Shown here: positions 1 to 64,000 of the stretch, piece by piece
How the letters are laid out: every line of letters starts with the position of its first letter
How positions within the stretch are numbered: position 1 is the stretch's first letter
DNA from: an uncultured Caulobacterales bacterium
GTDB lineage: Bacteria > Pseudomonadota > Alphaproteobacteria > Caulobacterales > Maricaulaceae
Assembly: GCA_938009235.1 (NCBI GenBank)
Contig: CALLIK010000010.1
Coordinates: 62,001-126,000, forward strand
Reading direction: 5' to 3'
Length of the DNA: 64,000 bases
Made by a program: the position numbers and the translations under genes
Notes under the pieces: model-generated
Databases searched by the model: none
Seen by the model: only the letters and a program-made list of their open reading frames with translations
Told to the model about the DNA's origin: nothing

Positions 1-2
1 TC

Positions 3-506
3 CCCGGTAAAGTCGACGCCACCTTACGTATATCTGTCAACAATATGACTTTAAGGCTAGAGATTGAAGCGACGACAACGCGCGCCACGCCCATGAATAT
101 AACATGGCATCCCTACTGGAATCTCTTAGGAAAAGGTCGAATTGACGGACACGATCTTCAAGTTTCAGCCGAACACAGAACCACTCTGAAATCATGCAGC
201 AACATCGATGTTGCGGATACGCGCTACGACTTCCAAACTCCATTGGCGCTTGGAAGCGTTAGAATAGACGATAATTACGTCAATGTGTCTAAAGCCGTGC
301 TCAGCACACTCGACACAACTTTAACAGTGACGAGCTCCCTGCCCGACTTGCAAGTCTACACAGGAGACCATCTCCCGCGCCCAAGGTCAGGGGTAGCCTT
401 GGAACCACAATTTCGACCCAATGACATCAACGTAAATCAAGACTGCCTGTTGCAGGCTGGAGATGTCTACCGCCATTGGATCGAATATAAGTTAGATCAA
501 ATTTAA
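3..506 (+). CDS. galM: Aldose 1-epimerase (galactose mutarotase), C-terminal part
   Basis: This is the 3' part of a gene whose start lies left of the window; the frame is open from base 3. It would interconvert alpha and beta anomers of aldoses such as galactose or glucose in the cytoplasm. The visible protein has the family's 'NITWHPYWNL' segment (usually N-x-T-H/N-x-Y-x-N-L), a 'DDNYV' segment in the usual position, and the closing 'YTGDHLP' plus 'GVALEPQFRPND' block, which carries the conserved glutamate that acts as catalytic base in this family. The stop overlaps the stop of the convergent alanine dehydrogenase gene by four bases. The family is clear; sugar specificity cannot be read from the fragment. 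Confidence 0.88.
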   Translation, partial: PGKVDATLRISVNNMTLRLEIEATTTRATPMNITWHPYWNLLGKGRIDGHDLQVSAEHRTTLKSCSNIDVADTRYDFQTPLALGSVRIDDNYVNVSKAVLSTLDTTLTVTSSLPDLQVYTGDHLPRPRSGVALEPQFRPNDINVNQDCLLQAGDVYRHWIEYKLDQI

Positions 507-1615
507 AGAACGGATTTAGCGTCTACCCAGTCTAAACCTTGTGCGTCGGCAACAGCTTTATATGTGACTTTACCTTCACATACGTTCAAACCATTCAACA
601 AATGCGGATCTTGTCGCATGGCCTCTTTCCAGCCCATCCGCGCGATGCGTTTGCAATAATTAAGTGTCGCAGCGTTCAATGCATAGGCCGACGTTCTCGC
701 AACTGCGCCTGGCATGTTTGCAACACAGTAATGAACAACGCCGTCAATGACATATGTAGGGTCTGCATGCGTTGTCGCTTTAGAGGTTTCAAAACACCCG
801 CCTTGGTCAATCGCAACATCAACAAGAACAGCGCCCTCTTTCATGGTTGGCAACATTTCGCGAGTCACCAACTTTGGTGCCGCCGCGCCAGGAATAAGAA
901 CCGCGCCGATCACCAAATCTGCCTCAGTCAACAACTTAGCCAGAGTATCAGGTGTAGAGCGTCGAACTTGTGCCCGATTTCCAAACTCATAAGATAGCTT
1001 TTCCATAACTTTGTTGGATCGTTCCAAAATCGTTACGTCAGCTTGCATGCCAATCGCCATCAAGGCCGCATTATAGCCAACATCACCGCCGCCGATCACA
1101 ACGACTTTACCTGACGAGACACCCGGAACACCGCCCAGTAAAACGCCGCGACCGCCGCCTAGTTTTTGTAATGCTGTCGCGCCGACTTGCGTGGCAAGAC
1201 GCCCCGCAACCTGACTCATAGGTTTAAGCAACGGTAACTCACCACTGTCATCCGTGACAGTTTCATAGGCCACACAGACAGCACCAGATTTGATCAAATC
1301 GGCTGTTTGCTCAGGGTCAGGCGCAAGATGAAGATACGTATAGAGAATTTGCCCTGGACGTAGCATGGCCCTTTCGACGGCTTGCGGTTCTTTGACTTTC
1401 ACTATCATTTCGCACGCTTCGAAAATCTCAGTGGCTGTAGATTTAACTACAGCGCCCGCTGAAATATAATCTGCATCCAGAGCGCCAATGCCCTCACCCG
1501 CGAGCGTTTCAACCCAGACCTCATGACCATCAGCAATCAACTCAGAGACAGACTCTGGCGTTAAGCCAACACGATATTCTTGTGATTTAATTTCCTTCGG
1601 GACACCGATGCGCAT
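503..1615 (-). CDS. ald: Alanine dehydrogenase
   Basis: This NAD-dependent enzyme reversibly deaminates L-alanine to pyruvate and ammonium in the cytoplasm. The 370-residue length is typical. The N-terminus 'MRIGVPKEIK' is the AlaDH/PNT signature, the substrate domain carries 'VKVKEPQ' and 'YLHLAPD', and the nucleotide-binding domain shows 'GGGDVGYNAA' after 'GGVPGV'. The start is supported by a strong ribosome-binding site, GAGGAG, just upstream. It is divergent from an Lrp/AsnC-type regulator across a 130-base gap, a common arrangement in Proteobacteria in which the regulator responds to amino acids and controls ald; that control is inferred. Its stop overlaps that of the convergent epimerase gene. 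Confidence 0.96.
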   Translation of the reverse strand: MRIGVPKEIKSQEYRVGLTPESVSELIADGHEVWVETLAGEGIGALDADYISAGAVVKSTATEIFEACEMIVKVKEPQAVERAMLRPGQILYTYLHLAPDPEQTADLIKSGAVCVAYETVTDDSGELPLLKPMSQVAGRLATQVGATALQKLGGGRGVLLGGVPGVSSGKVVVIGGGDVGYNAALMAIGMQADVTILERSNKVMEKLSYEFGNRAQVRRSTPDTLAKLLTEADLVIGAVLIPGAAAPKLVTREMLPTMKEGAVLVDVAIDQGGCFETSKATTHADPTYVIDGVVHYCVANMPGAVARTSAYALNAATLNYCKRIARMGWKEAMRQDPHLLNGLNVCEGKVTYKAVADAQGLDWVDAKSVL

Positions 1616-1645
1616 GATATTCTCCTCAAAACAGCAACTCTGACA

Positions 1646-1658
1646 GAATACATTATTC
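1646..1658. promoter_or_regulatory. Small palindrome between ald and the Lrp-type regulator
   Basis: The 130-base intergenic stretch contains GAATA-CAT-TATTC, a perfect 5-base inverted repeat in an A+T-rich context, followed by further TATT/AATA elements up to about 1675. Lrp-type proteins bind degenerate A+T-rich palindromes, so this is a reasonable operator candidate for the divergent pair. No binding is shown by sequence alone. Confidence 0.35.
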
Positions 1659-1745
1659 GAGATAAGATATTATTCATTTCAGGCTTGGTTTTTAGGTTTT
1701 TTTCAGGATAATATCCGAACATATGCAATTATACAGACAAAATTT

Positions 1746-2213
1746 ATGAAAATCTCAGACATTGATCGTAAAATTCTACATGAACTCCAAACCAATTGCC
1801 GACAAAGCTCTGCAGCCATAGGAGAGAAAGTAGGCTTGTCACCCTCAGCCTGCCACAGGCGCATCGGCCTGCTGGAAGAGCGTGGCTTGATCGAAAGATA
1901 TGCCGCACGATTGAATGGGTCAAAGCTGGGGTTTGCCATGACCTTTTACGTAGAGGTCACGTTGGAAGGCCAAAGCGAGGCTATATTATCCGCATTTGAA
2001 AAAGCAGCGCTCTCCCGCCAAGAAGTTTTGGAATGCCATCTGATGACAGGTCAAGCGGATTACTTAATCAAAGTGGCAGCGCCAGATACAGAGGATTATG
2101 AACGCATTTACCGCAGAACAATTGCGGCCTTACCGCATGTAAGCCGAATTCAATCTAGTCTTGTGATGAAAACGGTCAAACCCTGGACAGGCTATCCCGC
2201 AATCCAGAAGTAA
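1746..2213 (+). CDS. Lrp/AsnC family transcriptional regulator
   Basis: A 155-residue feast/famine regulator. Residues 1-60 form the winged helix-turn-helix, starting 'MKISDIDRKILHELQ' and including 'GLSPSACHRRI' as recognition helix. The rest is the RAM/ACT-like ligand-binding and oligomerisation domain with 'VLECHLMTGQADYLIKV', the characteristic G-x-x-D-Y-x-L-x-V block. Position divergent from alanine dehydrogenase suggests it controls ald in response to alanine or another amino acid, as with AldR-type regulators; this is inference from context. A separate gene follows 95 bases downstream. Confidence 0.92.
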   Translation: MKISDIDRKILHELQTNCRQSSAAIGEKVGLSPSACHRRIGLLEERGLIERYAARLNGSKLGFAMTFYVEVTLEGQSEAILSAFEKAALSRQEVLECHLMTGQADYLIKVAAPDTEDYERIYRRTIAALPHVSRIQSSLVMKTVKPWTGYPAIQK

Positions 2214-2338
2214 AAGTTATCTATATTAGCGATATTTAACTGGGTTAGACCTAGAAATACAGGCAAATCCAATGGACCGCAGCATGAGGCTCAGCTAAAG
2301 CCGCTAGATTGAAGCGCTGCCTATATGACAGGGACACC

Positions 2339-4720
2339 TTGCCCAAAAAAACGTCAAAAAAAATTTGGTTGAAAACCGTTGCCCCCTTGGCTGTGCTCAT
2401 AGGCCTAGCAAATGCTGTTCCCGCACACGCCCAAATTGGTGACGTCACCCGTACGGATAGCGATCTACAACTTGCGGACGACAGCCCGTTCCGTGACCCA
2501 GACATCATCTATCTAGAAGCTGACACGCTCACCAATGATGAAGCCACGCAGGTTTTGACGGCTGAAGGTAGTGTTGAAGGGCGATATCAAGACCGTACCC
2601 TCCGCGCCGACAGTGTCATATACAAGCTGAGTACGGGGCAAGTCATCGCATCAGGTAACGTCGTCTTAGTACAAGCCGATGGCAGCTCTCAATATGCTGA
2701 CAAATTGGAATTATCTAACGAACTAGAGGCTGGCACCGCGACAGATTTTGTTGCTCGCCTCCCTAACGGCGCAACGACAGCAGCTCGCTTTGTGGCCCGA
2801 GGCAAAGATGGTGAAGTCGAGCTATACAACGCCTATTATACGGCGTGTAAAGTGTGCGAAGATAAACCTAACCCGACATGGCGGATTAAAGCGCGCCAAG
2901 TGACACAAGACAAAGACTCTAGGACGGTTCAATATCGTGACGCCGTCTTCGAACTATTTGGACTACCCATTTTCTACACCCCCTATTTGGCCCATCCTGA
3001 CCCAAGCGCGAGTCGTGCGAGCGGTTTATTAACTCCTACTCTTGGTCTTTCAGGATCTAGGGGCGGAACTTTAGCTGTTCCATATTATTGGGCGATTGAC
3101 GACTATACAGAAGCGACCCTCACGCCGCGTGTATTCACAAAGGTCAATCCTTTGCTCGAATACGACCTAGCGCGTCAGTTTCATACAGGACGGATTGAGA
3201 TCAACGGTAGTATTACCAGCGGCAGTATCTTTGACAAAAACGGTGACGCATTTGATGACGCCAGTCTTTTCGATGAACCTGATGATGCTCCAATTGGAAA
3301 AAAAATGCGCGGCCACATCTTCGCTAAAGGCCTTTTTGCGCCTACTGATTTTTGGAGCTATGGATTCGGGTTAGAACACACGACTGATGACACCTATCTC
3401 ACGCGCTATAACCTTGATGAAGAGAACCAGACTCAAGGCCTTTACGTCGATGAGTCGCGACGCAACACAACACAAGCCTTTATCGTCGGACAAGATGATA
3501 ATACGCAAGTTTCAGTCTCGGCGGTAACCTTTCAAAACTTATACGACAGAATTATCGAAGCTGATGATGGAACGTTCACATTTATTGACGTTGATGACGG
3601 AACGCTTCCAGTCATCGCACCAAGAATTGAATTAGAGCATTATATAAATGACCCTTTTACAGGCGGTCGATTGAAAGCCTCGGGTAACTTCACGGCTTTA
3701 ACACGAAAAACAGGATCTAATTACACCCGCGCAACAGCAGGATTAGACTACGAGAAAACATGGATTGCGTCTGGCGGAATTGAAGTCAAACCCTTCGGTA
3801 ATATACGATCAGACTATTTCAACATTGAAACGGATACTGATTTAAACCCAGATACCGAAGACACTAATTTTACGCGAGTATTAGGGCAAACAGGTGTCGA
3901 TATTAGATACCCATTCATCAAAATTGGCGACACAGTAAATTGGACTCTTGAACCTCGCGTTCAAGTCACTCAAAGTTTTGGTGACGCTAAACTTAGCGAA
4001 TTTGTTGCGAGCGCAGCTGACAATATCCTTTTCACTGAAGACGCGGGTAACGCAGACCTTGATTCCGCTCTCTTGTGGCAATCCAATAAAAGCTCTGGCT
4101 TTGACTTTTGGCAAGAAGGCACGCGAGTAGATGTCGGCGGTAGCCTTGCAGCCACATGGGGAAAACGCAGTTCTGCGGAACTCTTCGCCGGACAATCTTT
4201 TGCTAAGGGTTCAAATGGTGAAGTTATTGATGGATTATCGGGCGAAGATGGCGACTTCCTTCTAAGTTCAGGTTTGGAAGGTTCACAATCTGATATTGTT
4301 GGCGAGGCCAGTCTCAAGCTCGGGAGCGTATTCGGGTCACGCACTCGCGTTCGCTTTGACCAAGACACCAATAATTTTACCCGCATCGACTCCACAGTAA
4401 ACCTCCGTACAAAGAGACTTACCGCCTACGCGCGGTATTTCCGTTTAAACAGCACTGATAACCCAGATGCCCCCCCTGAAGAAATTTCGGGTCGCCTGCG
4501 GTTTCATATAACTGATAATTGGAGCACGAGTTTTTCTGCCACAAGAGATATAGACGGTGAAGTTACACGCGTCTCAGCCCTTGGCCTACAATACCAAGAT
4601 GACTGCTCTCGCATTGAAGTTCTCTATACGCAAAACCGTTTCAACAATGATGCGATCCGCGATAGATCAGGTATCGGTGTTAAGTTCTCGCTTTTGTCAC
4701 TCGGTGATTTTGGCGACTAA
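2339..4720 (+). CDS. lptD: LPS-assembly outer-membrane protein LptD
   Basis: LptD is the outer-membrane beta-barrel that inserts lipopolysaccharide at the cell surface. After a signal peptide (hydrophobic stretch then 'ANAVPAHAQ') there is an OstA/LptA-like periplasmic beta-jellyroll ('IIYLEADTLTNDEATQVLTAEGSVEGRYQ' region), then the large LptD barrel with 'GLPIFYTPYLAHPDPSASRA'. Cysteines in 'ACKVC' and near the C-terminus ('DDCSRIE') could form the disulfides typical of LptD. I chose the TTG at 2339, preceded by AGGGA; an in-frame TTG at 2309 would add ten residues but has no clear ribosome-binding site. In many Proteobacteria lptD heads a surA-pdxA-rsmA operon; here it stands alone and is convergent with fpr. 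Confidence 0.92.
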   Translation: MPKKTSKKIWLKTVAPLAVLIGLANAVPAHAQIGDVTRTDSDLQLADDSPFRDPDIIYLEADTLTNDEATQVLTAEGSVEGRYQDRTLRADSVIYKLSTGQVIASGNVVLVQADGSSQYADKLELSNELEAGTATDFVARLPNGATTAARFVARGKDGEVELYNAYYTACKVCEDKPNPTWRIKARQVTQDKDSRTVQYRDAVFELFGLPIFYTPYLAHPDPSASRASGLLTPTLGLSGSRGGTLAVPYYWAIDDYTEATLTPRVFTKVNPLLEYDLARQFHTGRIEINGSITSGSIFDKNGDAFDDASLFDEPDDAPIGKKMRGHIFAKGLFAPTDFWSYGFGLEHTTDDTYLTRYNLDEENQTQGLYVDESRRNTTQAFIVGQDDNTQVSVSAVTFQNLYDRIIEADDGTFTFIDVDDGTLPVIAPRIELEHYINDPFTGGRLKASGNFTALTRKTGSNYTRATAGLDYEKTWIASGGIEVKPFGNIRSDYFNIETDTDLNPDTEDTNFTRVLGQTGVDIRYPFIKIGDTVNWTLEPRVQVTQSFGDAKLSEFVASAADNILFTEDAGNADLDSALLWQSNKSSGFDFWQEGTRVDVGGSLAATWGKRSSAELFAGQSFAKGSNGEVIDGLSGEDGDFLLSSGLEGSQSDIVGEASLKLGSVFGSRTRVRFDQDTNNFTRIDSTVNLRTKRLTAYARYFRLNSTDNPDAPPEEISGRLRFHITDNWSTSFSATRDIDGEVTRVSALGLQYQDDCSRIEVLYTQNRFNNDAIRDRSGIGVKFSLLSLGDFGD

Positions 4721-5514
4721 CCTACGAAACTCTTTTCGACAACGAATTGCGCAGGCTTTGAATTTGACCCTTCCGTCAGACCAAACCCTTCGACCAATAC
4801 AGCCGTGTCATCAATCATGTCTTTTGACCCACAGATCATCACGCGGTCTGTTTCTGGATTTAAAGGCTCAGTCCCTGCAGCTTCAAATAGCCCGCCAGTT
4901 TCAATCAAAGTCGTAATGCGGCCCTTGAGAGGATGATCTTCACGGGTCAACGACGTGATAAGTTTTAATCGAGATGTTCCGTCTTCTCGGACGACCATTT
5001 CGCCAACTAGTGGATCGTTCACAAGGTCCTGCACGAGACGGGTCGAATATTCTAACTCGCTTGCCTCGCGGCACGTATGCGTCACAATAACTTCGTCATA
5101 ACGCTCATAGGTTTCAGGGTCCCGTATCAATGACGCGAAAGGCGCAAAGCCAGTTCCCGTAGAAAACATCCAGAGCCGTTTACCTGGCAATAAAGCATCC
5201 AGAACAAGGGTTCCAACGGGTTTACGGCTCAAGAGAACTGTATCGCCGGTTTCGATTTTCTGAAGCCGTGACGTCAGCGGACCGTCTTCAACTTTGATCG
5301 AGTAAAACTCCAACTTTTCGTCCCAAGCGGGTGACGCGATGGAATAGGCGCGCATAAGGGGTCGTTTCTGATCTTCAGTCTTCGGCAAGCCAATCATAAC
5401 AAACTCGCCCGTACGAAAGCGGAACGATGCAGGTCGGGTCATAGAAAAGGCAAATAGGCGGTCGGTAAAATGTTCAACCGACAGGACTTTTTCCTCTGTA
5501 GGGGCATTAGACAT
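4717..5514 (-). CDS. fpr: Ferredoxin/flavodoxin-NADP reductase
   Basis: An FAD enzyme moving electrons between NADPH and ferredoxin or flavodoxin. The FAD-binding beta-barrel shows 'FRTGEFVMIGL' and 'RAYSIASP' (the R-x-Y-S signature), then 'LTSRLQ'. The NADP domain has 'FSTGTGFAPFASLIRDPETY' and 'VMICGSKDM', and the protein ends 'FVVEKSFVG', as Fpr proteins with a C-terminal aromatic/tail do. The frame stays open upstream to 5580, but the start at 5514 ('MSNAPTEEKV') gives about 265 residues, the usual size, so I use it. Its TAG stop interlocks with the lptD stop by four bases. Fpr often serves oxidative-stress defence or Fe-S/biotin metabolism; its specific partner is not visible. Confidence 0.93.
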   Translation of the reverse strand: MSNAPTEEKVLSVEHFTDRLFAFSMTRPASFRFRTGEFVMIGLPKTEDQKRPLMRAYSIASPAWDEKLEFYSIKVEDGPLTSRLQKIETGDTVLLSRKPVGTLVLDALLPGKRLWMFSTGTGFAPFASLIRDPETYERYDEVIVTHTCREASELEYSTRLVQDLVNDPLVGEMVVREDGTSRLKLITSLTREDHPLKGRITTLIETGGLFEAAGTEPLNPETDRVMICGSKDMIDDTAVLVEGFGLTEGSNSKPAQFVVEKSFVG

Positions 5515-5697
5515 AACAATGATTTCCGTCTTCAAAAACTGTATCGCGCGCCACATATACCTGAGGACGTCACGTTTCAATATCCTATATAGTGAACCTT
5601 TCGTTCTTTATAAAGAACGCACATGTAATTTTGGTCTCTTGGCGACTTATCAGAGAGAATAGTTGAACCTATTGATATAGAGATTAAACTGGGCGCT

Positions 5698-6945
5698 ATG
5701 GTACAATTTAAGCTAAAATCTAATTTCTCAAACACTGAGCATTCATCGTGGCGTGAGACAGTCGAGGCTGGCTTACGTGGAACTGATTACGAGAGTTTAT
5801 TCCGCAGAACTGAAGATGGATTGACGCGTGGACCTTTAAAGACTGCGGCTGACCTGCCTCCATCTATCCAACCTTTAACGAGATCTCAGTTACCACATCT
5901 AGATACTCGTGCATGGCATATTTCGGCCCCAGTTCGAGGCGCGAGCCACAATCACGCAAACACGCAATTGATCGAAAACCTCAAAGGCGGCGCCAGCGCC
6001 GTACGGATCGAAAACTCTGACGTCCTCACAAATAGAAATGACTTAAAACGCCTTTTGGAGGGCGTGTTTACCGACCTCGTTCCGATACAATTTGGGCCTA
6101 ACGCGGCCAATGCAGCCTGTTTAGACATGGCACTCTCCATCCCTGCTCTATCTACAGCGACAATTTGGGCAGGTTTAGATCCTCAAAAAGACAAGTCGAA
6201 AATCCAAACTCACCTAAATCATGTACCAGATACATGGAAACTCATGGTGCTGACTCCACTGGAAACGCACGAGCAAGGCGGGACAGAGGTTCAACAGCTT
6301 TCTAACTTAGCGGCCCACCTAGCCGAAACCATGCGGACATATGGTCCACACGAAACCTGCCGCCATCTTGTGATTGAACTCGCGGCTGACCAAGACACCC
6401 ACCTCACAATAGTCAAATTCCGAGCGGCTCGCCGTATAGTGCTGCGCATTGCTGAAGCTTTTGGCGCTGACGGGGCCAACATTCCAATATGCGCTGTAAC
6501 ATCCTTGCGCATGATGCAGACTGAGGATGCTTGGACAAATTTACTGCGTATCATGAGCGCAGGATTTGGTGCCGTGATCGGGGGAGCTGGACTGGTGACA
6601 ACGCGGCCCTTCACCGATGGCCTTGGGGACGCAACACCCTTTGCACATCGCATCGCCAGAAACATGCAGTTGATGATGATGGAAGAAAGTCATTTAGGTC
6701 AAGTCTCTGACCCTAGCCACGGAAGTTACTGGCACGAAAACATGACGGAAGAGCTTGCGCAGGCGGCTTGGCGTAGGTTTCAAATCATCGAACAAAAAGG
6801 CGGCATGAACGTCTTTATGGAAAGCGGAGAGTATGAAATGGCTCTCAACGCATCCAAAACAGCGCGAGAGGCTCGCGGTGAACCCGTATTGGGCGTCACA
6901 TTACATCCTGCGCCCGATGTCAAAAAACCGGAGGTTCGGTCATGA
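5698..6945 (+). CDS. mutA: Methylmalonyl-CoA mutase small (beta) subunit
   Basis: The non-catalytic partner of the adenosylcobalamin-dependent mutase that turns (R)-methylmalonyl-CoA into succinyl-CoA. The 415-residue protein has the mutase TIM-barrel region, including '[20 protein letters not shown]', '[16 protein letters not shown]' and '[17 protein letters not shown]'. As expected for a small subunit it lacks the cobalamin-binding D-x-H-x-x-G motif, and it is shorter than many small subunits because it ends soon after the barrel. It overlaps mutB by four bases (ATGA), so the two are translationally coupled. The 117-base upstream region shows no cobalamin-riboswitch features that I could recognise. 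Confidence 0.93.
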
Positions 6946-9080
6946 GCACTCCAGACTTTACACAGCTTGATCTTGGCACCACAAAAGACTCCGCAAGAGC
7001 AGGTGCAAGTTGGGCCTCACCAGAAGGCATTGAAGTTCGCTCAAGCTATGACAAAGCAGATTTGGAGAGCTTGCCATTTACAAATAGCCTGCCAGGTTTT
7101 GCTCCCTATATCAGAGGCCCCTACCCCACCATGTATGTCCAGCGCCCTTGGACGATCCGCCAATATGCTGGGTTTTCAACGGCTGAGGATTCCAACGCCT
7201 TTTACCGCCGCAATCTAGCGGCAGGTCAAAAAGGCTTGTCTGTTGCCTTCGATCTTGCCACCCATCGCGGATACGACAGTGACCACCCTCGCGTGCCGGG
7301 TGATGTCGGTATGGCCGGCGTTGCCATCGATAGTCTCTACGACATGCGTATCCTGTTCGACAAAATACCTTTGGATAAGATGTCTGTCTCCATGACCATG
7401 AACGGCGCTGTTCTGCCCATCCTCGCGCTTTATATTGCGGCAGCAGAGGAACAAGGCGTCAAACAGGAACAGCTTGCAGGGACAATTCAGAATGACATTC
7501 TGAAAGAATTCATGGTGCGGAACACATACATTTATCCGCCAAAACCGAGCATGCGGATCATCTCTGATATCTTCGCACATACCAGCCAACACATGCCTAA
7601 ATTCAATTCCATTTCCATCTCAGGCTATCACATGCAGGAAGCGGGAGCTTCGGCTGATATTGAACTCGGTTATACACTTGCGGATGGATTAGAATATGTT
7701 CGCACAGGCGTCGCAGCAGGCATGAATATTGATCGCTTCGCACCGCGCTTATCATTCTTCTGGGCCGTAGGCATGAACTACTTCATGGAAGTGGCTAAAC
7801 TCCGCGCAGCCCGTCTCGTTTGGGCGCAGCTCATTGGAGAGTTCAATCCAGAAAACCCAAAATCAAGTATGCTCCGAACACATTGTCAAACGTCTGGTTG
7901 GTCACTCACCGCGCAAGATGTTTTCAATAATGTAGGGCGCACACATATCGAAGCGATGGCAGCCGTCGACGGCGGCACGCAATCCCTTCATACAAATTCT
8001 CTGGATGAAGCGCTTGCTCTCCCGACGGATTTTTCAGCGCGCATTGCTAGAAACACGCAAATCTTTCTACAAACTGAAGGCAAGCACACGGCGCAAATCG
8101 ACCCGTGGGCAGGTAGTTATTATGTAGAGCGCCTGACGCATGACCTCGCCGCGCGCGCCTTGTCTCACATTAAAGAAGTCGAAGCCTTGGGCGGAATGGC
8201 AGCCGCCATCGAAGCTGGCATTCCTAAGCTTCGTATCGAAGAATCTGCGGCACGCATTCAAGCCCGGATTGATAGCGGCGCGCAGACCGTTGTTGGAGTG
8301 AATAAATATCTATCTAATGAAAAAGACGATATCCCAATCTTAAGAGTCGACAACGCCGCAGTGCGTAATGGCCAAATTGAACGTCTCAAACAACTTCGCG
8401 CAGATCGCGACACGCAGGCTACAATGGACGCCCTCGACGCTCTGACGAAGTCCGCAGACACAGGACAAGGTAATCTGCTTGAACTCGCGGTTGATGCAGC
8501 GCGTAAAAAAGCAACCGTCGGCGAAATATCGGATGCGTTAGAAAAAGTTTACGGCCGTTTTTCAGCCAAACCAACGGGAGTAAGAGGCGTATATTCTGGA
8601 GCCTTTGATGAAAGTAACCCAAGCTTCAAAGCAGCGAAATCCCGTATTGATGCCTTTACAGAATTAGAGGGCAGAAAGCCTAAAATCCTGATCGCCAAAA
8701 TGGGACAAGATGGACATGATCGCGGTCAAAAAGTCGTCGCTACGGCCTTCTCTGATATCGGTTTTGATGTTGTCATCGGACCTCTTTTCCAAACCCCTGA
8801 AGAAGCTGCCGACCTCGGTATCGACTCAGATGTGGACATCATAGCCGCGAGTTCACTTGCGGCGGGTCATCTGTCTTTGGTCCCAGCCTTACGAGATTCC
8901 TTAAAATCCAAAACCCGCGAAGATATTCTGATTGTTGTGGGCGGTGTCATTCCACCAGAAGATATAGAAACGTTGAAGACCATGGGGGCGAAGGCGGTCT
9001 TTCTTCCAGGTACAAACATACCGGATGCTGTGTTGGAAGTTTTAGATGTTGTGAATATGCGATTAAGCCAAGGCGCGTAA
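6942..9080 (+). CDS. mutB: Methylmalonyl-CoA mutase large (alpha) subunit
   Basis: The catalytic subunit (712 residues) that rearranges methylmalonyl-CoA to succinyl-CoA using adenosylcobalamin, the last step of propionyl-CoA catabolism. The N-terminal barrel includes '[20 protein letters not shown]', which carries the active-site tyrosine, '[20 protein letters not shown]' and '[10 protein letters not shown]'. The C-terminal cobalamin domain carries 'MGQDGHDRG'; His592 is the lower axial cobalt ligand of the D-x-H-x-x-G motif, followed by '[10 protein letters not shown]' and 'GGVIPPED'. The start overlaps the mutA stop. Together with pccA/pccB about 6-11 kb away it makes most of the propionate route. 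No epimerase or MeaB-like chaperone gene lies in the window. Confidence 0.97.
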
Positions 9081-9122
9081 AATGGGGCATTCGATCTCAA
9101 ATCCTAAAGGCCAACTAGGCCA

Positions 9123-10106
9123 ATGATCCGCCACATCGCAGAATTCGCTGGTGCCTGTGGGCGTGGTTTAAATACGATTAGACCGAAGCGCACCTTTGGG
9201 CCCGCCGAGGTTGACCCATACTTCGGCTATACGACTGAAAATGAAATTGTCCTACGCGGGCGCATCTTAAGTCGGCGGCCAAATAAACCCTCAAAGCCTG
9301 CGAAAGAAACCCCTTCAACGTGGTCCAATTTCAAAGCTATGGTCGCGCTCTTCAACACCAGAGAATTAGATAATATTCATATACGTTGCGAGGGTGAGGA
9401 AACTTACACAGATGAAGAAGGGTATTTTGATTTGAAATTACCTCGACCCGCCGAAATAACGGGATGGGCATCTTTTGAATGTTACTTCAATCATCAAGAC
9501 ACACCAGCGCAACTCACGGCGCTGCTAACGTCATCAGAGGCAGAATATGGCGTCATTTCGGATATTGATGATACGTTGATTAAAACTGAAGCATGGAGCC
9601 TTCTCCGAAACCTATGGAACTCCATGACAGGAAATGCGGAGTCACGGCTTGTATTTTCTGATGCTGTGGACCTCATTGGAAAGCTCCATGACAGTGTAAA
9701 CCCCGTCTTCTACGTCAGCTCTTCACCTTGGAATTTGCATGCCTTCCTTAGTGAAATTTTCGAAAGAGCGGGATTGATACAAGGTCCAAAATTCCTGAGA
9801 GACCTTGGCATATCTAAAACAAAACGTATGAGAGACAGCCACGGAAACCACAAAGGGCGATCAATAGACACAGTCCTTATGGCGAACCCAGATCTCACAT
9901 TCATATTGATCGGAGATACAGGACAGCAAGACGCTCACGTGTATCATGACGCCATATTGAGACACCCTGAACGCATACGGCAGGTTATTCTACGAACCCC
10001 TCAAGCCTCATTAGATCGCTCAGATACGCTCTGGATAAATAAAATCATGGAAACGGGCACACCAATTTATATCGGTGAAACCTATGGGCCGTTCCTAAGT
10101 GCATAG
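9123..10106 (+). CDS. App1 family (DUF2183) phosphatase-domain protein
   Basis: A 327-residue protein with the HAD-like catalytic domain of the yeast phosphatidate phosphatase App1 family. The nucleophile motif is 'DIDDTLIKT' (D-x-D-x-T) at about residue 147. Later come 'FYVSSSPWNLHAFLSEIF' (motif II region), 'KGRSIDTVL' and 'FILIGDTGQQDAHVY' (acidic motif). The N-terminal 130 residues have the 'GYTTENEIVLRGRIL' beta-rich segment usual in bacterial members. It likely hydrolyses a phospholipid-like phosphate, but the bacterial substrate is not established. It starts 42 bases after mutB, so cotranscription is possible. Confidence 0.87.
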   Translation: MIRHIAEFAGACGRGLNTIRPKRTFGPAEVDPYFGYTTENEIVLRGRILSRRPNKPSKPAKETPSTWSNFKAMVALFNTRELDNIHIRCEGEETYTDEEGYFDLKLPRPAEITGWASFECYFNHQDTPAQLTALLTSSEAEYGVISDIDDTLIKTEAWSLLRNLWNSMTGNAESRLVFSDAVDLIGKLHDSVNPVFYVSSSPWNLHAFLSEIFERAGLIQGPKFLRDLGISKTKRMRDSHGNHKGRSIDTVLMANPDLTFILIGDTGQQDAHVYHDAILRHPERIRQVILRTPQASLDRSDTLWINKIMETGTPIYIGETYGPFLSA

Positions 10107-10157
10107 GATCAACGTGACGCTTCCTCATCGAGAGTAAAGACGCGTTGAATATTAACG

Positions 10158-10568
10158 CTAGCCTGTTGGCATGCCTTCAAAACCTGGAATATTTGAATCT
10201 ATAAGTGTGCAGTCCATTTTTGATCCAACAAATACATTAAACTGAGGCTTCACCTCACCTTGCTCATTGATCGTGCCCGCGCGAATGCCAATTGAATCGG
10301 GACGCGCTTGGTTGGCTGTAAACAGCTGCGACCCACATTTTGGACAAAAATGCTTTGTCAGCGTGTTCCCACTATCTACGACATGGTCAAAGGTTTTAAT
10401 CTCTCCAGACACATTAAGGGTATCGCGGGTCACGAATACAAGCGTCGCAAAAGCCGCTCCACCAGATTGGCGACAATCTGTACAATGACAATTTCCCTGC
10501 ATCAAAACATCGCCGTCCGAAGTATATTTAACATCACCACATAGACATTGGCCGGTCAATTTCGTCAT
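10158..10568 (-). CDS. GFA family (glutathione-dependent formaldehyde-activating-like) zinc protein
   Basis: A 136-residue single-domain protein of the GFA/Mss4-like fold. Zinc-binding cysteines appear in order: 'GQCLCGDV' (C-x-C), 'GNCHCTDCRQSGG' (C-x-C-x-x-C) and 'FCPKCGSQLF' (C-x-x-C), the usual arrangement. Some members speed glutathione-formaldehyde adduct formation, but most are uncharacterised, so the substrate is unknown. An AGAGGA ribosome-binding site lies eight bases before the start. It is transcribed away from the App1 gene's end and follows folE on the same strand by 57 bases. Confidence 0.88.
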   Translation of the reverse strand: MTKLTGQCLCGDVKYTSDGDVLMQGNCHCTDCRQSGGAAFATLVFVTRDTLNVSGEIKTFDHVVDSGNTLTKHFCPKCGSQLFTANQARPDSIGIRAGTINEQGEVKPQFNVFVGSKMDCTLIDSNIPGFEGMPTG

Positions 10569-10625
10569 AGAGTAGTCCTCTTATTTTATTGGCAAGGATG
10601 AGTTTCACCTATTAAGTCATCACAC

Positions 10626-11198
10626 CTAGCTGGCGTTGACTAAGGCCATGAATTCTGCCCGCGTTTCAGCTTTGCGAAACTGTCCGTCCAATGCTGACGA
10701 TATCATCCGATGCGGCGTCTGAATGCCGCGCATGGTCATGCAAAGATGCTCACCTTTCGCAAGAACAGCCACATTGTCCGTTCCAAGGAATTTCTTCAAA
10801 TCATCCGAAATATCGGCAACGAGTTTTTCCTGTAGTGATAAAGCATGCGCGTTTTTATGTGCAATCCTAGCAAATTTGGACAGGCCCAAAACTTTGTCTT
10901 CCGCGATATAAGCAACAGACACATCGCACCAAAACGGCAACATATGATGCTCACACATTGACCATACCCGCATGCCTGTCACAGCCACCATTTGGTCATG
11001 ACGAACGGATGAAAATGTCGTGTCCAATTTGCCTGCATCATATTCAATAAAGTCGCGCCAGAAGTTTGCAATCCTGCGTGGTGTCTCAACTAAGCCTTCA
11101 CGGTCAGGGTCTTCCCCCAGCGCCACAAGCATTTCACGCACAAGAGTTTTCAATCGGGCATGATCGACTTTTTTCGGCTTTAGATGCTGCTCTGGCAT
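10626..11198 (-). CDS. folE: GTP cyclohydrolase I (type IA)
   Basis: Converts GTP to 7,8-dihydroneopterin triphosphate, the first step of folate biosynthesis. The T-fold protein shows 'PDREGLVETPRRIANFWRDF' near the N-terminus, the zinc/active-site segment 'MCEHHMLPFWCDVSVAYIA', 'GLSKFARI' and 'GEHLCMTMRGIQTP' with the second zinc cysteine. The frame is open to 11228, but I choose the ATG at 11198 ('MPEQHLKPKK'), preceded by AAGGA; this gives 190 residues, normal for the family. The intact Cys and His metal ligands mark the zinc-dependent type. Confidence 0.95.
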   Translation of the reverse strand: MPEQHLKPKKVDHARLKTLVREMLVALGEDPDREGLVETPRRIANFWRDFIEYDAGKLDTTFSSVRHDQMVAVTGMRVWSMCEHHMLPFWCDVSVAYIAEDKVLGLSKFARIAHKNAHALSLQEKLVADISDDLKKFLGTDNVAVLAKGEHLCMTMRGIQTPHRMISSALDGQFRKAETRAEFMALVNAS

Positions 11199-11252
11199 AT
11201 GTAGAATTCCTTGGAAGGCTGGGCGCAAAGGCGTGACGTATTGCTTACTTCA

Positions 11253-11681
11253 TTAAATATGGGGTTCAGATTTCAAATGAGTACGTAACATATTGACGCG
11301 CTTGCGGTTTACGCCGCGATCAGAATAACCAACACGGCTAGCCGATCGGATTTGACACATATCACCGTCTCGACGGACTTCAACATCATCAACGAATTTA
11401 AAAATTCGGCTCATATATGTCGCGGTAAGATAATCATCTGATCGCGACGTCAGTGTTCCGCCTGTTGCTTCAATCGCATCAGCCACTTGAGGCAATGATG
11501 CAGAGAGTGGGTCAACCGCACGTTCAGGCTGCGTACCCGCTTCAGAGCACACCATATTAGGTTTCGTTCCAGGCTCTTGCAGACGACCCTCTTTTAGACC
11601 TGCCGCCTCACCTTTTTGGCTCAAAAGGCCAAGCCCGATAAATAGGATAATTATCGCTCCGACTGCATAGACTAAAATCAT
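11253..11681 (-). CDS. DUF1499 family membrane-anchored protein
   Basis: A 142-residue protein with one N-terminal membrane segment ('MILVYAVGAIIILFIGLGLL') followed by a DUF1499 domain: 'PNMVCSEA', then 'YLTATYMSRIFKFVDDVE', then 'IRSASRVGYSDRGVNRKR', the conserved closing block. DUF1499 proteins are widespread in Proteobacteria and have no settled function. Its start overlaps the end of the upstream YheT-type hydrolase gene by four bases, so the two are likely cotranscribed and translationally coupled. Confidence 0.85.
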   Translation of the reverse strand: MILVYAVGAIIILFIGLGLLSQKGEAAGLKEGRLQEPGTKPNMVCSEAGTQPERAVDPLSASLPQVADAIEATGGTLTSRSDDYLTATYMSRIFKFVDDVEVRRDGDMCQIRSASRVGYSDRGVNRKRVNMLRTHLKSEPHI

Positions 11682-12730
11682 TCTGCATCCTCATTTATGA
11701 TCTGTTCGATATAGTCGTCATACCAAGTGGGTCCAGTAAAGGATTGGAAAAATCCGTTATGACCGCCATGGGCATGAATAATTCGGCGCGCCGAAGCATT
11801 AAGTTTCAAGCCTAGTAAATCTTTGACAGGGATCATTCCATCATCCGCAGACGTAATGAGAGAGACGGGCACGGGGCAGTTCGCCAGATCATGCTCATCG
11901 ACGCGATAGGAATTGAAATACGCCTCCATATTTGGGAAATTTGCATAGGTTGGAAATAGTTGAGATGTGATCCCCAGAACAGTTTTCCCAGATAGCAAAT
12001 CTCCAAAATCATAAAGATGCGGATAAAGGGCTTGTTTCTTGCGCAACGACCCTGTCCACTTTTTCAGAAAATAACGCCTATAAAGCCAATTAGAATCAAC
12101 GAGCGGCGCAGCGCCCCACGGATCAACAACGGGGCTAATCGCGAAGATATGTTTCAGGTTCCGGATCGAGAGATCACGCAAGGATCGGGCAATCCGTAGC
12201 GAAAAGTTCCCGCCCAAGGAAAAGCCAACAATATAGACAGGCGCGCCGTTCGCGAGCTTCGCGGCCTGCTTCACAGCGTCAAAAACTTCATTGAACAGCG
12301 TCGAGTAGAACAAGCCTTCATTGAGATCATGACTGTCGCCGTGGTCGCGGTAGTTCAGGCGAAAGACCGACGCACCCTGCTCATACACGCGCCGTCCAGC
12401 GGTCACGACATAGGTGCTGTCTTGAGAGCCTTCCCATCCGTGTAGGAATATCACGAGCGCTTTGTTATCTGGATGCGGCGAATAATTGCCCTTCAACCGA
12501 ACGCCATCTTCGCACGCGATAATTCTGTCAGCTCCAGCCTCAACCATTGGGTTGGGGCCGCGCTTGCGGAATTTGAGACTGGCGAGGATAGTTTGCACCA
12601 ATTGGTGACGTAACCAGAACGGCGGCTTAAACGGATGAACGCCTTCAGGCAGCGCAAGCGTAGCGGTCTCTTCGACATACACCTCAGCTAGAGGCTCTTG
12701 TTTCGGATTCGGGTGAGGTTTCGACGACAT
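11678..12730 (-). CDS. Alpha/beta hydrolase, YheT (AB-hydrolase EMB8) family
   Basis: A 350-residue alpha/beta-fold hydrolase. The oxyanion-side motif is 'VIFLHGWEGSQDSTYV', the nucleophile elbow is 'GFSLGGNFSLR' (Ser in G-x-S-x-G), the acid is in 'ITSADDGMIPV', and the catalytic histidine is in 'HAHGGHNGFFQ'. The family includes E. coli YheT and eukaryotic ABHD1/3-like phospholipases, so an ester or lipid substrate is likely but unproven. No ribosome-binding site is evident before the ATG, so its mRNA may be leaderless or short-leadered. A strong hairpin separates it from the upstream gene. Confidence 0.88.
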   Translation of the reverse strand: MSSKPHPNPKQEPLAEVYVEETATLALPEGVHPFKPPFWLRHQLVQTILASLKFRKRGPNPMVEAGADRIIACEDGVRLKGNYSPHPDNKALVIFLHGWEGSQDSTYVVTAGRRVYEQGASVFRLNYRDHGDSHDLNEGLFYSTLFNEVFDAVKQAAKLANGAPVYIVGFSLGGNFSLRIARSLRDLSIRNLKHIFAISPVVDPWGAAPLVDSNWLYRRYFLKKWTGSLRKKQALYPHLYDFGDLLSGKTVLGITSQLFPTYANFPNMEAYFNSYRVDEHDLANCPVPVSLITSADDGMIPVKDLLGLKLNASARRIIHAHGGHNGFFQSFTGPTWYDDYIEQIINEDAE

Positions 12731-12745
12731 GGGTCTAATTTAAAC

Positions 12746-12782
12746 ATAAGGCGCGGTCGTGCAAGTACACGCCGCGCCTTAT
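12746..12782 (-). terminator. Strong hairpin, probable terminator
   Basis: A perfect 11-base inverted repeat (ATAAGGCGCGG with its complement) encloses a 15-base loop that can itself pair. It lies just downstream of the CYTH-like gene on the minus strand and upstream of the hydrolase gene. The T-tract after it is short (GTTTAAATT), so termination may be partial. Confidence 0.6.
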
Positions 12783-12809
12783 GGCTTATAGTTTTGAGGC
12801 AAGTCTTGC

Positions 12810-13433
12810 CTAAAGGTCGTTCAAAAACGCACCGAAATGCGTGTTCTGTGTGCCTTTAACGCCGAGTGTCTCGACTTCGCTCATCAGAGCGGCAGGATCT
12901 TCACCACGTAGAGCGATAGAAATTTTAGTCTTACCATCCACATCGATAGTTTCGATTTCAGCTGACACGCCATTACGCTCAAACTTACGGCGCTTGAGGT
13001 TAGCTTCATAATAGCGAGACTTCTTAGACAGAGCATCCGTCAGGCTGGCAGCATCCGCAACAGACGAGCAAGATCCGCGGAACTTCGGCACATATGTCCC
13101 GATGATTGACGCAGTTGTTCTCTTCATTGGGAATGTCGTTTTAACGCTACGTTCCCACTGCTCTAGCGACCCTTGCGATGAGATCATTGTGTGTACTTCA
13201 AGCGTTTCATTATCGCAGAGCGTTGTGATTGTATTGGAACGGCCTGGGAGAAGGAAATATTTGTCGACATTTTCTGTGTCATATTCCGCTGTAAATTCTT
13301 TTTCGATGATCTGAACAATATCGTCGAGTTCAGAATTATCATCAAAGAAACCACGCCATTGATAAAAGCGATCAGGACCATTTGTAGCATGACGACGGGT
13401 CGGATTTAACGGGCGATTGTCGAGGTAAAGCAT
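12810..13433 (-). CDS. Uncharacterised protein with CYTH-like C-terminal half
   Basis: A 207-residue soluble protein, no signal peptide or membrane segment. I do not recognise a named family with confidence. The C-terminal half, 'ANLKRRKFERNG' then alternating strands 'VSAEIETIDVDGKTKISIAL' and 'EDPAALMSEVETLG', resembles the CYTH/triphosphate-tunnel fold, but the usual N-terminal E-x-E-x-K signature is absent. The start is well supported by AAAGGA six bases upstream. It is monocistronic, followed by a strong hairpin, and preceded by a long non-coding stretch. CYTH proteins act on triphosphates; no function is claimed here. Confidence 0.6.
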   Translation of the reverse strand: MLYLDNRPLNPTRRHATNGPDRFYQWRGFFDDNSELDDIVQIIEKEFTAEYDTENVDKYFLLPGRSNTITTLCDNETLEVHTMISSQGSLEQWERSVKTTFPMKRTTASIIGTYVPKFRGSCSSVADAASLTDALSKKSRYYEANLKRRKFERNGVSAEIETIDVDGKTKISIALRGEDPAALMSEVETLGVKGTQNTHFGAFLNDL

Positions 13434-14219
13434 AATGTCCTTTAAAGGTTTCTATTGTTATTGAGGGAAGACGTAAGGTCCGAGGTTTAAAACCACGGGA
13501 ACGAACACAGTTAAAATTATGAAACTATCCGCTTGGAAACAGTCGCCATACTAAAATGACGCCTAGATTTCGGGGGAGTCTGCGATGTTAGGGTCTTCGG
13601 CATATAAAACCTTTAGCAAAGATTAACGCCAGAGTCAATATTTTGTAACGGTTCCGTAAGAAACGTAGACTTATCCACTTGTACCCTATCACGATATAAC
13701 AATATTGCCGCGCATTTCGTGCGCCCAACGGCGGCCAAGCGTCATCTCCTACTGCCCATCACGCTTGTGTTGAGGGGGTCAGCAAACCTGCGAAGTCTCT
13801 AGTAATTAGGACAGTCCGCGTGGCGGCACCCGCGATGGCTGCCAGAGTTTTATATGTTGTGTTTACGCAGATGCCGTGAATTAGGGTGTAAATCTAATCC
13901 AACGACCACGCGGCAGCGGTTTTTGACGAAGCGGCCAGTTTGTCCCTACAGTTTGGCCATTAGACCCAGTAGTCGGCTCTCACTTCAAAAGGCCCGGCAC
14001 AAACCGCGTTCTCACACGCAGCCGCTCAACCCCACCGTCTCTCGAACCAGATAGAGAGCGCTACCCTGTCCTGTGTCCGAAAGAACCCGTCCATCATGTC
14101 ATAGGTTTTGAAGCCGCGGATCTTTATCTTGAGAAATCTGTAAGAGACTGAAAGCAGGCGCTAAAATTTGAGAGTAAACGTGGAGCATTATAGAATCCTC
14201 ATCGTCACTAACTGAAAAA
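13434..14219. other. 786-base stretch with no supported gene
   Basis: No convincing reading frame crosses this stretch; the longest (66 codons at 13854 on the plus strand) has no ribosome-binding site and a low-complexity, Arg-rich product. On the minus strand several protein-like pieces occur in different frames broken by stops, for example one ending at 13770 with 'RTVLITRDFAGLLTPS'. G+C rises between about 13720 and 14060 and many short hairpins are possible. It could be a decayed gene or a structured RNA. A sequence close to a DnaA box (TTATCCACT) sits at 13671. The part nearest 13433 presumably holds the promoter of the CYTH-like gene. Confidence 0.5.
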
Positions 14220-14801
14220 TTAAAAAAACTTCCAGAATGGCTTCTTCTTTGGTGGGTTATTTTGTATGAGCTCAAGAAACTGAAAGGGACTATCTTCAGT
14301 CAGGTCATCATATTTCAAACCGCAAAACCGCGCGAAAGTTTCAGACAAAATCTCGAATTGATCATCAACAATAAACTCAGCATCTTTACTCTCAAAAAGA
14401 GTTTTATCGGCTTTAGACTTCAAGGTTTGATAATGATTTAAAACGACTTGAGGCACATTACCCTCTGTCAAAAACACAGCTGGGTCTTCACAACCTATGT
14501 AACAAATACGCCATACAAGTTCCGAATTCTCAAAGCGGTCAACGTGGCCGGTCATCACACCTTCATGAACACCAAAACTCCAAAAATCTACATTTTCAGC
14601 AAGTCTTGATCGCTCAAGGTCAGAAAAATCACCGTCATGTGTGTTCTTCCAAATCACATAAGTATCGTTTTTAGCAAAACTGCCGCAAAAGGGAGTTTCA
14701 CAATAGGCATCGGAGCGCCCTGTTTCACCCAACCCAAGCGCAACACGGGTTTTTTCCGCGTCAGCCTTTGCAACGGCAACACATGCTATCTTGAAGCCCA
14801 T
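14220..14801 (-). CDS. Uncharacterised protein, downstream of pccA
   Basis: A 193-residue soluble protein I do not recognise. It starts two bases after the pccA stop (TAG-GT-ATG), so it is almost certainly translated from the pcc transcript. Visible features are an N-terminal strand/helix 'MGFKIACVAVAKADAEKT', a cysteine-containing segment 'YCETPFCGSF', an acidic middle and a basic/aromatic tail 'PPKKKPFWKFF'. There is no signal peptide or membrane helix. Its place in the operon suggests an accessory role, but neighbouring accessory genes in this locus look like recent arrivals, so this may be incidental. Confidence 0.65.
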   Translation of the reverse strand: MGFKIACVAVAKADAEKTRVALGLGETGRSDAYCETPFCGSFAKNDTYVIWKNTHDGDFSDLERSRLAENVDFWSFGVHEGVMTGHVDRFENSELVWRICYIGCEDPAVFLTEGNVPQVVLNHYQTLKSKADKTLFESKDAEFIVDDQFEILSETFARFCGLKYDDLTEDSPFQFLELIQNNPPKKKPFWKFF

Positions 14802-14803
14802 AC

Positions 14804-16852
14804 CTATTCGCCCGTTTCAAATTCCATGATGATCTCATCAACCGCGAGGTTATCGCCCGCCGCTGCGTTGATTGTCTTGATGACGCATTTGCTTTCGGCG
14901 CGGAGGGTGTTTTCCATCTTCATGGCTTCGACCACGGCGAGGGCTTGTCCGTCCTCGACTGTATCGCCTTCGGCCACCAACACACTGACGACAACACCCG
15001 GCATTGGGCAAAGCAGCAAGTTCGATGTATCTGGCGCGATTTTCAAAGGCATGAGCAAGGCGAGTTCCGCAGCGCGTGGATTGCGCACGGCAATGTCAAA
15101 TTCAACGCCGCGATGCCAGACGCGGTAGCCTTCGGGGATGGCGCGGGCTTTGAACGTAAAGGCGCGGCTATCGACATAGGCGCGAACGATTTCTTCGCCC
15201 GGTCGCCAGTTCAAACTGACCTCGAGTTCCAACGCCGCTTTGTCGCTATCGTCATTCATGACGATGGTACGCACGCCCGTTTCGCCATTCACGTCGGCGG
15301 AATAAACGCGGTCTTCGCCCGTGGGTGATTTCACGGCAACGGACCAAAGATCAGGCACATCACGTTCGTGGTTTTGCAGGCTGCCCGAAATTTGCGCGGC
15401 GCGATGTTCTTTGATGTCATGCATCAGAGTACAAACGGCGGCGATTTTGCGCGTATGGCCAGAGTTCTCTGGCGCGCCCAAAAAGCCTTCGGGATATTCT
15501 TCAGCAATAAACGCCGTTGTAATATCGCCGCGTGCAAAACGGTCATGATCGTAAACGGCTTGGAGGAAGGGGATATTATGCCCGATGCCGTCGAGTTCGA
15601 AATTATCGAGCGACTCTTTCATCGCCGCAATCGCGACGCCGCGATCTTCGCCCCACGTACAGAGCTTCGCGATCATCGGATCGTAGAACATCGAGATTTC
15701 GCCGCCTTCAAAGACGCCTGTGTCATTCCGAACAATCGCGCCAGTTTCCAGTGTGCCTTCTGCGGGTGGACGATAGCGTTTCAGGCGACCAATGCTCGGC
15801 AGGAAATTGCGATAAGGGTCTTCGGCGTAAATGCGCGATTCAAGCGCCCACCCAGTGAGGGTCACATCGTCCTGCGTCATGTTTAGCTTTTCACCCTGCG
15901 CAGAGCGGATCATTTGCTCTACCAGATCAACACCTGTGATCATTTCCGTGACGGGATGTTCGACTTGCAGACGGGTGTTCATTTCTAGGAAGTAGAAATT
16001 CTTATCCCCGTCGACGATGAACTCGACTGTGCCTGCGCTATCGTAATCTACGGCCTTCGCGAGCGCCACAGACTCTGCGCCCATCGCGGCGCGGGTTTCT
16101 TCGTCCAAGAATGGCGACGGCGCTTCTTCGATGACTTTTTGTTGGCGGCGTTGAATGGAACATTCGCGCTCACCTAGATAAATACAATTGCCGTGTTTGT
16201 CGCCGAGGACTTGGATTTCGATATGGCGCGGTTGGGTGATGAATTTCTCGATGAAGATACGGTCATCGCCAAAGCTCGTCTTGGCTTCGTTTTTGGAGGA
16301 TTGGAATCCTTCGCGGGCTTCTTCGTCATTCCACGCAATCCGCATCCCTTTACCGCCGCCGCCCGCAGACGCCTTGATCATAACGGGATAGCCGACTTTG
16401 TTAGAGATTTCGACGGCATGTTCGGCGTCGTCAATCAAGCCCATATGACCCGGCACGCAAGACACGCCAGAGTCCTGCGCAAGTTTCTTGGACGTGATCT
16501 TATCGCCCATCGACACGATGGCGTGCGGGTTGGGACCGATAAAGGCGATCTTCTCTTTCTTGAGGCGCTTGGCAAATTCAGGATTTTCCGAGAGGAAACC
16601 ATAGCCGGGATGGATCGCATCCGCGCCCGTATCTTTGGCGGCCTTGATGATCTTATCCATCACCAAATAGGATTGGTTCACGGCGGGCGGGCCAATGTGA
16701 ACCGCCTCGTCTGCCAGTCCGACATGCAACGCATTTTTATCCGCATCGGAATACACCGCCACAGTTTTAATGCCCATCTTCCGTGCCGTCTTAATAACGC
16801 GACACGCAATTTCACCACGGTTCGCGATTAGGATTTTTTTGATTTTGGTCAT
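14804..16852 (-). CDS. pccA: Propionyl-CoA carboxylase alpha (biotin carboxylase/carrier) subunit
   Basis: Carries biotin and carboxylates it with ATP and bicarbonate; with PccB it makes methylmalonyl-CoA from propionyl-CoA. Order: biotin carboxylase N-domain ('KILIANRGEIACRVIKTA'), ATP-grasp ('MIKASAGGGGKGMRIAW' and 'FLEMNTRLQVEHPVTE'), C-domain, a linker typical of PCC (BT domain) and the biotinyl domain with 'VVEAMKMENTL', biotinylated Lys645. The length of 682 fits PCC alpha rather than acetyl-CoA carboxylase AccC. The start lies three bases after the stop of the preceding small gene. Its first 25 codons are repeated twice, in damaged form, 0.4 and 0.9 kb upstream. Confidence 0.96.
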   Translation of the reverse strand: MTKIKKILIANRGEIACRVIKTARKMGIKTVAVYSDADKNALHVGLADEAVHIGPPAVNQSYLVMDKIIKAAKDTGADAIHPGYGFLSENPEFAKRLKKEKIAFIGPNPHAIVSMGDKITSKKLAQDSGVSCVPGHMGLIDDAEHAVEISNKVGYPVMIKASAGGGGKGMRIAWNDEEAREGFQSSKNEAKTSFGDDRIFIEKFITQPRHIEIQVLGDKHGNCIYLGERECSIQRRQQKVIEEAPSPFLDEETRAAMGAESVALAKAVDYDSAGTVEFIVDGDKNFYFLEMNTRLQVEHPVTEMITGVDLVEQMIRSAQGEKLNMTQDDVTLTGWALESRIYAEDPYRNFLPSIGRLKRYRPPAEGTLETGAIVRNDTGVFEGGEISMFYDPMIAKLCTWGEDRGVAIAAMKESLDNFELDGIGHNIPFLQAVYDHDRFARGDITTAFIAEEYPEGFLGAPENSGHTRKIAAVCTLMHDIKEHRAAQISGSLQNHERDVPDLWSVAVKSPTGEDRVYSADVNGETGVRTIVMNDDSDKAALELEVSLNWRPGEEIVRAYVDSRAFTFKARAIPEGYRVWHRGVEFDIAVRNPRAAELALLMPLKIAPDTSNLLLCPMPGVVVSVLVAEGDTVEDGQALAVVEAMKMENTLRAESKCVIKTINAAAGDNLAVDEIIMEFETGE

Positions 16853-16855
16853 AAT

Positions 16856-17233
16856 CTATCTTCTATCGAGCCAAGCATTTTGAATAGTAAAAAAGGTCTC
16901 TAGATCTGTCTTCCCAATTAAGAAGCGATCTTCCTTAAACTTCACAATAATTTTTCTAGTCTTTTTCTTTCGCTTACTGAAACGGCCAAAGAACTCCATA
17001 ACCATTGCGATAAAACTGCCGTCCATCCAATCATGTTGGGCTTCAACCGTGGCTGGAGTTGCGTCAATGCGTTCATATCTAGGGGGTGGATTTAGAAAGG
17101 TAATATCAGCCGCATCTATTTTCAATCCAGCCTCAGCGCCTCGAAAGCATACGAAATGATTATTCAAAAAATGGACCGAAAGACCCGTTTTTGCGAAATT
17201 ACTGTCTTCAACATTAATCCAATTCATAGCCAT
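16856..17233 (-). CDS. Small uncharacterised protein, first of a tandem paralogous pair
   Basis: A 125-residue protein of unknown family, clearly paralogous to the next gene upstream (17303-17698). Both start with a 'W-I-N-V-E-x-S-N-F' motif, share 'I-x-F-L-N-x-P-P' in the middle, a short hydrophobic helix (here 'FIAMVMEFFGRF') and a conserved tail with 'IIVKF', 'GKTDL', 'TFF' and 'QNAWLD'. The hydrophobic helix followed by a Lys/Arg-rich run 'RFSKRKKKTRK' suggests membrane association. The gene is visibly richer in A+T than pccA and pccB, which hints at a different origin. It ends three bases before the pccA start. Confidence 0.7.
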   Translation of the reverse strand: MAMNWINVEDSNFAKTGLSVHFLNNHFVCFRGAEAGLKIDAADITFLNPPPRYERIDATPATVEAQHDWMDGSFIAMVMEFFGRFSKRKKKTRKIIVKFKEDRFLIGKTDLETFFTIQNAWLDRR

Positions 17234-17245
17234 AACGAGAGCCTC

Positions 17246-17287
17246 TTATCCAGTCTTCGCGATTGGGGTTTTTGTGATTTTGGTCAT
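17246..17287 (-). pseudogene. Second, shortened copy of the pccA 5' end
   Basis: On the minus strand the ATG and following bases match the real pccA start: 28 of the first 31 aligned bases agree with 16822-16852. It reads a 13-residue peptide, 'MTKITKTPIAKTG', then stops. Relative to the other copy (17708-17785) it lacks about 30 internal bases, joining the first codons to the far end of the repeat. Its TAA stop overlaps a weak ribosome-binding site (AAGAGG) for the small gene that follows. Confidence 0.8.
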
Positions 17288-17302
17288 ATTGAAAACTGCA
17301 TT

Positions 17303-17698
17303 CTATTTACTGTCTAGCCAAGCGTTTTGGACGGCGAAGAAGGTGTTTAAATCTGTTTTTCCGCTGAAAAATTTATCATCTGCGAATTTGACGATAATGC
17401 GTGCGTTTTGTTTTCGGCTAATCTTTGTCGTTTTTCCGCCTCCGAAGAAGGCGAATATTTCCATTAAAAATGCGAGGAAGGTGCCCACGTAAAATGCGTT
17501 TTTAAATATATTCGTATCGGTTGAACCGCTGACGCGTCCTCGGTTGGGTGGTTTGTTTAGAAATATAATTTCACTCGCAGGACGTTTAATCGCGGACGGC
17601 TCGGCATTCGTATCGCAGGTAAAAACGCCCTCATTGAACTGGCACGTTCTACCCAGTGGCATGAAATTACTTTTTTCAACATTGATCCAACCTGCCAC
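17303..17698 (-). CDS. Small uncharacterised protein, second of a tandem paralogous pair
   Basis: A 131-residue paralogue of the 16856-17233 product, sharing the N-terminal 'GWINVEKSNF', the middle 'IIFLNKPPNRGR', a longer hydrophobic segment 'AFYVGTFLAFLMEIFAFFGG' and the closing 'GKTDLNTFFAVQNAWLDSK'. Translation starts at a GTG with a strong ribosome-binding site (AGGAG, six-base spacing) that overlaps the TAG stop of the pccA-like mini reading frame just upstream. The single membrane-like segment and Lys/Arg-rich flank suggest a membrane-associated protein. Function unknown. Confidence 0.7.
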   Translation of the reverse strand: MAGWINVEKSNFMPLGRTCQFNEGVFTCDTNAEPSAIKRPASEIIFLNKPPNRGRVSGSTDTNIFKNAFYVGTFLAFLMEIFAFFGGGKTTKISRKQNARIIVKFADDKFFSGKTDLNTFFAVQNAWLDSK

Positions 17699-17707
17699 TT
17701 GAGTCTC

Positions 17708-17785
17708 CTATACAGTCTTAATAACGCGAAACGCGATTTCGCCACGGTTGGCGATTAGGGTTTTTGTAATTTTAAATAACCTCAT
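17708..17785 (-). pseudogene. First partial copy of the pccA 5' end (25-codon fragment)
   Basis: This reads 'MRLFKITKTLIANRGEIAF' and then 'RVIKTV' before a TAG stop. It matches the PccA N-terminus (K-I-x-K-x-L-I-A-N-R-G-E-I-A-x-R-V-I-K-T) in both protein and DNA; the DNA match to the true gene runs from the fourth codon to about codon 24. It has its own strong ribosome-binding site (GGAGG, nine-base spacing), so the fragment is probably translated, and its stop overlaps the ribosome-binding site of the next gene. It cannot encode an active domain. Confidence 0.85.
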
Positions 17786-17811
17786 AATGTATTTCCTCCA
17801 GAACAACTCAA

Positions 17812-18543
17812 CTAGTTGCTTTCGCCATAAAAAATAGCGACGCCCATGAATACCATTAGCACGAATGGAACTATGTAATAGGTAAGCCAAATTCTAAACT
17901 TTGCCACGCCGACAAACACCCGCTGCCGTGTTAAGACAGCTTGAAACTGTCTACCCTCTTTCATTGTTTTTTCAGATTGAACAATGGCTTCAGATAACTT
18001 TTCTCCTAGTTTATAATTACCAGGTATAGAGACGATTATCGTAGAAAGTAGAGCGTCAATGTGATCTCTTTTGTATTCTAAAAAATCGTAGTTACCCCCA
18101 TCAGTCGGCTGCGTCGCATTTTCCCGCTTCAATTTATTCGCTTCTTCAAGAAACTCTTTTTTAATTTCGGCTACTTTGCGAATATTTGGAATCATGCCTT
18201 CAATTTCCCGAAGGACGCCTTGAGCTCTCTCAGTTTCATCCAAGACATTTGCCCAAGAGATATCTACTCTTTGTTTATACCTATCCATATCTTCTGAAAT
18301 TTCAGACAATATCTTTCTTTCATCAAACACGCGAAGTGTATAATTAAGACCCAAATAAAGTGCGATAATAAGCAACCCGACTTCAACTAAGGGCTCACAA
18401 ACTCCATCGAAGGCAAAGGCAATGAGTTTTGGATCGTTTGATAAATCAAACCAAGATACAACGATGCTAAGAACGGCAGCTGAGGTATATCTAAAATGGG
18501 CTTTAGAGGTTGCTTCTTCAAAATCCTTAAAGGTCGCACTCAC
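17812..18543 (-). CDS. Uncharacterised membrane protein with coiled coil, inside the pcc locus
   Basis: A 243-residue protein of no family I recognise. Predicted layout from the sequence: two membrane segments near the N-terminus (around 'AAVLSIVVSWFDL' and 'VEVGLLIIALYLGLNYTL'), a long charged helical middle (about residues 70-205, rich in Glu, Lys, Arg, likely coiled coil) and a C-terminal membrane segment 'YYIVPFVLMVFMGVAIFY'. The central part would face the cytoplasm if the ends are membrane-bound. It lies between pccB and the first pccA-end fragment, with an inverted repeat between it and pccB. The A+T-rich composition resembles the two small paralogues rather than the pcc genes. Confidence 0.65.
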   Translation of the reverse strand: MSATFKDFEEATSKAHFRYTSAAVLSIVVSWFDLSNDPKLIAFAFDGVCEPLVEVGLLIIALYLGLNYTLRVFDERKILSEISEDMDRYKQRVDISWANVLDETERAQGVLREIEGMIPNIRKVAEIKKEFLEEANKLKRENATQPTDGGNYDFLEYKRDHIDALLSTIIVSIPGNYKLGEKLSEAIVQSEKTMKEGRQFQAVLTRQRVFVGVAKFRIWLTYYIVPFVLMVFMGVAIFYGESN

Positions 18544-18575
18544 GACGAGACTTCCCCAAATTCACACACTCCACC

Positions 18576-18651
18576 CGTCACCCTCGGGCTTGACCCGAGG
18601 GTCCATGCTTCTGGGGAGAGATGGGTCCTCGGGTCAAGCCCGAGGATGACG
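18576..18651. repeat. Long intergenic inverted repeat (alphaproteobacterial REP-like palindrome)
   Basis: Two near-identical inverted arms of about 31 bases (18576-18606 and 18621-18651) each contain a nested palindrome, CCTCGGGCTTGACCCGAGG at 18582 and CCTCGGGTCAAGCCCGAGG at 18627. The element sits between pccB and the next gene. Palindromes with this CTCGGG-x-CCCGAG core are familiar as dispersed intergenic repeats in Alphaproteobacteria. As RNA it would form a long hairpin, and could attenuate or stabilise the pcc transcript. Confidence 0.85.
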
Positions 18652-18670
18652 TATGAGAGAGAATTGCTCA

Positions 18671-20209
18671 TTAAAGCGGTAAGTTCCCATGCTTCTTCCA
18701 CGGGTTTTCTAGCTTTTTATCTTTCGCCAGAGCCAGTGCGCGGCAGATGCGTTTTCGGGTCGAGCGGGGTTGGATGACCTCGTCGATATATCCGCGTTCG
18801 GCAGCGCGGAAGGGCGAGAGGAATTTCTCCTCGTAATCCGCGACATGTTCTGCCGTTTTCTCGGCATCGCCCAAATCTTTACGGTGCAGGATTTCGACTG
18901 CGCCCTTTGCGCCCATCACAGCGATTTGCGCGGTGGGCCAGGCGTAATTCATATCATTGCGCAGATGTTTCGGGGACATCACGCAATAAGCGCCGCCGTA
19001 AGCTTTGCGCGTAATGACGGTGACTTTCGGGACTGTCGCTTCGCCGTAAGCATAGAGCAATTTCGCGCCGTGCTTAATCACGCCGCCATATTCCTGATCT
19101 GTACCGGGCAAAAATCCGGGGACATCGACAAGGGACAGCACAGGGATTTCGAAACAATCACAAAAGCGAATAAAGCGCGCGGCTTTGCGCGACGCATTAC
19201 TATCGAGGCAACCCGCCAGAACCATCGGTTGGTTCGCAACCACGCCAACGGTTTGACCTTCGAGGCGAATGAAGCCGCACAAGATATTCTTGGCGTAGTC
19301 CGCTTGGATTTCAAAGAAGTCGCCCTCATCTGCGATCTTCGTGACAAGCTCTTTCATATCATAGGGCAAGTTCGGGTTTTCTGGCACGAGCGTATCGAGA
19401 CTCTCGTCGATACGATCATGCGCGTCATAGAATGGACGTCTCGGCGCGCCATCACGATTATTCAGCGGCAGGAAGTCAAACAAGCGGCGGATTTCCGACA
19501 GCGCTTGCATGTCATTGTCATAGGCCCCGTCTGCCACAGAGGATTTGGACGTGTGGGTCTTCGCCCCGCCCAATTCTTCGGCGGTCACGATTTCATTGGT
19601 AACGGTTTTCAGAACATCTGGCCCCGTCAGGAACATATAAGAGCTATCGCGGACCATGAAGATGAAATCCGTGAGCGCGGGCGAATATACCGCACCCCCC
19701 GCGCTTGGTCCCATAATCACAGAAATCTGTGGAATAACGCCAGAGGCCAGAATGTTGTTCTGGAAAACGTCTGTGTAACCCGCCAGCGCCGCAACGCCTT
19801 CTTGGATTCGCGCTCCGCCTGAATCTTGCAGGCCAATGATCGGCGCGCCATGACGCATCGCCATCTCTTGGACCTTGTTGATCTTCTTAGCGTGGGTTTC
19901 CGACAGCGACCCGCCGAAAACTGTGAAGTCTTGCGCAAAGACGAAAGTCTTGCGGCCATTGATCGTGCCCCATCCCGTGACAACGCCGTCACCAGAGAAG
20001 TGCTTGTTTTCCATACCGAAATCGGTGGAGCGATGTTTGACGAACATGTCGAATTCTTCGAAGCTGCCCGGGTCCAGTAGGATTTCCAAGCGTTCTCGCG
20101 CTGTCAGCTTACCTTTGGCATGCTGTGCGTCGATGCGGCGTTGACCGCCCCCAAGTCTTGCTTCGTCGCGTCGTGCTTGCAACTGGTCTAGAATATCGCT
20201 CAAGGTCAA
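18671..20209 (-). CDS. pccB: Propionyl-CoA carboxylase beta (carboxyltransferase) subunit
   Basis: Transfers the carboxyl group from PccA-bound biotin to propionyl-CoA. The 512-residue length is typical. Two crotonase-like carboxyltransferase halves are visible: N-terminal '[20 protein letters not shown]' and '[14 protein letters not shown]', then '[12 protein letters not shown]', '[17 protein letters not shown]' and '[13 protein letters not shown]'; C-terminal '[20 protein letters not shown]' and '[13 protein letters not shown]'. The tail '[17 protein letters not shown]' is that of PccB proteins. It is first in a minus-strand locus that includes three accessory genes and then pccA. A 229-base gap separates it from the divergent RND adaptor gene and should hold its promoter. 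Confidence 0.96.
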
Positions 20210-20438
20210 ACCCCCGTTATTGTTCGATATTTATACTTCAAATCAGTGCGGCACCCTAATGACGGGTTACGGCAGTTCAAGCCTATATACGCGTTAAAAA
20301 CCGCCTGACCGTCTAGCAAATATGCCAGTAAGTACGCGCAACATTCACAAGCGCATACACAGGTGATCACCCGTCTTGCGTCATTGGTGGTTGCCAAACC
20401 CCCACTTTAACGCGCATGTGCAAGAGTGAAAGCGCACT

Positions 20439-21578
20439 ATGCCCCCAGAAAGCCCTAAGACGATCATGAAACTCAACACATCTTATATCATTGCTGGGGT
20501 CCTCTTCGTCCTCATCGGAATTTGGTTTCTCGTGAACAATTTAGGCGAGTCCGAGGCGCTCCCTGTTTCAACACCTGCCACAGCTCAAGAGGCCGCCCGC
20601 CAAACGATGCCCACAGTGCAGGTTCGCCGCATCGTCGCCTCTGAACATCCGAATGTGCTAGAGCTTTATGGGCAAACGCAAACCAACCGCGAAGTCTCTG
20701 TCAAAGCCGAAACCTCAGGTCTTGTCGCCGAAGTAATGGTCACAGAAGGCGCACGCGTCACAAAAGGTCAAACGCTCTGCCGCCAAGATTTGAATGCACG
20801 CGCGGCTCTCGTCGATCAGGCCAAAGCTAACATGCGTACAATTGAAACCGATTTAAACGCAGCTCGAGTTTTGGCTGAAAAAGGCTTTCAGTCTCAAACT
20901 CGCGTCACAGCCTTTGAAGCGCAATTGGACGGCGCAAAGGCAGCCCTAACGCAAGCTGAAATCGAAGCCGATAATATTAATATTCGTGCGCCTTTTGATG
21001 GCATCTGGGAACGGCAGTCTGCGCAAGTCGGTGATTATCTCTCCCCCGGTATGCCTTGCGGTCTCTTGGTGGATCTGTCGCCATTAAAGGTGACTGTGCA
21101 GTTGACTGAAAAACAAATCGGAAATGTTTCACGCGGGAATCAAGCGAGTGTAGATTTGGCAACAGGTCAAACATTGACTGGCAAGCTCGTATTTATTGAA
21201 GCCAAAGCTGATCCTGCCACACGGACATTCCGCGCCGAAATTCACGTGCCTAATTCTGACTTTGCGCTGAAAGCTGGCGTCACAGCCACAGTGCGCATCT
21301 CGTCAGGTGTGACATCGGCGCAGCGCATACCGGGACGCATTCTAACCATAGCCGATTCAGGCAATATCGGCATTCGCTATCTCGATAATCAAAACATTGT
21401 CCGCTTTGCAGACATCACAACAATTGACGAAGATGCTGCGGGTATGTGGGTCACAGGCCTACCCGATGAGACGCGTATCATCATTGAGGGGCAGGACTTT
21501 GTGTCTATTGGAATGGAAGTTGATCCGGAAGAAAATTACAGCTCTCCAGATTTATCCACCGATAACGGCACTAAGTAA
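20439..21578 (+). CDS. RND efflux periplasmic adaptor (membrane fusion protein)
   Basis: The periplasmic adaptor linking an RND pump to an outer-membrane channel. It has an N-terminal membrane anchor ('IIAGVLFVLIGIWFLV'), a split biotinyl/lipoyl-like domain ('VSVKAETSGLVAEVMVTEGA' and 'NINIRAPFDGIWERQSAQVG'), a helical hairpin between them, and beta-barrel and membrane-proximal domains. At 379 residues it is of normal size. An ATG at 20466 is a second possible start. Directly followed, 13 bases on, by the pump gene. The substrate is not evident. No outer-membrane channel gene is adjacent, so a shared TolC-type protein is assumed. Confidence 0.92.
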   Translation: MPPESPKTIMKLNTSYIIAGVLFVLIGIWFLVNNLGESEALPVSTPATAQEAARQTMPTVQVRRIVASEHPNVLELYGQTQTNREVSVKAETSGLVAEVMVTEGARVTKGQTLCRQDLNARAALVDQAKANMRTIETDLNAARVLAEKGFQSQTRVTAFEAQLDGAKAALTQAEIEADNINIRAPFDGIWERQSAQVGDYLSPGMPCGLLVDLSPLKVTVQLTEKQIGNVSRGNQASVDLATGQTLTGKLVFIEAKADPATRTFRAEIHVPNSDFALKAGVTATVRISSGVTSAQRIPGRILTIADSGNIGIRYLDNQNIVRFADITTIDEDAAGMWVTGLPDETRIIIEGQDFVSIGMEVDPEENYSSPDLSTDNGTK

Positions 21579-21591
21579 GCGGGCCCCGGCA

Positions 21592-24500
21592 ATGAGCACC
21601 AAAGAGATGTCCCCGTCCGCCTCTGGCCTTGCTGGAATTGTTGGCTTTTCAATTCGCAACTGGCGGACGACGCTAGGGATTATGATGGTCTGCGTGATCG
21701 GTGGTCTACTGGCGGTCAAAAGCTTACCAATGGAAGCGGAACCCGATGTTCCAGTGCCATTTATCACAATTCAAGTTGTCTTACCGGGCGTCTCGCCAGA
21801 AGACGCTGAACGTCTTTTGGTCCGCCCCTTAGAAACCGAACTCAAAGCGCTTGAAGGTTTAAAAGAGATGCGGGGCGTTGCGGGGACCAATGTCGCTTTC
21901 GTGGCGTTGGAATTTGAATTGGGCCTCGATGAAGATGTGATAATGGCGGATGTGCTTGAGAAAGTGGATCGTGCCCGCGTGGAATTCCCAGCGGAGGCCC
22001 GCCAACCTATTGTTGAAGAGGTGAGTTTTTCAGCCCTTCCTATTTTGACCGTCAACCTTTGGGGCTCTGCGCCAGAAGCAGAGCTACAGAGACGCGCCAA
22101 AACGCTGCAGCGCCAAATTGAATCTATCCCGCTTGTACTTGAAGCCAAGATCAACGGAGAACAGACAGAAGTTATGGAAGCCATCATAGACCCCGCGAAA
22201 ACGGAAAGCCTTGGCATTACATTTGGCGAAATTGCGTCTGCTATAGCCCAAAACAATGCGTTGGTCCCTGCAGGCGCATTAGAAACAGAAAATGGCCGTT
22301 TTAATATCAAATTACCTGGATTGATCGAGTCTCCTTCGGACATGGGAAACCTAGTCGTGCGCCGCGGACAAGAGGGCGCAATTGTTAAACTAAGCGATAT
22401 CGCCGAGGTTCGCCGTGGATATAAAAACAGGACAACACTCGCTCGATTTAATAGCCAACCCAGCCTGAGTTTGGAAATTAGTAAGCGTCAGGGCGTGAAC
22501 ATTGTTGATGCGACTGAATTAGTTCAGCAACTCGTGGACCAAGAAACTGCGAAAGCTGAGTGGCCACAAACCATAAATGTAACCTACAGCCAATCCCGCT
22601 CACAAAATATTATTGATATGATGTCCGAATTATCGGCCTCTATTATCAATGCCGTCGTCCTAGTTTTCATTGTCTGTATCGCAGCCCTTGGGTGGCGCTC
22701 TGCGTTATTTGTTGGGTGGGCGATTCCTGCCAGTTTTCTAATTGCGTTTTTCGGGTTCTTAATCGTGGGCGAAACCATCAATATGATGATCCTGTTTGGC
22801 CTTATTTTGTCTGTGGGCGTTTTGGTCGACAGCGCCATTGTTATCGTCGAATTCGCTGACCGAAAAATGGAAGAAGGCGTCGAGCGTATCGAAGCCTTTA
22901 AGATGGCAGGTGAACGCATGTTCTGGCCGATCATGAGTTCAACAGCTACCACACTTGCCGCGTTCATTCCCCTCCTATTTTGGGAATCTACAATCGGTAA
23001 ATTCATGAGTTATTTCCCGCGTACAATGATCTATGTGCTGTCTGCGTCCACGCTTATGGCTCTAATCTTTTTGCCGACATTGGGAGCAAAAATTGGGTTT
23101 AAGCCGAAGAAATCGGTCAACACCAATGTCGCGTCATTATCAGCGGCTGACGGAGACCCTTCAAGCGCCACAGGCTTTATCGGCCTCTATGTTCGCCTCA
23201 TCCAGAAAATCATCCACTTCCCAATATTGGTCATGGCTGGAATGGTGGTTCTAGCGGTCGTGATTGTTAAAATATTCGGCGCGCAAATGAGCGGACCGCC
23301 ACCAAAACCCGTCGAGTTCTTCACGGAATCACCGACCGAACAAGTCTATATTTTGGCACGATCACGAGGCAATTCGACACCCGAACAGTATCTATCCCTA
23401 GCGGAAGATATTGAAAACCGTATCAAGGATGTGTCTGGAATTGAATCCGTCTACACCGTCATAGGAGACGGCGCATCAGGCAGCGGAACCATCAGTGGCC
23501 TCGCAAATGTTCCATCAGATACCGTTGTAAAAATTTACACCGAACTTCTTCCGTTCAGCCAACGCCGAAGAACGCAAGCCATCGTGAGTGACCTAGAGGG
23601 TGCAATAGTTGGCATTCCTGGCATCTTCACGGAAGTGATTGCCATTGATCAAGGTCCGCCTGTCGGGAAGGATATCGGCATCCAAATTAGCAGTCAAAAC
23701 CCAGGAGACTTGCGCGCTGCAACTCAATTGGTGAAGGCTAAATTCGCGTCTATGGACGGCATCGTCGAAATAGAAGACACAACTCCTCTGCCCGGTGTGG
23801 AATGGGAATTTGAAGTCGATCGCGCTGAGGCAGGGCGATTAGGACTAGACATTGGGCGTATCGGAGCCGCCCTGTCTTTCGCCACCGAAGGCGCGCTTGT
23901 AGGACAATACAGACCTGCCGATGCAGATGAAGAAATTGACATCCGCATCAGATACCCATCCGAAATTCGTACACTTGCGGAGCTGGACAGGTTGAGAATT
24001 CAAACACCTCAAGGTGCCCTTCCTTTATCGGCAGTAACAACTCGAGTCGCACGACCGCGGCAAGATAAAATTGAACGCCGCGATATGTCTCCATATTACA
24101 TTGTTCAAGCGAACACGGACGAAGGTTTTGCGACCCAAGTCCTCGTGGCAGAGTTAAATGACTGGCTAGAAAATGAAGCTGACCTATCGGCATCTGTGCA
24201 AACAAAGTTCTTAGGTCAACAAGAAGAAAATGAGGCTGCCTTACGTTTTTTCAAGGGCGCAGGAATTGCCATTATCTTTATGATGAGTGTGATATTACTA
24301 TTGCAATTCAACAGTTTTTATCATGTTTTCCTGACCCTATTGGCTGTCGTTATGAGCCTGTTCGGTGTCCTTCTAGGGCTTGCCTTTTATCCTTTCGTGT
24401 CAATGATCCTGTCATTGACTGGAGTGATCGCGCTCGCCGGAATTGTCGTGAATAATAATATCGTTTTAATCGATGCCTATCAGCGATTACGTGAACATGG

Positions 24501-24861
24501 TTTTGGTGCCGCTGACGCTGCCGTTAGAACTGCGGCGCAACGCTTGCGGCCAGTGTTCCTCACAACCCTCACCACAATCATCGGCCTTATGCCGCTGATT
24601 TTAGGGTGGCAGGCTAATATTTTCTCAGGGGAGTTCTCTTTGAAAGGCTCTAGTACATCAGAAATCTGGGCGCCAATTTCCTACGTCATTGCTTGCGGAC
24701 TTGGCTTTGCAACAATTCTGACTTTGATAGTTACGCCCGTGATGTTGGCGATGCCAACTGTCTTATTGGAGCGTTACAAACGATGGAAGACGAAACGCAA
24801 TGCGCACAGTAAGGCCAAACCCGTCCGTGAAGTTAAGCCTGAATCCGTTGAGACAGTTTAA
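21592..24861 (+). CDS. RND efflux transporter (inner-membrane pump)
   Basis: A proton-driven RND pump of about 1089 residues. It has the expected duplicated layout: TM1 near the N-terminus, a periplasmic porter domain, six membrane helices including 'LILSVGVLVDSAIVIVEFAD' (TM4 region with the proton-relay Asp pair), a second periplasmic domain, and a second six-helix bundle with 'GVIALAGIVVNNNIVLIDAY'. The frame is open far upstream into the adaptor gene, but the ATG at 21592 ('MSTKEMSPSAS') gives a normal N-terminus shortly before TM1, so I choose it. The pump looks like the heavy-metal/multidrug AcrB-like branch; substrates cannot be assigned. Confidence 0.94.
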   Translation: MSTKEMSPSASGLAGIVGFSIRNWRTTLGIMMVCVIGGLLAVKSLPMEAEPDVPVPFITIQVVLPGVSPEDAERLLVRPLETELKALEGLKEMRGVAGTNVAFVALEFELGLDEDVIMADVLEKVDRARVEFPAEARQPIVEEVSFSALPILTVNLWGSAPEAELQRRAKTLQRQIESIPLVLEAKINGEQTEVMEAIIDPAKTESLGITFGEIASAIAQNNALVPAGALETENGRFNIKLPGLIESPSDMGNLVVRRGQEGAIVKLSDIAEVRRGYKNRTTLARFNSQPSLSLEISKRQGVNIVDATELVQQLVDQETAKAEWPQTINVTYSQSRSQNIIDMMSELSASIINAVVLVFIVCIAALGWRSALFVGWAIPASFLIAFFGFLIVGETINMMILFGLILSVGVLVDSAIVIVEFADRKMEEGVERIEAFKMAGERMFWPIMSSTATTLAAFIPLLFWESTIGKFMSYFPRTMIYVLSASTLMALIFLPTLGAKIGFKPKKSVNTNVASLSAADGDPSSATGFIGLYVRLIQKIIHFPILVMAGMVVLAVVIVKIFGAQMSGPPPKPVEFFTESPTEQVYILARSRGNSTPEQYLSLAEDIENRIKDVSGIESVYTVIGDGASGSGTISGLANVPSDTVVKIYTELLPFSQRRRTQAIVSDLEGAIVGIPGIFTEVIAIDQGPPVGKDIGIQISSQNPGDLRAATQLVKAKFASMDGIVEIEDTTPLPGVEWEFEVDRAEAGRLGLDIGRIGAALSFATEGALVGQYRPADADEEIDIRIRYPSEIRTLAELDRLRIQTPQGALPLSAVTTRVARPRQDKIERRDMSPYYIVQANTDEGFATQVLVAELNDWLENEADLSASVQTKFLGQQEENEAALRFFKGAGIAIIFMMSVILLLQFNSFYHVFLTLLAVVMSLFGVLLGLAFYPFVSMILSLTGVIALAGIVVNNNIVLIDAYQRLREHGFGAADAAVRTAAQRLRPVFLTTLTTIIGLMPLILGWQANIFSGEFSLKGSSTSEIWAPISYVIACGLGFATILTLIVTPVMLAMPTVLLERYKRWKTKRNAHSKAKPVREVKPESVETV

Positions 24862-24874
24862 TTTACTTGGCCTA

Positions 24875-25852
24875 TTACTTTGCCGCATCAGGCGAGAAGA
24901 TCACTGTCGATTGACCGCCACCGCCAATTAATGTGCGGCGGACTTGCCATTGCAAAGGCTCAAAATTGACAGACAATGCACCGCTTCCATCTGTTTCATT
25001 CTCACTAAGTGGGCGCAGAAAATTAAACGGGACCGAAATTGAGGCTGGCTCAGTTGGAGCATTCAACGCGCCTGCTGCTGGGATCAATTCCGCTCGAATT
25101 TCTAGTTCGCCGCGTCGTAACATACGACCCGCGATATAGTTCCAACGACCTCCAACCCCAATACCCGTTTCTCCAATCACAGACTCTTGGGCATATATTC
25201 GGACGCGCCCAGGAACTGACGACGTCCCCGTGATAATAACGCCGCCTGTAAAATCATAATCAATGACGGAGAGGCTAAGCGGCCCAGATGTTGGTGCGCC
25301 GCCAAATGGGGATTGTATAACCCGCGACGGACTGCCGGGCGCGGTCACCATTATCAATGCGGGCGTTGTATAATTTGCTGTCGCAATATCTTCACTCTCT
25401 GGGACAGGTAAACGGAAGACCGTTTCCTCTGAGCGAATACTGGGTATGTTCTCACCTCTATAAAGTTGGGCCTCGAGAACCATAGGTTCGTCTTCAACAT
25501 CTAATGTTACGCCCCACTGCCCCAACTCATTTACAAGTGTTTGACGTAAACGTTCACCTCGGTTGGTTAAAACAATGACTGCGCCAGCCTCGGCTTCGCC
25601 AGACAATTTTAAGCGAGAGGCGTTTCCCTCACGAAACTCGCTGATTTGACGAAAACTCGCAGGCTTCACCCCGATCATAGATCCAGTTGCGGAAATTGGG
25701 TCAATCGCAACAGGCCGCGTAGGACTCTCTGGCTTGTCAGAAAATTGGATGATACCAAATAAAGCAATGACCAATATAAGCGCCGCAATGACACTCCAAA
25801 TAACCCTAGGTCGGGTATATTTCTGCGTTAAATTTTTAGACGAGGTTCCCAA
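24875..25852 (-). CDS. Membrane-anchored protein with Ig-like beta domains
   Basis: A 325-residue protein with a basic N-terminus and one membrane segment ('VIWSVIAALILVIALFGIIQ'), the rest presumably periplasmic. The body has two repeated beta-rich stretches of bacterial Ig-like type: 'LKLSGEAEAGAVIVLTNRGE' ending 'GQWGVTLDVE', and 'GVIITGTSSVPGRVRIYAQE' ending 'GGRWNYIAG'. The 'G-x-W' closing each stretch resembles Ig-like modules found in LysM-containing alphaproteobacterial proteins, but I see no LysM domain. It is convergent with the RND pump gene 13 bases away. Function unknown; a structural or cell-wall role is plausible. Confidence 0.65.
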   Translation of the reverse strand: MGTSSKNLTQKYTRPRVIWSVIAALILVIALFGIIQFSDKPESPTRPVAIDPISATGSMIGVKPASFRQISEFREGNASRLKLSGEAEAGAVIVLTNRGERLRQTLVNELGQWGVTLDVEDEPMVLEAQLYRGENIPSIRSEETVFRLPVPESEDIATANYTTPALIMVTAPGSPSRVIQSPFGGAPTSGPLSLSVIDYDFTGGVIITGTSSVPGRVRIYAQESVIGETGIGVGGRWNYIAGRMLRRGELEIRAELIPAAGALNAPTEPASISVPFNFLRPLSENETDGSGALSVNFEPLQWQVRRTLIGGGGQSTVIFSPDAAK

Positions 25853-25907
25853 AGCGGACTACAGCTCCTAAGTGTTAGGCAAATACACTTAACCGAAACT
25901 GGCCAAA

Positions 25908-26528
25908 ATGACAGACGACAAATCATTGAACATCTGTGTATTCTGCGGATCATCCCCAGGCGTAGATCCCGCACATATGAAGCTGGCAACCGAATTGGGA
26001 CAAGAGATTGCAGCCCGAGGCCATGGCCTTATCTATGGCGGCGGCGGGCTAGGCCTGATGGGCGCGACTGCGAGGGCGGCACGTGATGGCGGCGCGAAGG
26101 TCATTGGCATCATCCCGCACTTCCTCAATGAAATTGAACGCACAATTCCGGGTATCGAACATGAATATGTGGATGATATGCATGCTCGCAAACTACGGAT
26201 GTTCGACTTAGCTGATGCCTTTGTCGTTCTACCCGGCGGTATGGGAACGCTAGAAGAAGTCATCGAAGTCATGAGTTGGCAACGCATGAATTTGCACGAC
26301 AAACCGATTGTCTTCCTCTCGGATACGGAGTTCTGGAACGGCTTGGTCACAGTCTTCGGCGATATCATCAAAGCTGGCTTTGCACCTGAAAGCGTTCACG
26401 ACGACATTGAATCAGACGAGAGTATTGAAGCCGTCTTCGCGACAATCATGCGGCGTTTGAAACAAGGCCGAAAAGCCCAACCCCTCGGCGGTAACCTCAA
26501 TGGTGATAAGATCGAAGACCTTGTCTGA
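25908..26528 (+). CDS. LOG family protein (nucleoside 5'-monophosphate phosphoribohydrolase-like)
   Basis: A 206-residue Rossmann-type protein. It shows the family signatures 'ICVFCGSSPG', 'IYGGGGLGLMGATA' and 'VVLPGGMGTLEEVIEVMSWQ' (P-G-G-x-G-T-x-x-E). The plant and bacterial members release cytokinin-like bases or ribose 5-phosphate from nucleotides such as AMP. In free-living bacteria the role is usually nucleotide salvage or unknown. The start follows a short gap after the divergent Ig-like protein gene. The next small gene begins three bases after its stop, which suggests cotranscription. Confidence 0.93.
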   Translation: MTDDKSLNICVFCGSSPGVDPAHMKLATELGQEIAARGHGLIYGGGGLGLMGATARAARDGGAKVIGIIPHFLNEIERTIPGIEHEYVDDMHARKLRMFDLADAFVVLPGGMGTLEEVIEVMSWQRMNLHDKPIVFLSDTEFWNGLVTVFGDIIKAGFAPESVHDDIESDESIEAVFATIMRRLKQGRKAQPLGGNLNGDKIEDLV

Positions 26529-26531
26529 GTT

Positions 26532-26993
26532 ATGAAACACACAAGCTTAAAGTTTGAAGATGTGTTGCGGCCACAGTATTATTCAAAAGGCGGTGATGAT
26601 GAGCCTTTTAAATGCTTGGAGAGAATTTTTCCGTTCTCAAAAGTTACGACTGAGAACATGTATGAATATGAAGAAATTTTATATTGCCTAACCTCAAGCG
26701 GTTGGGGCGTAATTTGCCCTCTCATCATTCAGTTTTTCTTAGAACAGAGCGATCGCTATGAAGAAAACATATCATCAAGTTTTGAACATATGTTTATTCT
26801 CGATGATGTAACGAATAGGATTGTTACGCCGTGGTTACAAAGCCTCTCGGAAGCGGAGAAAGGTTTAATCCTCGCGCAGTTGGGTACACTCATACTAAAG
26901 TTTCAAACTTGGCGCTCTCCTGAAGAAGACATACTCGCCATCAATAAAATCAGAAGCATTATTGCTCAAACGTCGCCTGAGCCTAGTTCTTAA
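26532..26993 (+). CDS. Uncharacterised 153-residue protein
   Basis: I recognise no domain. The protein is acidic and helical, without signal peptide or membrane segments. Noticeable pieces are 'YEYEEILYCLTSSGWGVICP', a segment of aromatic and Glu residues, and 'QSLSEAEKGLILAQLGTLIL' near the C-terminus. Its pattern resembles small helical proteins often found singly beside unrelated genes. It follows the LOG gene by three bases and its stop interlocks with that of the convergent methionine sulfoxide reductase gene by four bases. The A+T-rich composition differs from its neighbours, hinting at later acquisition. Confidence 0.6.
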   Translation: MKHTSLKFEDVLRPQYYSKGGDDEPFKCLERIFPFSKVTTENMYEYEEILYCLTSSGWGVICPLIIQFFLEQSDRYEENISSSFEHMFILDDVTNRIVTPWLQSLSEAEKGLILAQLGTLILKFQTWRSPEEDILAINKIRSIIAQTSPEPSS

Positions 26994-27451
26994 ACAATTA
27001 CATTCTTCAGGATGGCTTCGAGGCCGTCTTGATCCACGCTATCAAAGCTACCAACTTCAGTTGAGTCTACATCAAACACGGCGAAGAGTGTTCCGTCTGG
27101 CGTGTAAACAGGCACAACAATCTCGCTCTGGCTTCTGACATCACAGGCGATGTGGCCCGCAAAGGCATGCACATCTTCGACGATTTGTGTCTCACCCGTT
27201 TTGGCCGCCGCGCCGCAAACGCCGCGCGTAAAGGGTATCCGCAAACATCCTAATGTCCCTTGATAGGGTCCAACCACGAGTTCTTCGGATTTCAACGGGT
27301 CGACAACATAGAACCCCGTCCAGAAATAACTCTCGAAAGCCTCAGACAGCAAACAGGACACAGTGGCCATGCGGGCGACATTATTCGTCTCGCCCTCCAA
27401 TACGGCAGCGATCTCTTTGGCGGTTTGGGTATAGATTTCAGCTTTGGTCAT
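26990..27451 (-). CDS. msrC: Free methionine-(R)-sulfoxide reductase (GAF domain)
   Basis: A single GAF domain of 153 residues matching the fRMsr family, which reduces free methionine-(R)-sulfoxide with thioredoxin. Diagnostic parts are 'NWTGFYVV'-like 'YFWTGFYVVDP', 'LVVGPYQGTLGCLRIPFTRG' with the first cysteine, 'GVCGAAA' with the second, and 'HIACDVRSQSEIVVPV' with the third; these are the three conserved cysteines of the active site. The tail 'FDSVDQDGLEAIL' also fits. It is monocistronic and convergent with the small gene before it. A repair role after oxidative stress fits the photolyase and ECF system nearby. Confidence 0.9.
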   Translation of the reverse strand: MTKAEIYTQTAKEIAAVLEGETNNVARMATVSCLLSEAFESYFWTGFYVVDPLKSEELVVGPYQGTLGCLRIPFTRGVCGAAAKTGETQIVEDVHAFAGHIACDVRSQSEIVVPVYTPDGTLFAVFDVDSTEVGSFDSVDQDGLEAILKNVIV

Positions 27452-27534
27452 AGATGCGCATATAGGTAGGCCACGCCTTATCGTCTACCCATTAGACTTA
27501 ATGAAATTTGCGGTCTCTTATTAAACTCCCGCGT

Positions 27535-28530
27535 TTACAGCAAAGCTCTCGCAGCCGCACGCCCCGAGAGCCACGCGCCCTGCACGCGTCCGCCTAAACA
27601 CCAATCCCCAGCGACCATAATTTTATCGCCCCTCAAACAAGGGACATCTGGCGAAGCCTTACTGGATGAATAAAGCCAGCGATGTAGGGCAATATGCGGA
27701 GCTTGGTCTAATGGCATACCAACTAGAGCGGACGCGGATTGCAGCATTTGTCTTTGAACCCAGTCCCGATCTGCTTCTGAATGCTCGTCTGACCACTCTG
27801 GCGCGGAGTGAATCACAAGGGTTCCAACATCACGCTTCCGACCCGGTTTTGCGCTGTTCACAGCTATCCAGTTAATCGGCAGATCATTCACCCGCAACGT
27901 ATCCCAATCTGTATTCAACGGCGCAGACAACCCAACCATAAGGCAGAAACACACATGCATCTCGGCGGCCTTGACGGACGGCATCTTAGCAAAGCCTTTT
28001 GGTAAGATAAGTTCGGCCTGCGCAGGCGGTACGGTTGAAATAATTGCGTCAAATCCTGCTTCAATTGAGCCATCTTCGAACTCAAGCGTCCAACTTTCGT
28101 CTTTATTGCCCTGGCCCTTAACAACACGCTGAATACGGCGACCCAATTCGATATTTAAATCTCTCGCCCAATATTTAGGCAAGCTGTTCATACGCGGCGT
28201 GCCCACAAACCTATCGCGGCCATTATCTGCGTAAATCTCGCCCGATTTCAGATAGACCGCGCGCGCATCCCATGGAGCCACAACACCGTCTTTTACGGCT
28301 TGATCAATTTCAGCCTTAAACGCAGGGTCTTGGACAGTGAAAAATTGCGCTCCGTGGTCAAACTCCCAATGGTTTGCATCCCCATTACTGGCATAGCGCG
28401 TCGACATACGCCCCCCAACGCCTCGGGATTTATCAAATATTTTGACGTTCACATCTTTTGACCGCAGTTCACGGGCCGCTGATAAGCCAGAAATACCCGC
28501 ACCAATAATCGCTACATTCATACCGTTCAC
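27535..28530 (-). CDS. NAD(P)/FAD-dependent oxidoreductase (amine-oxidase/renalase-like)
   Basis: A 331-residue flavoprotein. The N-terminal dinucleotide fold is 'VAIIGAGISGLSAARELRSK', followed by 'KSRGVGGRMSTRYA' (the G-G-R-M motif of amine-oxidase-like proteins), and the C-terminal FAD segment is 'KIMVAGDWCLGGRVQGAWLS' ending 'GRAAARAL'. The family includes renalase-like enzymes that oxidise isomeric forms of NAD(P)H; the true substrate is unknown. It overlaps the gene upstream by four bases, making it the third gene of a coupled group with the two halves of a photolyase-like protein. Confidence 0.88.
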   Translation of the reverse strand: MNGMNVAIIGAGISGLSAARELRSKDVNVKIFDKSRGVGGRMSTRYASNGDANHWEFDHGAQFFTVQDPAFKAEIDQAVKDGVVAPWDARAVYLKSGEIYADNGRDRFVGTPRMNSLPKYWARDLNIELGRRIQRVVKGQGNKDESWTLEFEDGSIEAGFDAIISTVPPAQAELILPKGFAKMPSVKAAEMHVCFCLMVGLSAPLNTDWDTLRVNDLPINWIAVNSAKPGRKRDVGTLVIHSAPEWSDEHSEADRDWVQRQMLQSASALVGMPLDQAPHIALHRWLYSSSKASPDVPCLRGDKIMVAGDWCLGGRVQGAWLSGRAAARALL

Positions 28531-28976
28531 TTATCTTTCGATGGCGTCTTATTCGCCTGTATGTCTTCAGTCGTCATCATCGCAGAGGCCTTGGCTTGGT
28601 TCCAGAACCGAAAGAACCGCTTCGTATCTGTCCCCTCTGGAATATCTACAAAGGCAGGGGCGTCGATCACGAAAACCTCTTGTGTCTCCCTTAGGCGGCG
28701 CAGCATGTCTTGAACATAGGGATCAGGTGTGTCCGCAGCATATATTGGCTGCCCCGCAGATAACTCCATAAGGCTCGCATATGTATCGCCTGCATAGATT
28801 GGAATATCCAAATCCAACACAGATTCATAAATGAACATCCGCCGCTTTAGCGAATAACCAAGATGGTCATGACGGACCGTATCCCAAATAAAGATAGGCT
28901 TTGCTTCATCTCCTGCGGCCACGACAACAGGATGATCCAATGTCATGGCGTCTTCGTGTATCCAAATCAGCCTCAT
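28527..28976 (-). CDS. Photolyase/cryptochrome N-terminal (antenna) domain as a separate protein
   Basis: A 149-residue protein resembling only the alpha/beta Rossmann-like antenna domain of photolyases. It starts 'MRLIWIHEDAMTLDHPVVVA', matching the usual '(L/V)-x-W-F-R-x-D-L-R-x-x-D-N-P' opening in layout, then 'KPIFIWDT', a short 'YSLKRRMFIYESVLDL' helix and 'DTKRFFRFWNQAKASA' where photolyases have the start of the linker. The catalytic FAD domain is encoded by the preceding gene instead. The two genes meet at 28976 with a one-base overlap. Whether it binds a chromophore is unknown; it may form a complex with the FAD domain. Confidence 0.65.
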   Translation of the reverse strand: MRLIWIHEDAMTLDHPVVVAAGDEAKPIFIWDTVRHDHLGYSLKRRMFIYESVLDLDIPIYAGDTYASLMELSAGQPIYAADTPDPYVQDMLRRLRETQEVFVIDAPAFVDIPEGTDTKRFFRFWNQAKASAMMTTEDIQANKTPSKDK

Positions 28977-29815
28977 CAGCGCGGCTCCAAATTTGGGAAC
29001 AGCCGCGTATAAATATCATCATAGCTACCCGCGAGGGGTTTGTTACGTTTAAACGCTGTGTCGATACTCTGTCCCGAGTATTTCTCTATGTTTTCAAGAT
29101 TGAAGAAATACGGCTTGTGAGAAAACGTACTCGCCACCCATTGCCAAGATAGATTATTGGACGCGGGATCACCGTCCAATAAATGCTGCAAAAACCATCG
29201 TGCCCCAGCCTGCCATTTCACACGACGCCAATGACAGACATAAGCCGCCAAATAGAGCCGCGCATGATTGTGCAAATAACCTGTTGTCAAAAGCGTCCCA
29301 ATAAATTGATCTATGCAGGCCACGCCCGTTTCGCCCAATGCAATATCTTCGGGCAATGCGTCCGCATAATCAGCGGCTACGAAACCTGTTTTATAAGACT
29401 CAACATCATTCCAAATATCTTCGGGCGCATCACGGTAAAGCCGTTGCCAATAGTCGCGCCATGCCAATTGCTGAATAAATTTCTCGGCCCGCTGAGGGGG
29501 CGTATCGGCCAACGCCTTATCCCGAACATCCGATAGTTGAATCAACCCGTGACGAATGAAGGGCGAAAGTTGTGTCACGGCCCCGTCTAAATAATTCCGT
29601 GTCGCGCCATAGCCAGACGCATCCAAAGCCGCCAACCGCGTCCGCGCGGCGCTCATACCTCCTCTGAGTTCAGACATATTTTGATCGTGAGGATCCAGCC
29701 CAGGAGAGAGCATCCTAACTTGCTCCAGAACGGCCTTGCGATCATTGTAACGTGCCCGCATGATGAGTTTTACGGCTAAACTAGATATTATTGAGCTATC
29801 ATCCGACTGTTTCAT
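28976..29815 (-). CDS. FAD-binding domain protein of the photolyase/cryptochrome family
   Basis: A 279-residue protein equivalent to the C-terminal helical FAD domain of photolyases. Evidence: 'WRDYWQRLYRDAPEDIW', 'TTGYLHNHARLYLAAYVCHW' (the M/L-H-N-R/H-x-R motif that lines FAD), 'LLDGDPASNNLSWQWVAST' and 'HKPYFFNLENIEKYSG', the signature seen in cryptochrome-DASH and its short relatives. It lacks the N-terminal antenna domain, which is instead encoded next in the operon in reverse order. It probably repairs or senses UV damage using light. It is first of the three-gene group. Upstream 200 bases are shared with the divergent gap promoter. Confidence 0.82.
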   Translation of the reverse strand: MKQSDDSSIISSLAVKLIMRARYNDRKAVLEQVRMLSPGLDPHDQNMSELRGGMSAARTRLAALDASGYGATRNYLDGAVTQLSPFIRHGLIQLSDVRDKALADTPPQRAEKFIQQLAWRDYWQRLYRDAPEDIWNDVESYKTGFVAADYADALPEDIALGETGVACIDQFIGTLLTTGYLHNHARLYLAAYVCHWRRVKWQAGARWFLQHLLDGDPASNNLSWQWVASTFSHKPYFFNLENIEKYSGQSIDTAFKRNKPLAGSYDDIYTRLFPNLEPR

Positions 29816-30017
29816 GTCCTGTTTACGCAGCAGGTGACTTTAAGTGCGAAAATATTCGTTTTCGAAAGAAAGTTATACAAATTGTTCGTTTTCATACCTT
29901 TTTCTCTGGAAAATTAAACGTCAGCCGCCTATTGCAGCCACAACACAACAGCGGCATCCTCGCAGTCATAGCCGCAATTCATCCCTCTGACTCGATTGAA
30001 AAATAGGACTACACGCC

Positions 30018-31028
30018 ATGACAACACGACTTGCTATCAATGGATTTGGCCGCATCGGTCGTAATGTCTTGCGTGCCCTTCTCGAACAAAACCGCACAGA
30101 CCTAGAAGTCGTGGCGATCAACGACCTATCATCGACTGAAAACCTTGCGCATCTCCTCAAGTATGATTCTGTTCATGGTCGCTTCCCCGGCAAAATCAGC
30201 TTTACCGAGAACAGCCTAAACTTGGGCGGCAACGACATCGAAGTCACAGCCATCCGTAATTTGGAAGATCAGAACTGGGCTGACAATAAAGTCGATATCG
30301 TCCTCGAATGTACGGGTATCTTCACATCTCGCGACGCCGCCGCAAAACATATCGCAGCAGGCGCAAAACGTGTCTTAATTTCTGCCCCCGGCGCTAATGC
30401 AGACAAAACGATTGTTTACGGCGTGAATGATGGCACATTAACGGCAGAAGACGTGATCGTCTCAAATGCGTCTTGCACAACGAATGCCCTCGCGCCTCTC
30501 GCAAAAGTTCTGCACGATGTTGTCGGCATTGAAAAAGGCTTCATGACAACCATTCATGCCTATACAGGTGATCAGCCAACTTTGGACGCCGTTCACCGTA
30601 AAGACTTCAACCGCGGGCGCGCCGCCGCTTTGTCGATGATCCCAACGTCAACAGGCGCAGCCAGAGCCATTGCACATGTGATGCCTGAACTTGCTGGCAA
30701 GTTAGACGGTAAAGCCATCCGCGTGCCAACGCCGAATGTGTCCGTTGTCGACTTGGTTATCAATTCCACCAAAACCGCAAATGCTGACACAATCAACGCT
30801 GCATTCAAAGCCGCAGCAGAAGGCCCGCTAAAAGGCGTCTTACAAATCGTCACAGACAAGACTGTTTCGATCGACTTCAACCATGACCCACACTCCTCTT
30901 CAGTTGTCCTAGAAGAAACTGTTGTCATGGGTGAAAACATGGTGCGCGTGCTGTCTTGGTATGATAACGAATGGGGCTTCTCCAACCGTATGCTTGATAC
31001 AGCCGCGGCTATGGCGAAATTTCTTTAA
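30018..31028 (+). CDS. gap: Glyceraldehyde-3-phosphate dehydrogenase, type I
   Basis: Catalyses the NAD-dependent oxidation and phosphorylation of glyceraldehyde 3-phosphate in glycolysis/gluconeogenesis. The 336-residue length is standard. The nucleotide fold is 'LAINGFGRIGRNVLRALLEQ', the catalytic motif is 'SNASCTTNALAPLAKVLHD' with Cys153, and 'WYDNEWGFSNRML' is the C-terminal signature. The presence of 'AINDLSSTEN' after the first strand, with an acidic 'D' close to the ribose, agrees with NAD use. A PEPC-family gene begins 37 bases downstream on the same strand, so they may be cotranscribed. Confidence 0.97.
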   Translation: MTTRLAINGFGRIGRNVLRALLEQNRTDLEVVAINDLSSTENLAHLLKYDSVHGRFPGKISFTENSLNLGGNDIEVTAIRNLEDQNWADNKVDIVLECTGIFTSRDAAAKHIAAGAKRVLISAPGANADKTIVYGVNDGTLTAEDVIVSNASCTTNALAPLAKVLHDVVGIEKGFMTTIHAYTGDQPTLDAVHRKDFNRGRAAALSMIPTSTGAARAIAHVMPELAGKLDGKAIRVPTPNVSVVDLVINSTKTANADTINAAFKAAAEGPLKGVLQIVTDKTVSIDFNHDPHSSSVVLEETVVMGENMVRVLSWYDNEWGFSNRMLDTAAAMAKFL

Positions 31029-31065
31029 AGCTAATTTTTAACTGGAGGCCGGTCCCATCAAACGG

Positions 31066-33891
31066 ATGACAACGCAAGAGCTGCACGACAAACTCAACAC
31101 TTTGCTAGAGGGCCACAAAAAGGCCGTCGCATCTGACCCGCAAGCGAATCCGGTCAAACTGCTCGCTTACGACATATCTAAAGCTGTCGAGGAACGTGAA
31201 ATTGCGTTCCGCGACATCGAAGCCCTTGTTAAAACCTTGTCAGATCAAGGCGCAGTTGAACGCGCACAACGCCTACGCAAACGCTCTGGCGCAGACAAAT
31301 TTACGTCCCTGAGAAACCGCATCAAGGCCGTCGCCGAAGAGCGCGCATCGGCAGGTTTTGACGCGTTCAAAACTTGGGCCGAAACACCGGGTCAAGGCAT
31401 TGTCCTAACGGCGCATCCAACATTCTCTCTATCTCGCGACATTAGAGACACGCTTGGAAAAATTGCATCAACCAAACCAGACGCCATCGACGGACTAGTC
31501 GACACGTTGAAAACACATCCTTACTTGCCGAAACGTGCTCCAACTTTGATCGAAGAGCATGAGGACACGCAAGATACATTGGCTCGCATCCAAGGGGCTA
31601 TGGATAAGCTCAACGCTGTCGTTTTGGACGTTGCAGCCAAACATTTCCCTGATCAATGGATGAGCCTCACACCACATCTCGTAGATGCCTATAGCTGGGT
31701 CGGCTACGACATTGATGGACGGACAGATATTTCATGGGGCGATGCCTTACGTTTGCGCCTCACAGAGAAACGCGACCAACTTGCGCGCTACGCCAAGGAA
31801 GCGGCCCGGATCGCCAGCAAAGGCGGTTTCGACTCTAAATCTGAAGACGCTATCGACGCTCTGTCAGACCGCATCAAAGACGGCCTTGCCTCTGCTGAAC
31901 GCGACCTTGAGCTTTTCGAAACAGACCTCGATGATCATGACAATTTAGTGGCTGCAGCAAACAATCTGACGCGCCAGTCCCCGCGCCGCTTTACAGATTT
32001 GGTCGTTCTAAAACCTGAACTTGACGCGGCCATTTCTGGTGCATCAGATGCCAAGACACAACGTGAGCTCATCTGCCTCCGCGCTAAGATGAAAGCGTTT
32101 GGCCTTGGAACCGCTCGTATTCATTTCCGTCTTAATGCACGTCACGTCATGGCTGGCGTCAAAGGTATTTTCGGGCTCTCCGACAATGGATCGGACACAC
32201 GTACAGTTCTGAAACGTGCGACAAAGCTGACTAAATCAGTCAAAGCACAGCCCGTCAATTTCGCCTCCCTCGCGCTAGAGAAATCCACCGCGCATGAGAA
32301 GATGATCTTGATCGCGCAAATTCAAAAATACATCGACGCCTCTGTGCCGATCCGCCTCTTGATTGCCGAAACAGAAGACGCGCTTGTGCCACTCTCCGTT
32401 CTCTATCTCGCCCGCCGTTACGGCGTTGCAGATATGCTCGACATTTCTCCATTATTTGAAACGGCTGACGCACTGAACAATGGCGGCCGCATTATTTCTA
32501 AAATGTTGGAAAACCCTGTTTACCGCGAGTACATCCAATCGCGCGGCGTCTTCGCAATTCAAACTGGATTTTCCGATGCAGGTCGTTTCATGGGGCAAAT
32601 TCCAGCGACCCTAGCCATTGAACGCCTACAGTCTCACTTCGCACGCGAAATGGAACACCATGATGTCAAGGACGTAACAGCCCTCGTCTTTAATACGCAC
32701 GGCGAAGGTCTAGGTCGTGGCGGACATCCTGGGTCACTCTCAGAACGTCTTGATTACGCCATGAGCCCTTGGGCCATTTTACAGTTCGAACGCCGTGGCA
32801 TTCACCTCTGTCATGAAACCAGCTTTCAAGGCGGTGACGGCTATCTTTGGTTCCAAACGCCAGAGCTCGCCGATGCAACTGTCTTTTCACTTATCGGCGG
32901 ACGTCATGACGAACGCTCCAAAGCAGGCGACGACCCTTTCTATACGGAAAAAGACTTCTCTTGGGACGTTTACCGCACGATTGGGTCCGAACAAGACGCG
33001 CTATATTCAGACCCAAATTACGTCGGACTTCTGGGTGGCCTAGGCCAGAATATGTTGATCCCAACAGGCAGCCGCGCAGCTAAACGTGCCAAGCCAGGGT
33101 CGGGTGCAGACATGTTCGACCCCCGCCTGCTGCGGGCTATCCCGCATAATGCGATCCTTCAGCAATTCGGCGTCCCTGCGAATATCTTTTACGGTGTTGG
33201 CCGCGCAGCTGGCATTGACCCGGAAAAGTTCGAAGCGTTGTACAACACGTCGGCGCGCGCAAAATCTATCTTTGATCTTGTTATCACGACAATGGGTCGA
33301 ACGAATCTCTCTATCCTGACGGGTTATGGCCGTTTGTTTGATCCAGGATTCTGGATCAGCCGTGCTTTGTCAGGTGCAGAGCCTTTGCTTGCCAATCGCT
33401 CACTCATAGTGGCCGAGACGCTCGAAAAATCATCCTGGCGCTCGCAAATCATGGACTTAGCCAATCGTCTACGTCTTGATCAATATGACAGCCTACGACA
33501 TCTCGCGCGCTGTGATACCGACGCTGATTTCACGCCGAATGACACTTTGATGATCCTGCATTCACTTCGGCTCGCGATGATCATGAAGATGATGATCACG
33601 ATGACAGAACTACCTGTGATTTCAGATGAGTCGACGTCGCGTCTCTCTGCATTGCAACGCATGCAGACCTTCCAGATCAACGACATCATTACGGACCTCG
33701 AAGAGCGCTATCCCGCCAAGACAGCACCTATGGAATGGACTAAAAACCTGTCTGAGAAAACGGGAGAACCTATTGCTTCTGGCGGATTTGCGCATATCGC
33801 AGATCATGTGATCAAACCTTTGGATCGCGCCAAAGACATCACACGCCAAATCACAATCGCCGTGACACATCATTACGACGCATTTGGCTAG
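31066..33891 (+). CDS. ppc: Phosphoenolpyruvate carboxylase family protein, divergent active site
   Basis: A 941-residue PEPC-family protein, which would carboxylate phosphoenolpyruvate to oxaloacetate. Shared landmarks are 'VLTAHPT' (His117), 'GLGTARIHFRLNARHV', 'HGEGLGRGGHPGSLSE' and 'GSRAAKR' with 'LLRAIPHNAILQQFG'. Two catalytic regions differ from the usual enzyme: the first motif reads TAHPTF instead of TAHPTE (Phe120), and the H-G-R-G-G-x-x-G-R-G-G loop is shortened and reads H545-G-E-G-L-G-R551-G-G, replacing one catalytic Arg with Glu547. The enzyme may therefore be a divergent PEPC clade with altered kinetics. Length and fold suggest a whole protein, not a decayed one. Terminator follows. 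Confidence 0.78.
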   Translation: MTTQELHDKLNTLLEGHKKAVASDPQANPVKLLAYDISKAVEEREIAFRDIEALVKTLSDQGAVERAQRLRKRSGADKFTSLRNRIKAVAEERASAGFDAFKTWAETPGQGIVLTAHPTFSLSRDIRDTLGKIASTKPDAIDGLVDTLKTHPYLPKRAPTLIEEHEDTQDTLARIQGAMDKLNAVVLDVAAKHFPDQWMSLTPHLVDAYSWVGYDIDGRTDISWGDALRLRLTEKRDQLARYAKEAARIASKGGFDSKSEDAIDALSDRIKDGLASAERDLELFETDLDDHDNLVAAANNLTRQSPRRFTDLVVLKPELDAAISGASDAKTQRELICLRAKMKAFGLGTARIHFRLNARHVMAGVKGIFGLSDNGSDTRTVLKRATKLTKSVKAQPVNFASLALEKSTAHEKMILIAQIQKYIDASVPIRLLIAETEDALVPLSVLYLARRYGVADMLDISPLFETADALNNGGRIISKMLENPVYREYIQSRGVFAIQTGFSDAGRFMGQIPATLAIERLQSHFAREMEHHDVKDVTALVFNTHGEGLGRGGHPGSLSERLDYAMSPWAILQFERRGIHLCHETSFQGGDGYLWFQTPELADATVFSLIGGRHDERSKAGDDPFYTEKDFSWDVYRTIGSEQDALYSDPNYVGLLGGLGQNMLIPTGSRAAKRAKPGSGADMFDPRLLRAIPHNAILQQFGVPANIFYGVGRAAGIDPEKFEALYNTSARAKSIFDLVITTMGRTNLSILTGYGRLFDPGFWISRALSGAEPLLANRSLIVAETLEKSSWRSQIMDLANRLRLDQYDSLRHLARCDTDADFTPNDTLMILHSLRLAMIMKMMITMTELPVISDESTSRLSALQRMQTFQINDIITDLEERYPAKTAPMEWTKNLSEKTGEPIASGGFAHIADHVIKPLDRAKDITRQITIAVTHHYDAFG

Positions 33892-33905
33892 ATAAAGAGC
33901 TATTT

Positions 33906-33932
33906 GAGCCGTGTAAGCACGGCTCACTTTTG
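33906..33932 (+). terminator. Rho-independent terminator after ppc
   Basis: A perfect 8-base stem (GAGCCGTG/CACGGCTC) with a TAAG loop, followed by ACTTTTG, begins 14 bases after the ppc stop. Confidence 0.75.
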
Positions 33933-34096
33933 ACCTGCTGGCTTTATTGCTGAGAGAACAAGGCTTAAAGGCAAAAGGTACATCGTTCTGTGTAGAGAAG
34001 TTCATTTGAAACGAGTTATTTCACGTCTATTCATGTCTCTTTAATCCAAATCACCACAAGTTTCAGATATATGATTAATACTGTCTCAGGATTCAC

Positions 34097-35098
34097 ATGA
34101 CGTCTAATGCTAGAACTTGGTTCCAACGCCTTGCACCCTACCGAACGGCCGAAGATGGCCGAGCGGTTTTTGAACTTCTCATAACACTCGTTCCATTTTT
34201 TGCACTCTGGGCTGGAATTTGGGGCCTTGTTCAAGCGGGGCATTATTGGGCTGTCGTTGGCTTTATCCCTGCAGGTGGCCTGCTCGTACGCCTCTTCATT
34301 ATCCAGCATGATTGCGGACATCAATCGATGTTCAGCCGCCGTAAGGTGAATGACTGGGTTGGCCGTTTCATCAGTATTCTTACCCTCACGCCATATGACC
34401 ACTGGAAACGTGGCCATGCGCTTCATCATGCGGGCTCTGGAAATTTGGACCGTCGCGGTATTGGTGATGATATCATAACTATGACTGTTGAAGAATATAA
34501 AGCCGCCTCCAAGTGGGAGCGCCTTAAATATCGCATGTACCGTCATCCCGTCGTCATGTTTGGTGTGGGCCCCGCCTATGTCTTCTTCATTGCCAATCGC
34601 GTACCGCTTGGTGCAATGAAGAATGGTGTGAAACCTTGGGCTAGCGCGTTGCTCACCAATCTTGCTGTGGCTGTTGTATATTGCCTCATGATTTGGGCTG
34701 TGGGTTGGAAAGTCTTCATCCTGATCCAAATACCAACCGTCTTGGTTGCGTCTTCAATCGGCGTTTGGATGTTTTATGTTCAACATCAATTCGATGAAAC
34801 ACATTGGTCAAGAACAGGCGAATGGAATCGTGAAAACGCGGCTTTAGCTGGAAGCTCATATTATGATCTTCCAAAATGGCTTATGTGGGTCACGGGCAAC
34901 ATCGGTGTACACCATGTTCATCACCTCTCAGCGCGCATCCCATTTTATCAACTGCCTCGTATTTTGAAAGCGCATCCAGAGCTAAAATCGGTAGGTCGCC
35001 TCACATTTATACAAAGCCTCAAATGCGTTAAACTCGCACTTTGGAATGAAAGTGAAAAACGTATGGTCAGCTTTCGTACTGTAAAGTCAGCCCTCTAA
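34097..35098 (+). CDS. Fatty acid desaturase (integral membrane di-iron)
   Basis: A 333-residue membrane desaturase. It has the three histidine boxes that bind the di-iron centre: 'HDCGHQ' (H-x-x-x-H), 'HALHH' (H-x-x-H-H) and 'HHVHH' (H-x-x-H-H). Several hydrophobic segments (for example 'LLITLVPFFALWAGIWGLV' and 'LTNLAVAVVYCLMIWAVGW') fit four membrane crossings. The third box and 'HLSARIPFYQLPRIL' after it match acyl-lipid omega/delta-12-type desaturases, so it likely adds a double bond to membrane acyl chains. It is monocistronic, with a strong bidirectional terminator after it, convergent with the ECF sigma/ChrR pair. Confidence 0.9.
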   Translation: MTSNARTWFQRLAPYRTAEDGRAVFELLITLVPFFALWAGIWGLVQAGHYWAVVGFIPAGGLLVRLFIIQHDCGHQSMFSRRKVNDWVGRFISILTLTPYDHWKRGHALHHAGSGNLDRRGIGDDIITMTVEEYKAASKWERLKYRMYRHPVVMFGVGPAYVFFIANRVPLGAMKNGVKPWASALLTNLAVAVVYCLMIWAVGWKVFILIQIPTVLVASSIGVWMFYVQHQFDETHWSRTGEWNRENAALAGSSYYDLPKWLMWVTGNIGVHHVHHLSARIPFYQLPRILKAHPELKSVGRLTFIQSLKCVKLALWNESEKRMVSFRTVKSAL

Positions 35099-35125
35099 AA
35101 CCTTTTAGACCTGCACCTGAATACT

Positions 35126-35157
35126 AAAAAACCGTCGTCCCAAGGGCGGCGGTTTTT
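35126..35157. terminator. Bidirectional terminator between desaturase and chrR-like gene
   Basis: AAAAACCG... pairs with ...CGGTTTTT through a 10-base G+C-rich stem (two G-U pairs) and five A-U pairs around a CAA loop. T-runs occur on both strands, so it can end transcription from both convergent genes. Confidence 0.85.
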
Positions 35158-35190
35158 ATTTGAGCTTTGATCAAGACAGTTTTTAAGGCT

Positions 35191-35886
35191 CTAAATTCCA
35201 ACTAGCTTTTGAATAATTTTGGTCAGCCAGTTTTTCATTTTTAGCGGGCCTTCTGTCATCACAAGACAAATACAGTCTTCTCCTATATCGATCTTCGGAG
35301 AATGAACCATGGTAGCATCTGCAAAATGAAGGTCACCTCGAGCATAATGCTGCCCTTCAGACATATACCCGCCCTTTAATATTAGGGCCCACTCTTCCCC
35401 GATGTGGGAATGCTCAGGCATTGGCATACCCCCTTTGATCCGGAGTAAATATAAACGCTCTCCAAACCGTGTTCGGCGATCCCCGAGCACATTATGGATT
35501 GCTACACCTGGAATAAAAGATTTCCAAACAATATCTCGTAAACCCTGCCCATCCATCAAATCCCGTAAAGGTTTGGGTGTAGGCCCAGGCTTCGAACAAT
35601 CGTTGGCCGCCTTCAATATAGAAGCGCAATAAGGCAATTTAGCTAGTGTTTCTTCAATGAAGAACAAAGACAGAGGAACCTCTTGAGTCGCCGCCATCAG
35701 AGTCGCCGCTACATCTGTTTCAAACGCCGATTTTTTGGCCGCTTTGGGATTCAATTCAACCAAACAAGCTATGATGGCATGTTTAGCCGGTGACAGATTA
35801 CCCGCAGCGTAATCTGTGATGGCCTCATCCCAATCGGGTAAAACCAAAGACTCATATGGTTCAACTGTATGGAATTGCGCGTTCAC
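35191..35886 (-). CDS. ChrR-like cupin anti-sigma factor (zinc site of the sigma-binding domain altered)
   Basis: A 231-residue protein with the two-domain ChrR layout. The short N-terminal anti-sigma region ('YAAGNLSPAKHAIIACLVEL') aligns with the ChrR 'AAGTLPxxxxLLVATHLxLCPEC' segment, but the zinc ligands His-x3-Cys-x2-Cys are not preserved; the equivalent positions read Cys, Leu and Lys. The C-terminal cupin keeps its metal ligands, 'MPEHSHIGEEWALILKGGY' and a later His in 'TMVHSPKIDIGED'. It overlaps the sigma gene by four bases, the typical sigma-antisigma pairing. In relatives, singlet oxygen or organic peroxides release the sigma factor. Anti-sigma action here is inferred. Confidence 0.8.
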   Translation of the reverse strand: MNAQFHTVEPYESLVLPDWDEAITDYAAGNLSPAKHAIIACLVELNPKAAKKSAFETDVAATLMAATQEVPLSLFFIEETLAKLPYCASILKAANDCSKPGPTPKPLRDLMDGQGLRDIVWKSFIPGVAIHNVLGDRRTRFGERLYLLRIKGGMPMPEHSHIGEEWALILKGGYMSEGQHYARGDLHFADATMVHSPKIDIGEDCICLVMTEGPLKMKNWLTKIIQKLVGI

Positions 35887-36506
35887 AGTAAACGTTCCTG
35901 CTGGCGCGCCATATTTGATTTCAACGCATTAATAGCTGACCGAATACGCGTCTTAACCGTTCCAAGCGGTAAACCCGTTTCTGCACTTATTTCTTTATGA
36001 GTTTTAAATTCAAGGAACGCCATTCGGATCGCCATTTGTTGCGCCTCCGTCAGCTTTGCAATTTCGTCACGAAGAATATCTGCGCTCTGTTGCGACATGA
36101 AGTTTTCTTCTGCAGACGGCACTTCATCATCCGCAATAATTTTCATCAACTCAGGATCACGGACATCCATACGGCCATGTTTTCGCTGATGATCAATCCA
36201 TTTATTGCGCGTCATGCGGTAAACCCATGTCGCAAAACTCGCCTTCGCGGGATCAAACATATGGGCCCCCGTCCAGACTTTAATCATCACATCTTGAACA
36301 AGGTCTTCAGCGGTCCCATTGCCCACACCTCGGGCCATCAACCAGCCTTTTAGCTTGGGCCCATATATTTCAAAAAGGTCGGATAGAGCCTGCTCATCGC
36401 GATGTGATGCAATATCACTTAACCAAACCGCATCGCGTTTGGCAGCGCTTACAGACGTCTTGGACGGTGTGAACCCTCCGGCACGAGGCGTACGTTTGGT
36501 CGTCAT
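35883..36506 (-). CDS. ECF sigma factor (RpoE/ECF11-like), partner of ChrR-like protein
   Basis: An extracytoplasmic-function sigma factor of about 207 residues. Region 2 includes 'IYGPKLKGWLMARG', 'AEDLVQDVMIKVWTGA' and 'SFATWVYRMTRNKWIDHQRK'; region 4 is 'LTEAQQMAIRMAFLEFKTHK' followed by 'EISAETGLPLGTVKTRIRSA', the DNA-binding helix-turn-helix. The ECF11 group is typically encoded with ChrR as here. I choose the ATG at 36506, eight bases after AAGAG; the frame also has ATG at 36512 and GTG at 36515. In Rhodobacter and Caulobacter this group answers singlet oxygen and includes photolyase genes in its regulon, which fits the split photolyase 6 kb away. Confidence 0.88.
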   Translation of the reverse strand: MTTKRTPRAGGFTPSKTSVSAAKRDAVWLSDIASHRDEQALSDLFEIYGPKLKGWLMARGVGNGTAEDLVQDVMIKVWTGAHMFDPAKASFATWVYRMTRNKWIDHQRKHGRMDVRDPELMKIIADDEVPSAEENFMSQQSADILRDEIAKLTEAQQMAIRMAFLEFKTHKEISAETGLPLGTVKTRIRSAINALKSNMARQQERLL

Positions 36507-36558
36507 AGCCATCACTCTTATCTTACGATTTACACCTCTTATATAGGTAGCCTAAGGC

Positions 36559-36612
36559 TCAAAGTCATGACCCAAATATAAATGATGGAAAATCGACGCT
36601 GCATGACTTTGA
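36559..36612. repeat. Spaced inverted repeat upstream of the ECF sigma gene
   Basis: TCAAAGTCATG at 36559-36569 is the exact reverse complement of CATGACTTTGA at 36602-36612, 32 bases apart. It lies in the sigma gene's upstream region, also just beyond the end of the secreted-protein gene. The minus-strand TGATC at 36611-36615 resembles the -35 element reported for ECF11-type promoters, but no matching -10 is clear. Possible operator or attenuator. Confidence 0.45.
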
Positions 36613-36641
36613 TCAACACTACACCTTTGGTGCAGGTCAAA

Positions 36642-37526
36642 TCAGGGTGTGTAGATCGTATAGACTACATCGGCAGCAAGCGACCCTATACCTTGTGAAA
36701 AATCATAATTACTCCCAGAGATCGTCGATCCTGTGAGATCATAACGAGCCTGAAACCCTATCGCTTGTTCCATAATAGACCCTGGATCACTTGCCGTTCT
36801 TTGCTCACCCTGAAAAACCTGAGTAGGTGATCCAGTTAAACCATCTAACGTATAAAGGGAGTTGCCAAACTCACCATAGGTGATGCCATTACCACTCGGG
36901 GCTGGGTCTTGAGCTTCATCCCCCCAGCGGTTCACGCCAGTACCGCCTGAAACAGTGTACCGAAAACGAAACCGAATATTACTATAATCCATCGTACTAA
37001 AATCACCCGTCGCGGACAAATTAATGGCTTCACCAAAAACATCGAAGGGAACATTAGACGCCACATAAAAACGCGAGGCTCGAGACCCACTGCCTAGAAG
37101 GTCAATATCGGTGCTGTCGTCTAAACCAAAGGCCGTATAACTATCATTTTCATCTAAAGTTTGGTGCGGGCCTGCTGACTGAAAAGCCCCCCCAGAGGTC
37201 GGGTTATTAATTTGCATTTCCCAACCCGAACCCTCGCCGCTCGAGATAGGATTATAAAGTCCAGAATTATAGTTGATCGGCCGACCATCTGCTGCGATCA
37301 AATCAGGCGAGGCCTGTCCCGAGGTCGCATCATCCAAGAGATGAAAATCATAGACAACTGGGGCTGTCCCGCCATTTTCCGAGAAATCAGACGCTCCGAA
37401 AACGATGACAACAGAAGACGCACGAAAATAGGGCCTGTCGACTACCGCCGACAGAGCTGGGGCTGAAATACAGCCCGCTAAAAGGAACGCCCACGTACCT
37501 TTGCGTATATTATCCCGTAGTCTCAC
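36642..37526 (-). CDS. Secreted or outer-surface protein of unknown function
   Basis: A 294-residue protein with a signal peptide: basic 'MRLRDNIRKGTWAF', hydrophobic core 'LLAGCISAPALSA' and likely cleavage after the second 'ALSA'. The mature protein is rich in Ser, Gly, Asp and Tyr and low in Lys. It looks beta-rich, with pieces such as 'SVVIVFGASDFSENGG' and 'IRFRFRYTVSGGTGVNRWG'. Large Gly/Ser loops resemble those of extracellular or PEP-CTERM-like proteins, but no sorting motif is present at the end. No family is recognised. It is monocistronic, with the ECF sigma gene downstream. Confidence 0.65.
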   Translation of the reverse strand: MRLRDNIRKGTWAFLLAGCISAPALSAVVDRPYFRASSVVIVFGASDFSENGGTAPVVYDFHLLDDATSGQASPDLIAADGRPINYNSGLYNPISSGEGSGWEMQINNPTSGGAFQSAGPHQTLDENDSYTAFGLDDSTDIDLLGSGSRASRFYVASNVPFDVFGEAINLSATGDFSTMDYSNIRFRFRYTVSGGTGVNRWGDEAQDPAPSGNGITYGEFGNSLYTLDGLTGSPTQVFQGEQRTASDPGSIMEQAIGFQARYDLTGSTISGSNYDFSQGIGSLAADVVYTIYTP

Positions 37527-37652
37527 ACCGCTTTAATACTCAATATCTCTAAAAACTGACCTAAACATCATCGTTAAGAAAGGATTTTATCTCGAAGGGC
37601 TTCGTAAAGGAAAACTATCTCGTACTTGACATCTTTACTTACATTACACATA

Positions 37653-37670
37653 TTTCTGTTATGACAGAAA
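37653..37670. promoter_or_regulatory. Palindrome over the start codon of the GbsR-like regulator gene
   Basis: TTTCTGT-TATG-ACAGAAA is a perfect inverted repeat with 7-base arms; the ATG in its centre is the start codon at 37661. A TTGACA at 37626-37631 followed 17 bases later by CATATT would place the start of transcription at or next to the ATG, so the mRNA may be leaderless; no ribosome-binding site is visible. The palindrome is a good candidate for autoregulation. Confidence 0.55.
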
Positions 37671-38218
37671 TTACAGATAAAATAAAACTACCCAAAGCCG
37701 TTGAACGGTTCGTTTTGCATTGGGGCGATTTGGGCGGAACGTGGGGCGTCAACCGCACCGTGGCTCAAATCCATGCTTTACTTTATCTAAGCGAACAGCC
37801 TCTCAACGCGGAAGACATCCAAACGCAATTGGGCGTCGCGCGGAGCAATGTTAGCAATAGCCTAAAAGAGTTGCTCGGACTCAAACTCGTAAAGCGTTAT
37901 CCTGTACCTGGAGATCGCCGTGATCATTTCGTCGCAGAAGTTGATGTCTGGCAAGTCGCGCGACATATTGCAGCCGCCCGCAAAGCCCGCGAAATCGACC
38001 CCGCTCTTGCGACCTTAGAAGACTGCCTCGCGGCTGCAGCTACCGACAGTCAAGTCAGCGCAGAGCAAATACGCCGCCTACGCGAGATGCATGAATTCAC
38101 GGCCACAATGGATCGCTGGTACGAAAAAATGTCATCGCTCCCCTCATCAACACTCGCCCGCCTCGTCTCCATGGGCGACGCGGTCGTGAAAGTTCTGAGC
38201 CTTGGCCGTAAAAATTAA
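37661..38218 (+). CDS. GbsR/MarR family transcriptional regulator
   Basis: A 185-residue winged-helix regulator of the GbsR-like branch, with 'VERFVLHWGDLGGTWGVNRT' at the N-terminus, 'QIHALLYLSEQPLNAEDIQT' and 'LGVARSNVSNSLKELLGLKL' (recognition helix), then 'VKRYPVPGDRRDHFVAE' (wing). The C-terminal helices would dimerise. It heads a plus-strand run of five genes that ends with two desaturases; DUF4166 and desaturase genes are often found beside such regulators. It probably represses or controls this lipid-modification operon and itself through the palindrome at its start. The effector is unknown. Confidence 0.87.
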   Translation: MTEITDKIKLPKAVERFVLHWGDLGGTWGVNRTVAQIHALLYLSEQPLNAEDIQTQLGVARSNVSNSLKELLGLKLVKRYPVPGDRRDHFVAEVDVWQVARHIAAARKAREIDPALATLEDCLAAAATDSQVSAEQIRRLREMHEFTATMDRWYEKMSSLPSSTLARLVSMGDAVVKVLSLGRKN

Positions 38219-38266
38219 AGGTCAAAAACACTAGAGGATAGACGTAGAGAATAAGGGAGCGGCATC

Positions 38267-38968
38267 ATGGTCGCCTATAAATTCGAAAACACAAATTGGA
38301 CGCAAACACCCAAACAAGAACGTGCTCCAAAGACATTAGGAGATCTTCGGTTTCGTCACCTGTTTAACGATACCGACTGGCGCAAACTTCCCATTACAGT
38401 GCGCGAACGCTTTGGCCGGCGAGTCGCCATAGGGGACGCATTGATCTATCGCGGACACGTAGAATTTAACCGCATTAATCGCTGGGGACGGATACTAAAC
38501 ACTGCGCTCAAACTTGTTGGCGCGCCACTACCTCTCGATACACAAAATGCCGGCGCAGCTGCAATTGTAACCGTCACAGAAGCCCCAGATGGCGCGCAAA
38601 TTTGGATGCGCCAATATGCACGCCAAGACAGCCAACATCCCTTCCCGCAAATCATACAAAGCGCAAAACGCTTTACGGGAGCTACGGGTATAGAAGAACA
38701 TATCGGACGCGGTATTGGCATGAGCCTCCTCCCCCTCGTCGAAGGCGAAGAACTCGTCTTCCGCGCGAAGGATATATTCTGGGATATTGGGTTCAGGAAC
38801 CGCAAGACACTCCGCCTAACACTCCCGCGTTGGCTTGGCCCTGATGTTTTACGCGCGGGGCATGAAGAAGTGGGCGACGGAGAGTTTGTCTTCACCCTTC
38901 GCATCAAACACAAATGGTTCGGCACATTACTAGATCAACGCGTCTGGTTTCGGGATGATGTAAAATGA
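38267..38968 (+). CDS. DUF4166 domain protein
   Basis: A 233-residue soluble protein with a DUF4166-like domain. Support: 'LGDLRFRHLFNDTDWRKLP' at the N-terminus, 'YRGHVEFNRINRWGRIL' and 'GAPLPLDTQNAGAAAIVTV', then 'PLVEGEELVFRAKDIFWDIG' and a Trp-rich end 'KHKWFGTLLDQRVWFRDD'. DUF4166 proteins are often encoded with membrane or carotenoid/lipid genes, and some are fused to saccharopine-dehydrogenase-like domains; function is unsettled. A strong ribosome-binding site (AAGGGAG) supports the start. Its stop overlaps the next start by four bases. Confidence 0.75.
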   Translation: MVAYKFENTNWTQTPKQERAPKTLGDLRFRHLFNDTDWRKLPITVRERFGRRVAIGDALIYRGHVEFNRINRWGRILNTALKLVGAPLPLDTQNAGAAAIVTVTEAPDGAQIWMRQYARQDSQHPFPQIIQSAKRFTGATGIEEHIGRGIGMSLLPLVEGEELVFRAKDIFWDIGFRNRKTLRLTLPRWLGPDVLRAGHEEVGDGEFVFTLRIKHKWFGTLLDQRVWFRDDVK

Positions 38969-39438
38969 CCAAAGATCGAAACGTAACGCGTGAAAATCAA
39001 CCTCGGTTTATAGACGCTCTTTGCTCGGCCTCCATCACACTCTGGTTCATTACATCGATTGGCTTTTGCATTAGCTTCATCAATCACGAGACTAGAACGC
39101 TTTGGGAAGCCATAATAGTAAGCTTTTTTTCTTTATTTACAGCCTTACCCGTCGCCTTCATTTTAAGTGGCATCGTCAGTCTACCCCTATGGGTTTCTTT
39201 TCAGTATTTACATCTACTTAGCCACAAAACAGCCCCAATCATTGGAGTCACAACAGGGTTCACACTTACGGCAATATACGTTTTTATCGCACCTTTTGAT
39301 TACGCGGGTACCTACACAATCACCTCCGCAGAAGGGCTTAAGACAATCAGCATTGCATCTATCTTAGGCGGTGTATCTGGGTGGAATGGCTATCGTTTCG
39401 CATTGAATGGACGGCGCATAAAAAGGAAGAAGGTATGA
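38965..39438 (+). CDS. Small membrane protein of the desaturase operon
   Basis: A 157-residue integral membrane protein of unknown family. Four hydrophobic stretches are visible: 'ASITLWFITSIGFCISFI', 'AIIVSFFSLFTALPVAFILS', 'PIIGVTTGFTLTAIYVFIAP' and a weaker one around 'SIASILGGVSGW'. The tail is basic ('NGRRIKRKKV') and should be cytoplasmic. It overlaps genes on both sides by four bases (ATGA), so it is an integral part of the operon. Similar small four-helix proteins sometimes assist membrane enzymes; here that is speculation. Confidence 0.7.
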   Translation: MTKDRNVTRENQPRFIDALCSASITLWFITSIGFCISFINHETRTLWEAIIVSFFSLFTALPVAFILSGIVSLPLWVSFQYLHLLSHKTAPIIGVTTGFTLTAIYVFIAPFDYAGTYTITSAEGLKTISIASILGGVSGWNGYRFALNGRRIKRKKV

Positions 39439-40400
39439 CCTTCAAACAACTTCTCACTGAAGGACCAAAGCCAATCTGGATTCGGTACCTTCTAATTCTC
39501 GGCGTTGTCACCATGATCACGCGATTGGTGCTCGATTCCCGCTTTGCCACGACCTCATTCTTCTATTGCCTCGTCCCTTATGTGATCGGTGTGATTCTCT
39601 ATGTTTTTGTGCCGCAACCCACCGGCTGGACAAAAATGAGGCGTTTTGGTCGTCACCTTCTCGCGACGATCATTGTCATGTTAGCGAGTTCGGCGCTTCT
39701 ATTTGAGGGCTTTATTTGCGTCCTCATGGCTGCGCCGATTTATATCTTCTTTGCCGTTATCGCGTTCATGTTTACACCCAACAGAGCTGACCCTGATCGC
39801 CTCAAGCAAAGCGATGTTTTTAGATCTAGCATCGTACCGCTCGCCGTCATCATCATATCCGTCGAGGGTTTAACAGACACGACGAGCTTTCCGCGTGAAG
39901 AAGTCATCACCCGCACACACATCGTCAATCTGACACCTGCGCAAATTCATGCAAATCTTGCGGAGCCCGTGCATTTGGATGCAGCACGAAGTAAATTCCT
40001 CTCCCTCTTCCCACTGCCTGATCGCGTAGACGCGCCAGACTTTGCGCAAGGTCAAACCCACAAAGCCTTCTTCACCTATCGCCGTTGGGGGTTCACCAAT
40101 GTCCATAAGGGCGAGACTCATCTGCATATAAAAACGGTGCAGCCATTATTGGTCGAAACAGAAATCACGCAGGACACAAGTTACTTCTCACACTACCTCA
40201 CCATACACGGCACCAAGATTGAAATGGTCCCGCAAGCCAATGGCAATACAGAGGTCAGCCTCACCATCCGCTATCGACGTGAATTAGATCCCGCTTGGTA
40301 TTTCGGCCCGCTACAACGCCGCGCCATTCGCGAAAGTGGAGATTATTTATTACGCGAAATAATCGGAAAAACAGCCACAGAAGTTGACCCTACATTATGA
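39435..40400 (+). CDS. Membrane protein with soluble SRPBCC-like C-terminal half
   Basis: A 321-residue protein. The N-terminal 130 residues hold several membrane segments ('YLLILGVVTMITRLVL', 'FFYCLVPYVIGVILYVF', 'LATIIVMLASSALLF', 'FICVLMAAPIYIFFAVIAFM'). The C-terminal half is a soluble beta/alpha region beginning after 'EEVITRTHIVNLTPAQIHAN' that resembles START/SRPBCC-type lipid-binding domains. I choose the ATG at 39435, which overlaps the previous stop; the frame is open further upstream. The last 22 residues contain 'GDYLLREIIGKT', shared almost exactly with the end of the following desaturase. Function unknown; lipid handling fits the neighbours. Confidence 0.7.
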   Translation: MTFKQLLTEGPKPIWIRYLLILGVVTMITRLVLDSRFATTSFFYCLVPYVIGVILYVFVPQPTGWTKMRRFGRHLLATIIVMLASSALLFEGFICVLMAAPIYIFFAVIAFMFTPNRADPDRLKQSDVFRSSIVPLAVIIISVEGLTDTTSFPREEVITRTHIVNLTPAQIHANLAEPVHLDAARSKFLSLFPLPDRVDAPDFAQGQTHKAFFTYRRWGFTNVHKGETHLHIKTVQPLLVETEITQDTSYFSHYLTIHGTKIEMVPQANGNTEVSLTIRYRRELDPAWYFGPLQRRAIRESGDYLLREIIGKTATEVDPTL

Positions 40401-41356
40401 TGGACCCTGTCCACCGCGTAGACGCTACAGGCGCATCAGCCTGTGATGGACGCGTAACCCTAGATGCCACGAAAATCATCTGGACTGGCGGCTTAATGGT
40501 GAGCGGTCTAATACTCATTCCGTTTTTCACAAATTGGACGGCTGCCTTCATCGGCTTAACGCTAACATATATCACCCTTCTTCTGGGACATTCCGTTGGC
40601 ATGCACCGCATGATGATCCACCGCAGTTTCGAAACGCCGCCTTGGCTACGATACAGCCTAATATATCTAGGAACATTGGTTGGGATTGGTGGTCCCTCTG
40701 GAATCATAAAAATTCATGACACGAGAGACTGGGCGCAACGTGAACCAAAATGTCACGACTACTTCTCTCATCAACGTGGGTTTTGGCGCGATATTACATG
40801 GCAACTTTTTTACCGATTTGACCTCGATAACCCGCCAAAAATTACCATTGAACCTAACATTCAAACTGACCCATTTTTGAAACACCTAGACACCTATTGG
40901 CGATGGCATCAAATAGGACTTGCGTGCCTGCTCTTCCTTAGCGGAGGCTTACCGTTGGTCGTCTGGGGCATATGTCTACGTGTCACAATTAGTACGGTCG
41001 GGCATTGGACCGTAACATATATTTGTCACAACCCAGGACCTGGCCGATGGGCCGTCGAAGGCTCTGGCGTTCAAGCCTCGGATTTAAAGCTTCCAAATTG
41101 GATAGGTGGATGGCTGACACATGGGGAATGCTGGCATAGTAATCATCACGCTTTTCCTGAAAGCGCTCAGATTGGCCTAGAGCGCGGACAAATTGATCCC
41201 GCGTGGTATGTCATCGCAGCCCTAGAGAAAGTAGGGCTCGCGAAAGACGTCGGCAGGCCCCGTGAAAACATTAACGACCTACGGGAACGTGGAGATTATT
41301 TACTCCGCGAAATCATAGGGAAGACACCCGCAGAAACAGGCTCTGTAGATGCGTGA
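40397..41356 (+). CDS. Fatty acid desaturase-like protein 1 (chimeric C-terminus)
   Basis: A 319-residue membrane desaturase homologue of the acyl-CoA/delta-9-like type. His boxes are 'GHSVGMHRMMIHRSF' (H-x-x-x-x-H-R-x-x-x-H-R), 'HDTRDWAQR' with a preceding 'KIH', 'VGHWTVTYICHN' and 'GECWHSNHHAFPESA' (H-x-x-H-H). Paralogous to the next gene across the whole core. The last 23 residues, including 'GDYLLREIIGKT', match instead the end of the preceding unrelated gene, indicating that the 3' end was copied from it. It overlaps both neighbours (4 and 8 bases), so the operon is tightly coupled. Likely modifies membrane acyl chains; the double-bond position is unknown. Confidence 0.83.
   Translation: MMDPVHRVDATGASACDGRVTLDATKIIWTGGLMVSGLILIPFFTNWTAAFIGLTLTYITLLLGHSVGMHRMMIHRSFETPPWLRYSLIYLGTLVGIGGPSGIIKIHDTRDWAQREPKCHDYFSHQRGFWRDITWQLFYRFDLDNPPKITIEPNIQTDPFLKHLDTYWRWHQIGLACLLFLSGGLPLVVWGICLRVTISTVGHWTVTYICHNPGPGRWAVEGSGVQASDLKLPNWIGGWLTHGECWHSNHHAFPESAQIGLERGQIDPAWYVIAALEKVGLAKDVGRPRENINDLRERGDYLLREIIGKTPAETGSVDA
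41289..41335 (+). repeat. Duplicate of the 3' end of the preceding gene (copy at 40336-40382)
   Basis: The 47 bases at 41289-41335, inside desaturase 1, match 40336-40382, the 3' end of the preceding membrane-protein gene, at about 39 of 47 positions. Both copies are read in the same frame and give 'GDYLLREIIGKT'. This explains why two unrelated proteins share a tail. Confidence 0.85.
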
Positions 41357-42302
41357 AATCCATGACCGCATAATTCCAACGCCAGACTCTAATGCTGAGG
41401 TCGGGCAGATTTCATGGCACCCTTCGAAGTCCATTTGGTATTTTTCACATCTACTAATTTGGCTCACAGTCGGCATTTCAGATTTCAGCCTTAACGCCGT
41501 CCTCGCGTCTCTTGTACTAACGATAATCATACTCTGCGGTGGGCACAGTATCGGTATGCACCGCAAACTTATTCACGATAGCTTTAAGTGTCCGCTCTGG
41601 CTTGCGCGCTTAGGCGCATATCTCGGCACTTTGGTCGGCTTAGGCGGACCCTTTACGATGATGCGGGCTCATGACCTTCGCGATTGGGCGCAGCGTCAGG
41701 AAACCTGCCATCCGTTCTTTTCTCAACACAACGGCCTTTGGCGCGATTGGCTTTGGCAAACGCATGCCAAGCTTGTTCTGACGGCGGAACCAAGCATAAT
41801 TTATCCACAAAAGTTGACCCATGACCCATTTATGGCCTGGCTACAGCGAACAGTCTGGCTTCAACAAATTCCAATTGCCGCGGCCCTGCTTTACTTCGGG
41901 GATTGGGGATGGGTCGCATGGGGCGTAAGTGGTCGCATGATCATATCCATCACAGGGCATTGGCTCATCGGATGGTTTGCCCATAATCAAGGCCCACGTA
42001 ATTACCACGTGAACGGACACGGCGTGCAGGGTTATAATGTGCCGGGTCCAGCGGCCTTGTTTGGGTTTATTACCTTTGGTGAATGTTGGCATAACAATCA
42101 CCACGCATTTCCAGAAAGCGCGCGTTTCAGTCATCGCCGTTATGAGGTTGATCCGGGTTGGTGGGTTTTATGCGCATTGGCGAAGATTGGCCTTGTCACT
42201 CATTTGATCACGCCTGACGTCGCGCCAAATCTTTCGACACGGAAAGAAACGGGTTTAAAATCAGTTTCTGTCACCCCTCTTCACATAGAAGAAAAACTGT
42301 GA
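41349..42302 (+). CDS. Fatty acid desaturase-like protein 2
   Basis: A 317-residue paralogue of the preceding gene. Conserved elements are 'GHSIGMHRKLIHDSF', 'GTLVGLGGPFTMMRAHDLRD' followed by 'WAQR', 'TGHWLIGWFAHN' and 'FGECWHNNHHAFPESA'. Hydrophobic helices flank the boxes as in other membrane desaturases. It lacks the 'GDYLLREIIGKT' tail seen in its neighbour and instead ends with a longer, presumably ancestral, tail 'TGLKSVSVTPLHIEEKL'. It overlaps the upstream gene by eight bases and ends the operon; rmuC begins 27 bases on with its own strong ribosome-binding site. Two copies may act on different chains. Confidence 0.85.
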   Translation: MREIHDRIIPTPDSNAEVGQISWHPSKSIWYFSHLLIWLTVGISDFSLNAVLASLVLTIIILCGGHSIGMHRKLIHDSFKCPLWLARLGAYLGTLVGLGGPFTMMRAHDLRDWAQRQETCHPFFSQHNGLWRDWLWQTHAKLVLTAEPSIIYPQKLTHDPFMAWLQRTVWLQQIPIAAALLYFGDWGWVAWGVSGRMIISITGHWLIGWFAHNQGPRNYHVNGHGVQGYNVPGPAALFGFITFGECWHNNHHAFPESARFSHRRYEVDPGWWVLCALAKIGLVTHLITPDVAPNLSTRKETGLKSVSVTPLHIEEKL

Positions 42303-42329
42303 CACATCTCCCGCTCAAGGAGAACAAAG

Positions 42330-43472
42330 ATGGAACCTATTGTTGAGTTTTCAGGCGTATCGATCACGCTAACGGAAGCCCTATTGGCCATAGTATTGAT
42401 GTTGGTCGCTATTTTTGTGACGGCCTTAGTCATGCGAACAGGCCAATCAACAGAAGCCCGCGAGCTACAACGTCATCTCTCAGAGATGCGCGGTGAGCAA
42501 TCACGACTGCAAGGCCGCTTGTCTCAATTTGCAGAAGACAGTGAACGCCGCGATGCCAATTTTGCCGAAGTGCTTGATACACGGCTTGCGGGCGTGACAG
42601 ACCGTGTGGGCAAATCCTTAGAGCTCGCGCAAACACGAACAGGGGAAAACCTCTCAAAATTAAATGAGCGCTTAGGTCTCATCGATCAAGCTCAATCCAA
42701 TATCAAAGCCTTGGCAGGCGAAGTCTCTGGCCTGCAATCTATCCTGTCAAATAAACAAGCCCGCGGCGCATTCGGTGAAAAACAAATGCAGGATTTAATT
42801 CGCGCCTTCCTCCCTGCGCGCGCATTTTCCTTTCAGCATACATTGTCTAATAATACGCGCGTCGACGCCCTCATCCATATGCCAGACGGCCATGGTGATG
42901 TGGCCGTAGACAGTAAGTTCCCGCTCGAGAGCTGGCGGCGCATGGTCGAAGCTGACGGGAGTTATGAGGCAGATGGGGCTAAGCGTGATTTCCGCGCAGA
43001 TGTACTTCGTCACGTCCGTGACATTTCGAAAAAATACCTGATCGAAGGCGAGACCTATGAGTTGGCTTTATTGTTCCTGCCGTCCGATGCGATCTTTGCC
43101 GAAATCCACACCACATTTGACGAGATTATCGACAAGGGGTTTTCTCAACGCGTAGTCATCGTGTCCCCGACAACTTTCATGGCGACCTTACACACTATGC
43201 AGGCCGTGATGAATGACGCTGAAATTCAGAAAAATGCGGCCCTAATTAAACGAGAAGTTAGCGTCATGGCAGAGGATGTTACACGTCTAGGCGAGCGTGT
43301 AGGACGGCTCCAAAAACACTTCAGGCAGGCCGATCAAGACATTAGCGATATTCAAATTTCAGCTCGTAAGATCAATGTTCGAGCCAAGAAAATCAGTAAA
43401 GTTGAATTTGAAGCTGAGACATTAGAAGAAGACAGTCCAACGCTTAAACTCGTCTCAAAGGATGACAGGTAA
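42330..43472 (+). CDS. rmuC: DNA recombination protein RmuC
   Basis: A 380-residue RmuC homologue, a membrane-tethered nuclease-fold protein that limits recombination at inverted repeats. It has an N-terminal membrane segment ('LTEALLAIVLMLVAIFVTAL'), a long coiled coil to about residue 140, then the RmuC/PD-(D/E)XK-like core: 'ARGAFGEKQMQDLIRAFLP', 'RVDALIHMPDGHGDVAVDSK' (with the D and D-x-K of the nuclease fold) and 'YELALLFLPSDAIFAEI'. The start is backed by AAGGAG. The following small gene overlaps it by one base (TAATG). Clear family; activity in this organism not tested. Confidence 0.93.
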   Translation: MEPIVEFSGVSITLTEALLAIVLMLVAIFVTALVMRTGQSTEARELQRHLSEMRGEQSRLQGRLSQFAEDSERRDANFAEVLDTRLAGVTDRVGKSLELAQTRTGENLSKLNERLGLIDQAQSNIKALAGEVSGLQSILSNKQARGAFGEKQMQDLIRAFLPARAFSFQHTLSNNTRVDALIHMPDGHGDVAVDSKFPLESWRRMVEADGSYEADGAKRDFRADVLRHVRDISKKYLIEGETYELALLFLPSDAIFAEIHTTFDEIIDKGFSQRVVIVSPTTFMATLHTMQAVMNDAEIQKNAALIKREVSVMAEDVTRLGERVGRLQKHFRQADQDISDIQISARKINVRAKKISKVEFEAETLEEDSPTLKLVSKDDR

Positions 43473-43810
43473 TGTATATATACGGTGGACGTCTTTTTAA
43501 ACCCGTTGAAGCCTCTGGGTCATCTCAAGCCAGCGCAGATACAATCTTCAAATATGAGCAAAAAGAAAATTTAGTCACAGCGACTTATGCTGGCGGAGAC
43601 ATTCGCTTTGGCCAGATCATCGGGCGTGTCGATATCGCAGGTGTGCTAGATATGCGGTTTCAACATATCACGCGCGATGGTGAGTTGATGACGGGACATT
43701 GCACAACAACGCCAGAGCTCATGGCCAATGGTAAAATACGGCTACATGAGACATGGCAGTGGACCTGTGGATCCAACGAAAAAGGCCAAAGCATTTTAGA
43801 GGAAATGTAG
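43472..43810 (+). CDS. Small uncharacterised protein downstream of rmuC
   Basis: A 112-residue protein, coupled to rmuC by a TAATG overlap. It is beta-rich, with 'GGDIRFGQIIGRVDIAGVLD' then 'MRFQHITRDGELMTGHC' and the closing 'GKIRLHETWQWTCGSNEKG'. Homologues exist widely in bacteria as short proteins, sometimes mislabelled N-acetylglutamate synthase; I make no functional assignment. The 'G-x-I-x-L-x-E-x-W-x-W' end is a helpful identifier. It is convergent with recR, 17 bases away. Confidence 0.7.
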   Translation: MYIYGGRLFKPVEASGSSQASADTIFKYEQKENLVTATYAGGDIRFGQIIGRVDIAGVLDMRFQHITRDGELMTGHCTTTPELMANGKIRLHETWQWTCGSNEKGQSILEEM

Positions 43811-43827
43811 CGGCTATTACGACTGGC

Positions 43828-44433
43828 TTAAAACGGACGGCGGCTCTTAATCGCGGCGGTGATCGTTCCATCATCCAAATAATCCAACTCGCCGCCAACA
43901 GGAACACCATGCGCCAAACGCGATACTTTCACGCCGGTATGTTCAAGATGGTCGGTAATGTAATGCGCTGTCGTCTGCCCATCAACTGTCGCATTCATAG
44001 CTAGAATAACTTCAGTAACGCCGCCCCTACCCGCACGTTGAATTAAATTGGCTATGTTTAAGTCTTCAGGGCGAACGCCGTCGAGTGCGGATAATGTACC
44101 CCCCAGAACATGATACTGTCCACGGAAAGCCCCAGCTCGTTCCATCGCCCAAAGGTCAGATACATCTTGGACGACGCAAATTGTCGTAATGTCCCGCGTT
44201 AGCGTAGAACAAATATTACAAGGGTTACACGCGTCCACATTCCCGCAGGTTGAACAGGTCGAAATTCGTTCAGCGGCTTCACCCATCGCCAACGCCAAAG
44301 GCTTCATCAACGCATCGGGTTTTTTCAAAAGCGCAAGCGCAGCCCGCCGCGCAGAGCGTGGTCCCAAACCCGGAAGTTTAGATAAAAGGCTGATCAAGCG
44401 ATCAATTTCAGGGCTGACAGAGTGCTTCGGCAT
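43828..44433 (-). CDS. recR: Recombination mediator protein RecR
   Basis: RecR acts with RecO and RecF to load RecA at gaps. The 201-residue protein shows the N-terminal helix-hairpin-helix ('[20 protein letters not shown]'), the Cys4 zinc finger ('[17 protein letters not shown]') and a Toprim domain ('[17 protein letters not shown]' and '[20 protein letters not shown]'), then '[18 protein letters not shown]' and the closing '[16 protein letters not shown]'. In many alphaproteobacteria recR follows dnaX and ybaB directly; here ggt is inserted between ybaB and recR. Confidence 0.97.
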
Positions 44434-44486
44434 AAATCGGATATAAGGCGTTTCGCCCGCAACGCTAGCCCGAGATTTACATCGGG

Positions 44487-46259
44487 TTAATCAACGCCAA
44501 TCGCTGCAGATTTCGGTCCACGTGGATCGGCAGCTCCTGCAATGTAACCGTCTTCAACTTGCCCAACTGAGTTTACGCGGCCCAATATTGTGCGCGCTGT
44601 AGATCCATCTGGGCCGTTTGAAATTTCGTGGCCCATGCCGCGTAATATACGGACTGTATCTTCATTGATGGTAGGTTCCAAGGCAAGGCGGTCAGGCAGC
44701 CATTGATGATGAATACGACCACGACTTGTGGCCTCAGACAGGTTCATTTCCCATTCCATCACATTAAGCGCGACTTGCATCACAGATGTTATAATTGTCG
44801 ACCCGCCGGGCGAACCAGTCGCCAAAACAACTTCACCATCTTTCATAACAATCATAGGCGTCATGGACGAGAGTGGACGTTTGCGCGGCTCGATCTTATT
44901 CGCCTCGCCACCAATCAAGCCATACCCATTCGGAGATCCAGGTTTGGCTGAAAAATCATCCATTTCATTGTTCAAAAGAAACCCCGCGCCATCGACTGAA
45001 TATCCTGATCCATACGAAAAATTCAGTGTATAGGTCACTGAGACGGCATTGCCGAAACGGTCCATGGTTGAATAATGCGTCGTGTTTACAGGCTCGGGGA
45101 CAAGCTGTGCACCCGGCAAAATATCAGACGACAAAGACGCCATTTCTAAATCAATACTCGCACGTAAACGGTCCGCATAGGCTTTATCTGTCAAAGCCTC
45201 CACTGGAACATCTACGAAATCAGGATCACCCAAATATTTCGATCGATCAGCATAAGCACGGCGCATACTTTCTATCAATTTGTGCAAATAGGCGGCTGAA
45301 TTATGTCCATCCGCCTGCAAGTCATACCCTTCAAGAATATTGAGCATCTGCACGACATGGACTCCACCAGACGAAGGTGGTGACATCGCCGCGATTTCAT
45401 ATCCATGGTAAGTTCCGCGTACGGGTTCGCGTATGACAACTTCATAATTCGCGAGGTCTTCAAGTGTAATTAACCCGCCGCCTTGCGTCATTTCATCGGC
45501 GATGAGTTGCGCCGTTTTCCCTGCATAAAACCCATCCGATCCATCTTGCATGATCCGCCGCAATGTCTTGGCGAGGTCCGATTGTTTCCACGTCTCGCCC
45601 GACTTGATGCCGACGAAATAATCAATGGAGCTATCATCAGCCGCAAATTTTTTGCGGGCTGAATTCAAACCTTCAGTCAACGCCCTGCTGGCGGTAAATC
45701 CTTTTGACGCTAATTTAATGGCCGGCCCCATGACTTGGCGGCGACTCATCGTTCCATGTGCTTCGAGAGCCTCCAGCAACCCCATTACAGTTCCAGGCAC
45801 ACCCGCAGACGCGCGACTAAATTGCGCCTTGGCATTATCAACTTCACCTGCCTCGTTCAGGTACATATCTCGATCAGCAGACGTAGGTGCCATTTCGCGA
45901 AAATCAATTGTCAGAGTTTCACCTCTGTCTTTGAGATGGACAACCATAAACCCGCCGCCGCCAAGGTTCCCTGCTGCTGGGTGGGTCACGGCCAACGCAA
46001 ATCCTACCGCAACGGCTGCATCGACAGCATTACCGCCTCGCGCCAAAATATCGGCTCCAACTTGAGAGGCAATACGGTCTTGAGAACTAATCATGCCGCC
46101 TTTTGCAAGGACAGGATGGTGAATGGTGCCATAATTAAAAACGGCCCGAGCGCCGGGCGCAACTTCGGTTTTATCTGCGGCCAATGCGGACCCCGAAACG
46201 AAAGGGGAAACAGAGACAAGACAGGCCATCAATAAGGGCGCGATTGAAGAAGGTCTCAT
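44487..46259 (-). CDS. ggt: Gamma-glutamyltransferase (periplasmic)
   Basis: A 590-residue precursor that cleaves the gamma-glutamyl bond of glutathione and related peptides in the periplasm. It has a signal peptide (hydrophobic core, then 'GSALAA'), N-terminal '[20 protein letters not shown]' and 'GGGGFMVVH'-type start, and the self-cleavage site in '[16 protein letters not shown]'; the first Thr of T-T-H-Y becomes the new N-terminal nucleophile of the small subunit. The C-terminal part has '[18 protein letters not shown]' and '[11 protein letters not shown]'. It lies between recR and ybaB on the same strand. Confidence 0.95.
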
Positions 46260-46295
46260 TTACGTGTCCACCTGTTGTCTCGGTATATATTCATC

Positions 46296-46619
46296 TTAAA
46301 AGGGTAACTTCATACCAGGCGGGAGCTGCATATCACCCATGGCTGATTTCATAGTCTCGGCCTGTGCTTGATCCATCTTCACCTTAGCATCCTGATAAGC
46401 TGCAACAATCAGGTCTTCCACGACCTCTTTATCTTCGCCGTTCAACAAAGAGGGATCGATTTCCAACGCCTTCATATTGCCGCCGCCTGCGAGCGTGACG
46501 CTGACTAAACCACCACCAGAGCGACCCGTTGCCGTCAGGTCAGCCACTTGAGACTGAGCCACTTCCATTTTCTTCTGCATGTCCTTCGCCTGTTTCATCA
46601 GGCCCATTATGTCTTTCAT
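46296..46619 (-). CDS. ybaB: YbaB/EbfC family nucleoid-associated protein
   Basis: A 107-residue YbaB/EbfC protein, a small DNA-binding dimer. The N-terminal helix is Met/Lys-rich, 'MGLMKQAKDMQKKMEVAQ', followed by 'GGGLVSVTLAGGGNMKALEI' and 'EVVEDLIVAAYQDAKVKMDQ', and ends 'PPGMKLPF', all as in the family. It begins nine bases after dnaX, the classic dnaX-ybaB order, and so is likely cotranscribed with it. Confidence 0.96.
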   Translation of the reverse strand: MKDIMGLMKQAKDMQKKMEVAQSQVADLTATGRSGGGLVSVTLAGGGNMKALEIDPSLLNGEDKEVVEDLIVAAYQDAKVKMDQAQAETMKSAMGDMQLPPGMKLPF

Positions 46620-46628
46620 GGTATATTC

Positions 46629-48413
46629 CTAGTCAGTGTCTTTTTGTGGAAACTCAGAGTGAATGACGTTTTCAGCACGATCACGAATATAAAGCTCTTT
46701 CGCATTCATCAGCAAGGGATGAGAAAATGCGGGATGTGCGCGATCTTCTGCATCTTGCGCCGCAACAGCTGATTTTCTCTGCTGCGCGAGCGGTTCTTCG
46801 CCTGTTTCATCTGACGGCGAAACAATCCACAAATCGCCTGTCATATCTTGCAAGGCTGTTACGATTCTACCGATGAGCGTGTTTTGGCGCGGATCGGTAA
46901 TATTCACGCTAATCGCGCCACGTTTAAAACTGACCAGACGGACATATCGCGACAGATCGGATTTCAACTTGATCTGTGACTTCGGCAATTCATTTACAAA
47001 TTCAGCAAAGCTACCAATCTCAACCGCAGGTGCAGCTGGAGCTATTGGCTTTGGCGCTTCCATCAAAGCTGTTGGGCTACCAGTTGATGTGTCAGACACC
47101 GCATGCGTTGAAACAGCCTGAGGCATTACAGCAGACGTTGACGCCGAACTGCCTCCGCCCACAACAGGCGAGATACTTGGCAAACCAGGCCCGCCAGCAT
47201 CTTGATCCTTACGCGCTTGCGCAATGATAGCAGCAGCCAACTCTGGCGGCGGCATTTGCCCTGCTAGGCTAAGTTTTAATAACGCCATTTCAGCGGCAGC
47301 TAAAGGCGTCGGTGCTTGGCGAACATCATTATAGGCTGCGCTCAAAACTTGCCAAAAGCGTGTGAGTTGCCCGATGGATTGTGTCTCTGCCAATTCGCGC
47401 ATGCGCTGGGCTTGGTCAGGGGCCATTTCGAAATCAGCGAGATCGCCCAATGTTTTTGCGCGGCTCACTTCGTGGCAAACATCTAAGAGATCACGCATCA
47501 CGACGGCGGGATCCGCGCCATCATCATATTGCGCGCGCATTTCAAGTAGCGCACCCTTGGTGTCGCCGTGAGCTGCCATCGAGAAAAGGTCGAGAATACG
47601 CAGACGGTCGGCAAGCCCCAACATCGTTCGGACTTGTTCGCCTGTGACTTCGTCGCCGTCTAAACCGGCTTGAACAATCGCTTGATCCAGTAATGACAGA
47701 CCATCTCGAACAGAGCCTTCGGCGGCGCGCGAAATCATCGCGAGGCCTTCATCCGAAATCTGCACATCTTCTTTACCGCAAATACCGCGTAGATGTTCGG
47801 CCAAGACACTCGCCTCAACACGACGTAAATCGAACCGCTGACAGCGAGATAAAACCGTGATTGGAACTTTACGAATTTCAGTCGTCGCAAAGATAAATTT
47901 TGCGTGGTCTGGCGGTTCCTCCAATGTCTTCAGCAAGGCGTTAAACGCCCCCGCCGAAAGCATGTGAACCTCATCTATGATGTAAACTTTATAACGAGCT
48001 GTCGCAGGTGAATAGCGAACGCCGTCCAGCAACTCGCGCATGTTCTCAACGCCCGTACGTGAGGCCGCATCCATTTCCAGCACATCCATATGAGAGCTGG
48101 TCATGATCAATTCGCAATGATCACCCCGTGTCGACAAATCGACACTCGGACCGTTTTGTGTGTCTGATTGATAGTTCAAAGCTCGCGCCAAAAGACGCGC
48201 CGTCGTCGTCTTACCAATGCCTCGTACGCCCGTTAGCATAAAGGCATGGGCCACGCGGTTCGCCTCGAAAGCGTTCTTCAAGGTCGTGACCATGGCATCT
48301 TGGCCGATCATGTCCTCAAAAGTTGAAGGTCGGTATTTACGCGCCAGAACCTGATAAGATTCCTCTTCGCCAAACATGGATGCCGTATCGCTCATAGAGT
48401 CGAACATAAGCAT
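46629..48413 (-). CDS. dnaX: DNA polymerase III gamma/tau subunit
   Basis: The clamp-loader ATPase of replication. AAA+ features: 'VLARKYRPSTFEDMIGQ', Walker A 'GVRGIGKTTTARLLAR', Walker B region 'IIDEVHMLSAGAFNALLKTL', 'FIFATTEIRKVPITVLSRCQ' with the SRC sensor/Arg finger. As in other alphaproteobacteria the four-Cys zinc module after Walker A is absent; the stretch has only one Cys ('GDHCELI'). A Pro/Ala/Ser-rich linker precedes a C-terminal tau-like domain. At 594 residues it could be full tau. The start at 48413 lacks a clear ribosome-binding site and 'MSDTASMFGE' (48395) is an alternative. Confidence 0.96.
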   Translation of the reverse strand: MLMFDSMSDTASMFGEEESYQVLARKYRPSTFEDMIGQDAMVTTLKNAFEANRVAHAFMLTGVRGIGKTTTARLLARALNYQSDTQNGPSVDLSTRGDHCELIMTSSHMDVLEMDAASRTGVENMRELLDGVRYSPATARYKVYIIDEVHMLSAGAFNALLKTLEEPPDHAKFIFATTEIRKVPITVLSRCQRFDLRRVEASVLAEHLRGICGKEDVQISDEGLAMISRAAEGSVRDGLSLLDQAIVQAGLDGDEVTGEQVRTMLGLADRLRILDLFSMAAHGDTKGALLEMRAQYDDGADPAVVMRDLLDVCHEVSRAKTLGDLADFEMAPDQAQRMRELAETQSIGQLTRFWQVLSAAYNDVRQAPTPLAAAEMALLKLSLAGQMPPPELAAAIIAQARKDQDAGGPGLPSISPVVGGGSSASTSAVMPQAVSTHAVSDTSTGSPTALMEAPKPIAPAAPAVEIGSFAEFVNELPKSQIKLKSDLSRYVRLVSFKRGAISVNITDPRQNTLIGRIVTALQDMTGDLWIVSPSDETGEEPLAQQRKSAVAAQDAEDRAHPAFSHPLLMNAKELYIRDRAENVIHSEFPQKDTD

Positions 48414-48536
48414 GGTAAGTCGTCATGGAAAGCATGCGAACGAACTTGCGCACAGCTTAGCGGGTAGCGGTTATGCACATTTATGAAATTGACGGCGATT
48501 AATCAGGGTTTACGGTGATAAACATTGGAGAAAAGC

Positions 48537-49961
48537 ATGGCTCGTCACGATTATAAGTTCCGCCCCGAACCGCGTTGGGAGAGCGGATTTTTCGTTCCGC
48601 CTGCCCCCATCCCAATGCCCAAGCCCTTAGATGATTGGTCAAAACTAGACACTTTTGATTCTATTCGCGCCATGAGCAAGAACCCTATTTTATCGACGAC
48701 GAAAGCCTCAACGACAGAAAATGATGTCATCGGGAAAAGCATAGGTCAAACTATCGCGATCTTCACTTCGCCCAAATCCATCAAACATGTTTTCATCGAA
48801 AATGCGGTCAATTATGGCATGCACCCCATCCGCCAATCCCTGCTGAAGCCAGCGCTTAAAGATGGACTTATTTCAGCAGATGGCGACATTTGGCGTGTGG
48901 CCCGCCGTGCGCTTTCGCCCATTTTTACACCTCGCCATATTGGTGAGTTTCCTGAACCTATGCGGCGTGCAACCGAGTCTATGCTGCCAGATGTTTTTCC
49001 GGACGGTCAAATCATCGAGGCGGATGAAGGCTTCCTTAAACTCGCTTACGCTGTGCTTTCAGAAACTTTATTCTCGGGTGAAATTGATGGAAATTTGAAT
49101 GATACCTTACGTGATATTGCTGTCTTTATGGATGCCCTGGGTAAGCCTGATCCACTGGATATCATTGACGCTCCGAAATGGATTCCAAGGCTCAGTAAAA
49201 TGGGTTGGCGGAAAGCCGTTAATCGCATGCGTGCGCAAATCCGCGTTGTCTATAACTCACGCCGACAACGTATTGAGCGCAATGAGGATGTCCCGCAAGA
49301 TTTTCTCACCTTACTCCTTACTACAAAGACGAGTGACGGTGACCCTCTATCCGCAGACCAAGTTGAAGATCAAATTATGACCTTTATCGGCGCTGGGCAT
49401 GAAACAACCTCAAGGGCGCTGACGTGGTTAAGCTATCTATTATCCCAAGACGTTAAAACCAGAGACAGGTTTGAGACCGAAATTGATGCGCTCGATATGG
49501 CTCAACCCACCAAGAGTTGGATTGAGCAAATGCCCTTTGCTATGGCCTGCTTCAATGAAGGCATGCGGCTCTATCCGCCTGCGCCGTTCATTTCTCGTAT
49601 CGCGTTAGATGAAGACAAGATCGACGAAAAAATTATTCCCAAAGGTGCAACAGCCCTTATCAATCTGTGGTCTCTACATCGCCATGAGAGCCATTGGGAG
49701 AACCCGAATGCATTCGATCCAGATCGTTTCATGCGTGAACGAGCCAAAGAAATTGGGAGGTTTAGTTTTCTACCCTTTGGCGTGGGTCACCGCGTTTGCA
49801 TTGGGCAGAGGTTCGCACTGCAAGAGGCCGCCGTCATTATGGCTGTGATTTTCAAGAAAGTGCGTCTGAACTGGATTGAAGGAGAGGCTCACCCTTGGCC
49901 ACTCATGAGGATTACAACTCGCCCACAGGAAACACTGCGCATGCAGGTCGAGCATAGGTAA
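48537..49961 (+). CDS. Cytochrome P450
   Basis: A soluble bacterial-type P450 of about 474 residues. The I-helix has 'FIGAGHETTSRALTWLSY' (A/G-G-x-E-T), the K-helix 'FNEGMRLYPPAPFISR' (E-x-x-R), and the heme loop 'FSFLPFGVGHRVCIGQRFAL' with the cysteine ligand in F-x-x-G-x-x-x-C-x-G. A GGAG six bases before the ATG at 48537 supports this start over the TTG at 48525. Its substrate is unknown; the sequence resembles P450s that act on fatty acids or terpenes in marine bacteria. It is monocistronic, facing away from dnaX. Confidence 0.93.
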   Translation: MARHDYKFRPEPRWESGFFVPPAPIPMPKPLDDWSKLDTFDSIRAMSKNPILSTTKASTTENDVIGKSIGQTIAIFTSPKSIKHVFIENAVNYGMHPIRQSLLKPALKDGLISADGDIWRVARRALSPIFTPRHIGEFPEPMRRATESMLPDVFPDGQIIEADEGFLKLAYAVLSETLFSGEIDGNLNDTLRDIAVFMDALGKPDPLDIIDAPKWIPRLSKMGWRKAVNRMRAQIRVVYNSRRQRIERNEDVPQDFLTLLLTTKTSDGDPLSADQVEDQIMTFIGAGHETTSRALTWLSYLLSQDVKTRDRFETEIDALDMAQPTKSWIEQMPFAMACFNEGMRLYPPAPFISRIALDEDKIDEKIIPKGATALINLWSLHRHESHWENPNAFDPDRFMRERAKEIGRFSFLPFGVGHRVCIGQRFALQEAAVIMAVIFKKVRLNWIEGEAHPWPLMRITTRPQETLRMQVEHR

Positions 49962-49985
49962 ACAAAGGTAGCTAAAGGGAAAAGT

Positions 49986-50081
49986 GGAAGACCGGATCCT
50001 GACCCGAAAAAAGAACTCGTTGCGGCTGCTGCGTTCCCGCCCTGACCGGGTTGGCGAGGTTATCGTCCTGGCCGACCTTCC
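49986..50081 (-). ncRNA. ffs: Signal recognition particle RNA, small bacterial type (4.5S)
   Basis: Read on the minus strand, the core 'CGGTCAGGGCGGGAACGCAG' followed by 'CAGCC' matches the conserved SRP RNA domain IV (GGTCAGG...GGAA...AGCAGCC), which Ffh binds. The ends GGAAGGTCGG and CCGGTCTTCC pair to close a long hairpin of about 96 bases. Position next to dnaX-ybaB-recR, here with the P450 gene in between, is typical for alphaproteobacteria. End points are estimated from the pairing. Confidence 0.92.
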
Positions 50082-50224
50082 GAGCAGTGATGTAGGCCTT
50101 ACGAACTCACTGCACAAGTAGAACAGACATAAAAAGGTTTGTCCACATTTGACCGCGCCTTTAAATTTAAGCGCACCAATAAAGTTGATTGAATTACGGT
50201 TTGATTTTGGGCGCGTTAGGTCGC

Positions 50225-51142
50225 ATGTCCACACACATGACAGATATTCAAGCCGACGCGCCAATCCCATTCGCTGGGGACCAACTCGATTATGCAGAGC
50301 ATTTACGTGACCCTGAGCAACTCCAAGCCTTAATCAAGAAGACATCTGCTCGGGCCATCTTACTCTATAAAGGCCAAATCGGGATTGGTGACGGCGGACG
50401 CCCGCACCGTGTACATCCTTCGGACTTGATCGGGCATGATCTCATGGCCCCTGGCCCTGTTTTCCTAGGCCTAGAAGGCGAACGTCCCATTTTTGCCTTT
50501 AGCATCACCAAACCAGAAGCCTTCATGCCAGAAGAAAACTTCGTCTCCCTTCGCGGAATTGGTGGAAATTTACGCCCATCCGATTTGGCGTTGGCTGGAC
50601 GCGCAAAATCGCTTTTTGCCTGGCACTTCTCTGACAAACACTGCGTCGCGTGCGGCAGTACAACAGCGGCCCAAGAGGGCGGCGTTAAACAGGTCTGTAC
50701 GAGCTGCGGTGCCGAAAGCTTCCCACGCGTTCACCCTGTTGCAATTATGTTGGTCACAGACGGTGATCGCGTGTTGATGGGGCGAGGCGTAGGTTGGCCA
50801 GAGGGCGCAATGTCAGCCCTAGCGGGCTTTGTCTCACCCGGAGAAAGTATTGAAGAAGCCGCACAACGCGAAGTTATGGAAGAAGCTGGCATCAAGACTA
50901 AAAACCCACGTTACGTCTTCTCACAACCTTGGCCTTTCCCAGCGCAACTCATGATGGGCTTGATACTCGAGGCTATGAATACAGACATCACAGTTGACCC
51001 AAAAGAGCTTGAGGACGCGCGTTGGTTCACACGTGAAGAGGTATTGGCTGTCTTTGAAAAACGCGGAGATGCCTTCATGCGTCTACCGCGCCAAACGATC
51101 GCGCATCAACTGCTACGGTATTGGTTGGCTGAGACCGCTTAG
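50225..51142 (+). CDS. nudC: NAD(+) diphosphatase / RNA decapping enzyme NudC
   Basis: A Nudix hydrolase splitting NAD(H) into NMN and AMP and removing NAD caps from RNA. The zinc ribbon is 'CVACGSTT' and 'CTSCGAESFPRVHPVAI', the Nudix box is 'GFVSPGESIEEAAQREVMEE' followed by 'AGI', and the NudC-specific signature is 'SQPWPFPAQLMMG', where the family usually has SQPWPFPxS; here the last position is Gln. I choose the ATG at 50225 ('MSTHMTD'), preceded by AGG at short distance; the frame is open to 50189. It follows the SRP RNA gene on the opposite strand. Confidence 0.93.
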   Translation: MSTHMTDIQADAPIPFAGDQLDYAEHLRDPEQLQALIKKTSARAILLYKGQIGIGDGGRPHRVHPSDLIGHDLMAPGPVFLGLEGERPIFAFSITKPEAFMPEENFVSLRGIGGNLRPSDLALAGRAKSLFAWHFSDKHCVACGSTTAAQEGGVKQVCTSCGAESFPRVHPVAIMLVTDGDRVLMGRGVGWPEGAMSALAGFVSPGESIEEAAQREVMEEAGIKTKNPRYVFSQPWPFPAQLMMGLILEAMNTDITVDPKELEDARWFTREEVLAVFEKRGDAFMRLPRQTIAHQLLRYWLAETA

Positions 51143-51155
51143 GCGGTCCACACAC

Positions 51156-51620
51156 CTAATCCTCTAAGAGTGCTGGCCACCTTTGGTCAGAACTAGAGAT
51201 ATATGTTGGGCGTTTTTTATCCCAGCGGCGTTTGATGCGAGCGTTATAATTGAAATATAATCGTCCGTCTTCAACATGCCAATGGTCAGATCTACCGGGT
51301 GCAAGCTTGCCCTTTGCAACAGCCCACGCGCAATAACCGCCATATTGTGGAGCAAATAAGTCTGGGTTCGTTAGGAATAAATCTTTATTCGCCTGAGTGA
51401 AAAAGACCCAATCTGCCCCTTCATAAAACGTCGAATATTCTGCTTTTCCGAGTTGGGGCTTACCAGAGAAGAACGACACAACATCGTAGCCCTCAGCTGC
51501 AACATTGTCGCGCCAACTCGTATAAACAGGGTCAGAAGCCGCAAAACTTGCGACAGGCGCGAGGAGAAGAGCCGCACCAAGGGACGCTCTGAGTACAGGT
51601 AAAAAAAGGCGTTTCATCAT
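51156..51620 (-). CDS. YHS domain periplasmic protein
   Basis: An exported YHS-domain protein. From the Met at 51620 ('MMKRLFLPVLRASLGAALLL') it has a signal peptide ending 'PVASFAAS', then a YHS-type domain with 'YDVVSFFSGKPQLGKAEY', 'WVFFTQANKDLFLTNPDLFA' and 'PQYGGYCAWAVAKGKL', the usual arrangement in which a Cys and aromatic residues bind metal. The end 'RIKRRWDKKRPTYI' is like other family members. The frame runs upstream to 51710, but that would spoil the signal peptide. It follows pheA by 46 bases. Metal handling in the envelope is plausible but not shown. Confidence 0.85.
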   Translation of the reverse strand: MMKRLFLPVLRASLGAALLLAPVASFAASDPVYTSWRDNVAAEGYDVVSFFSGKPQLGKAEYSTFYEGADWVFFTQANKDLFLTNPDLFAPQYGGYCAWAVAKGKLAPGRSDHWHVEDGRLYFNYNARIKRRWDKKRPTYISSSDQRWPALLED

Positions 51621-51666
51621 GTGTCTTATATAGTGTCGCCGCGTAGTATGCACAACGCTCCGCCTC

Positions 51667-52503
51667 TTACAGCTGCGCCAGACGAACTTCGTCCATAGGA
51701 TAGGTGCCAAGATGCGTGATACTTTCGGAGAAAAAGGCTAGTTCCTCTAAGGCATTTTTCATCTCTGAACTGTCGATATGCCCTTCCACATCCGCGTAAA
51801 ATTGCGCCGCCTTAAACGAGCCGCCCACCATATAGCTCTCTAGTTTCGTCATGTTCAGGCCATTGGAAGCAAAGCCGCCCAAGGCTTTATAGAGCGCAGA
51901 CGGAACGGATCTGACGTGGAAAACAAACGAGCTTACGCTTGGAACGTCTTGCGTAGGGACAGACGGTTGATCAGCCAACACGATAAACCGAGTCGTATTA
52001 TGGTCGGCATCTTCAATATTTTCCGCCAATATATCGAGGCCATATGTCTTCGCCGCCAAGGTAGACGCTACTGCCGCGACAGTTTTGTCACCAGATTCAG
52101 AAATTTTGCGGGCAGCACCCGCCGTATCAACATCGACAACCGCATCAATTTCGTTGGCCGTCAGAAACTTACGTACTTGCCCCAAAGCCATGTGATGTGA
52201 CCGCGCGGCCTTTATATCGGACAACGCAGCATCTTTCACACCCAATAGTTGGTGATGCACAGGCAAATAACGCTCTCCAACAATGTGTAACCTGCCTTCT
52301 GGCAGCAGGTGGTAAATATCGGACACACGGCCTGCGACCGTATTTTCAACGGGGATCATCGCGAGTTTCGCGACTCCTGAGCGTACAGCTTCAAAGGCCT
52401 TCGCGAAACTCACGCATGGGACAGGCTCATACTCTGGGTAAAACTGTGAACATGCGAGGTGCGAATAGGCGCCTGGCTCTCCTTGATAGACAATTTTTTT
52501 CAC
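51667..52503 (-). CDS. pheA: Prephenate dehydratase
   Basis: Converts prephenate to phenylpyruvate in phenylalanine synthesis. The 278-residue monofunctional protein has the dehydratase motifs 'VYQGEPGAYSHLACSQFYP', 'MIPVENTVAGRVSDIYHLL' and 'NTTRFIVLAD' (the T-R-F motif), then an ACT domain with 'SALYKALGGFASNGLNMTKL' followed by 'ESYMVGG', the phenylalanine-binding regulatory part. No chorismate mutase domain is attached, as usual for alphaproteobacteria. It is divergent from the cytochrome c gene. Confidence 0.96.
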   Translation of the reverse strand: MKKIVYQGEPGAYSHLACSQFYPEYEPVPCVSFAKAFEAVRSGVAKLAMIPVENTVAGRVSDIYHLLPEGRLHIVGERYLPVHHQLLGVKDAALSDIKAARSHHMALGQVRKFLTANEIDAVVDVDTAGAARKISESGDKTVAAVASTLAAKTYGLDILAENIEDADHNTTRFIVLADQPSVPTQDVPSVSSFVFHVRSVPSALYKALGGFASNGLNMTKLESYMVGGSFKAAQFYADVEGHIDSSEMKNALEELAFFSESITHLGTYPMDEVRLAQL

Positions 52504-52689
52504 GATATTCTCGTCTGTTTACTGTTGATGCGCACTTAACACGGATAAGGCGTGTATAAAGCCGTGACTGAGCGACGCTGCAAGGTGTTTTCTATTTGCA
52601 TTTGTGGCACACATTTATATGAAATGCTCCAAAAGATAGACGCATCAGCGATTGCGTCCATCGGGACTAGACTTAGACAGGATTTCGTC

Positions 52690-53307
52690 ATGGACGATTT
52701 AGGTTTCAACAAAATTGCCGGTGCCATATTGGCGACAGCTCTCGGCATGCTCGTTTTGAAGACGTTGCCCGGTGTTTTCATGGGCGGTGACGAGGAAGTT
52801 ATCGCTTATAAAGTTGGTCCGATCATAACTGAGCCAACTGGGGACGTTGCACCGCTTCCATTCCCTCAAGTGGACTGGGTCGCGGCTATGGATGCCACCC
52901 AAGGCGCTAAGGTCTTTAGTAAATGTAAGTCTTGCCACAATGCAAATGCTGGCGGCGCTAACGGAACAGGTCCAGCTCTTTATGACGTTGTTGGAGCAGA
53001 TAAAGCTTCGCATGCTGGATTTAACTTCTCTTCAGCCCTGAAAGGCATTGACGGCACTTGGGACTATGCGTCCTTGGATGCGTTCTTGAAGAAACCCAGC
53101 AAATACGCACCAGGTACAAAGATGAACTTCAATGGTTTGAAAAAACCTGAGCAACGCGCTGCCGTTATCGAATATTTGCGCGTCGCATCCCCATCGCCAA
53201 TCGCGCGTCCTGAAGCGGCTCTTGCCGAAGCCGCACCTGCTGACCTCGCACCTGTTGAAGCCCTTCCTATGGAAACGATGCCTGTCGAAACAGTCCCAGC
53301 GGAATAA
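52690..53307 (+). CDS. Membrane-anchored class I cytochrome c
   Basis: A mono-heme cytochrome c of about 205 residues, like CycM/c552 proteins that carry electrons to cytochrome oxidase. It starts at 52690 with AGGA seven bases upstream and has an uncleaved membrane anchor ('IAGAILATALGMLVLKTL'). The heme motif is 'CKSCH' (Cys79, Cys82, His83), and the axial Met is in 'GTKMNFNG'. A low-complexity Ala/Pro/Glu tail, 'LPMETMPVETVPAE', follows the domain. It is followed by a weak bidirectional terminator. The frame extends upstream to 52552 with unlikely Cys-rich sequence. Confidence 0.9.
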   Translation: MDDLGFNKIAGAILATALGMLVLKTLPGVFMGGDEEVIAYKVGPIITEPTGDVAPLPFPQVDWVAAMDATQGAKVFSKCKSCHNANAGGANGTGPALYDVVGADKASHAGFNFSSALKGIDGTWDYASLDAFLKKPSKYAPGTKMNFNGLKKPEQRAAVIEYLRVASPSPIARPEAALAEAAPADLAPVEALPMETMPVETVPAE

Positions 53308-53328
53308 CCCTAAAAAAATATTGATTTA

Positions 53329-53356
53329 AAACGGCTCGCCCTTGCGCGGGTCGTTT
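53329..53356. terminator. Hairpin between cytochrome c and NlpC/P60 genes
   Basis: AAACGGCTCGC pairs over its whole length with GCGGGTCGTTT (two G-U pairs) around a 6-base loop. It lies between convergent genes, with T-rich ends, and may stop transcription from both sides. Confidence 0.6.
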
Positions 53357-53361
53357 GCGTT

Positions 53362-54144
53362 TCAGAGGCGCTTCGTCGTCCTAACAGCTCCAATGCGAGC
53401 CACCGCTTTGGTAACAGGCTCAAGAGCCACACACATATGATATGCATTGGCGTGCAGCAGTTGATCTTCTTGGGTAACAATCCCAACATGCCCAGGCCAA
53501 AACACGATGTCCCCTGCCCGTCGGTCTTCATATGCTACAGACTGCCCTAAGGCCGCTTCCTGTTGATCTGCATCGCGTGGTACATCTATGCCCGTGGCAG
53601 CCAATGCGCTCTGCACGAGGCCTGAACAATCCACACCAATGCCGCCAGTACCGCCCCAAACATAAGGCAAGCCCAACATATCCGTCGCAAAACTAATAAA
53701 AGATCGTTGCGAAGCGTCGCCAAATTTTCGCAGATGTCGAAGATGGATATACCCACTATGTTCGTAGTTCAGAAAGTCGCCTTCGACGTCGCCGTGTATC
53801 GCTGAATTTCGGGGTAAACTGCCCACAAGTCGCGACTTGATATCTGCGGATTCAAAAACTGTCGCAGAAACAGCCGTTACAATATGGGTTGGAATGGACA
53901 ACCCTTCAGCCAATTCAGTGACTGGAAGGTGGCCGATATAATCAACGCGATTGATACCATGAAGAACGGAATAGAGCGCGCCTTGCGCCACACCAGATTT
54001 TTCAGAAGTAAGCTCAAACCTTTGGCCCAATAGAGCCTGAGTACCTATACCTGACTCTGTCATCACATTTGAAAACGGAGCGATAACAGAATAGCTTTGA
54101 GTGGGTGTTCCGTCAGGTAAATAAGTGCGACGATCCGCCTCCAT
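53362..54144 (-). CDS. NlpC/P60 family cell-wall peptidase
   Basis: A 260-residue protein with SH3-like N-terminal segments followed by a C40 peptidase domain. The catalytic Cys is in 'GLPYVWGGTGGIGVDCSGLV', the first His in 'DIVFWPGHVGIVTQ' and the third polar residue in 'LLHANAYH'. It likely cuts gamma-D-glutamyl-diamino-acid bonds in peptidoglycan or recycled muropeptides. There is no evident signal peptide, so a cytoplasmic recycling role is possible. It lies 14 bases downstream of the MarR gene on the same strand, so the two may be cotranscribed. Confidence 0.88.
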   Translation of the reverse strand: MEADRRTYLPDGTPTQSYSVIAPFSNVMTESGIGTQALLGQRFELTSEKSGVAQGALYSVLHGINRVDYIGHLPVTELAEGLSIPTHIVTAVSATVFESADIKSRLVGSLPRNSAIHGDVEGDFLNYEHSGYIHLRHLRKFGDASQRSFISFATDMLGLPYVWGGTGGIGVDCSGLVQSALAATGIDVPRDADQQEAALGQSVAYEDRRAGDIVFWPGHVGIVTQEDQLLHANAYHMCVALEPVTKAVARIGAVRTTKRL

Positions 54145-54158
54145 ATTCGAGCCTAAAC

Positions 54159-54575
54159 TTAGCCTCGCTCGGACTGAATAACATCAGCAAATTCAGACAG
54201 GAAATGAATTCCCGCAGATGTACGCGCCAAAATAACCGACCGTTTGTCGCGGTGGTCAGGCTTACGTTCAATATAACCTAGTTTGCTGAGACTATCAGTT
54301 GCGCGGCTAATCGCGGCCTTCGTCACATTCAAATGCTTTGCGAGGGAACGGACCGTATGCGGACCACTTTCCAAATAAATACTCATCAACATAGCCAACT
54401 GCCGTGCCGACAGATCAGGCGCATCAGACCTAACAGTCTGTAAGGTAACACGATGCCAAAATGCGAGACTCTCTTTACGAGATAGTTTTTCAGGTCGCGC
54501 AGCTGGTTCAATGGGACGAGGGCGATCAGTCGATGCAACGAGTCTTGGCGCAAATAGAGTTTCCGTTGCAGACAT
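54159..54575 (-). CDS. MarR family transcriptional regulator
   Basis: A 138-residue winged-helix regulator. The DNA-binding part is 'QLAMLMSIYLESGPHTVRSL' then 'AKHLNVTKAAISRATDSLSK' and the wing 'GYIERKPDHRDKRSVILART', with the conserved D-x-R-D-K-R. The protein has a longer Arg/Pro-rich N-terminus than most MarR proteins. AAGGAG precedes the start. It is divergent from an acyltransferase gene, with operator-like palindromes in the gap, and upstream of an NlpC/P60 gene, so control of envelope functions is plausible. The ligand is unknown. Confidence 0.88.
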   Translation of the reverse strand: MSATETLFAPRLVASTDRPRPIEPAARPEKLSRKESLAFWHRVTLQTVRSDAPDLSARQLAMLMSIYLESGPHTVRSLAKHLNVTKAAISRATDSLSKLGYIERKPDHRDKRSVILARTSAGIHFLSEFADVIQSERG

Positions 54576-54639
54576 TTTTGCTTCGCTCCTTGGGGGAATT
54601 CATCGTGATTTGTTACTACGAATCATTGAATCGCACATC

Positions 54640-54700
54640 CTTGATTCATGGGTCAAGTGACGGTCTGCGCTATGTTAGTCCAAGATGAGTCAAGTGACTC
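54640..54700. promoter_or_regulatory. Operator-like palindromes between marR-like and acyltransferase genes
   Basis: Two related elements lie in the divergent gap: CTTGA-N8-TCAAG at 54640-54657, and GAGTCA-AG-TGACTC at 54687-54700. They share TCAAGTGAC. Spacing and symmetry suit a MarR-type dimer. If real, they argue for the downstream start of the acyltransferase (54744), since upstream starts would place them inside the coding region. Confidence 0.5.
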
Positions 54701-54743
54701 AAAACCAACGAAACTTTTAACCCTTACCTGTTATGATTGTACT

Positions 54744-55850
54744 ATGAGATCACTACCCCAAGCTTCAAGACTGGACGATCTTCCCTCGGACGGATCAAAA
54801 AACCGTCCGTATACACTACCCTTACATGGATTAAGCACTCTTCGCATACTCATCATCCTCGCAATTGGGGTTGGTTATGCGTCGACCATGAACATCGGTT
54901 CACATGCGCCAGAGATAGGACGAATTTGGGGCTATGATCCGTCTTGGTACGGCATACAAATGCTCTTCATACTGTCAGGTTTTTTGGCTGCACGGTCTAT
55001 GTCACACGGTCGTGCTGTAAAGACCTTCTTTGCCTCACGGGTTAAAAGCCTTTGGCCAACCTTAATCGCAGCAACGTTAGTTTGCGCGTTGATCATATAT
55101 CCTATTATGTGCGCCCCTAATGCGCCAATTCGTATGGGAGCTGGCGAGCTCTCCATCTATGTCTTCAAAACAATACTTCTTATAGATCCAAGTAATGTAA
55201 TGCCTGGTTTATTAGATGATTCGAAGTACATGTGCCTGTTGCAGGGCACCATATGGACATTGCGATACGGTCTTATCCTCCATATTCTTTTTCTGATTGG
55301 ATGGAAATTAAGAATTTTACAAAATCCACAGGCACTTTTTATACTCTGTATTGCATCAATTGCGACTTATGTTGGCCTCGTGGATCGCGGCGTATCAGAC
55401 ACTGAATTTGGGTCAAAGATCGAGCCTTTCCTTCCAATGCTTAGATTAGGTTACGCCTACCTTGTTGGAGTCACTCTGCTAGTCTGGCAACACGCCTTGC
55501 GCTTAAATAAACGACGTATTTTCATTTCAGGTTCTGCTATAGCTATAACTGCCAGTGCATTTTACACTTTGATGCCATGGAGTTCAGTTCTAGAAATCTT
55601 AGGCGTCGCGTTTTGGCTGACAGTATGCCTTGGGTTTTTGCACAATGCTCCACGAGCCTTACAGAAATGCCCTCGCCTTGCTCCCGCCCTCTACGTTAGC
55701 GTCTGGCCTTCAGCTCAGATCGTAACAGCCCTTGCACCCTTGAACAGCCAAATTAGCCTCACTTATATGTCCGTAACCTTTGCAAGTGTAGGCGCGATAG
55801 CTTTGTTCTTCCTAGTCGGACAAGCGCGCGTTCAATCCGCCCGCCTTTAG
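54744..55850 (+). CDS. Acyltransferase 3 family membrane protein
   Basis: An integral membrane acyltransferase of about 368 residues. Many membrane helices are visible ('ILIILAIGVGYASTM', 'YGIQMLFILSGFLAARSMSH', 'LIAATLVCALIIYPIM', 'AIAITASAFYTLM' and others). The segment 'MLFILSGFLAARSM' matches the F-x-x-S-G-F motif, but the usual N-terminal catalytic R-x-x-A-x-x-x-V-x-x-x-H is degenerate ('LSTLRILIILAIGVGY'), lacking the His, which is odd. The frame is open to 54648; I prefer the Met at 54744. It overlaps the convergent aminopeptidase gene by 39 bases. O-acylation of surface sugars is a possible role. Confidence 0.75.
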   Translation: MRSLPQASRLDDLPSDGSKNRPYTLPLHGLSTLRILIILAIGVGYASTMNIGSHAPEIGRIWGYDPSWYGIQMLFILSGFLAARSMSHGRAVKTFFASRVKSLWPTLIAATLVCALIIYPIMCAPNAPIRMGAGELSIYVFKTILLIDPSNVMPGLLDDSKYMCLLQGTIWTLRYGLILHILFLIGWKLRILQNPQALFILCIASIATYVGLVDRGVSDTEFGSKIEPFLPMLRLGYAYLVGVTLLVWQHALRLNKRRIFISGSAIAITASAFYTLMPWSSVLEILGVAFWLTVCLGFLHNAPRALQKCPRLAPALYVSVWPSAQIVTALAPLNSQISLTYMSVTFASVGAIALFFLVGQARVQSARL

Positions 55851-57233
55851 CCACGCATAAACAGCCCGAACGCCGTACATATCACCACCCTTGGGGTGTC
55901 CTGGACGCGGTGTCGGGTTCCATCCATATGTGTCAAAATGCATCCAAGGTGTGTTCTTCACAAAGCGCTCTAAGAACAAAGCCGCGGTTATAGATCCAGC
56001 AAATCCACCGCCTGCATTTTTCATAGACGCAATGGGTGAGCTCAACATTGAATTATAAGGCTGCCACAGAGGCATATTCCACACGGGATCACGCTGTACA
56101 AACCCGTGGCGAGCTACCCCATCGACAGGCGCTTTTCGGTTACAAAACATGGGAGGTATATGAGGTCCAAGTGCGACACGGGCAGCGCCTGTCAAAGTCG
56201 CAAAATCAATCATTAATACAGGGTCGCTTTCCGTTGCCTTAGTCAAAGCATCACCCAAGACTAATCGCCCTTCTGCATCCGTATTGTCAATCTCAACGGT
56301 TAAGCCCAATCTCGACTGCAAAATATCACCTGGACGGTAGGCATTAGCTGACACTGCATTCTCAGCGATGGCCAATAAACAATGTAGGCGTATAGGCAGG
56401 TTCGTTGCCATAATCAGATGCGATAGTGCCAGTGCATGCGCTGCGCCTCCCATATCTTTTTTCATCAACCTAGCGCCCGTCGCGGACTTCATATTCACAC
56501 CACCCGTATCAAAGGTTATTCCTTTGCCAACAATAGCCAAACGCGGATGAGATGGATCACCCCATTCAAATTCAACTAAACGAGGGGCCTCATGTGCTGC
56601 GCGACCCACCGCATGTATCATCGGATAATTCTGTTCTAATAAATCATCCCCAACGACAGATATGATCTCGGCACCAAATTTATGCGCTAATTTTGTCGCA
56701 ACCTTCTCGAGAGCAATCGGCCCCATATCACTTGCAGGCGTGTTAATAAGATCTCGACATAATGCTGTAGCCTCTACCGAGGCTAAAATTTCGGCGGACA
56801 CAGCATTGTCATCCTCAAGCACGAGAACGGGAGGCTTAGTTTTATCTGATAAATATCGCTCAAAGCGATATGTCCCCATACCCCATGAAATCGCAGCAAG
56901 AACTACATTCATATCGTGCGGTAATGCCCCGAAACGGTAATATCCGGATGGAAGAGACGCTGCCAGAGCCCCCAACCGCATTTCACCTGCATCATCAGTG
57001 TCGCCCAAACCTAAGACAACGCGTTTTATTCTCCCGTTGGCCTCAGGTAAGCGTAAGCTCTGCCCTGCGCCGCCTGTGAAAACCTGCGCATCAGAAAATA
57101 CACGCTGAGCCTCGGTAAGGCCTTCGGCATAACGAGCCCAATTTGAGGTTAAAACCACATCAACCACAACAGGAACAGCCTCACTCGGTAGGTCCTTATG
57201 GTGGATGAAAGACATTGGAGACGTATGCGGCAT
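55812..57233 (-). CDS. M17 family leucyl aminopeptidase
   Basis: A 473-residue M17 metallopeptidase releasing N-terminal amino acids. The active-site region has 'LAIVGKGITFDTGGVNMKSA' with the metal-binding Lys and Asp, 'ARLMKKDMGGAAHALAL', and 'NTDAEGRLVLGDAL', the M17 signature with its Asp and Glu ligands and the bicarbonate-binding Arg. The C-terminal part holds 'LTGAARVALG' and 'HFDTYGWNP'. It is slightly shorter than PepA and resembles the second M17 group of alphaproteobacteria. Its 3' end overlaps the acyltransferase gene by 39 bases. Likely cytosolic peptide turnover. Confidence 0.93.
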   Translation of the reverse strand: MPHTSPMSFIHHKDLPSEAVPVVVDVVLTSNWARYAEGLTEAQRVFSDAQVFTGGAGQSLRLPEANGRIKRVVLGLGDTDDAGEMRLGALAASLPSGYYRFGALPHDMNVVLAAISWGMGTYRFERYLSDKTKPPVLVLEDDNAVSAEILASVEATALCRDLINTPASDMGPIALEKVATKLAHKFGAEIISVVGDDLLEQNYPMIHAVGRAAHEAPRLVEFEWGDPSHPRLAIVGKGITFDTGGVNMKSATGARLMKKDMGGAAHALALSHLIMATNLPIRLHCLLAIAENAVSANAYRPGDILQSRLGLTVEIDNTDAEGRLVLGDALTKATESDPVLMIDFATLTGAARVALGPHIPPMFCNRKAPVDGVARHGFVQRDPVWNMPLWQPYNSMLSSPIASMKNAGGGFAGSITAALFLERFVKNTPWMHFDTYGWNPTPRPGHPKGGDMYGVRAVYAWLKAGGLNARLSD

Positions 57234-57284
57234 GGAAGACCTTATGCAAAAATAGGCGGTGAATATGAAATCCCTAAGGATTTG

Positions 57285-57299
57285 CTAACGGAGCGTTAA
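57285..57299. promoter_or_regulatory. Candidate CtrA-type site (CTAA-N7-TTAA)
   Basis: The gap between the aminopeptidase and tadD genes contains CTAA-CGGAGCG-TTAA, close to the CtrA consensus TTAA-N7-TTAA, and another TTAAC at 57319. In relatives such as Caulobacter, CtrA controls pilus genes; here this is a motif match with one mismatch, so tentative. Confidence 0.4.
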
Positions 57300-57391
57300 C
57301 CCTCTTCGTTCACATTTGTTAACGAATTACACCTTCAGCGCAATCAAAAGCGCGTGTTGGCTGAGACTCATTGAAAGGCCACTACGCATAT

Positions 57392-58516
57392 ATGACTTAT
57401 CGTCTTTTTTCTATGTCAGCTCTTTTGCTAGGTACAGCCTTGTTCAGCTCAGCCTGTTCAATAGCACCAGCTATGAACGCTCAAGAAACTCAAATCAAAA
57501 CTGATCTGGCTACAGATCATTTTTTGCCCGCAACACGGAAAATGCGTGATGCCATTGAAACTCAAGAGCTCTTCGCACAAGCGGCTTTTTGGTCCAATGA
57601 GTATAACCTAAATCCTGCTGATCTTGAATCAGCGATAAAACTTGCGTCTGCCGTACGTAAACTTGGCAATCCTGCGCGCGCCGTAGAAATTACGCAAACA
57701 ACTCGCGCACTCTACCCTCGAGACCCATACCTACTTGCCGAATTTGCAGCGGCACTTATTGCAAGTGAACGATCAATAGACGCTATTTCTATTCTGGATG
57801 AAGGCCTTGCGACTACGCCTGCCTATGCAAGACTATGGTCATTAAAAGGTGCCGCGTTAGATCAACAAGAAAGATATGCTGAAGCCCGTCAACACTATCA
57901 GCGCGCCCTACGTATCACCCCGACAGATCCAAATGTTATGGCAAATGTAGGACTCAGTTACGCCCTATCAGGGGATGCGGTTACCGCTGAACAATGGTTA
58001 CGTCGCGCAATGACTATGCGGGGAGCGTCGGCAAGTGTCCGTCAGAACCTGGTCTTAGTTCTACAGCTACAAGGCAAGGCCGAAGAAGCACAACGCCTAT
58101 CAGGTATGAGCCAAAATTCGTCAAACTTAACCAAAAGCCAGCCCTCTTTTAACCAAGCTCCTACGGTAGCATTACCGCAAGCACAGCGTGGACCTCAGGC
58201 TCGCATACATACAGGTTCAGAAAATGGAAAAGCCTTTACTAGCGCGTCCGAAGCCGCACGTGCAATGGCCGCTAGGCGTTCAGCAACGGGCGGGAACACA
58301 CAAAACAGCGCAGCAATCGGACAACCTACTCAAGGCATGATTTATAAGTCTGAAAATCAAGGGCAATATAAGCAAAACCAAACCACAGCACCCGCTCAGC
58401 AACAAACTTACAACAATAATTATCCACAGCAACAGCCTACAATGGCAGGCGCAGCACCAGTCTACACAGATCAAACAGACCCTCAGCGTCGTGATCCGAA
58501 CAGACGAAGACGATAG
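57392..58516 (+). CDS. tadD: TadD-like TPR protein of the Flp pilus system
   Basis: A 374-residue exported protein, probably a lipoprotein, with a signal peptide ending 'LGTALFSSAC' (the Cys would be lipidated). TPR repeats fill the middle, for example 'DLESAIKLASAVRKLGNPAR', 'LWSLKGAALDQQERYAEARQ' and 'NVMANVGLSYALSGDAVTAE'. This matches TadD, needed to assemble the Tad outer-membrane machinery. The C-terminus, rich in Gln, Asn and Pro ('QQQTYNNNYPQQQPTM'), is an unusual extension. It sits apart from tadC, convergent with it. I choose the Met at 57392; TTG at 57371 is an alternative. Confidence 0.8.
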   Translation: MTYRLFSMSALLLGTALFSSACSIAPAMNAQETQIKTDLATDHFLPATRKMRDAIETQELFAQAAFWSNEYNLNPADLESAIKLASAVRKLGNPARAVEITQTTRALYPRDPYLLAEFAAALIASERSIDAISILDEGLATTPAYARLWSLKGAALDQQERYAEARQHYQRALRITPTDPNVMANVGLSYALSGDAVTAEQWLRRAMTMRGASASVRQNLVLVLQLQGKAEEAQRLSGMSQNSSNLTKSQPSFNQAPTVALPQAQRGPQARIHTGSENGKAFTSASEAARAMAARRSATGGNTQNSAAIGQPTQGMIYKSENQGQYKQNQTTAPAQQQTYNNNYPQQQPTMAGAAPVYTDQTDPQRRDPNRRRR

Positions 58517-58553
58517 ATCAAAATCGAGAGCCCCTTAACATTACACATAAAAT

Positions 58554-58582
58554 GGCCGCCTCTTATGAGCGGCCTTTTTTAA
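58554..58582 (+). terminator. Rho-independent terminator after tadD
   Basis: GGCCGC pairs with GCGGCC around a 9-base spacer, directly followed by TTTTTT. Confidence 0.85.
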
Positions 58583-58832
58583 TAATTTCAAGTCGTCAAC
58601 CTGATCAATTACTGCGCTGGTTTCCTGTATGTGGTGAGATAAAAATTAGAGTTTTCAGAACAGATCGAAAAAGTAGATCTTCGACAATTTAGGTTTCACG
58701 TACTCAGTAAAACAACCTACTTACATGTGGGCGTGTCGCCTGAAATTCAGATCAGATAATCCCTTAACGTCACACAGCCACTACAGGAATAATGTTAAAT
58801 GACATTTGAACTCGACCTTAGACATTGCGTAT

Positions 58833-58866
58833 AAAAAAGGCCGCCCATTTATAACGAGCGGCCTTT
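58833..58866 (-). terminator. Rho-independent terminator of the tad/cpa operon
   Basis: On the minus strand a 9-base stem (AAAGGCCGC/GCGGCCTTT) is followed by a T-run, ending the tadC transcript. Its stem is almost the same as that of the tadD terminator. Confidence 0.85.
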
Positions 58867-58888
58867 GTATTAGTTCTAAGTGTAACTC

Positions 58889-59854
58889 TTATTGGAACGC
58901 TTCGCCAATTTTCAGTGCCGCTGGTGTCAAAATCACGATGAACAAGACAGGCAGGAAGAACAAAATCATTGGTACTGTCAGTTTCGCAGGTAGCGCCGCC
59001 GCTTTTTTCTCAGCCGCCATCACGCGAAGCATACGGTTTTCAGCCGCCATTGTCCTCAATGTATCACCCAAAGGCGTACCATAACGTTCGGCTTGGACAA
59101 GAGCTGTAGAAACTGCGCGAATACCAGGGTGATTATTTCGTCTAGCCAAGTTCTCATACGCCATACGACGTGATGTTAGATAGGAAAGTTCTGCGGTCGT
59201 TAATGAGAACTCTTCTGCAAGTTCTACGGAAGAATCACCCATTTCTTCAGCAACTTTACCAAAAGCTAACTCCACGGACATTCCAGATTCCACACAAATC
59301 AGTAGAAGGTCAAGCGCGTCAGGAAACACGGGAACAATAGCCGCCAGCCGTTTCCCTGCCATATTTTTAACATACAGAGCGGGAAAGTAATACCCAAAGG
59401 CCATTAAAGCGACGGTCATCGCGAAACGTTGCATCAACTGCCAGTCAGGTAAATTCAACATAACGAAGAACACCATCCCAAACAAACCAAGTGCTAATGG
59501 AGCGATCAACCGAACCATGTAAAATACATAAATCGGCTTCTGGCCTCTTAGACCAGCCTGCGCCATTTTATCTTTTAGGTCTGAAGCTTCCAGCAATCTT
59601 TCAAGGCTGAAACGATCAACAATACTCTTGGCTCTTGAACCACGGCCGTCAGACCTCAAATTCGCTTCACCTTGCAATGTATTTAGGCGTGCTTTCCGCA
59701 TTACATCTCTTGCTGTAGCAACAGACTCCATGCGTTTCTTTTTCTTATCGCTTTCCAACATAGGGGCGACAACAATCCAAAGTGACGCCATGAACAGAAC
59801 TGCAACTAATGCAGATCCAGCGTTTTGAAATAGGGTGACTGATCCAGGACTCAT
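58889..59854 (-). CDS. tadC: Tad pilus inner-membrane protein TadC (T2SS F family)
   Basis: A 321-residue inner-membrane platform protein of the Flp pilus. It has N-terminal and C-terminal membrane segments ('GSALVAVLFMASLWIVVAPM' and 'LTVPMILFFLPVLFIVILTP') and the T2SSF domain with 'FPDALDLLLICVESGMSVEL' then 'AFGKVAEEMG' and 'ALVQAERYGTPLGDTLRTMA', which match TadC closely. It follows tadB by 17 bases. With TadB it forms the platform that the CpaF motor acts on. Last gene before the operon terminator. Confidence 0.94.
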   Translation of the reverse strand: MSPGSVTLFQNAGSALVAVLFMASLWIVVAPMLESDKKKKRMESVATARDVMRKARLNTLQGEANLRSDGRGSRAKSIVDRFSLERLLEASDLKDKMAQAGLRGQKPIYVFYMVRLIAPLALGLFGMVFFVMLNLPDWQLMQRFAMTVALMAFGYYFPALYVKNMAGKRLAAIVPVFPDALDLLLICVESGMSVELAFGKVAEEMGDSSVELAEEFSLTTAELSYLTSRRMAYENLARRNNHPGIRAVSTALVQAERYGTPLGDTLRTMAAENRMLRVMAAEKKAAALPAKLTVPMILFFLPVLFIVILTPAALKIGEAFQ

Positions 59855-59871
59855 AGTGTTCTCATACCTCC

Positions 59872-60855
59872 CTAGAACTTAAAGTTCATCATTTTGCGCA
59901 TCATGAGCGTACCCATAACCATCATCGTCGCACCTATCATCATGTTCCGTTGACCTGTTTCCGTTGTATAAAGACCCGTCATATAATCTGGGCTGGCAAC
60001 CGTCACGAGAAGCATAACTATGATTGGGAGTGACCCAATAATGATGGCAGACACTTTGGCCTCTGCAGACAAGGCTTTGATTTTTTCACGAAGGATTTTA
60101 CGCCCCCGCAAAACAGCTGACAAGTTAGCCAGAGACTCACCAAGGTTACCACCTGTCGTCTTTTGAATATTTAGAACTGTCGAGAAAAAGTTGACTTCAG
60201 AAATCGGCATACGTTCGTACATTTGCTCAAGGCAAACTTCGATGGGTATACCTAAACTCTCACCTTCGACAACACGACGAAATTCTGGTCCCAATGGCGC
60301 TGGACTCTCATGCGCAATTATTTTCAGGCAGTCTCCCAAAGGTAGGCCCGTTCGAACACCTCGGACAATGATGTCCATGGCGTCAGAAAAATGCGATGTG
60401 AACTTAGCTTGTCTTTTTGCAATCGCAGTATTTAAAATAAACCGTGGCACCCCGAATCCGATGACAAAGCCTAAACCCAAACACATGAGTGGGTTTCCGC
60501 CCATCGCGAATGGTATCGCAGCAACGATAACTGCAACGACTATGGAAATAATCAAGAAGGTCTGAGGCTTTGTTGACCAATCGGCTTGAATGAGGCGGGC
60601 TTCTAAGGATTTAGCCTTTTTGCGTTTCTCATTTTGACGTTCTTCAATTTTGCCTAACGACTCTTCGATTTGCTTTCGTCGAGACCCTGAGTCCTCAACT
60701 TTCAATTTCTCTTTAATATTAGACCTAAGCGATTTTTTACCCGTAAGTTGCCGGATACGTTTACCATCTCCTGATGTCTCTCCATCCATAAATAGAAAAC
60801 CGACACATACAACCATACCAGCTGCAGCAAGAGCGATGAGTGTTTGCGGGTCCAT
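59872..60855 (-). CDS. tadB: Tad pilus inner-membrane protein TadB (T2SS F family)
   Basis: A 327-residue partner of TadC. It begins with a membrane segment ('LIALAAAGMVVCVGFLFM'), then a charged linker, further helices ('FLIISIVVAVIVAAIPFAMG'), and the F domain with 'HFSDAMDIIVRGVRTGLPLG' and 'TGGNLGESLANLSAVLR', the classic TadB pattern. C-terminal helices include 'IIIGSLPIIVMLLVTVA'. It starts two bases after the cpaF stop and is followed by tadC, in the standard order cpaF-tadB-tadC. Confidence 0.95.
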   Translation of the reverse strand: MDPQTLIALAAAGMVVCVGFLFMDGETSGDGKRIRQLTGKKSLRSNIKEKLKVEDSGSRRKQIEESLGKIEERQNEKRKKAKSLEARLIQADWSTKPQTFLIISIVVAVIVAAIPFAMGGNPLMCLGLGFVIGFGVPRFILNTAIAKRQAKFTSHFSDAMDIIVRGVRTGLPLGDCLKIIAHESPAPLGPEFRRVVEGESLGIPIEVCLEQMYERMPISEVNFFSTVLNIQKTTGGNLGESLANLSAVLRGRKILREKIKALSAEAKVSAIIIGSLPIIVMLLVTVASPDYMTGLYTTETGQRNMMIGATMMVMGTLMMRKMMNFKF

Positions 60856-60857
60856 GT

Positions 60858-62267
60858 TTATGATCCAGCTGCATCCAGCGCTTCGGCTAGATCTTTTTCA
60901 AGGTTGAAATAACGAGCACGATCCCAGAAAGCGGGACGCGCAATACCAGTAGATTTATGTTCACCTATGATGTTTCCATCTGCGTCTTCGCCATCCATTT
61001 CGTAAACGATAAGGTCTTGGGTCACGATAACGTCACCCTCCATACCGATAACTTCAGTGACGCGCGTGATACGCCTTGAACCATCGCGCAAACGTGTAGC
61101 CTGAACAATAATATCAACTGAACCCACGATCATTTCGCGAATAGTTTTAGCCGGTAGAGAGAACCCACCCATCGTAATCATAGACTCTAGACGAGACAAA
61201 GCTTCTCGAGGTGAGTTAGCATGGAGCGTTCCCATTGAACCATCATGGCCCGTGTTCATAGCCTGCAATAGATCGAAGGCTTCAGGTCCACGAACCTCAC
61301 CCACGATAATACGTTCTGGACGCATCCGTAGACAGTTTTTCACGAGGTCAGACATTGTAATTTTACCCTTGCCCTCAAGGTTTGGTGGACGTGTTTCAAG
61401 ACGCACAACATGTGGCTGTTGCAGCTGCAATTCGGCCGCATCTTCACATGTAATGATACGCTCGTCTGGATGAATAAAACCGGTCAAAGCATTCAACAAA
61501 GTTGTCTTACCTGAACCTGTACCACCAGAAATAACGATATTACACTGACAGGCACCAATGATTTGGAGCACTTTTGCCCCAGCAGGTGAAATAGACCCAA
61601 AGTTCACAAGGTCTGCGAGACGAAGCTTATCTTTCTTAAATTTCCGAATAGTAAGCGCAGGACCATCAATAGAAAGAGGTTGCGCAATCACGTTTACACG
61701 AGAACCATCAAGCAAACGCGCGTCACAAATCGGACTCGCTTCATCAACACGTCGACCAACTTGGCTAACAATGCGCTGACAAATATTCATCAACTGCGTA
61801 TTATCTCTAAAACGGATATTCGTCTTTAACATCTTACCATTGGTTTCGATGAAAACGTGTTTTGCACCGTTGACCATAATATCAGCAATGTCGTCACGTG
61901 CCAATAATGGTTCAAGCGGACCATAACCCAAAATATCATCACAGATTTCAGTTATGAGTTGTGTTTGTTCGTTGACTGAAAGACGAACATTTCTGATCGC
62001 GATGATTTCGTCAACAATGGTGCGAATTTCTTCGCGCGCTTTTTCAGCATTCATCCCAGCTAGTGCAGAAACATCAATCGTCTCAAACAATGCATTGAAA
62101 ATGGTCGCTTTAGTTTCGTAATATTCCTCGCCTGGCTCATTACTACGCTGAACTCTAGCCTCCATAGCTGGTGCAGGCGCACTCGAAGGGGAAGGTTTTT
62201 CCTCCTTCTTAGGCGAAGGCGCAGATTTGGTCTTAACGGGCTCTAATTCTGAACGTTTTCCGAACAT
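60858..62267 (-). CDS. cpaF: Tad pilus assembly ATPase CpaF (TadA)
   Basis: A 469-residue motor ATPase of the Flp pilus. The C-terminal GspE-like ATPase shows Walker A '[18 protein letters not shown]', the Asp box '[13 protein letters not shown]', Walker B region '[20 protein letters not shown]' and the His box '[20 protein letters not shown]'. The N-terminal domain before it matches CpaF ('[20 protein letters not shown]'). A Pro/Lys/Ser-rich stretch starts the protein. It follows cpaE by six bases. Hydrolysis of ATP drives pilin assembly, probably also retraction in this single-motor system. Confidence 0.96.
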
Positions 62268-62273
62268 CTAATT

Positions 62274-63905
62274 CTATCCCTTTTTCAGGAAAGAAAGCAT
62301 TGATTTACCGCCACCAGAGAGTCGGCCCTTTTTCGATGTAGCTACATCACTTTTCTGGTTTGTATCATAGCTACCAGTCCGTATCCGGTTCGCTAGATAT
62401 TGAAGCCCTTGAACAGTTTGACCTGCAGTTTTGACCTCGGAAAGCATTTTACCCTCGTTCGTGGCTTCAAAATGGCTATCAGGGTCCCAACCAATCACGA
62501 TATCAGGGTCGGCCCCCACCATCGCGCCGAAATCTTTCACAGAAATCTCTGTCTTTGGAGACATGCCTACACAGTTCAAAATCAAGATTGGCGCAGGGTC
62601 ATTCGGTCGCTGAGACTTCAAGAAATCAATTAAATTTTTGGCATTTCGCATGCCCGCTAAGTCTGGAGTCGCAGTGACAATGACATCATCGACTGACGTC
62701 AAAACATTCGTTGTCCACTCTGTCCAATAATGAGGCATATCGAGAATTGAAAGTGGAGAAATCCCGCGTACAGCATTGACCACGGCTTCATAGCTCTCAG
62801 TATCCATTACGGGTTTCGTATTCAGGGAACCCGATGTTGGTAAGATTGACAATTTTGGCGTGTGACGGATCATTATTCGGTCCATCAAAGTCTCGTCCAA
62901 GCGATCTGGTTCGCCCAAAGCTTCTTCTAGGCCAGACATATTATCATACGAAAAATCTAAACCAGTTGTACCCCAGCTTGCGTCCAAGTCGACCAAAGCC
63001 GTCTCTTGTCCGAGCATTTCTGCCAAGACCCAGGCTGTATTATGCGCAAGTGCAGAGGAACCAACGCCACCTTTAGCTCCAAAAAAGGCTGCGACACGAC
63101 CAACAAATGGCTGCCCCGGGTCGGAATATAGGTCGCCAAGTGTACGAATAACATGCAGCGGGTGAAGGGGTGGAACCAAATAGTCAGAGACCCCTTTGTC
63201 GATTAATTGACGGTAGAGTCGGATATCATTTGCCGCGCCAATCATAACAACCTTCGTTCCCTCGTCACATACGCTGGCGAGTTGCTCTAGTTGGTTAAAT
63301 AGCTCTTCACCGCGCATACCGCTTTCAATCAAGATCAACGAGGGCGTATTTTCTTTATGGTAGAATTCAATCGCAGCTGGCAGGCCGCCCATATAGATTT
63401 TTACATTTGTGCGGCGCATGCGCCAGTCACGTGTCGTTTCATTGATACAATGTGCTGTTTCTTGGCGATCACAAAACGCTTGTATAGAAATTGAAGGTAA
63501 CGGTTTTTCACCAACTTCACGATTGTCGTTCTCTAGTGGTGCATAAGACGGAGCATGTGCAGCTGCACCTAACATAGGATTAGCCGACATCATCGGTGCG
63601 CCAGAGTGTTGAGGCGCAGGTTGTTGATGCATTGGCATTTGTGGCTGAGCCATTTGCGGCTGCATCATTTGCGGCTGAACCATTTGTGGCTGCATCATTG
63701 GCGCCTGCTGCTGCATCACTGGCATCTGCTGTTGAGCCACCTGAGGGTTTGATGCTGCGTAAACAGGGGCTTGTGGCATAGCTTGTACTGCTATTTGTGG
63801 CGGGCTTTGTGGAACGACCTGCGGCATTGGAACGGGTCGCATTTGTGGCGACGCCTGTCCTTGTGCGGGCGGTGTAAAAGGCTGCGGCTGTGTCATCTGT
63901 GTCAT
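62274..63905 (-). CDS. cpaE: Pilus localisation protein CpaE (ParA/MinD-like ATPase)
   Basis: A 543-residue CpaE protein, which positions the Tad pilus machinery at the cell pole in relatives. The N-terminal 130 residues are a Gln/Pro/Met-rich low-complexity region with 15-base DNA repeats. Next is a receiver-like domain ('TPSLILIESGMRGEELFNQL'), then a MinD/ParA-type ATPase with 'AAFFGAKGGVGSSALAHNTA' (deviant Walker A, K-G-G-V-G-S-S), 'TALVDLDASWGTTGLDF' and 'SILDMPHYWTEWTTNVLTSV'. Its start is 63905; cpaF follows after six bases. The low-complexity tract is much longer than in most CpaE proteins. Confidence 0.92.
   Translation of the reverse strand: MTQMTQPQPFTPPAQGQASPQMRPVPMPQVVPQSPPQIAVQAMPQAPVYAASNPQVAQQQMPVMQQQAPMMQPQMVQPQMMQPQMAQPQMPMHQQPAPQHSGAPMMSANPMLGAAAHAPSYAPLENDNREVGEKPLPSISIQAFCDRQETAHCINETTRDWRMRRTNVKIYMGGLPAAIEFYHKENTPSLILIESGMRGEELFNQLEQLASVCDEGTKVVMIGAANDIRLYRQLIDKGVSDYLVPPLHPLHVIRTLGDLYSDPGQPFVGRVAAFFGAKGGVGSSALAHNTAWVLAEMLGQETALVDLDASWGTTGLDFSYDNMSGLEEALGEPDRLDETLMDRIMIRHTPKLSILPTSGSLNTKPVMDTESYEAVVNAVRGISPLSILDMPHYWTEWTTNVLTSVDDVIVTATPDLAGMRNAKNLIDFLKSQRPNDPAPILILNCVGMSPKTEISVKDFGAMVGADPDIVIGWDPDSHFEATNEGKMLSEVKTAGQTVQGLQYLANRIRTGSYDTNQKSDVATSKKGRLSGGGKSMLSFLKKG
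63636..63710. repeat. 15-base tandem repeat in cpaE (about five copies)
   Basis: On the plus strand, units such as CATTTGCGGCTGCAT and CATTTGTGGCTGAGC run head to tail five times from 63636 to 63710, each differing by a few bases; the last copy is the most diverged. Read on the coding strand they give repeated Q-P-Q-M units. Because each unit is five codons, changes in copy number keep the frame. Confidence 0.85.
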
Positions 63906-63943
63906 AACGTCATTTTCGTTTCAGGGATATTGCGCATCAATTT

Positions 63944-64000
63944 CTAATCTTGCTCAACTCTTTGGTCAGTGTTGATCGCGGCAGCTGTCGTGGCACCTTC
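63944..64000 (-). CDS. 3' end of an upstream gene, probably cpaD
   Basis: The last 18 codons of a reading frame entering from the right edge, ending '(E)GATTAAINTDQRVEQD' at a TAG stop at 63944. The cpaE start is 38 bases on. In the usual order cpaB-cpaC-cpaD-cpaE this should be the CpaD pilus lipoprotein, but too little is visible to recognise it. Confidence 0.45.
   Translation of the reverse strand, partial: EGATTAAAINTDQRVEQD

Follow-up and report, generated by a model that had tools for sequence, protein, structure and literature searches.

A variable gene slot between pccB and pccA, with ends of both flanking genes among its occupants, in a family of Caulobacterales

The window, which is the whole stretch of 64,000 nt that was analyzed, carries on its minus strand the two subunit genes of propionyl-CoA carboxylase, separated by three accessory genes and two partial copies of the pccA 5′ end. 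Reading along that strand, the order begins with pccB (18671–20209), which encodes the carboxyltransferase subunit and forms the upstream border of the slot. It is followed by accessory gene 1 (17812–18543; 243 aa), pccA copy 1 (17708–17785), accessory gene 2 or small paralogue B (17303–17698; 131 aa), pccA copy 2 (17246–17287), and accessory gene 3 or small paralogue A (16856–17233; 125 aa). The downstream border is intact pccA (14804–16852), which encodes the biotin carboxylase/biotin carrier subunit of 682 aa. This order, the coordinates, and the repeats agree with a preliminary description of the same DNA, as does the greater A+T content of the accessory genes. Their GC content is 0.40 (gene 1), 0.43 (B), and 0.40 (A); the opening 900 nt of pccA have 0.53 and the final 400 nt of pccB 0.56.

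Accessory gene 1 looks like a membrane protein gene, judging from hydrophobic stretches picked out by eye. It has no significant Pfam or PADLOC family and is unmatched in the syntenic stretch of Litorimonas cladophorae. Between it and pccB lies an imperfect, REP-like inverted repeat with 31-nt arms (18576–18651), whose inner palindrome is also present in the slot of another locus (L177). Paralogues A and B are 45% identical and belong to a family of four members from three genera, which was found only in pcc slots when 137 genomes of the bacterial family were searched. A structure predicted for B from a two-sequence alignment (mean pLDDT 56.5) was too poor for a fold search. On the other side of pccA, a 193-aa gene (14220–14801, minus strand) starts 2 nt past the pccA stop codon; it is likewise unmatched in the syntenic L. 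cladophorae stretch, and its position is possibly a second, smaller slot.

Both partial copies are open reading frames that stop just ahead of the next gene. Copy 1 runs from 17785 to 17708, from ATG to TAG (MRLFKITKTLIANRGEIAFRVIKTV), corresponds to pccA from its start codon to about nt 66, and spans 25 codons, with its stop 9 nt upstream of gene B. Copy 2 is shorter and runs from 17287 to 17246, from ATG to TAA (MTKITKTPIAKTG), with its stop 12 nt upstream of gene A. Aligned with the window slot, the pccA 5′ end reaches a score of 52; the best of 30 shuffles gave 16. When the first 131 nt of pccA were searched against the whole assembly (16 contigs, ∼95% complete), the search recovered the gene itself, copy 1 (59 nt at 88%; E = 4.5e-15), and copy 2 (32 nt at 91%; E = 7.3e-6). 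Elsewhere in the assembly there was no match at E < 1, and the four other matches all had E > 1.

The two copies also share their right-hand junction, where 16 of 19 nt agree; when the tail of copy 2 was shuffled 2000 times, that value was never reached. Because this junction is common to both, we reject the idea that B and A were inserted separately, and the pair looks like tandem duplicates of one inserted unit of copy plus gene. The preliminary description had proposed successive insertions of gene-plus-pccA-start cassettes. That proposal gains from the variable seam and the fragments in relatives, but its account of B and A gives way to duplication of a single unit. Its second suggestion was recombination where the pccA end is repeated, and for the B/A pair copy 2 points to this, its sequence being a mosaic, part pccA and part copy 1.

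Matches to the window pccB at E ≤ 1e-220 occur in 109 of the 137 family genomes. Among 41 family loci with both genes, the gap between pccB and pccA is at most 20 nt in eight, 57–154 nt in four, and filled in 29, each filled slot holding 0.4–2.5 kb of accessory genes. These counts exclude five loci that end at a contig end before pccA (L176, L180, L190, L201, and L202), two partial pccB matches (G089:C153 and G127), the loci L063–L065, which are without pccB, and 12 loci that belong to a second pccB group in the family. In that second group, pccA is 2.6–7.1 kb away in four loci and was not found in eight, among which one sequence ends after 1.6 kb.

Within this bacterial family, the pccB/pccA seam serves as an insertion slot. 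At least nine changes between empty and filled are needed on a pccA tree, which covers the 29 loci whose pccA was readable (12 with short or misplaced pccA starts were left out). The pccA genes of the window and L046 are 91% identical and the two slots have no gene in common; L051 (filled) and L052 (empty) are near neighbors that differ in slot state; and the near loci L197 and L200 share an occupant (83%). As the preliminary description anticipated, the seam in relatives holds no gene, a single gene, or different genes, and pccA 5′ fragments occur in four further loci, so the relatives do not follow one fixed order free of fragments.

A protein scan of pccA and pccB against the 30 slots of at least 150 nt, in which the queries comprised only the last 148–226 residues of pccB for 14 slots and a partial pccA for seven, gave eight matches at E < 1e-4 in seven slots. 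Ends of the flanking genes are present in 7/29 filled slots: pccA 5′ fragments in five (the window, L046, L056, L179, and L182), pccB 3′ ends in three (L050, L055, and L179), and both in L179, where a gene has a pccB end on one side and a pccA end on the other. The other 22 filled slots are free of fragments. All eight matches are to ends that face the seam, namely pccA residues 1–53 and the last 26–32 residues of pccB. Each of the five pccA copies that precede a gene stops between −4 and +12 nt from the start of that gene (the L182 copy, which has no such gene after it, is not counted), a spacing consistent with the preservation of translational coupling. Six of the eight fragment alignments most resemble the gene of their own locus (a ninth, chance-level alignment in L200 was left out), which fits duplication within a lineage as well as it fits a donor that was a near relative.

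The seam between trpB and trpA is a similar slot, which rules out a phenomenon restricted to pcc. Among 19 loci, eight have gaps of 0–8 nt, one has 67 nt, and ten are filled; L299, which is without trpB, and 10 of 30 trpA places that were covered only in part were set aside. A trpA 5′ fragment is present in L296 and a weaker one, best matching the trpA of another genome, in L309, and L298 has a weak, tentative trpB 3′ match. The pcc and trp slots have no overlap in their gene pools. The slot is not a property of every operon either, as the atp genes demonstrate: in 26 of 30 genomes (four gave no atpG match), atpA and atpG are always 9–35 nt apart, and atpG and atpD are at most 104 nt apart in 25/26 loci and 446 nt apart in one. 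Spacing does vary at other neighboring pairs (9/52 in comparison with G013, 11/34 with G009, and 4/11 with G003), and thus a variable gap does not by itself set pcc apart. Fragments are not a feature of any variable gap, since a scan of 13 co-directional gaps longer than 250 nt in the window, G013, and G009 found pcc fragments in just two; a third was flagged too, where a gene has been duplicated in tandem.

The occupants of the pcc slots were examined as 43 ORFs, after five that translate repeats were removed from 48 on the same strand. This set excludes minus-strand ORFs of at least 60 aa in L050, L055, L178, L179, L182, and L195, as well as a DUF2442 gene in L050 that was dropped by the overlap rule. 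Eleven recurrent families account for 29 ORFs, and 14 are single, one of these being the frame of the pccA scar in L179. For about two thirds of the ORFs, Pfam gave no family at E ≤ 1e-5, and no recombinase, integrase, or transposase family was found among the 43 at that threshold. Recognizable anti-phage-type genes (TIR, AbiJ-like, GIY-YIG, and Mrr-type) are a minority. PADLOC models at E ≤ 1e-8 matched about five of the 43 (TIR-TM, PDC-S32, PDC-S57, and two Mrr-type), compared with one of 53 conserved window ORFs, and a defense function is only suggested by such similarities. The five closest M15-like genes, from three genera, all lie 3′ of pccB and form one clade, within which the tree gives no clear branching order.

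We lean toward the view that slot alleles are exchanged through homologous recombination in pccB and pccA, and that occasional one-sided joins add genes and leave core-gene ends behind. The seam would then be a chromosomal gene-exchange slot run by ordinary recombination, into which incoming DNA brings the pccB-X-pccA allele of another strain. Crossovers in both flanking genes would cleanly swap the slot content, and such two-sided events would account for most loci, including the seamless empty ones. To judge from the fragments only, other events may pair homology on one side with an illegitimate join near the seam on the other. A new gene would thereby be added next to the resident, with a short pccA or pccB end at the junction, to give the layouts gene1-pccA′-gene2-pccA or gene1-pccB′-gene2-pccA. 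Longer truncated copies would presumably be lost by loop-out with the intact gene, so that only ends of up to ∼160 nt persist, and because the surviving ends are open and stop beside the next gene, translation could stay coupled along the operon. In the window, a single small gene may have arrived through a one-sided event that left it behind ∼66 nt of pccA 5′ end; end and gene would then have been doubled, giving B and A, when this end and the start of pccA underwent unequal crossing-over.

The vehicle might be natural transformation or a gene transfer agent (GTA), for which the genome carries one marker gene; ComEC is encoded in 18/18 genomes and a GTA marker protein in 14/18. In G007, pccA and pccB appear to group differently in trees, but AU tests fail to reject a common placement (p = 0.11 and p = 0.30), and the tree evidence for exchange is not significant. 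Strict REP-like palindromes, considered as a second crossover site, occur in 4/29 slots, compared with 0/24 pccA control stretches. A broader proposal is that subunit seams such as pccB|pccA and trpB|trpA are clade-wide exchange sockets with their own gene pools, fed by GTAs or competence, in which ends are retained as translational couplers; this we regard as speculative and rather doubtful.

An unlikely, though serious, alternative to exchange by recombination is that the occupants are ancient and were differentially lost. According to this explanation, genes gained by an ancestor were mostly inherited vertically and decayed, and the pcc ends arose by local tandem duplication. The recurrent families that hold 29 of the 43 ORFs, the restriction of the A/B family and the M15-like subclade to the slot, the resemblance of six of eight fragments to their own gene, and the local duplication of the B/A pair would all be expected. 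Yet near neighbors can differ wholly (the window and L046; L051 and L052), at least nine changes of state are required, and repeated deletion would not so often have restored the eight seamless or near-seamless loci.

More improbable is site-specific integration, in which the pccA 5′ end serves as an attachment site and an outside recombinase inserts gene-plus-pccA-start cassettes while regenerating the gene start. In four of the five slots with a pccA fragment, the copy retains its start codon (the one in L056 starts at codon 4), and intact pccA is always downstream of its fragments. The copies end at residues 22, 23, 25, 31, and 53 of their own pccA; three of five thus end within four codons (22–25) and, as read by hand, within ∼6 nt, which is unexpected for a random joint. 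However, because pccB 3′ ends also occur (L050, L055, and L179), the pccA start is not a unique attachment site, and a dedicated site there is ruled out as the main reading. Two kinds of core-gene end and pccA ends spread over codons 22 to 53 are not the pattern of one fixed recombination site. With trpA fragments at another operon and no recombinase family among the Pfam matches of the slot ORFs, we set aside the attachment-site regeneration that the preliminary description had considered. Homing-type spread, whereby nuclease genes would cut a seam that is empty and be copied into it along with adjoining sequence, is very improbable, as nucleases (HNH, T5orf172, two Mrr_cat, and two DUF559) make up at most about six of 43 ORFs and none of the window's three accessory genes matches a nuclease family. 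Assembly artefact or misjoining is scarcely credible: contigs do end at or near the seam in several draft genomes (G010, G001, G002, G016, and G135), but L. cladophorae KCTC 23968 (L066; its contig is that of G013) and further assemblies have the same anatomy.

Exchange by recombination, with its one-sided joins, has several partial precedents. Integron gene cassettes are single genes inserted serially in one orientation, as the slot genes would be, but the slots have no integrase family among their genes and display two kinds of flanking-gene end rather than one site. Work on hotspots of horizontal transfer without mobile elements (Oliveira type; 2017, PMC5635113) describes accessory genes that turn over between one constant pair of core genes, and states that new genes rarely integrate within an operon. 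The pcc slots share diverse accessory genes between constant core genes (29/41 filled; 43 ORFs) and the lack of an integrase or transposase Pfam family. They differ from hotspots as described there in that the seam separates subunit genes of one enzyme, presumably within an operon, and holds few, small, co-directional genes, with core-gene ends left as scars. Type VI effector-immunity arrays and Rhs orphan tips have been explained, in the portion of Kirchberger et al. (2017, PMC5361080) that treats them, by homology-facilitated illegitimate recombination. Both systems would share the addition of genes one after another, by one-sided events next to conserved sequence that leave displaced genes or their ends behind, and displaced anchor-gene ends beside an added gene are what 7/29 filled slots contain. 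Unlike those arrays as presented there, the anchors here are intact housekeeping metabolic genes, and the inserts are diverse rather than effector/immunity pairs. A study of marine Alphaproteobacteria, in the part relevant here, reports small gene insertions in otherwise conserved regions, which resemble ours, and rearrangements concentrated at operon boundaries, whereas our slot lies between subunit genes and bears scars.

Operons are thought to resist insertion, and yet two metabolic gene pairs in one family are slots whose content changes frequently. The scars offer a readable record of the entry of single genes into operons without a slot recombinase. The slots are also a place to look for new genes, and they lend themselves, as a natural experiment, to asking whether gene transfer agents carry accessory genes across species.

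Outside the family, 73 loci with both genes were compared, from Rhodobacterales, Rhizobiales, and other groups, and in 69 of them the gap measures 320–4511 nt. The protein scan found no seam-end fragments in those 69, and one outside locus (L091) gave a tentative DNA match of 25/28 nt.

On the minus strand of the window, pccB (20209-18671) and an intact pccA (16852-14804) are separated by three accessory genes and two damaged copies of the pccA 5' end. Reading from pccB, these are a gene for a 243-aa putative membrane protein (18543-17812; membrane character judged by eye), copy 1 (17785-17708), small gene B (17698-17303), the shorter copy 2 (17287-17246), and small gene A (17233-16856). The gene order and pccA 5' repeats of the preliminary description are confirmed at these coordinates. 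The space between pccB and pccA, termed the slot, aligns with the pccA start at a score of 52 (at most 16 in 30 shuffles), and matches to the pccA start at E below 1 in the whole assembly comprise only pccA and copies 1 and 2. Genes A and B share 45% identity, and neither matches a Pfam family significantly (best E 0.05). As first described, the accessory genes are A+T-richer than the pcc genes (GC 0.40-0.43 vs. 0.53-0.56 in the flanks), and all 29 filled slots among the surveyed loci are A+T-richer than both flanks. A REP-like palindrome, ACCCTCGGGTCAAGCCCGAGGGT, lies directly 3' of pccB (18576-18651), and an identical palindrome occurs in the slot of locus L177.

A search for pccB in 137 genomes of the family gave a match at E≤1e-220 in 109, and loci of the group with pccB and pccA adjoining were fetched. 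Both genes were present at 41 loci, from 39 genomes. Gaps are at most 20 nt in eight of these, in some of which the pccB stop overlaps the pccA start, and 57-154 nt in four. The remaining 29 are filled: their 0.4-2.5 kb contain one to four same-strand ORFs at least 60 aa long. Relatives do have zero, one, or other genes at this place, the variation that the preliminary description had proposed to look for. When the 29 loci whose pccA was readable are placed on a pccA tree, with a single short gap scored as empty, at least nine changes between empty and filled are needed. Near loci can be wholly different (the window vs. L046; L051 filled vs. L052 empty) or have an occupant in common (L197 and L200; distantly, L053 and L054). 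Two genomes carry multiple pcc operons in unlike states: G018 (L049 empty, L050 filled) and G135 (L188 empty, L189 filled). At or near the pccB|pccA seam, several draft assemblies have contig ends, perhaps owing to mixed populations or repeats. In the assembled sequence of L061 (G028), a frameshift near residue 250 appears to interrupt pccA.

The window and a stretch of Litorimonas cladophorae (G013, L066) are colinear: of 59 mechanically called window ORFs, 53 have a counterpart in that stretch. In 9 of 52 cases, including both sides of pccA, the distance between neighbors changes by over 250 nt; the corresponding counts are 11 of 34 for the relative G009 and 4 of 11 for G003. The three window slot genes were not found in syntenic stretches of relatives, and the slot of L. 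cladophorae is occupied by a 178-aa ORF, a 94-nt copy of the pccA 5' end, and an M15-like gene. Spacing 3' of pccA also differs in G013, G009, and G003, and the 193-aa gene starting 2 nt past the pccA stop (14220-14801) has no match in syntenic stretches of these three genomes and G014. Elsewhere in the window, a co-directional seam at 46259-46296 measures 36 nt (2.1 kb in G013, 1.4 kb in G009), and core-gene fragments were not found in it. Tandem paralogous genes at 40397-41356 and 41349-42302 (within 39381-42302) have a single place for both in G013 and G009.

Each of 30 slots of at least 150 nt was compared with the pccA and pccB proteins available from its own locus. Eight matches at E below 1e-4 were obtained in seven slots, and all are seam-facing gene ends: for pccA, residues 3-22 (window), 1-31 (L046), 4-53 (L056), 3-25 (L179), and 3-23 (L182), and the last 32 (L050), 26 (L055), and 30 (L179) residues of pccB. 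The pccA 5' fragments that the preliminary description proposed to look for in related slots are thus present in four. In L179, one gene lies between both kinds of end. A weaker match in L056, to pccB 395-412 on the reverse strand (E 0.005), appears to be due to chance. The gene of the same locus ranked first in six of eight fragment alignments; the L182 fragment is closer to L060 of its own genus, and the L050 pccB end to other genomes, than to their own genes. Further palindrome-like stretches adjoin the fragments of L179, L182, L050, and L055. We consider it somewhat probable that slot alleles are exchanged by homologous recombination in pccB and pccA, with one-sided joins leaving core-gene ends.

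Swapped alleles would be expected to produce phylogenetic incongruence between pccB and pccA, and that between the two trees was not significant (AU p 0.11 and 0.30). For this reason, and because end points of three of five pccA fragments fall within about 6 nt of one another, 22 of 29 filled slots lack a fragment, and slot families recur, differential loss of older occupants is still a serious rival, albeit one we judge rather unlikely. The recurrent families leave room for much vertical inheritance: 29 of 43 same-strand slot ORFs fall into 11 families of two or more ORFs. An A/B profile over the 137 genomes has four members in three genera, all inside pcc slots. The five M15-like genes at least 66% identical (query included) all lie 3' of pccB, in three genera, and the five M15-like slot genes form one clade (100/100). 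Ten remoter M15-like genes (48-57%) are located elsewhere, nine on contigs other than that of the genome's pccB match and the tenth in G008, a genome lacking such a match; the pccB match of G126 is short and weak. Some remote genes lie, by eye, at other co-directional seams (L226, L221). We take the remote loci L226, L227, and L221 to be near guaA or rsmB, and adjoining pgi. About a third of the 43 slot ORFs have Pfam families at E≤1e-5 (DUF559, Mrr_cat, DUF7079, DUF4160, Macro, AbiJ_NTD4, T5orf172, TIR_2, HNH, DUF2442), and PADLOC (E≤1e-8) marks about five of them vs. one of 53 conserved window ORFs.

The preliminary description likened the arrangement of the three accessory genes to serial insertion of gene-plus-pccA-start cassettes at the pccA start, with the functional gene kept each time. 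For B and A, two separate insertions are opposed by a novel right-hand junction common to both copies (AAGACTGTATAGGAGACTC vs. AAGACTGGATAAGAGGCTC, 16 of 19 nt; 0 of 2000 shuffles). The first part of copy 2 resembles pccA, and later, after mixed sites, the copy has the copy 1 junction; where copy 1 and pccA differ, it equals copy 1 at two sites, then pccA at one more. It is shorter than copy 1, with its frame still open. The simplest account, resting on few bases, would be a single insertion behind a pccA end, then doubling by unequal crossing-over between the inserted pccA end and the pccA start.

All five pccA copies with a gene 3' of them keep an open frame, with the stop -4 to +12 nt from the gene start: 9 and 12 nt in the window, 3 in L046, 0 in L179, and a 4-nt overlap in L056, where the copy is missing the initial codons of pccA and has an ambiguous start of its own. 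The L182 copy, followed by no same-strand ORF of at least 60 aa, was excluded. Such spacing would be expected if selection had kept translation of the operon unbroken, and likewise if the joint had formed immediately 5' of the incoming gene.

ComEC was found in 18 of 18 genomes tested, though most control genomes have it too. GTA_TIM, a protein of gene transfer agents, was found in 14 of 18, including the window's own genome (G000:C9:82450-83316). Judged from these genes, chromosomal DNA transfer is plausible.

Homology-facilitated illegitimate recombination has been proposed for immunity-gene arrays (PMC5361080), and work on SAR11 gene indels describes operon boundaries as the most frequent rearrangement places (PMC2217521). 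Among the matches listed, no paper names a pcc or trp seam slot in its title or abstract start.

As a control, atpA-atpG spacing is 9-35 nt in all 26 genomes with an atpG match, and atpG-atpD spacing is at most 104 nt in 25 of 26 and 446 nt in one. The trpB|trpA seam was sampled at 20 of 30 places (L291-L310), 19 of them readable, and is a second variable slot of the family: gaps are 0-8 nt in eight loci, 67 nt in one, and 475-3227 nt in ten. Filled seams hold differing proteins, often exported-looking and some chaperone-usher-like by eye; the 21 trp-slot ORFs have no match to 48 pcc-slot ORFs at E 0.01. A weak match to the trpB 3' end occurs in L298. In L296, a copy of the trpA 5' end separates the first slot gene from later ones (score 50; shuffles at most 17), and L309 has a 29-nt copy (24 vs. 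17.5 in shuffles), both closest to another genome's trpA, with their own gene ranking third and second of 19.
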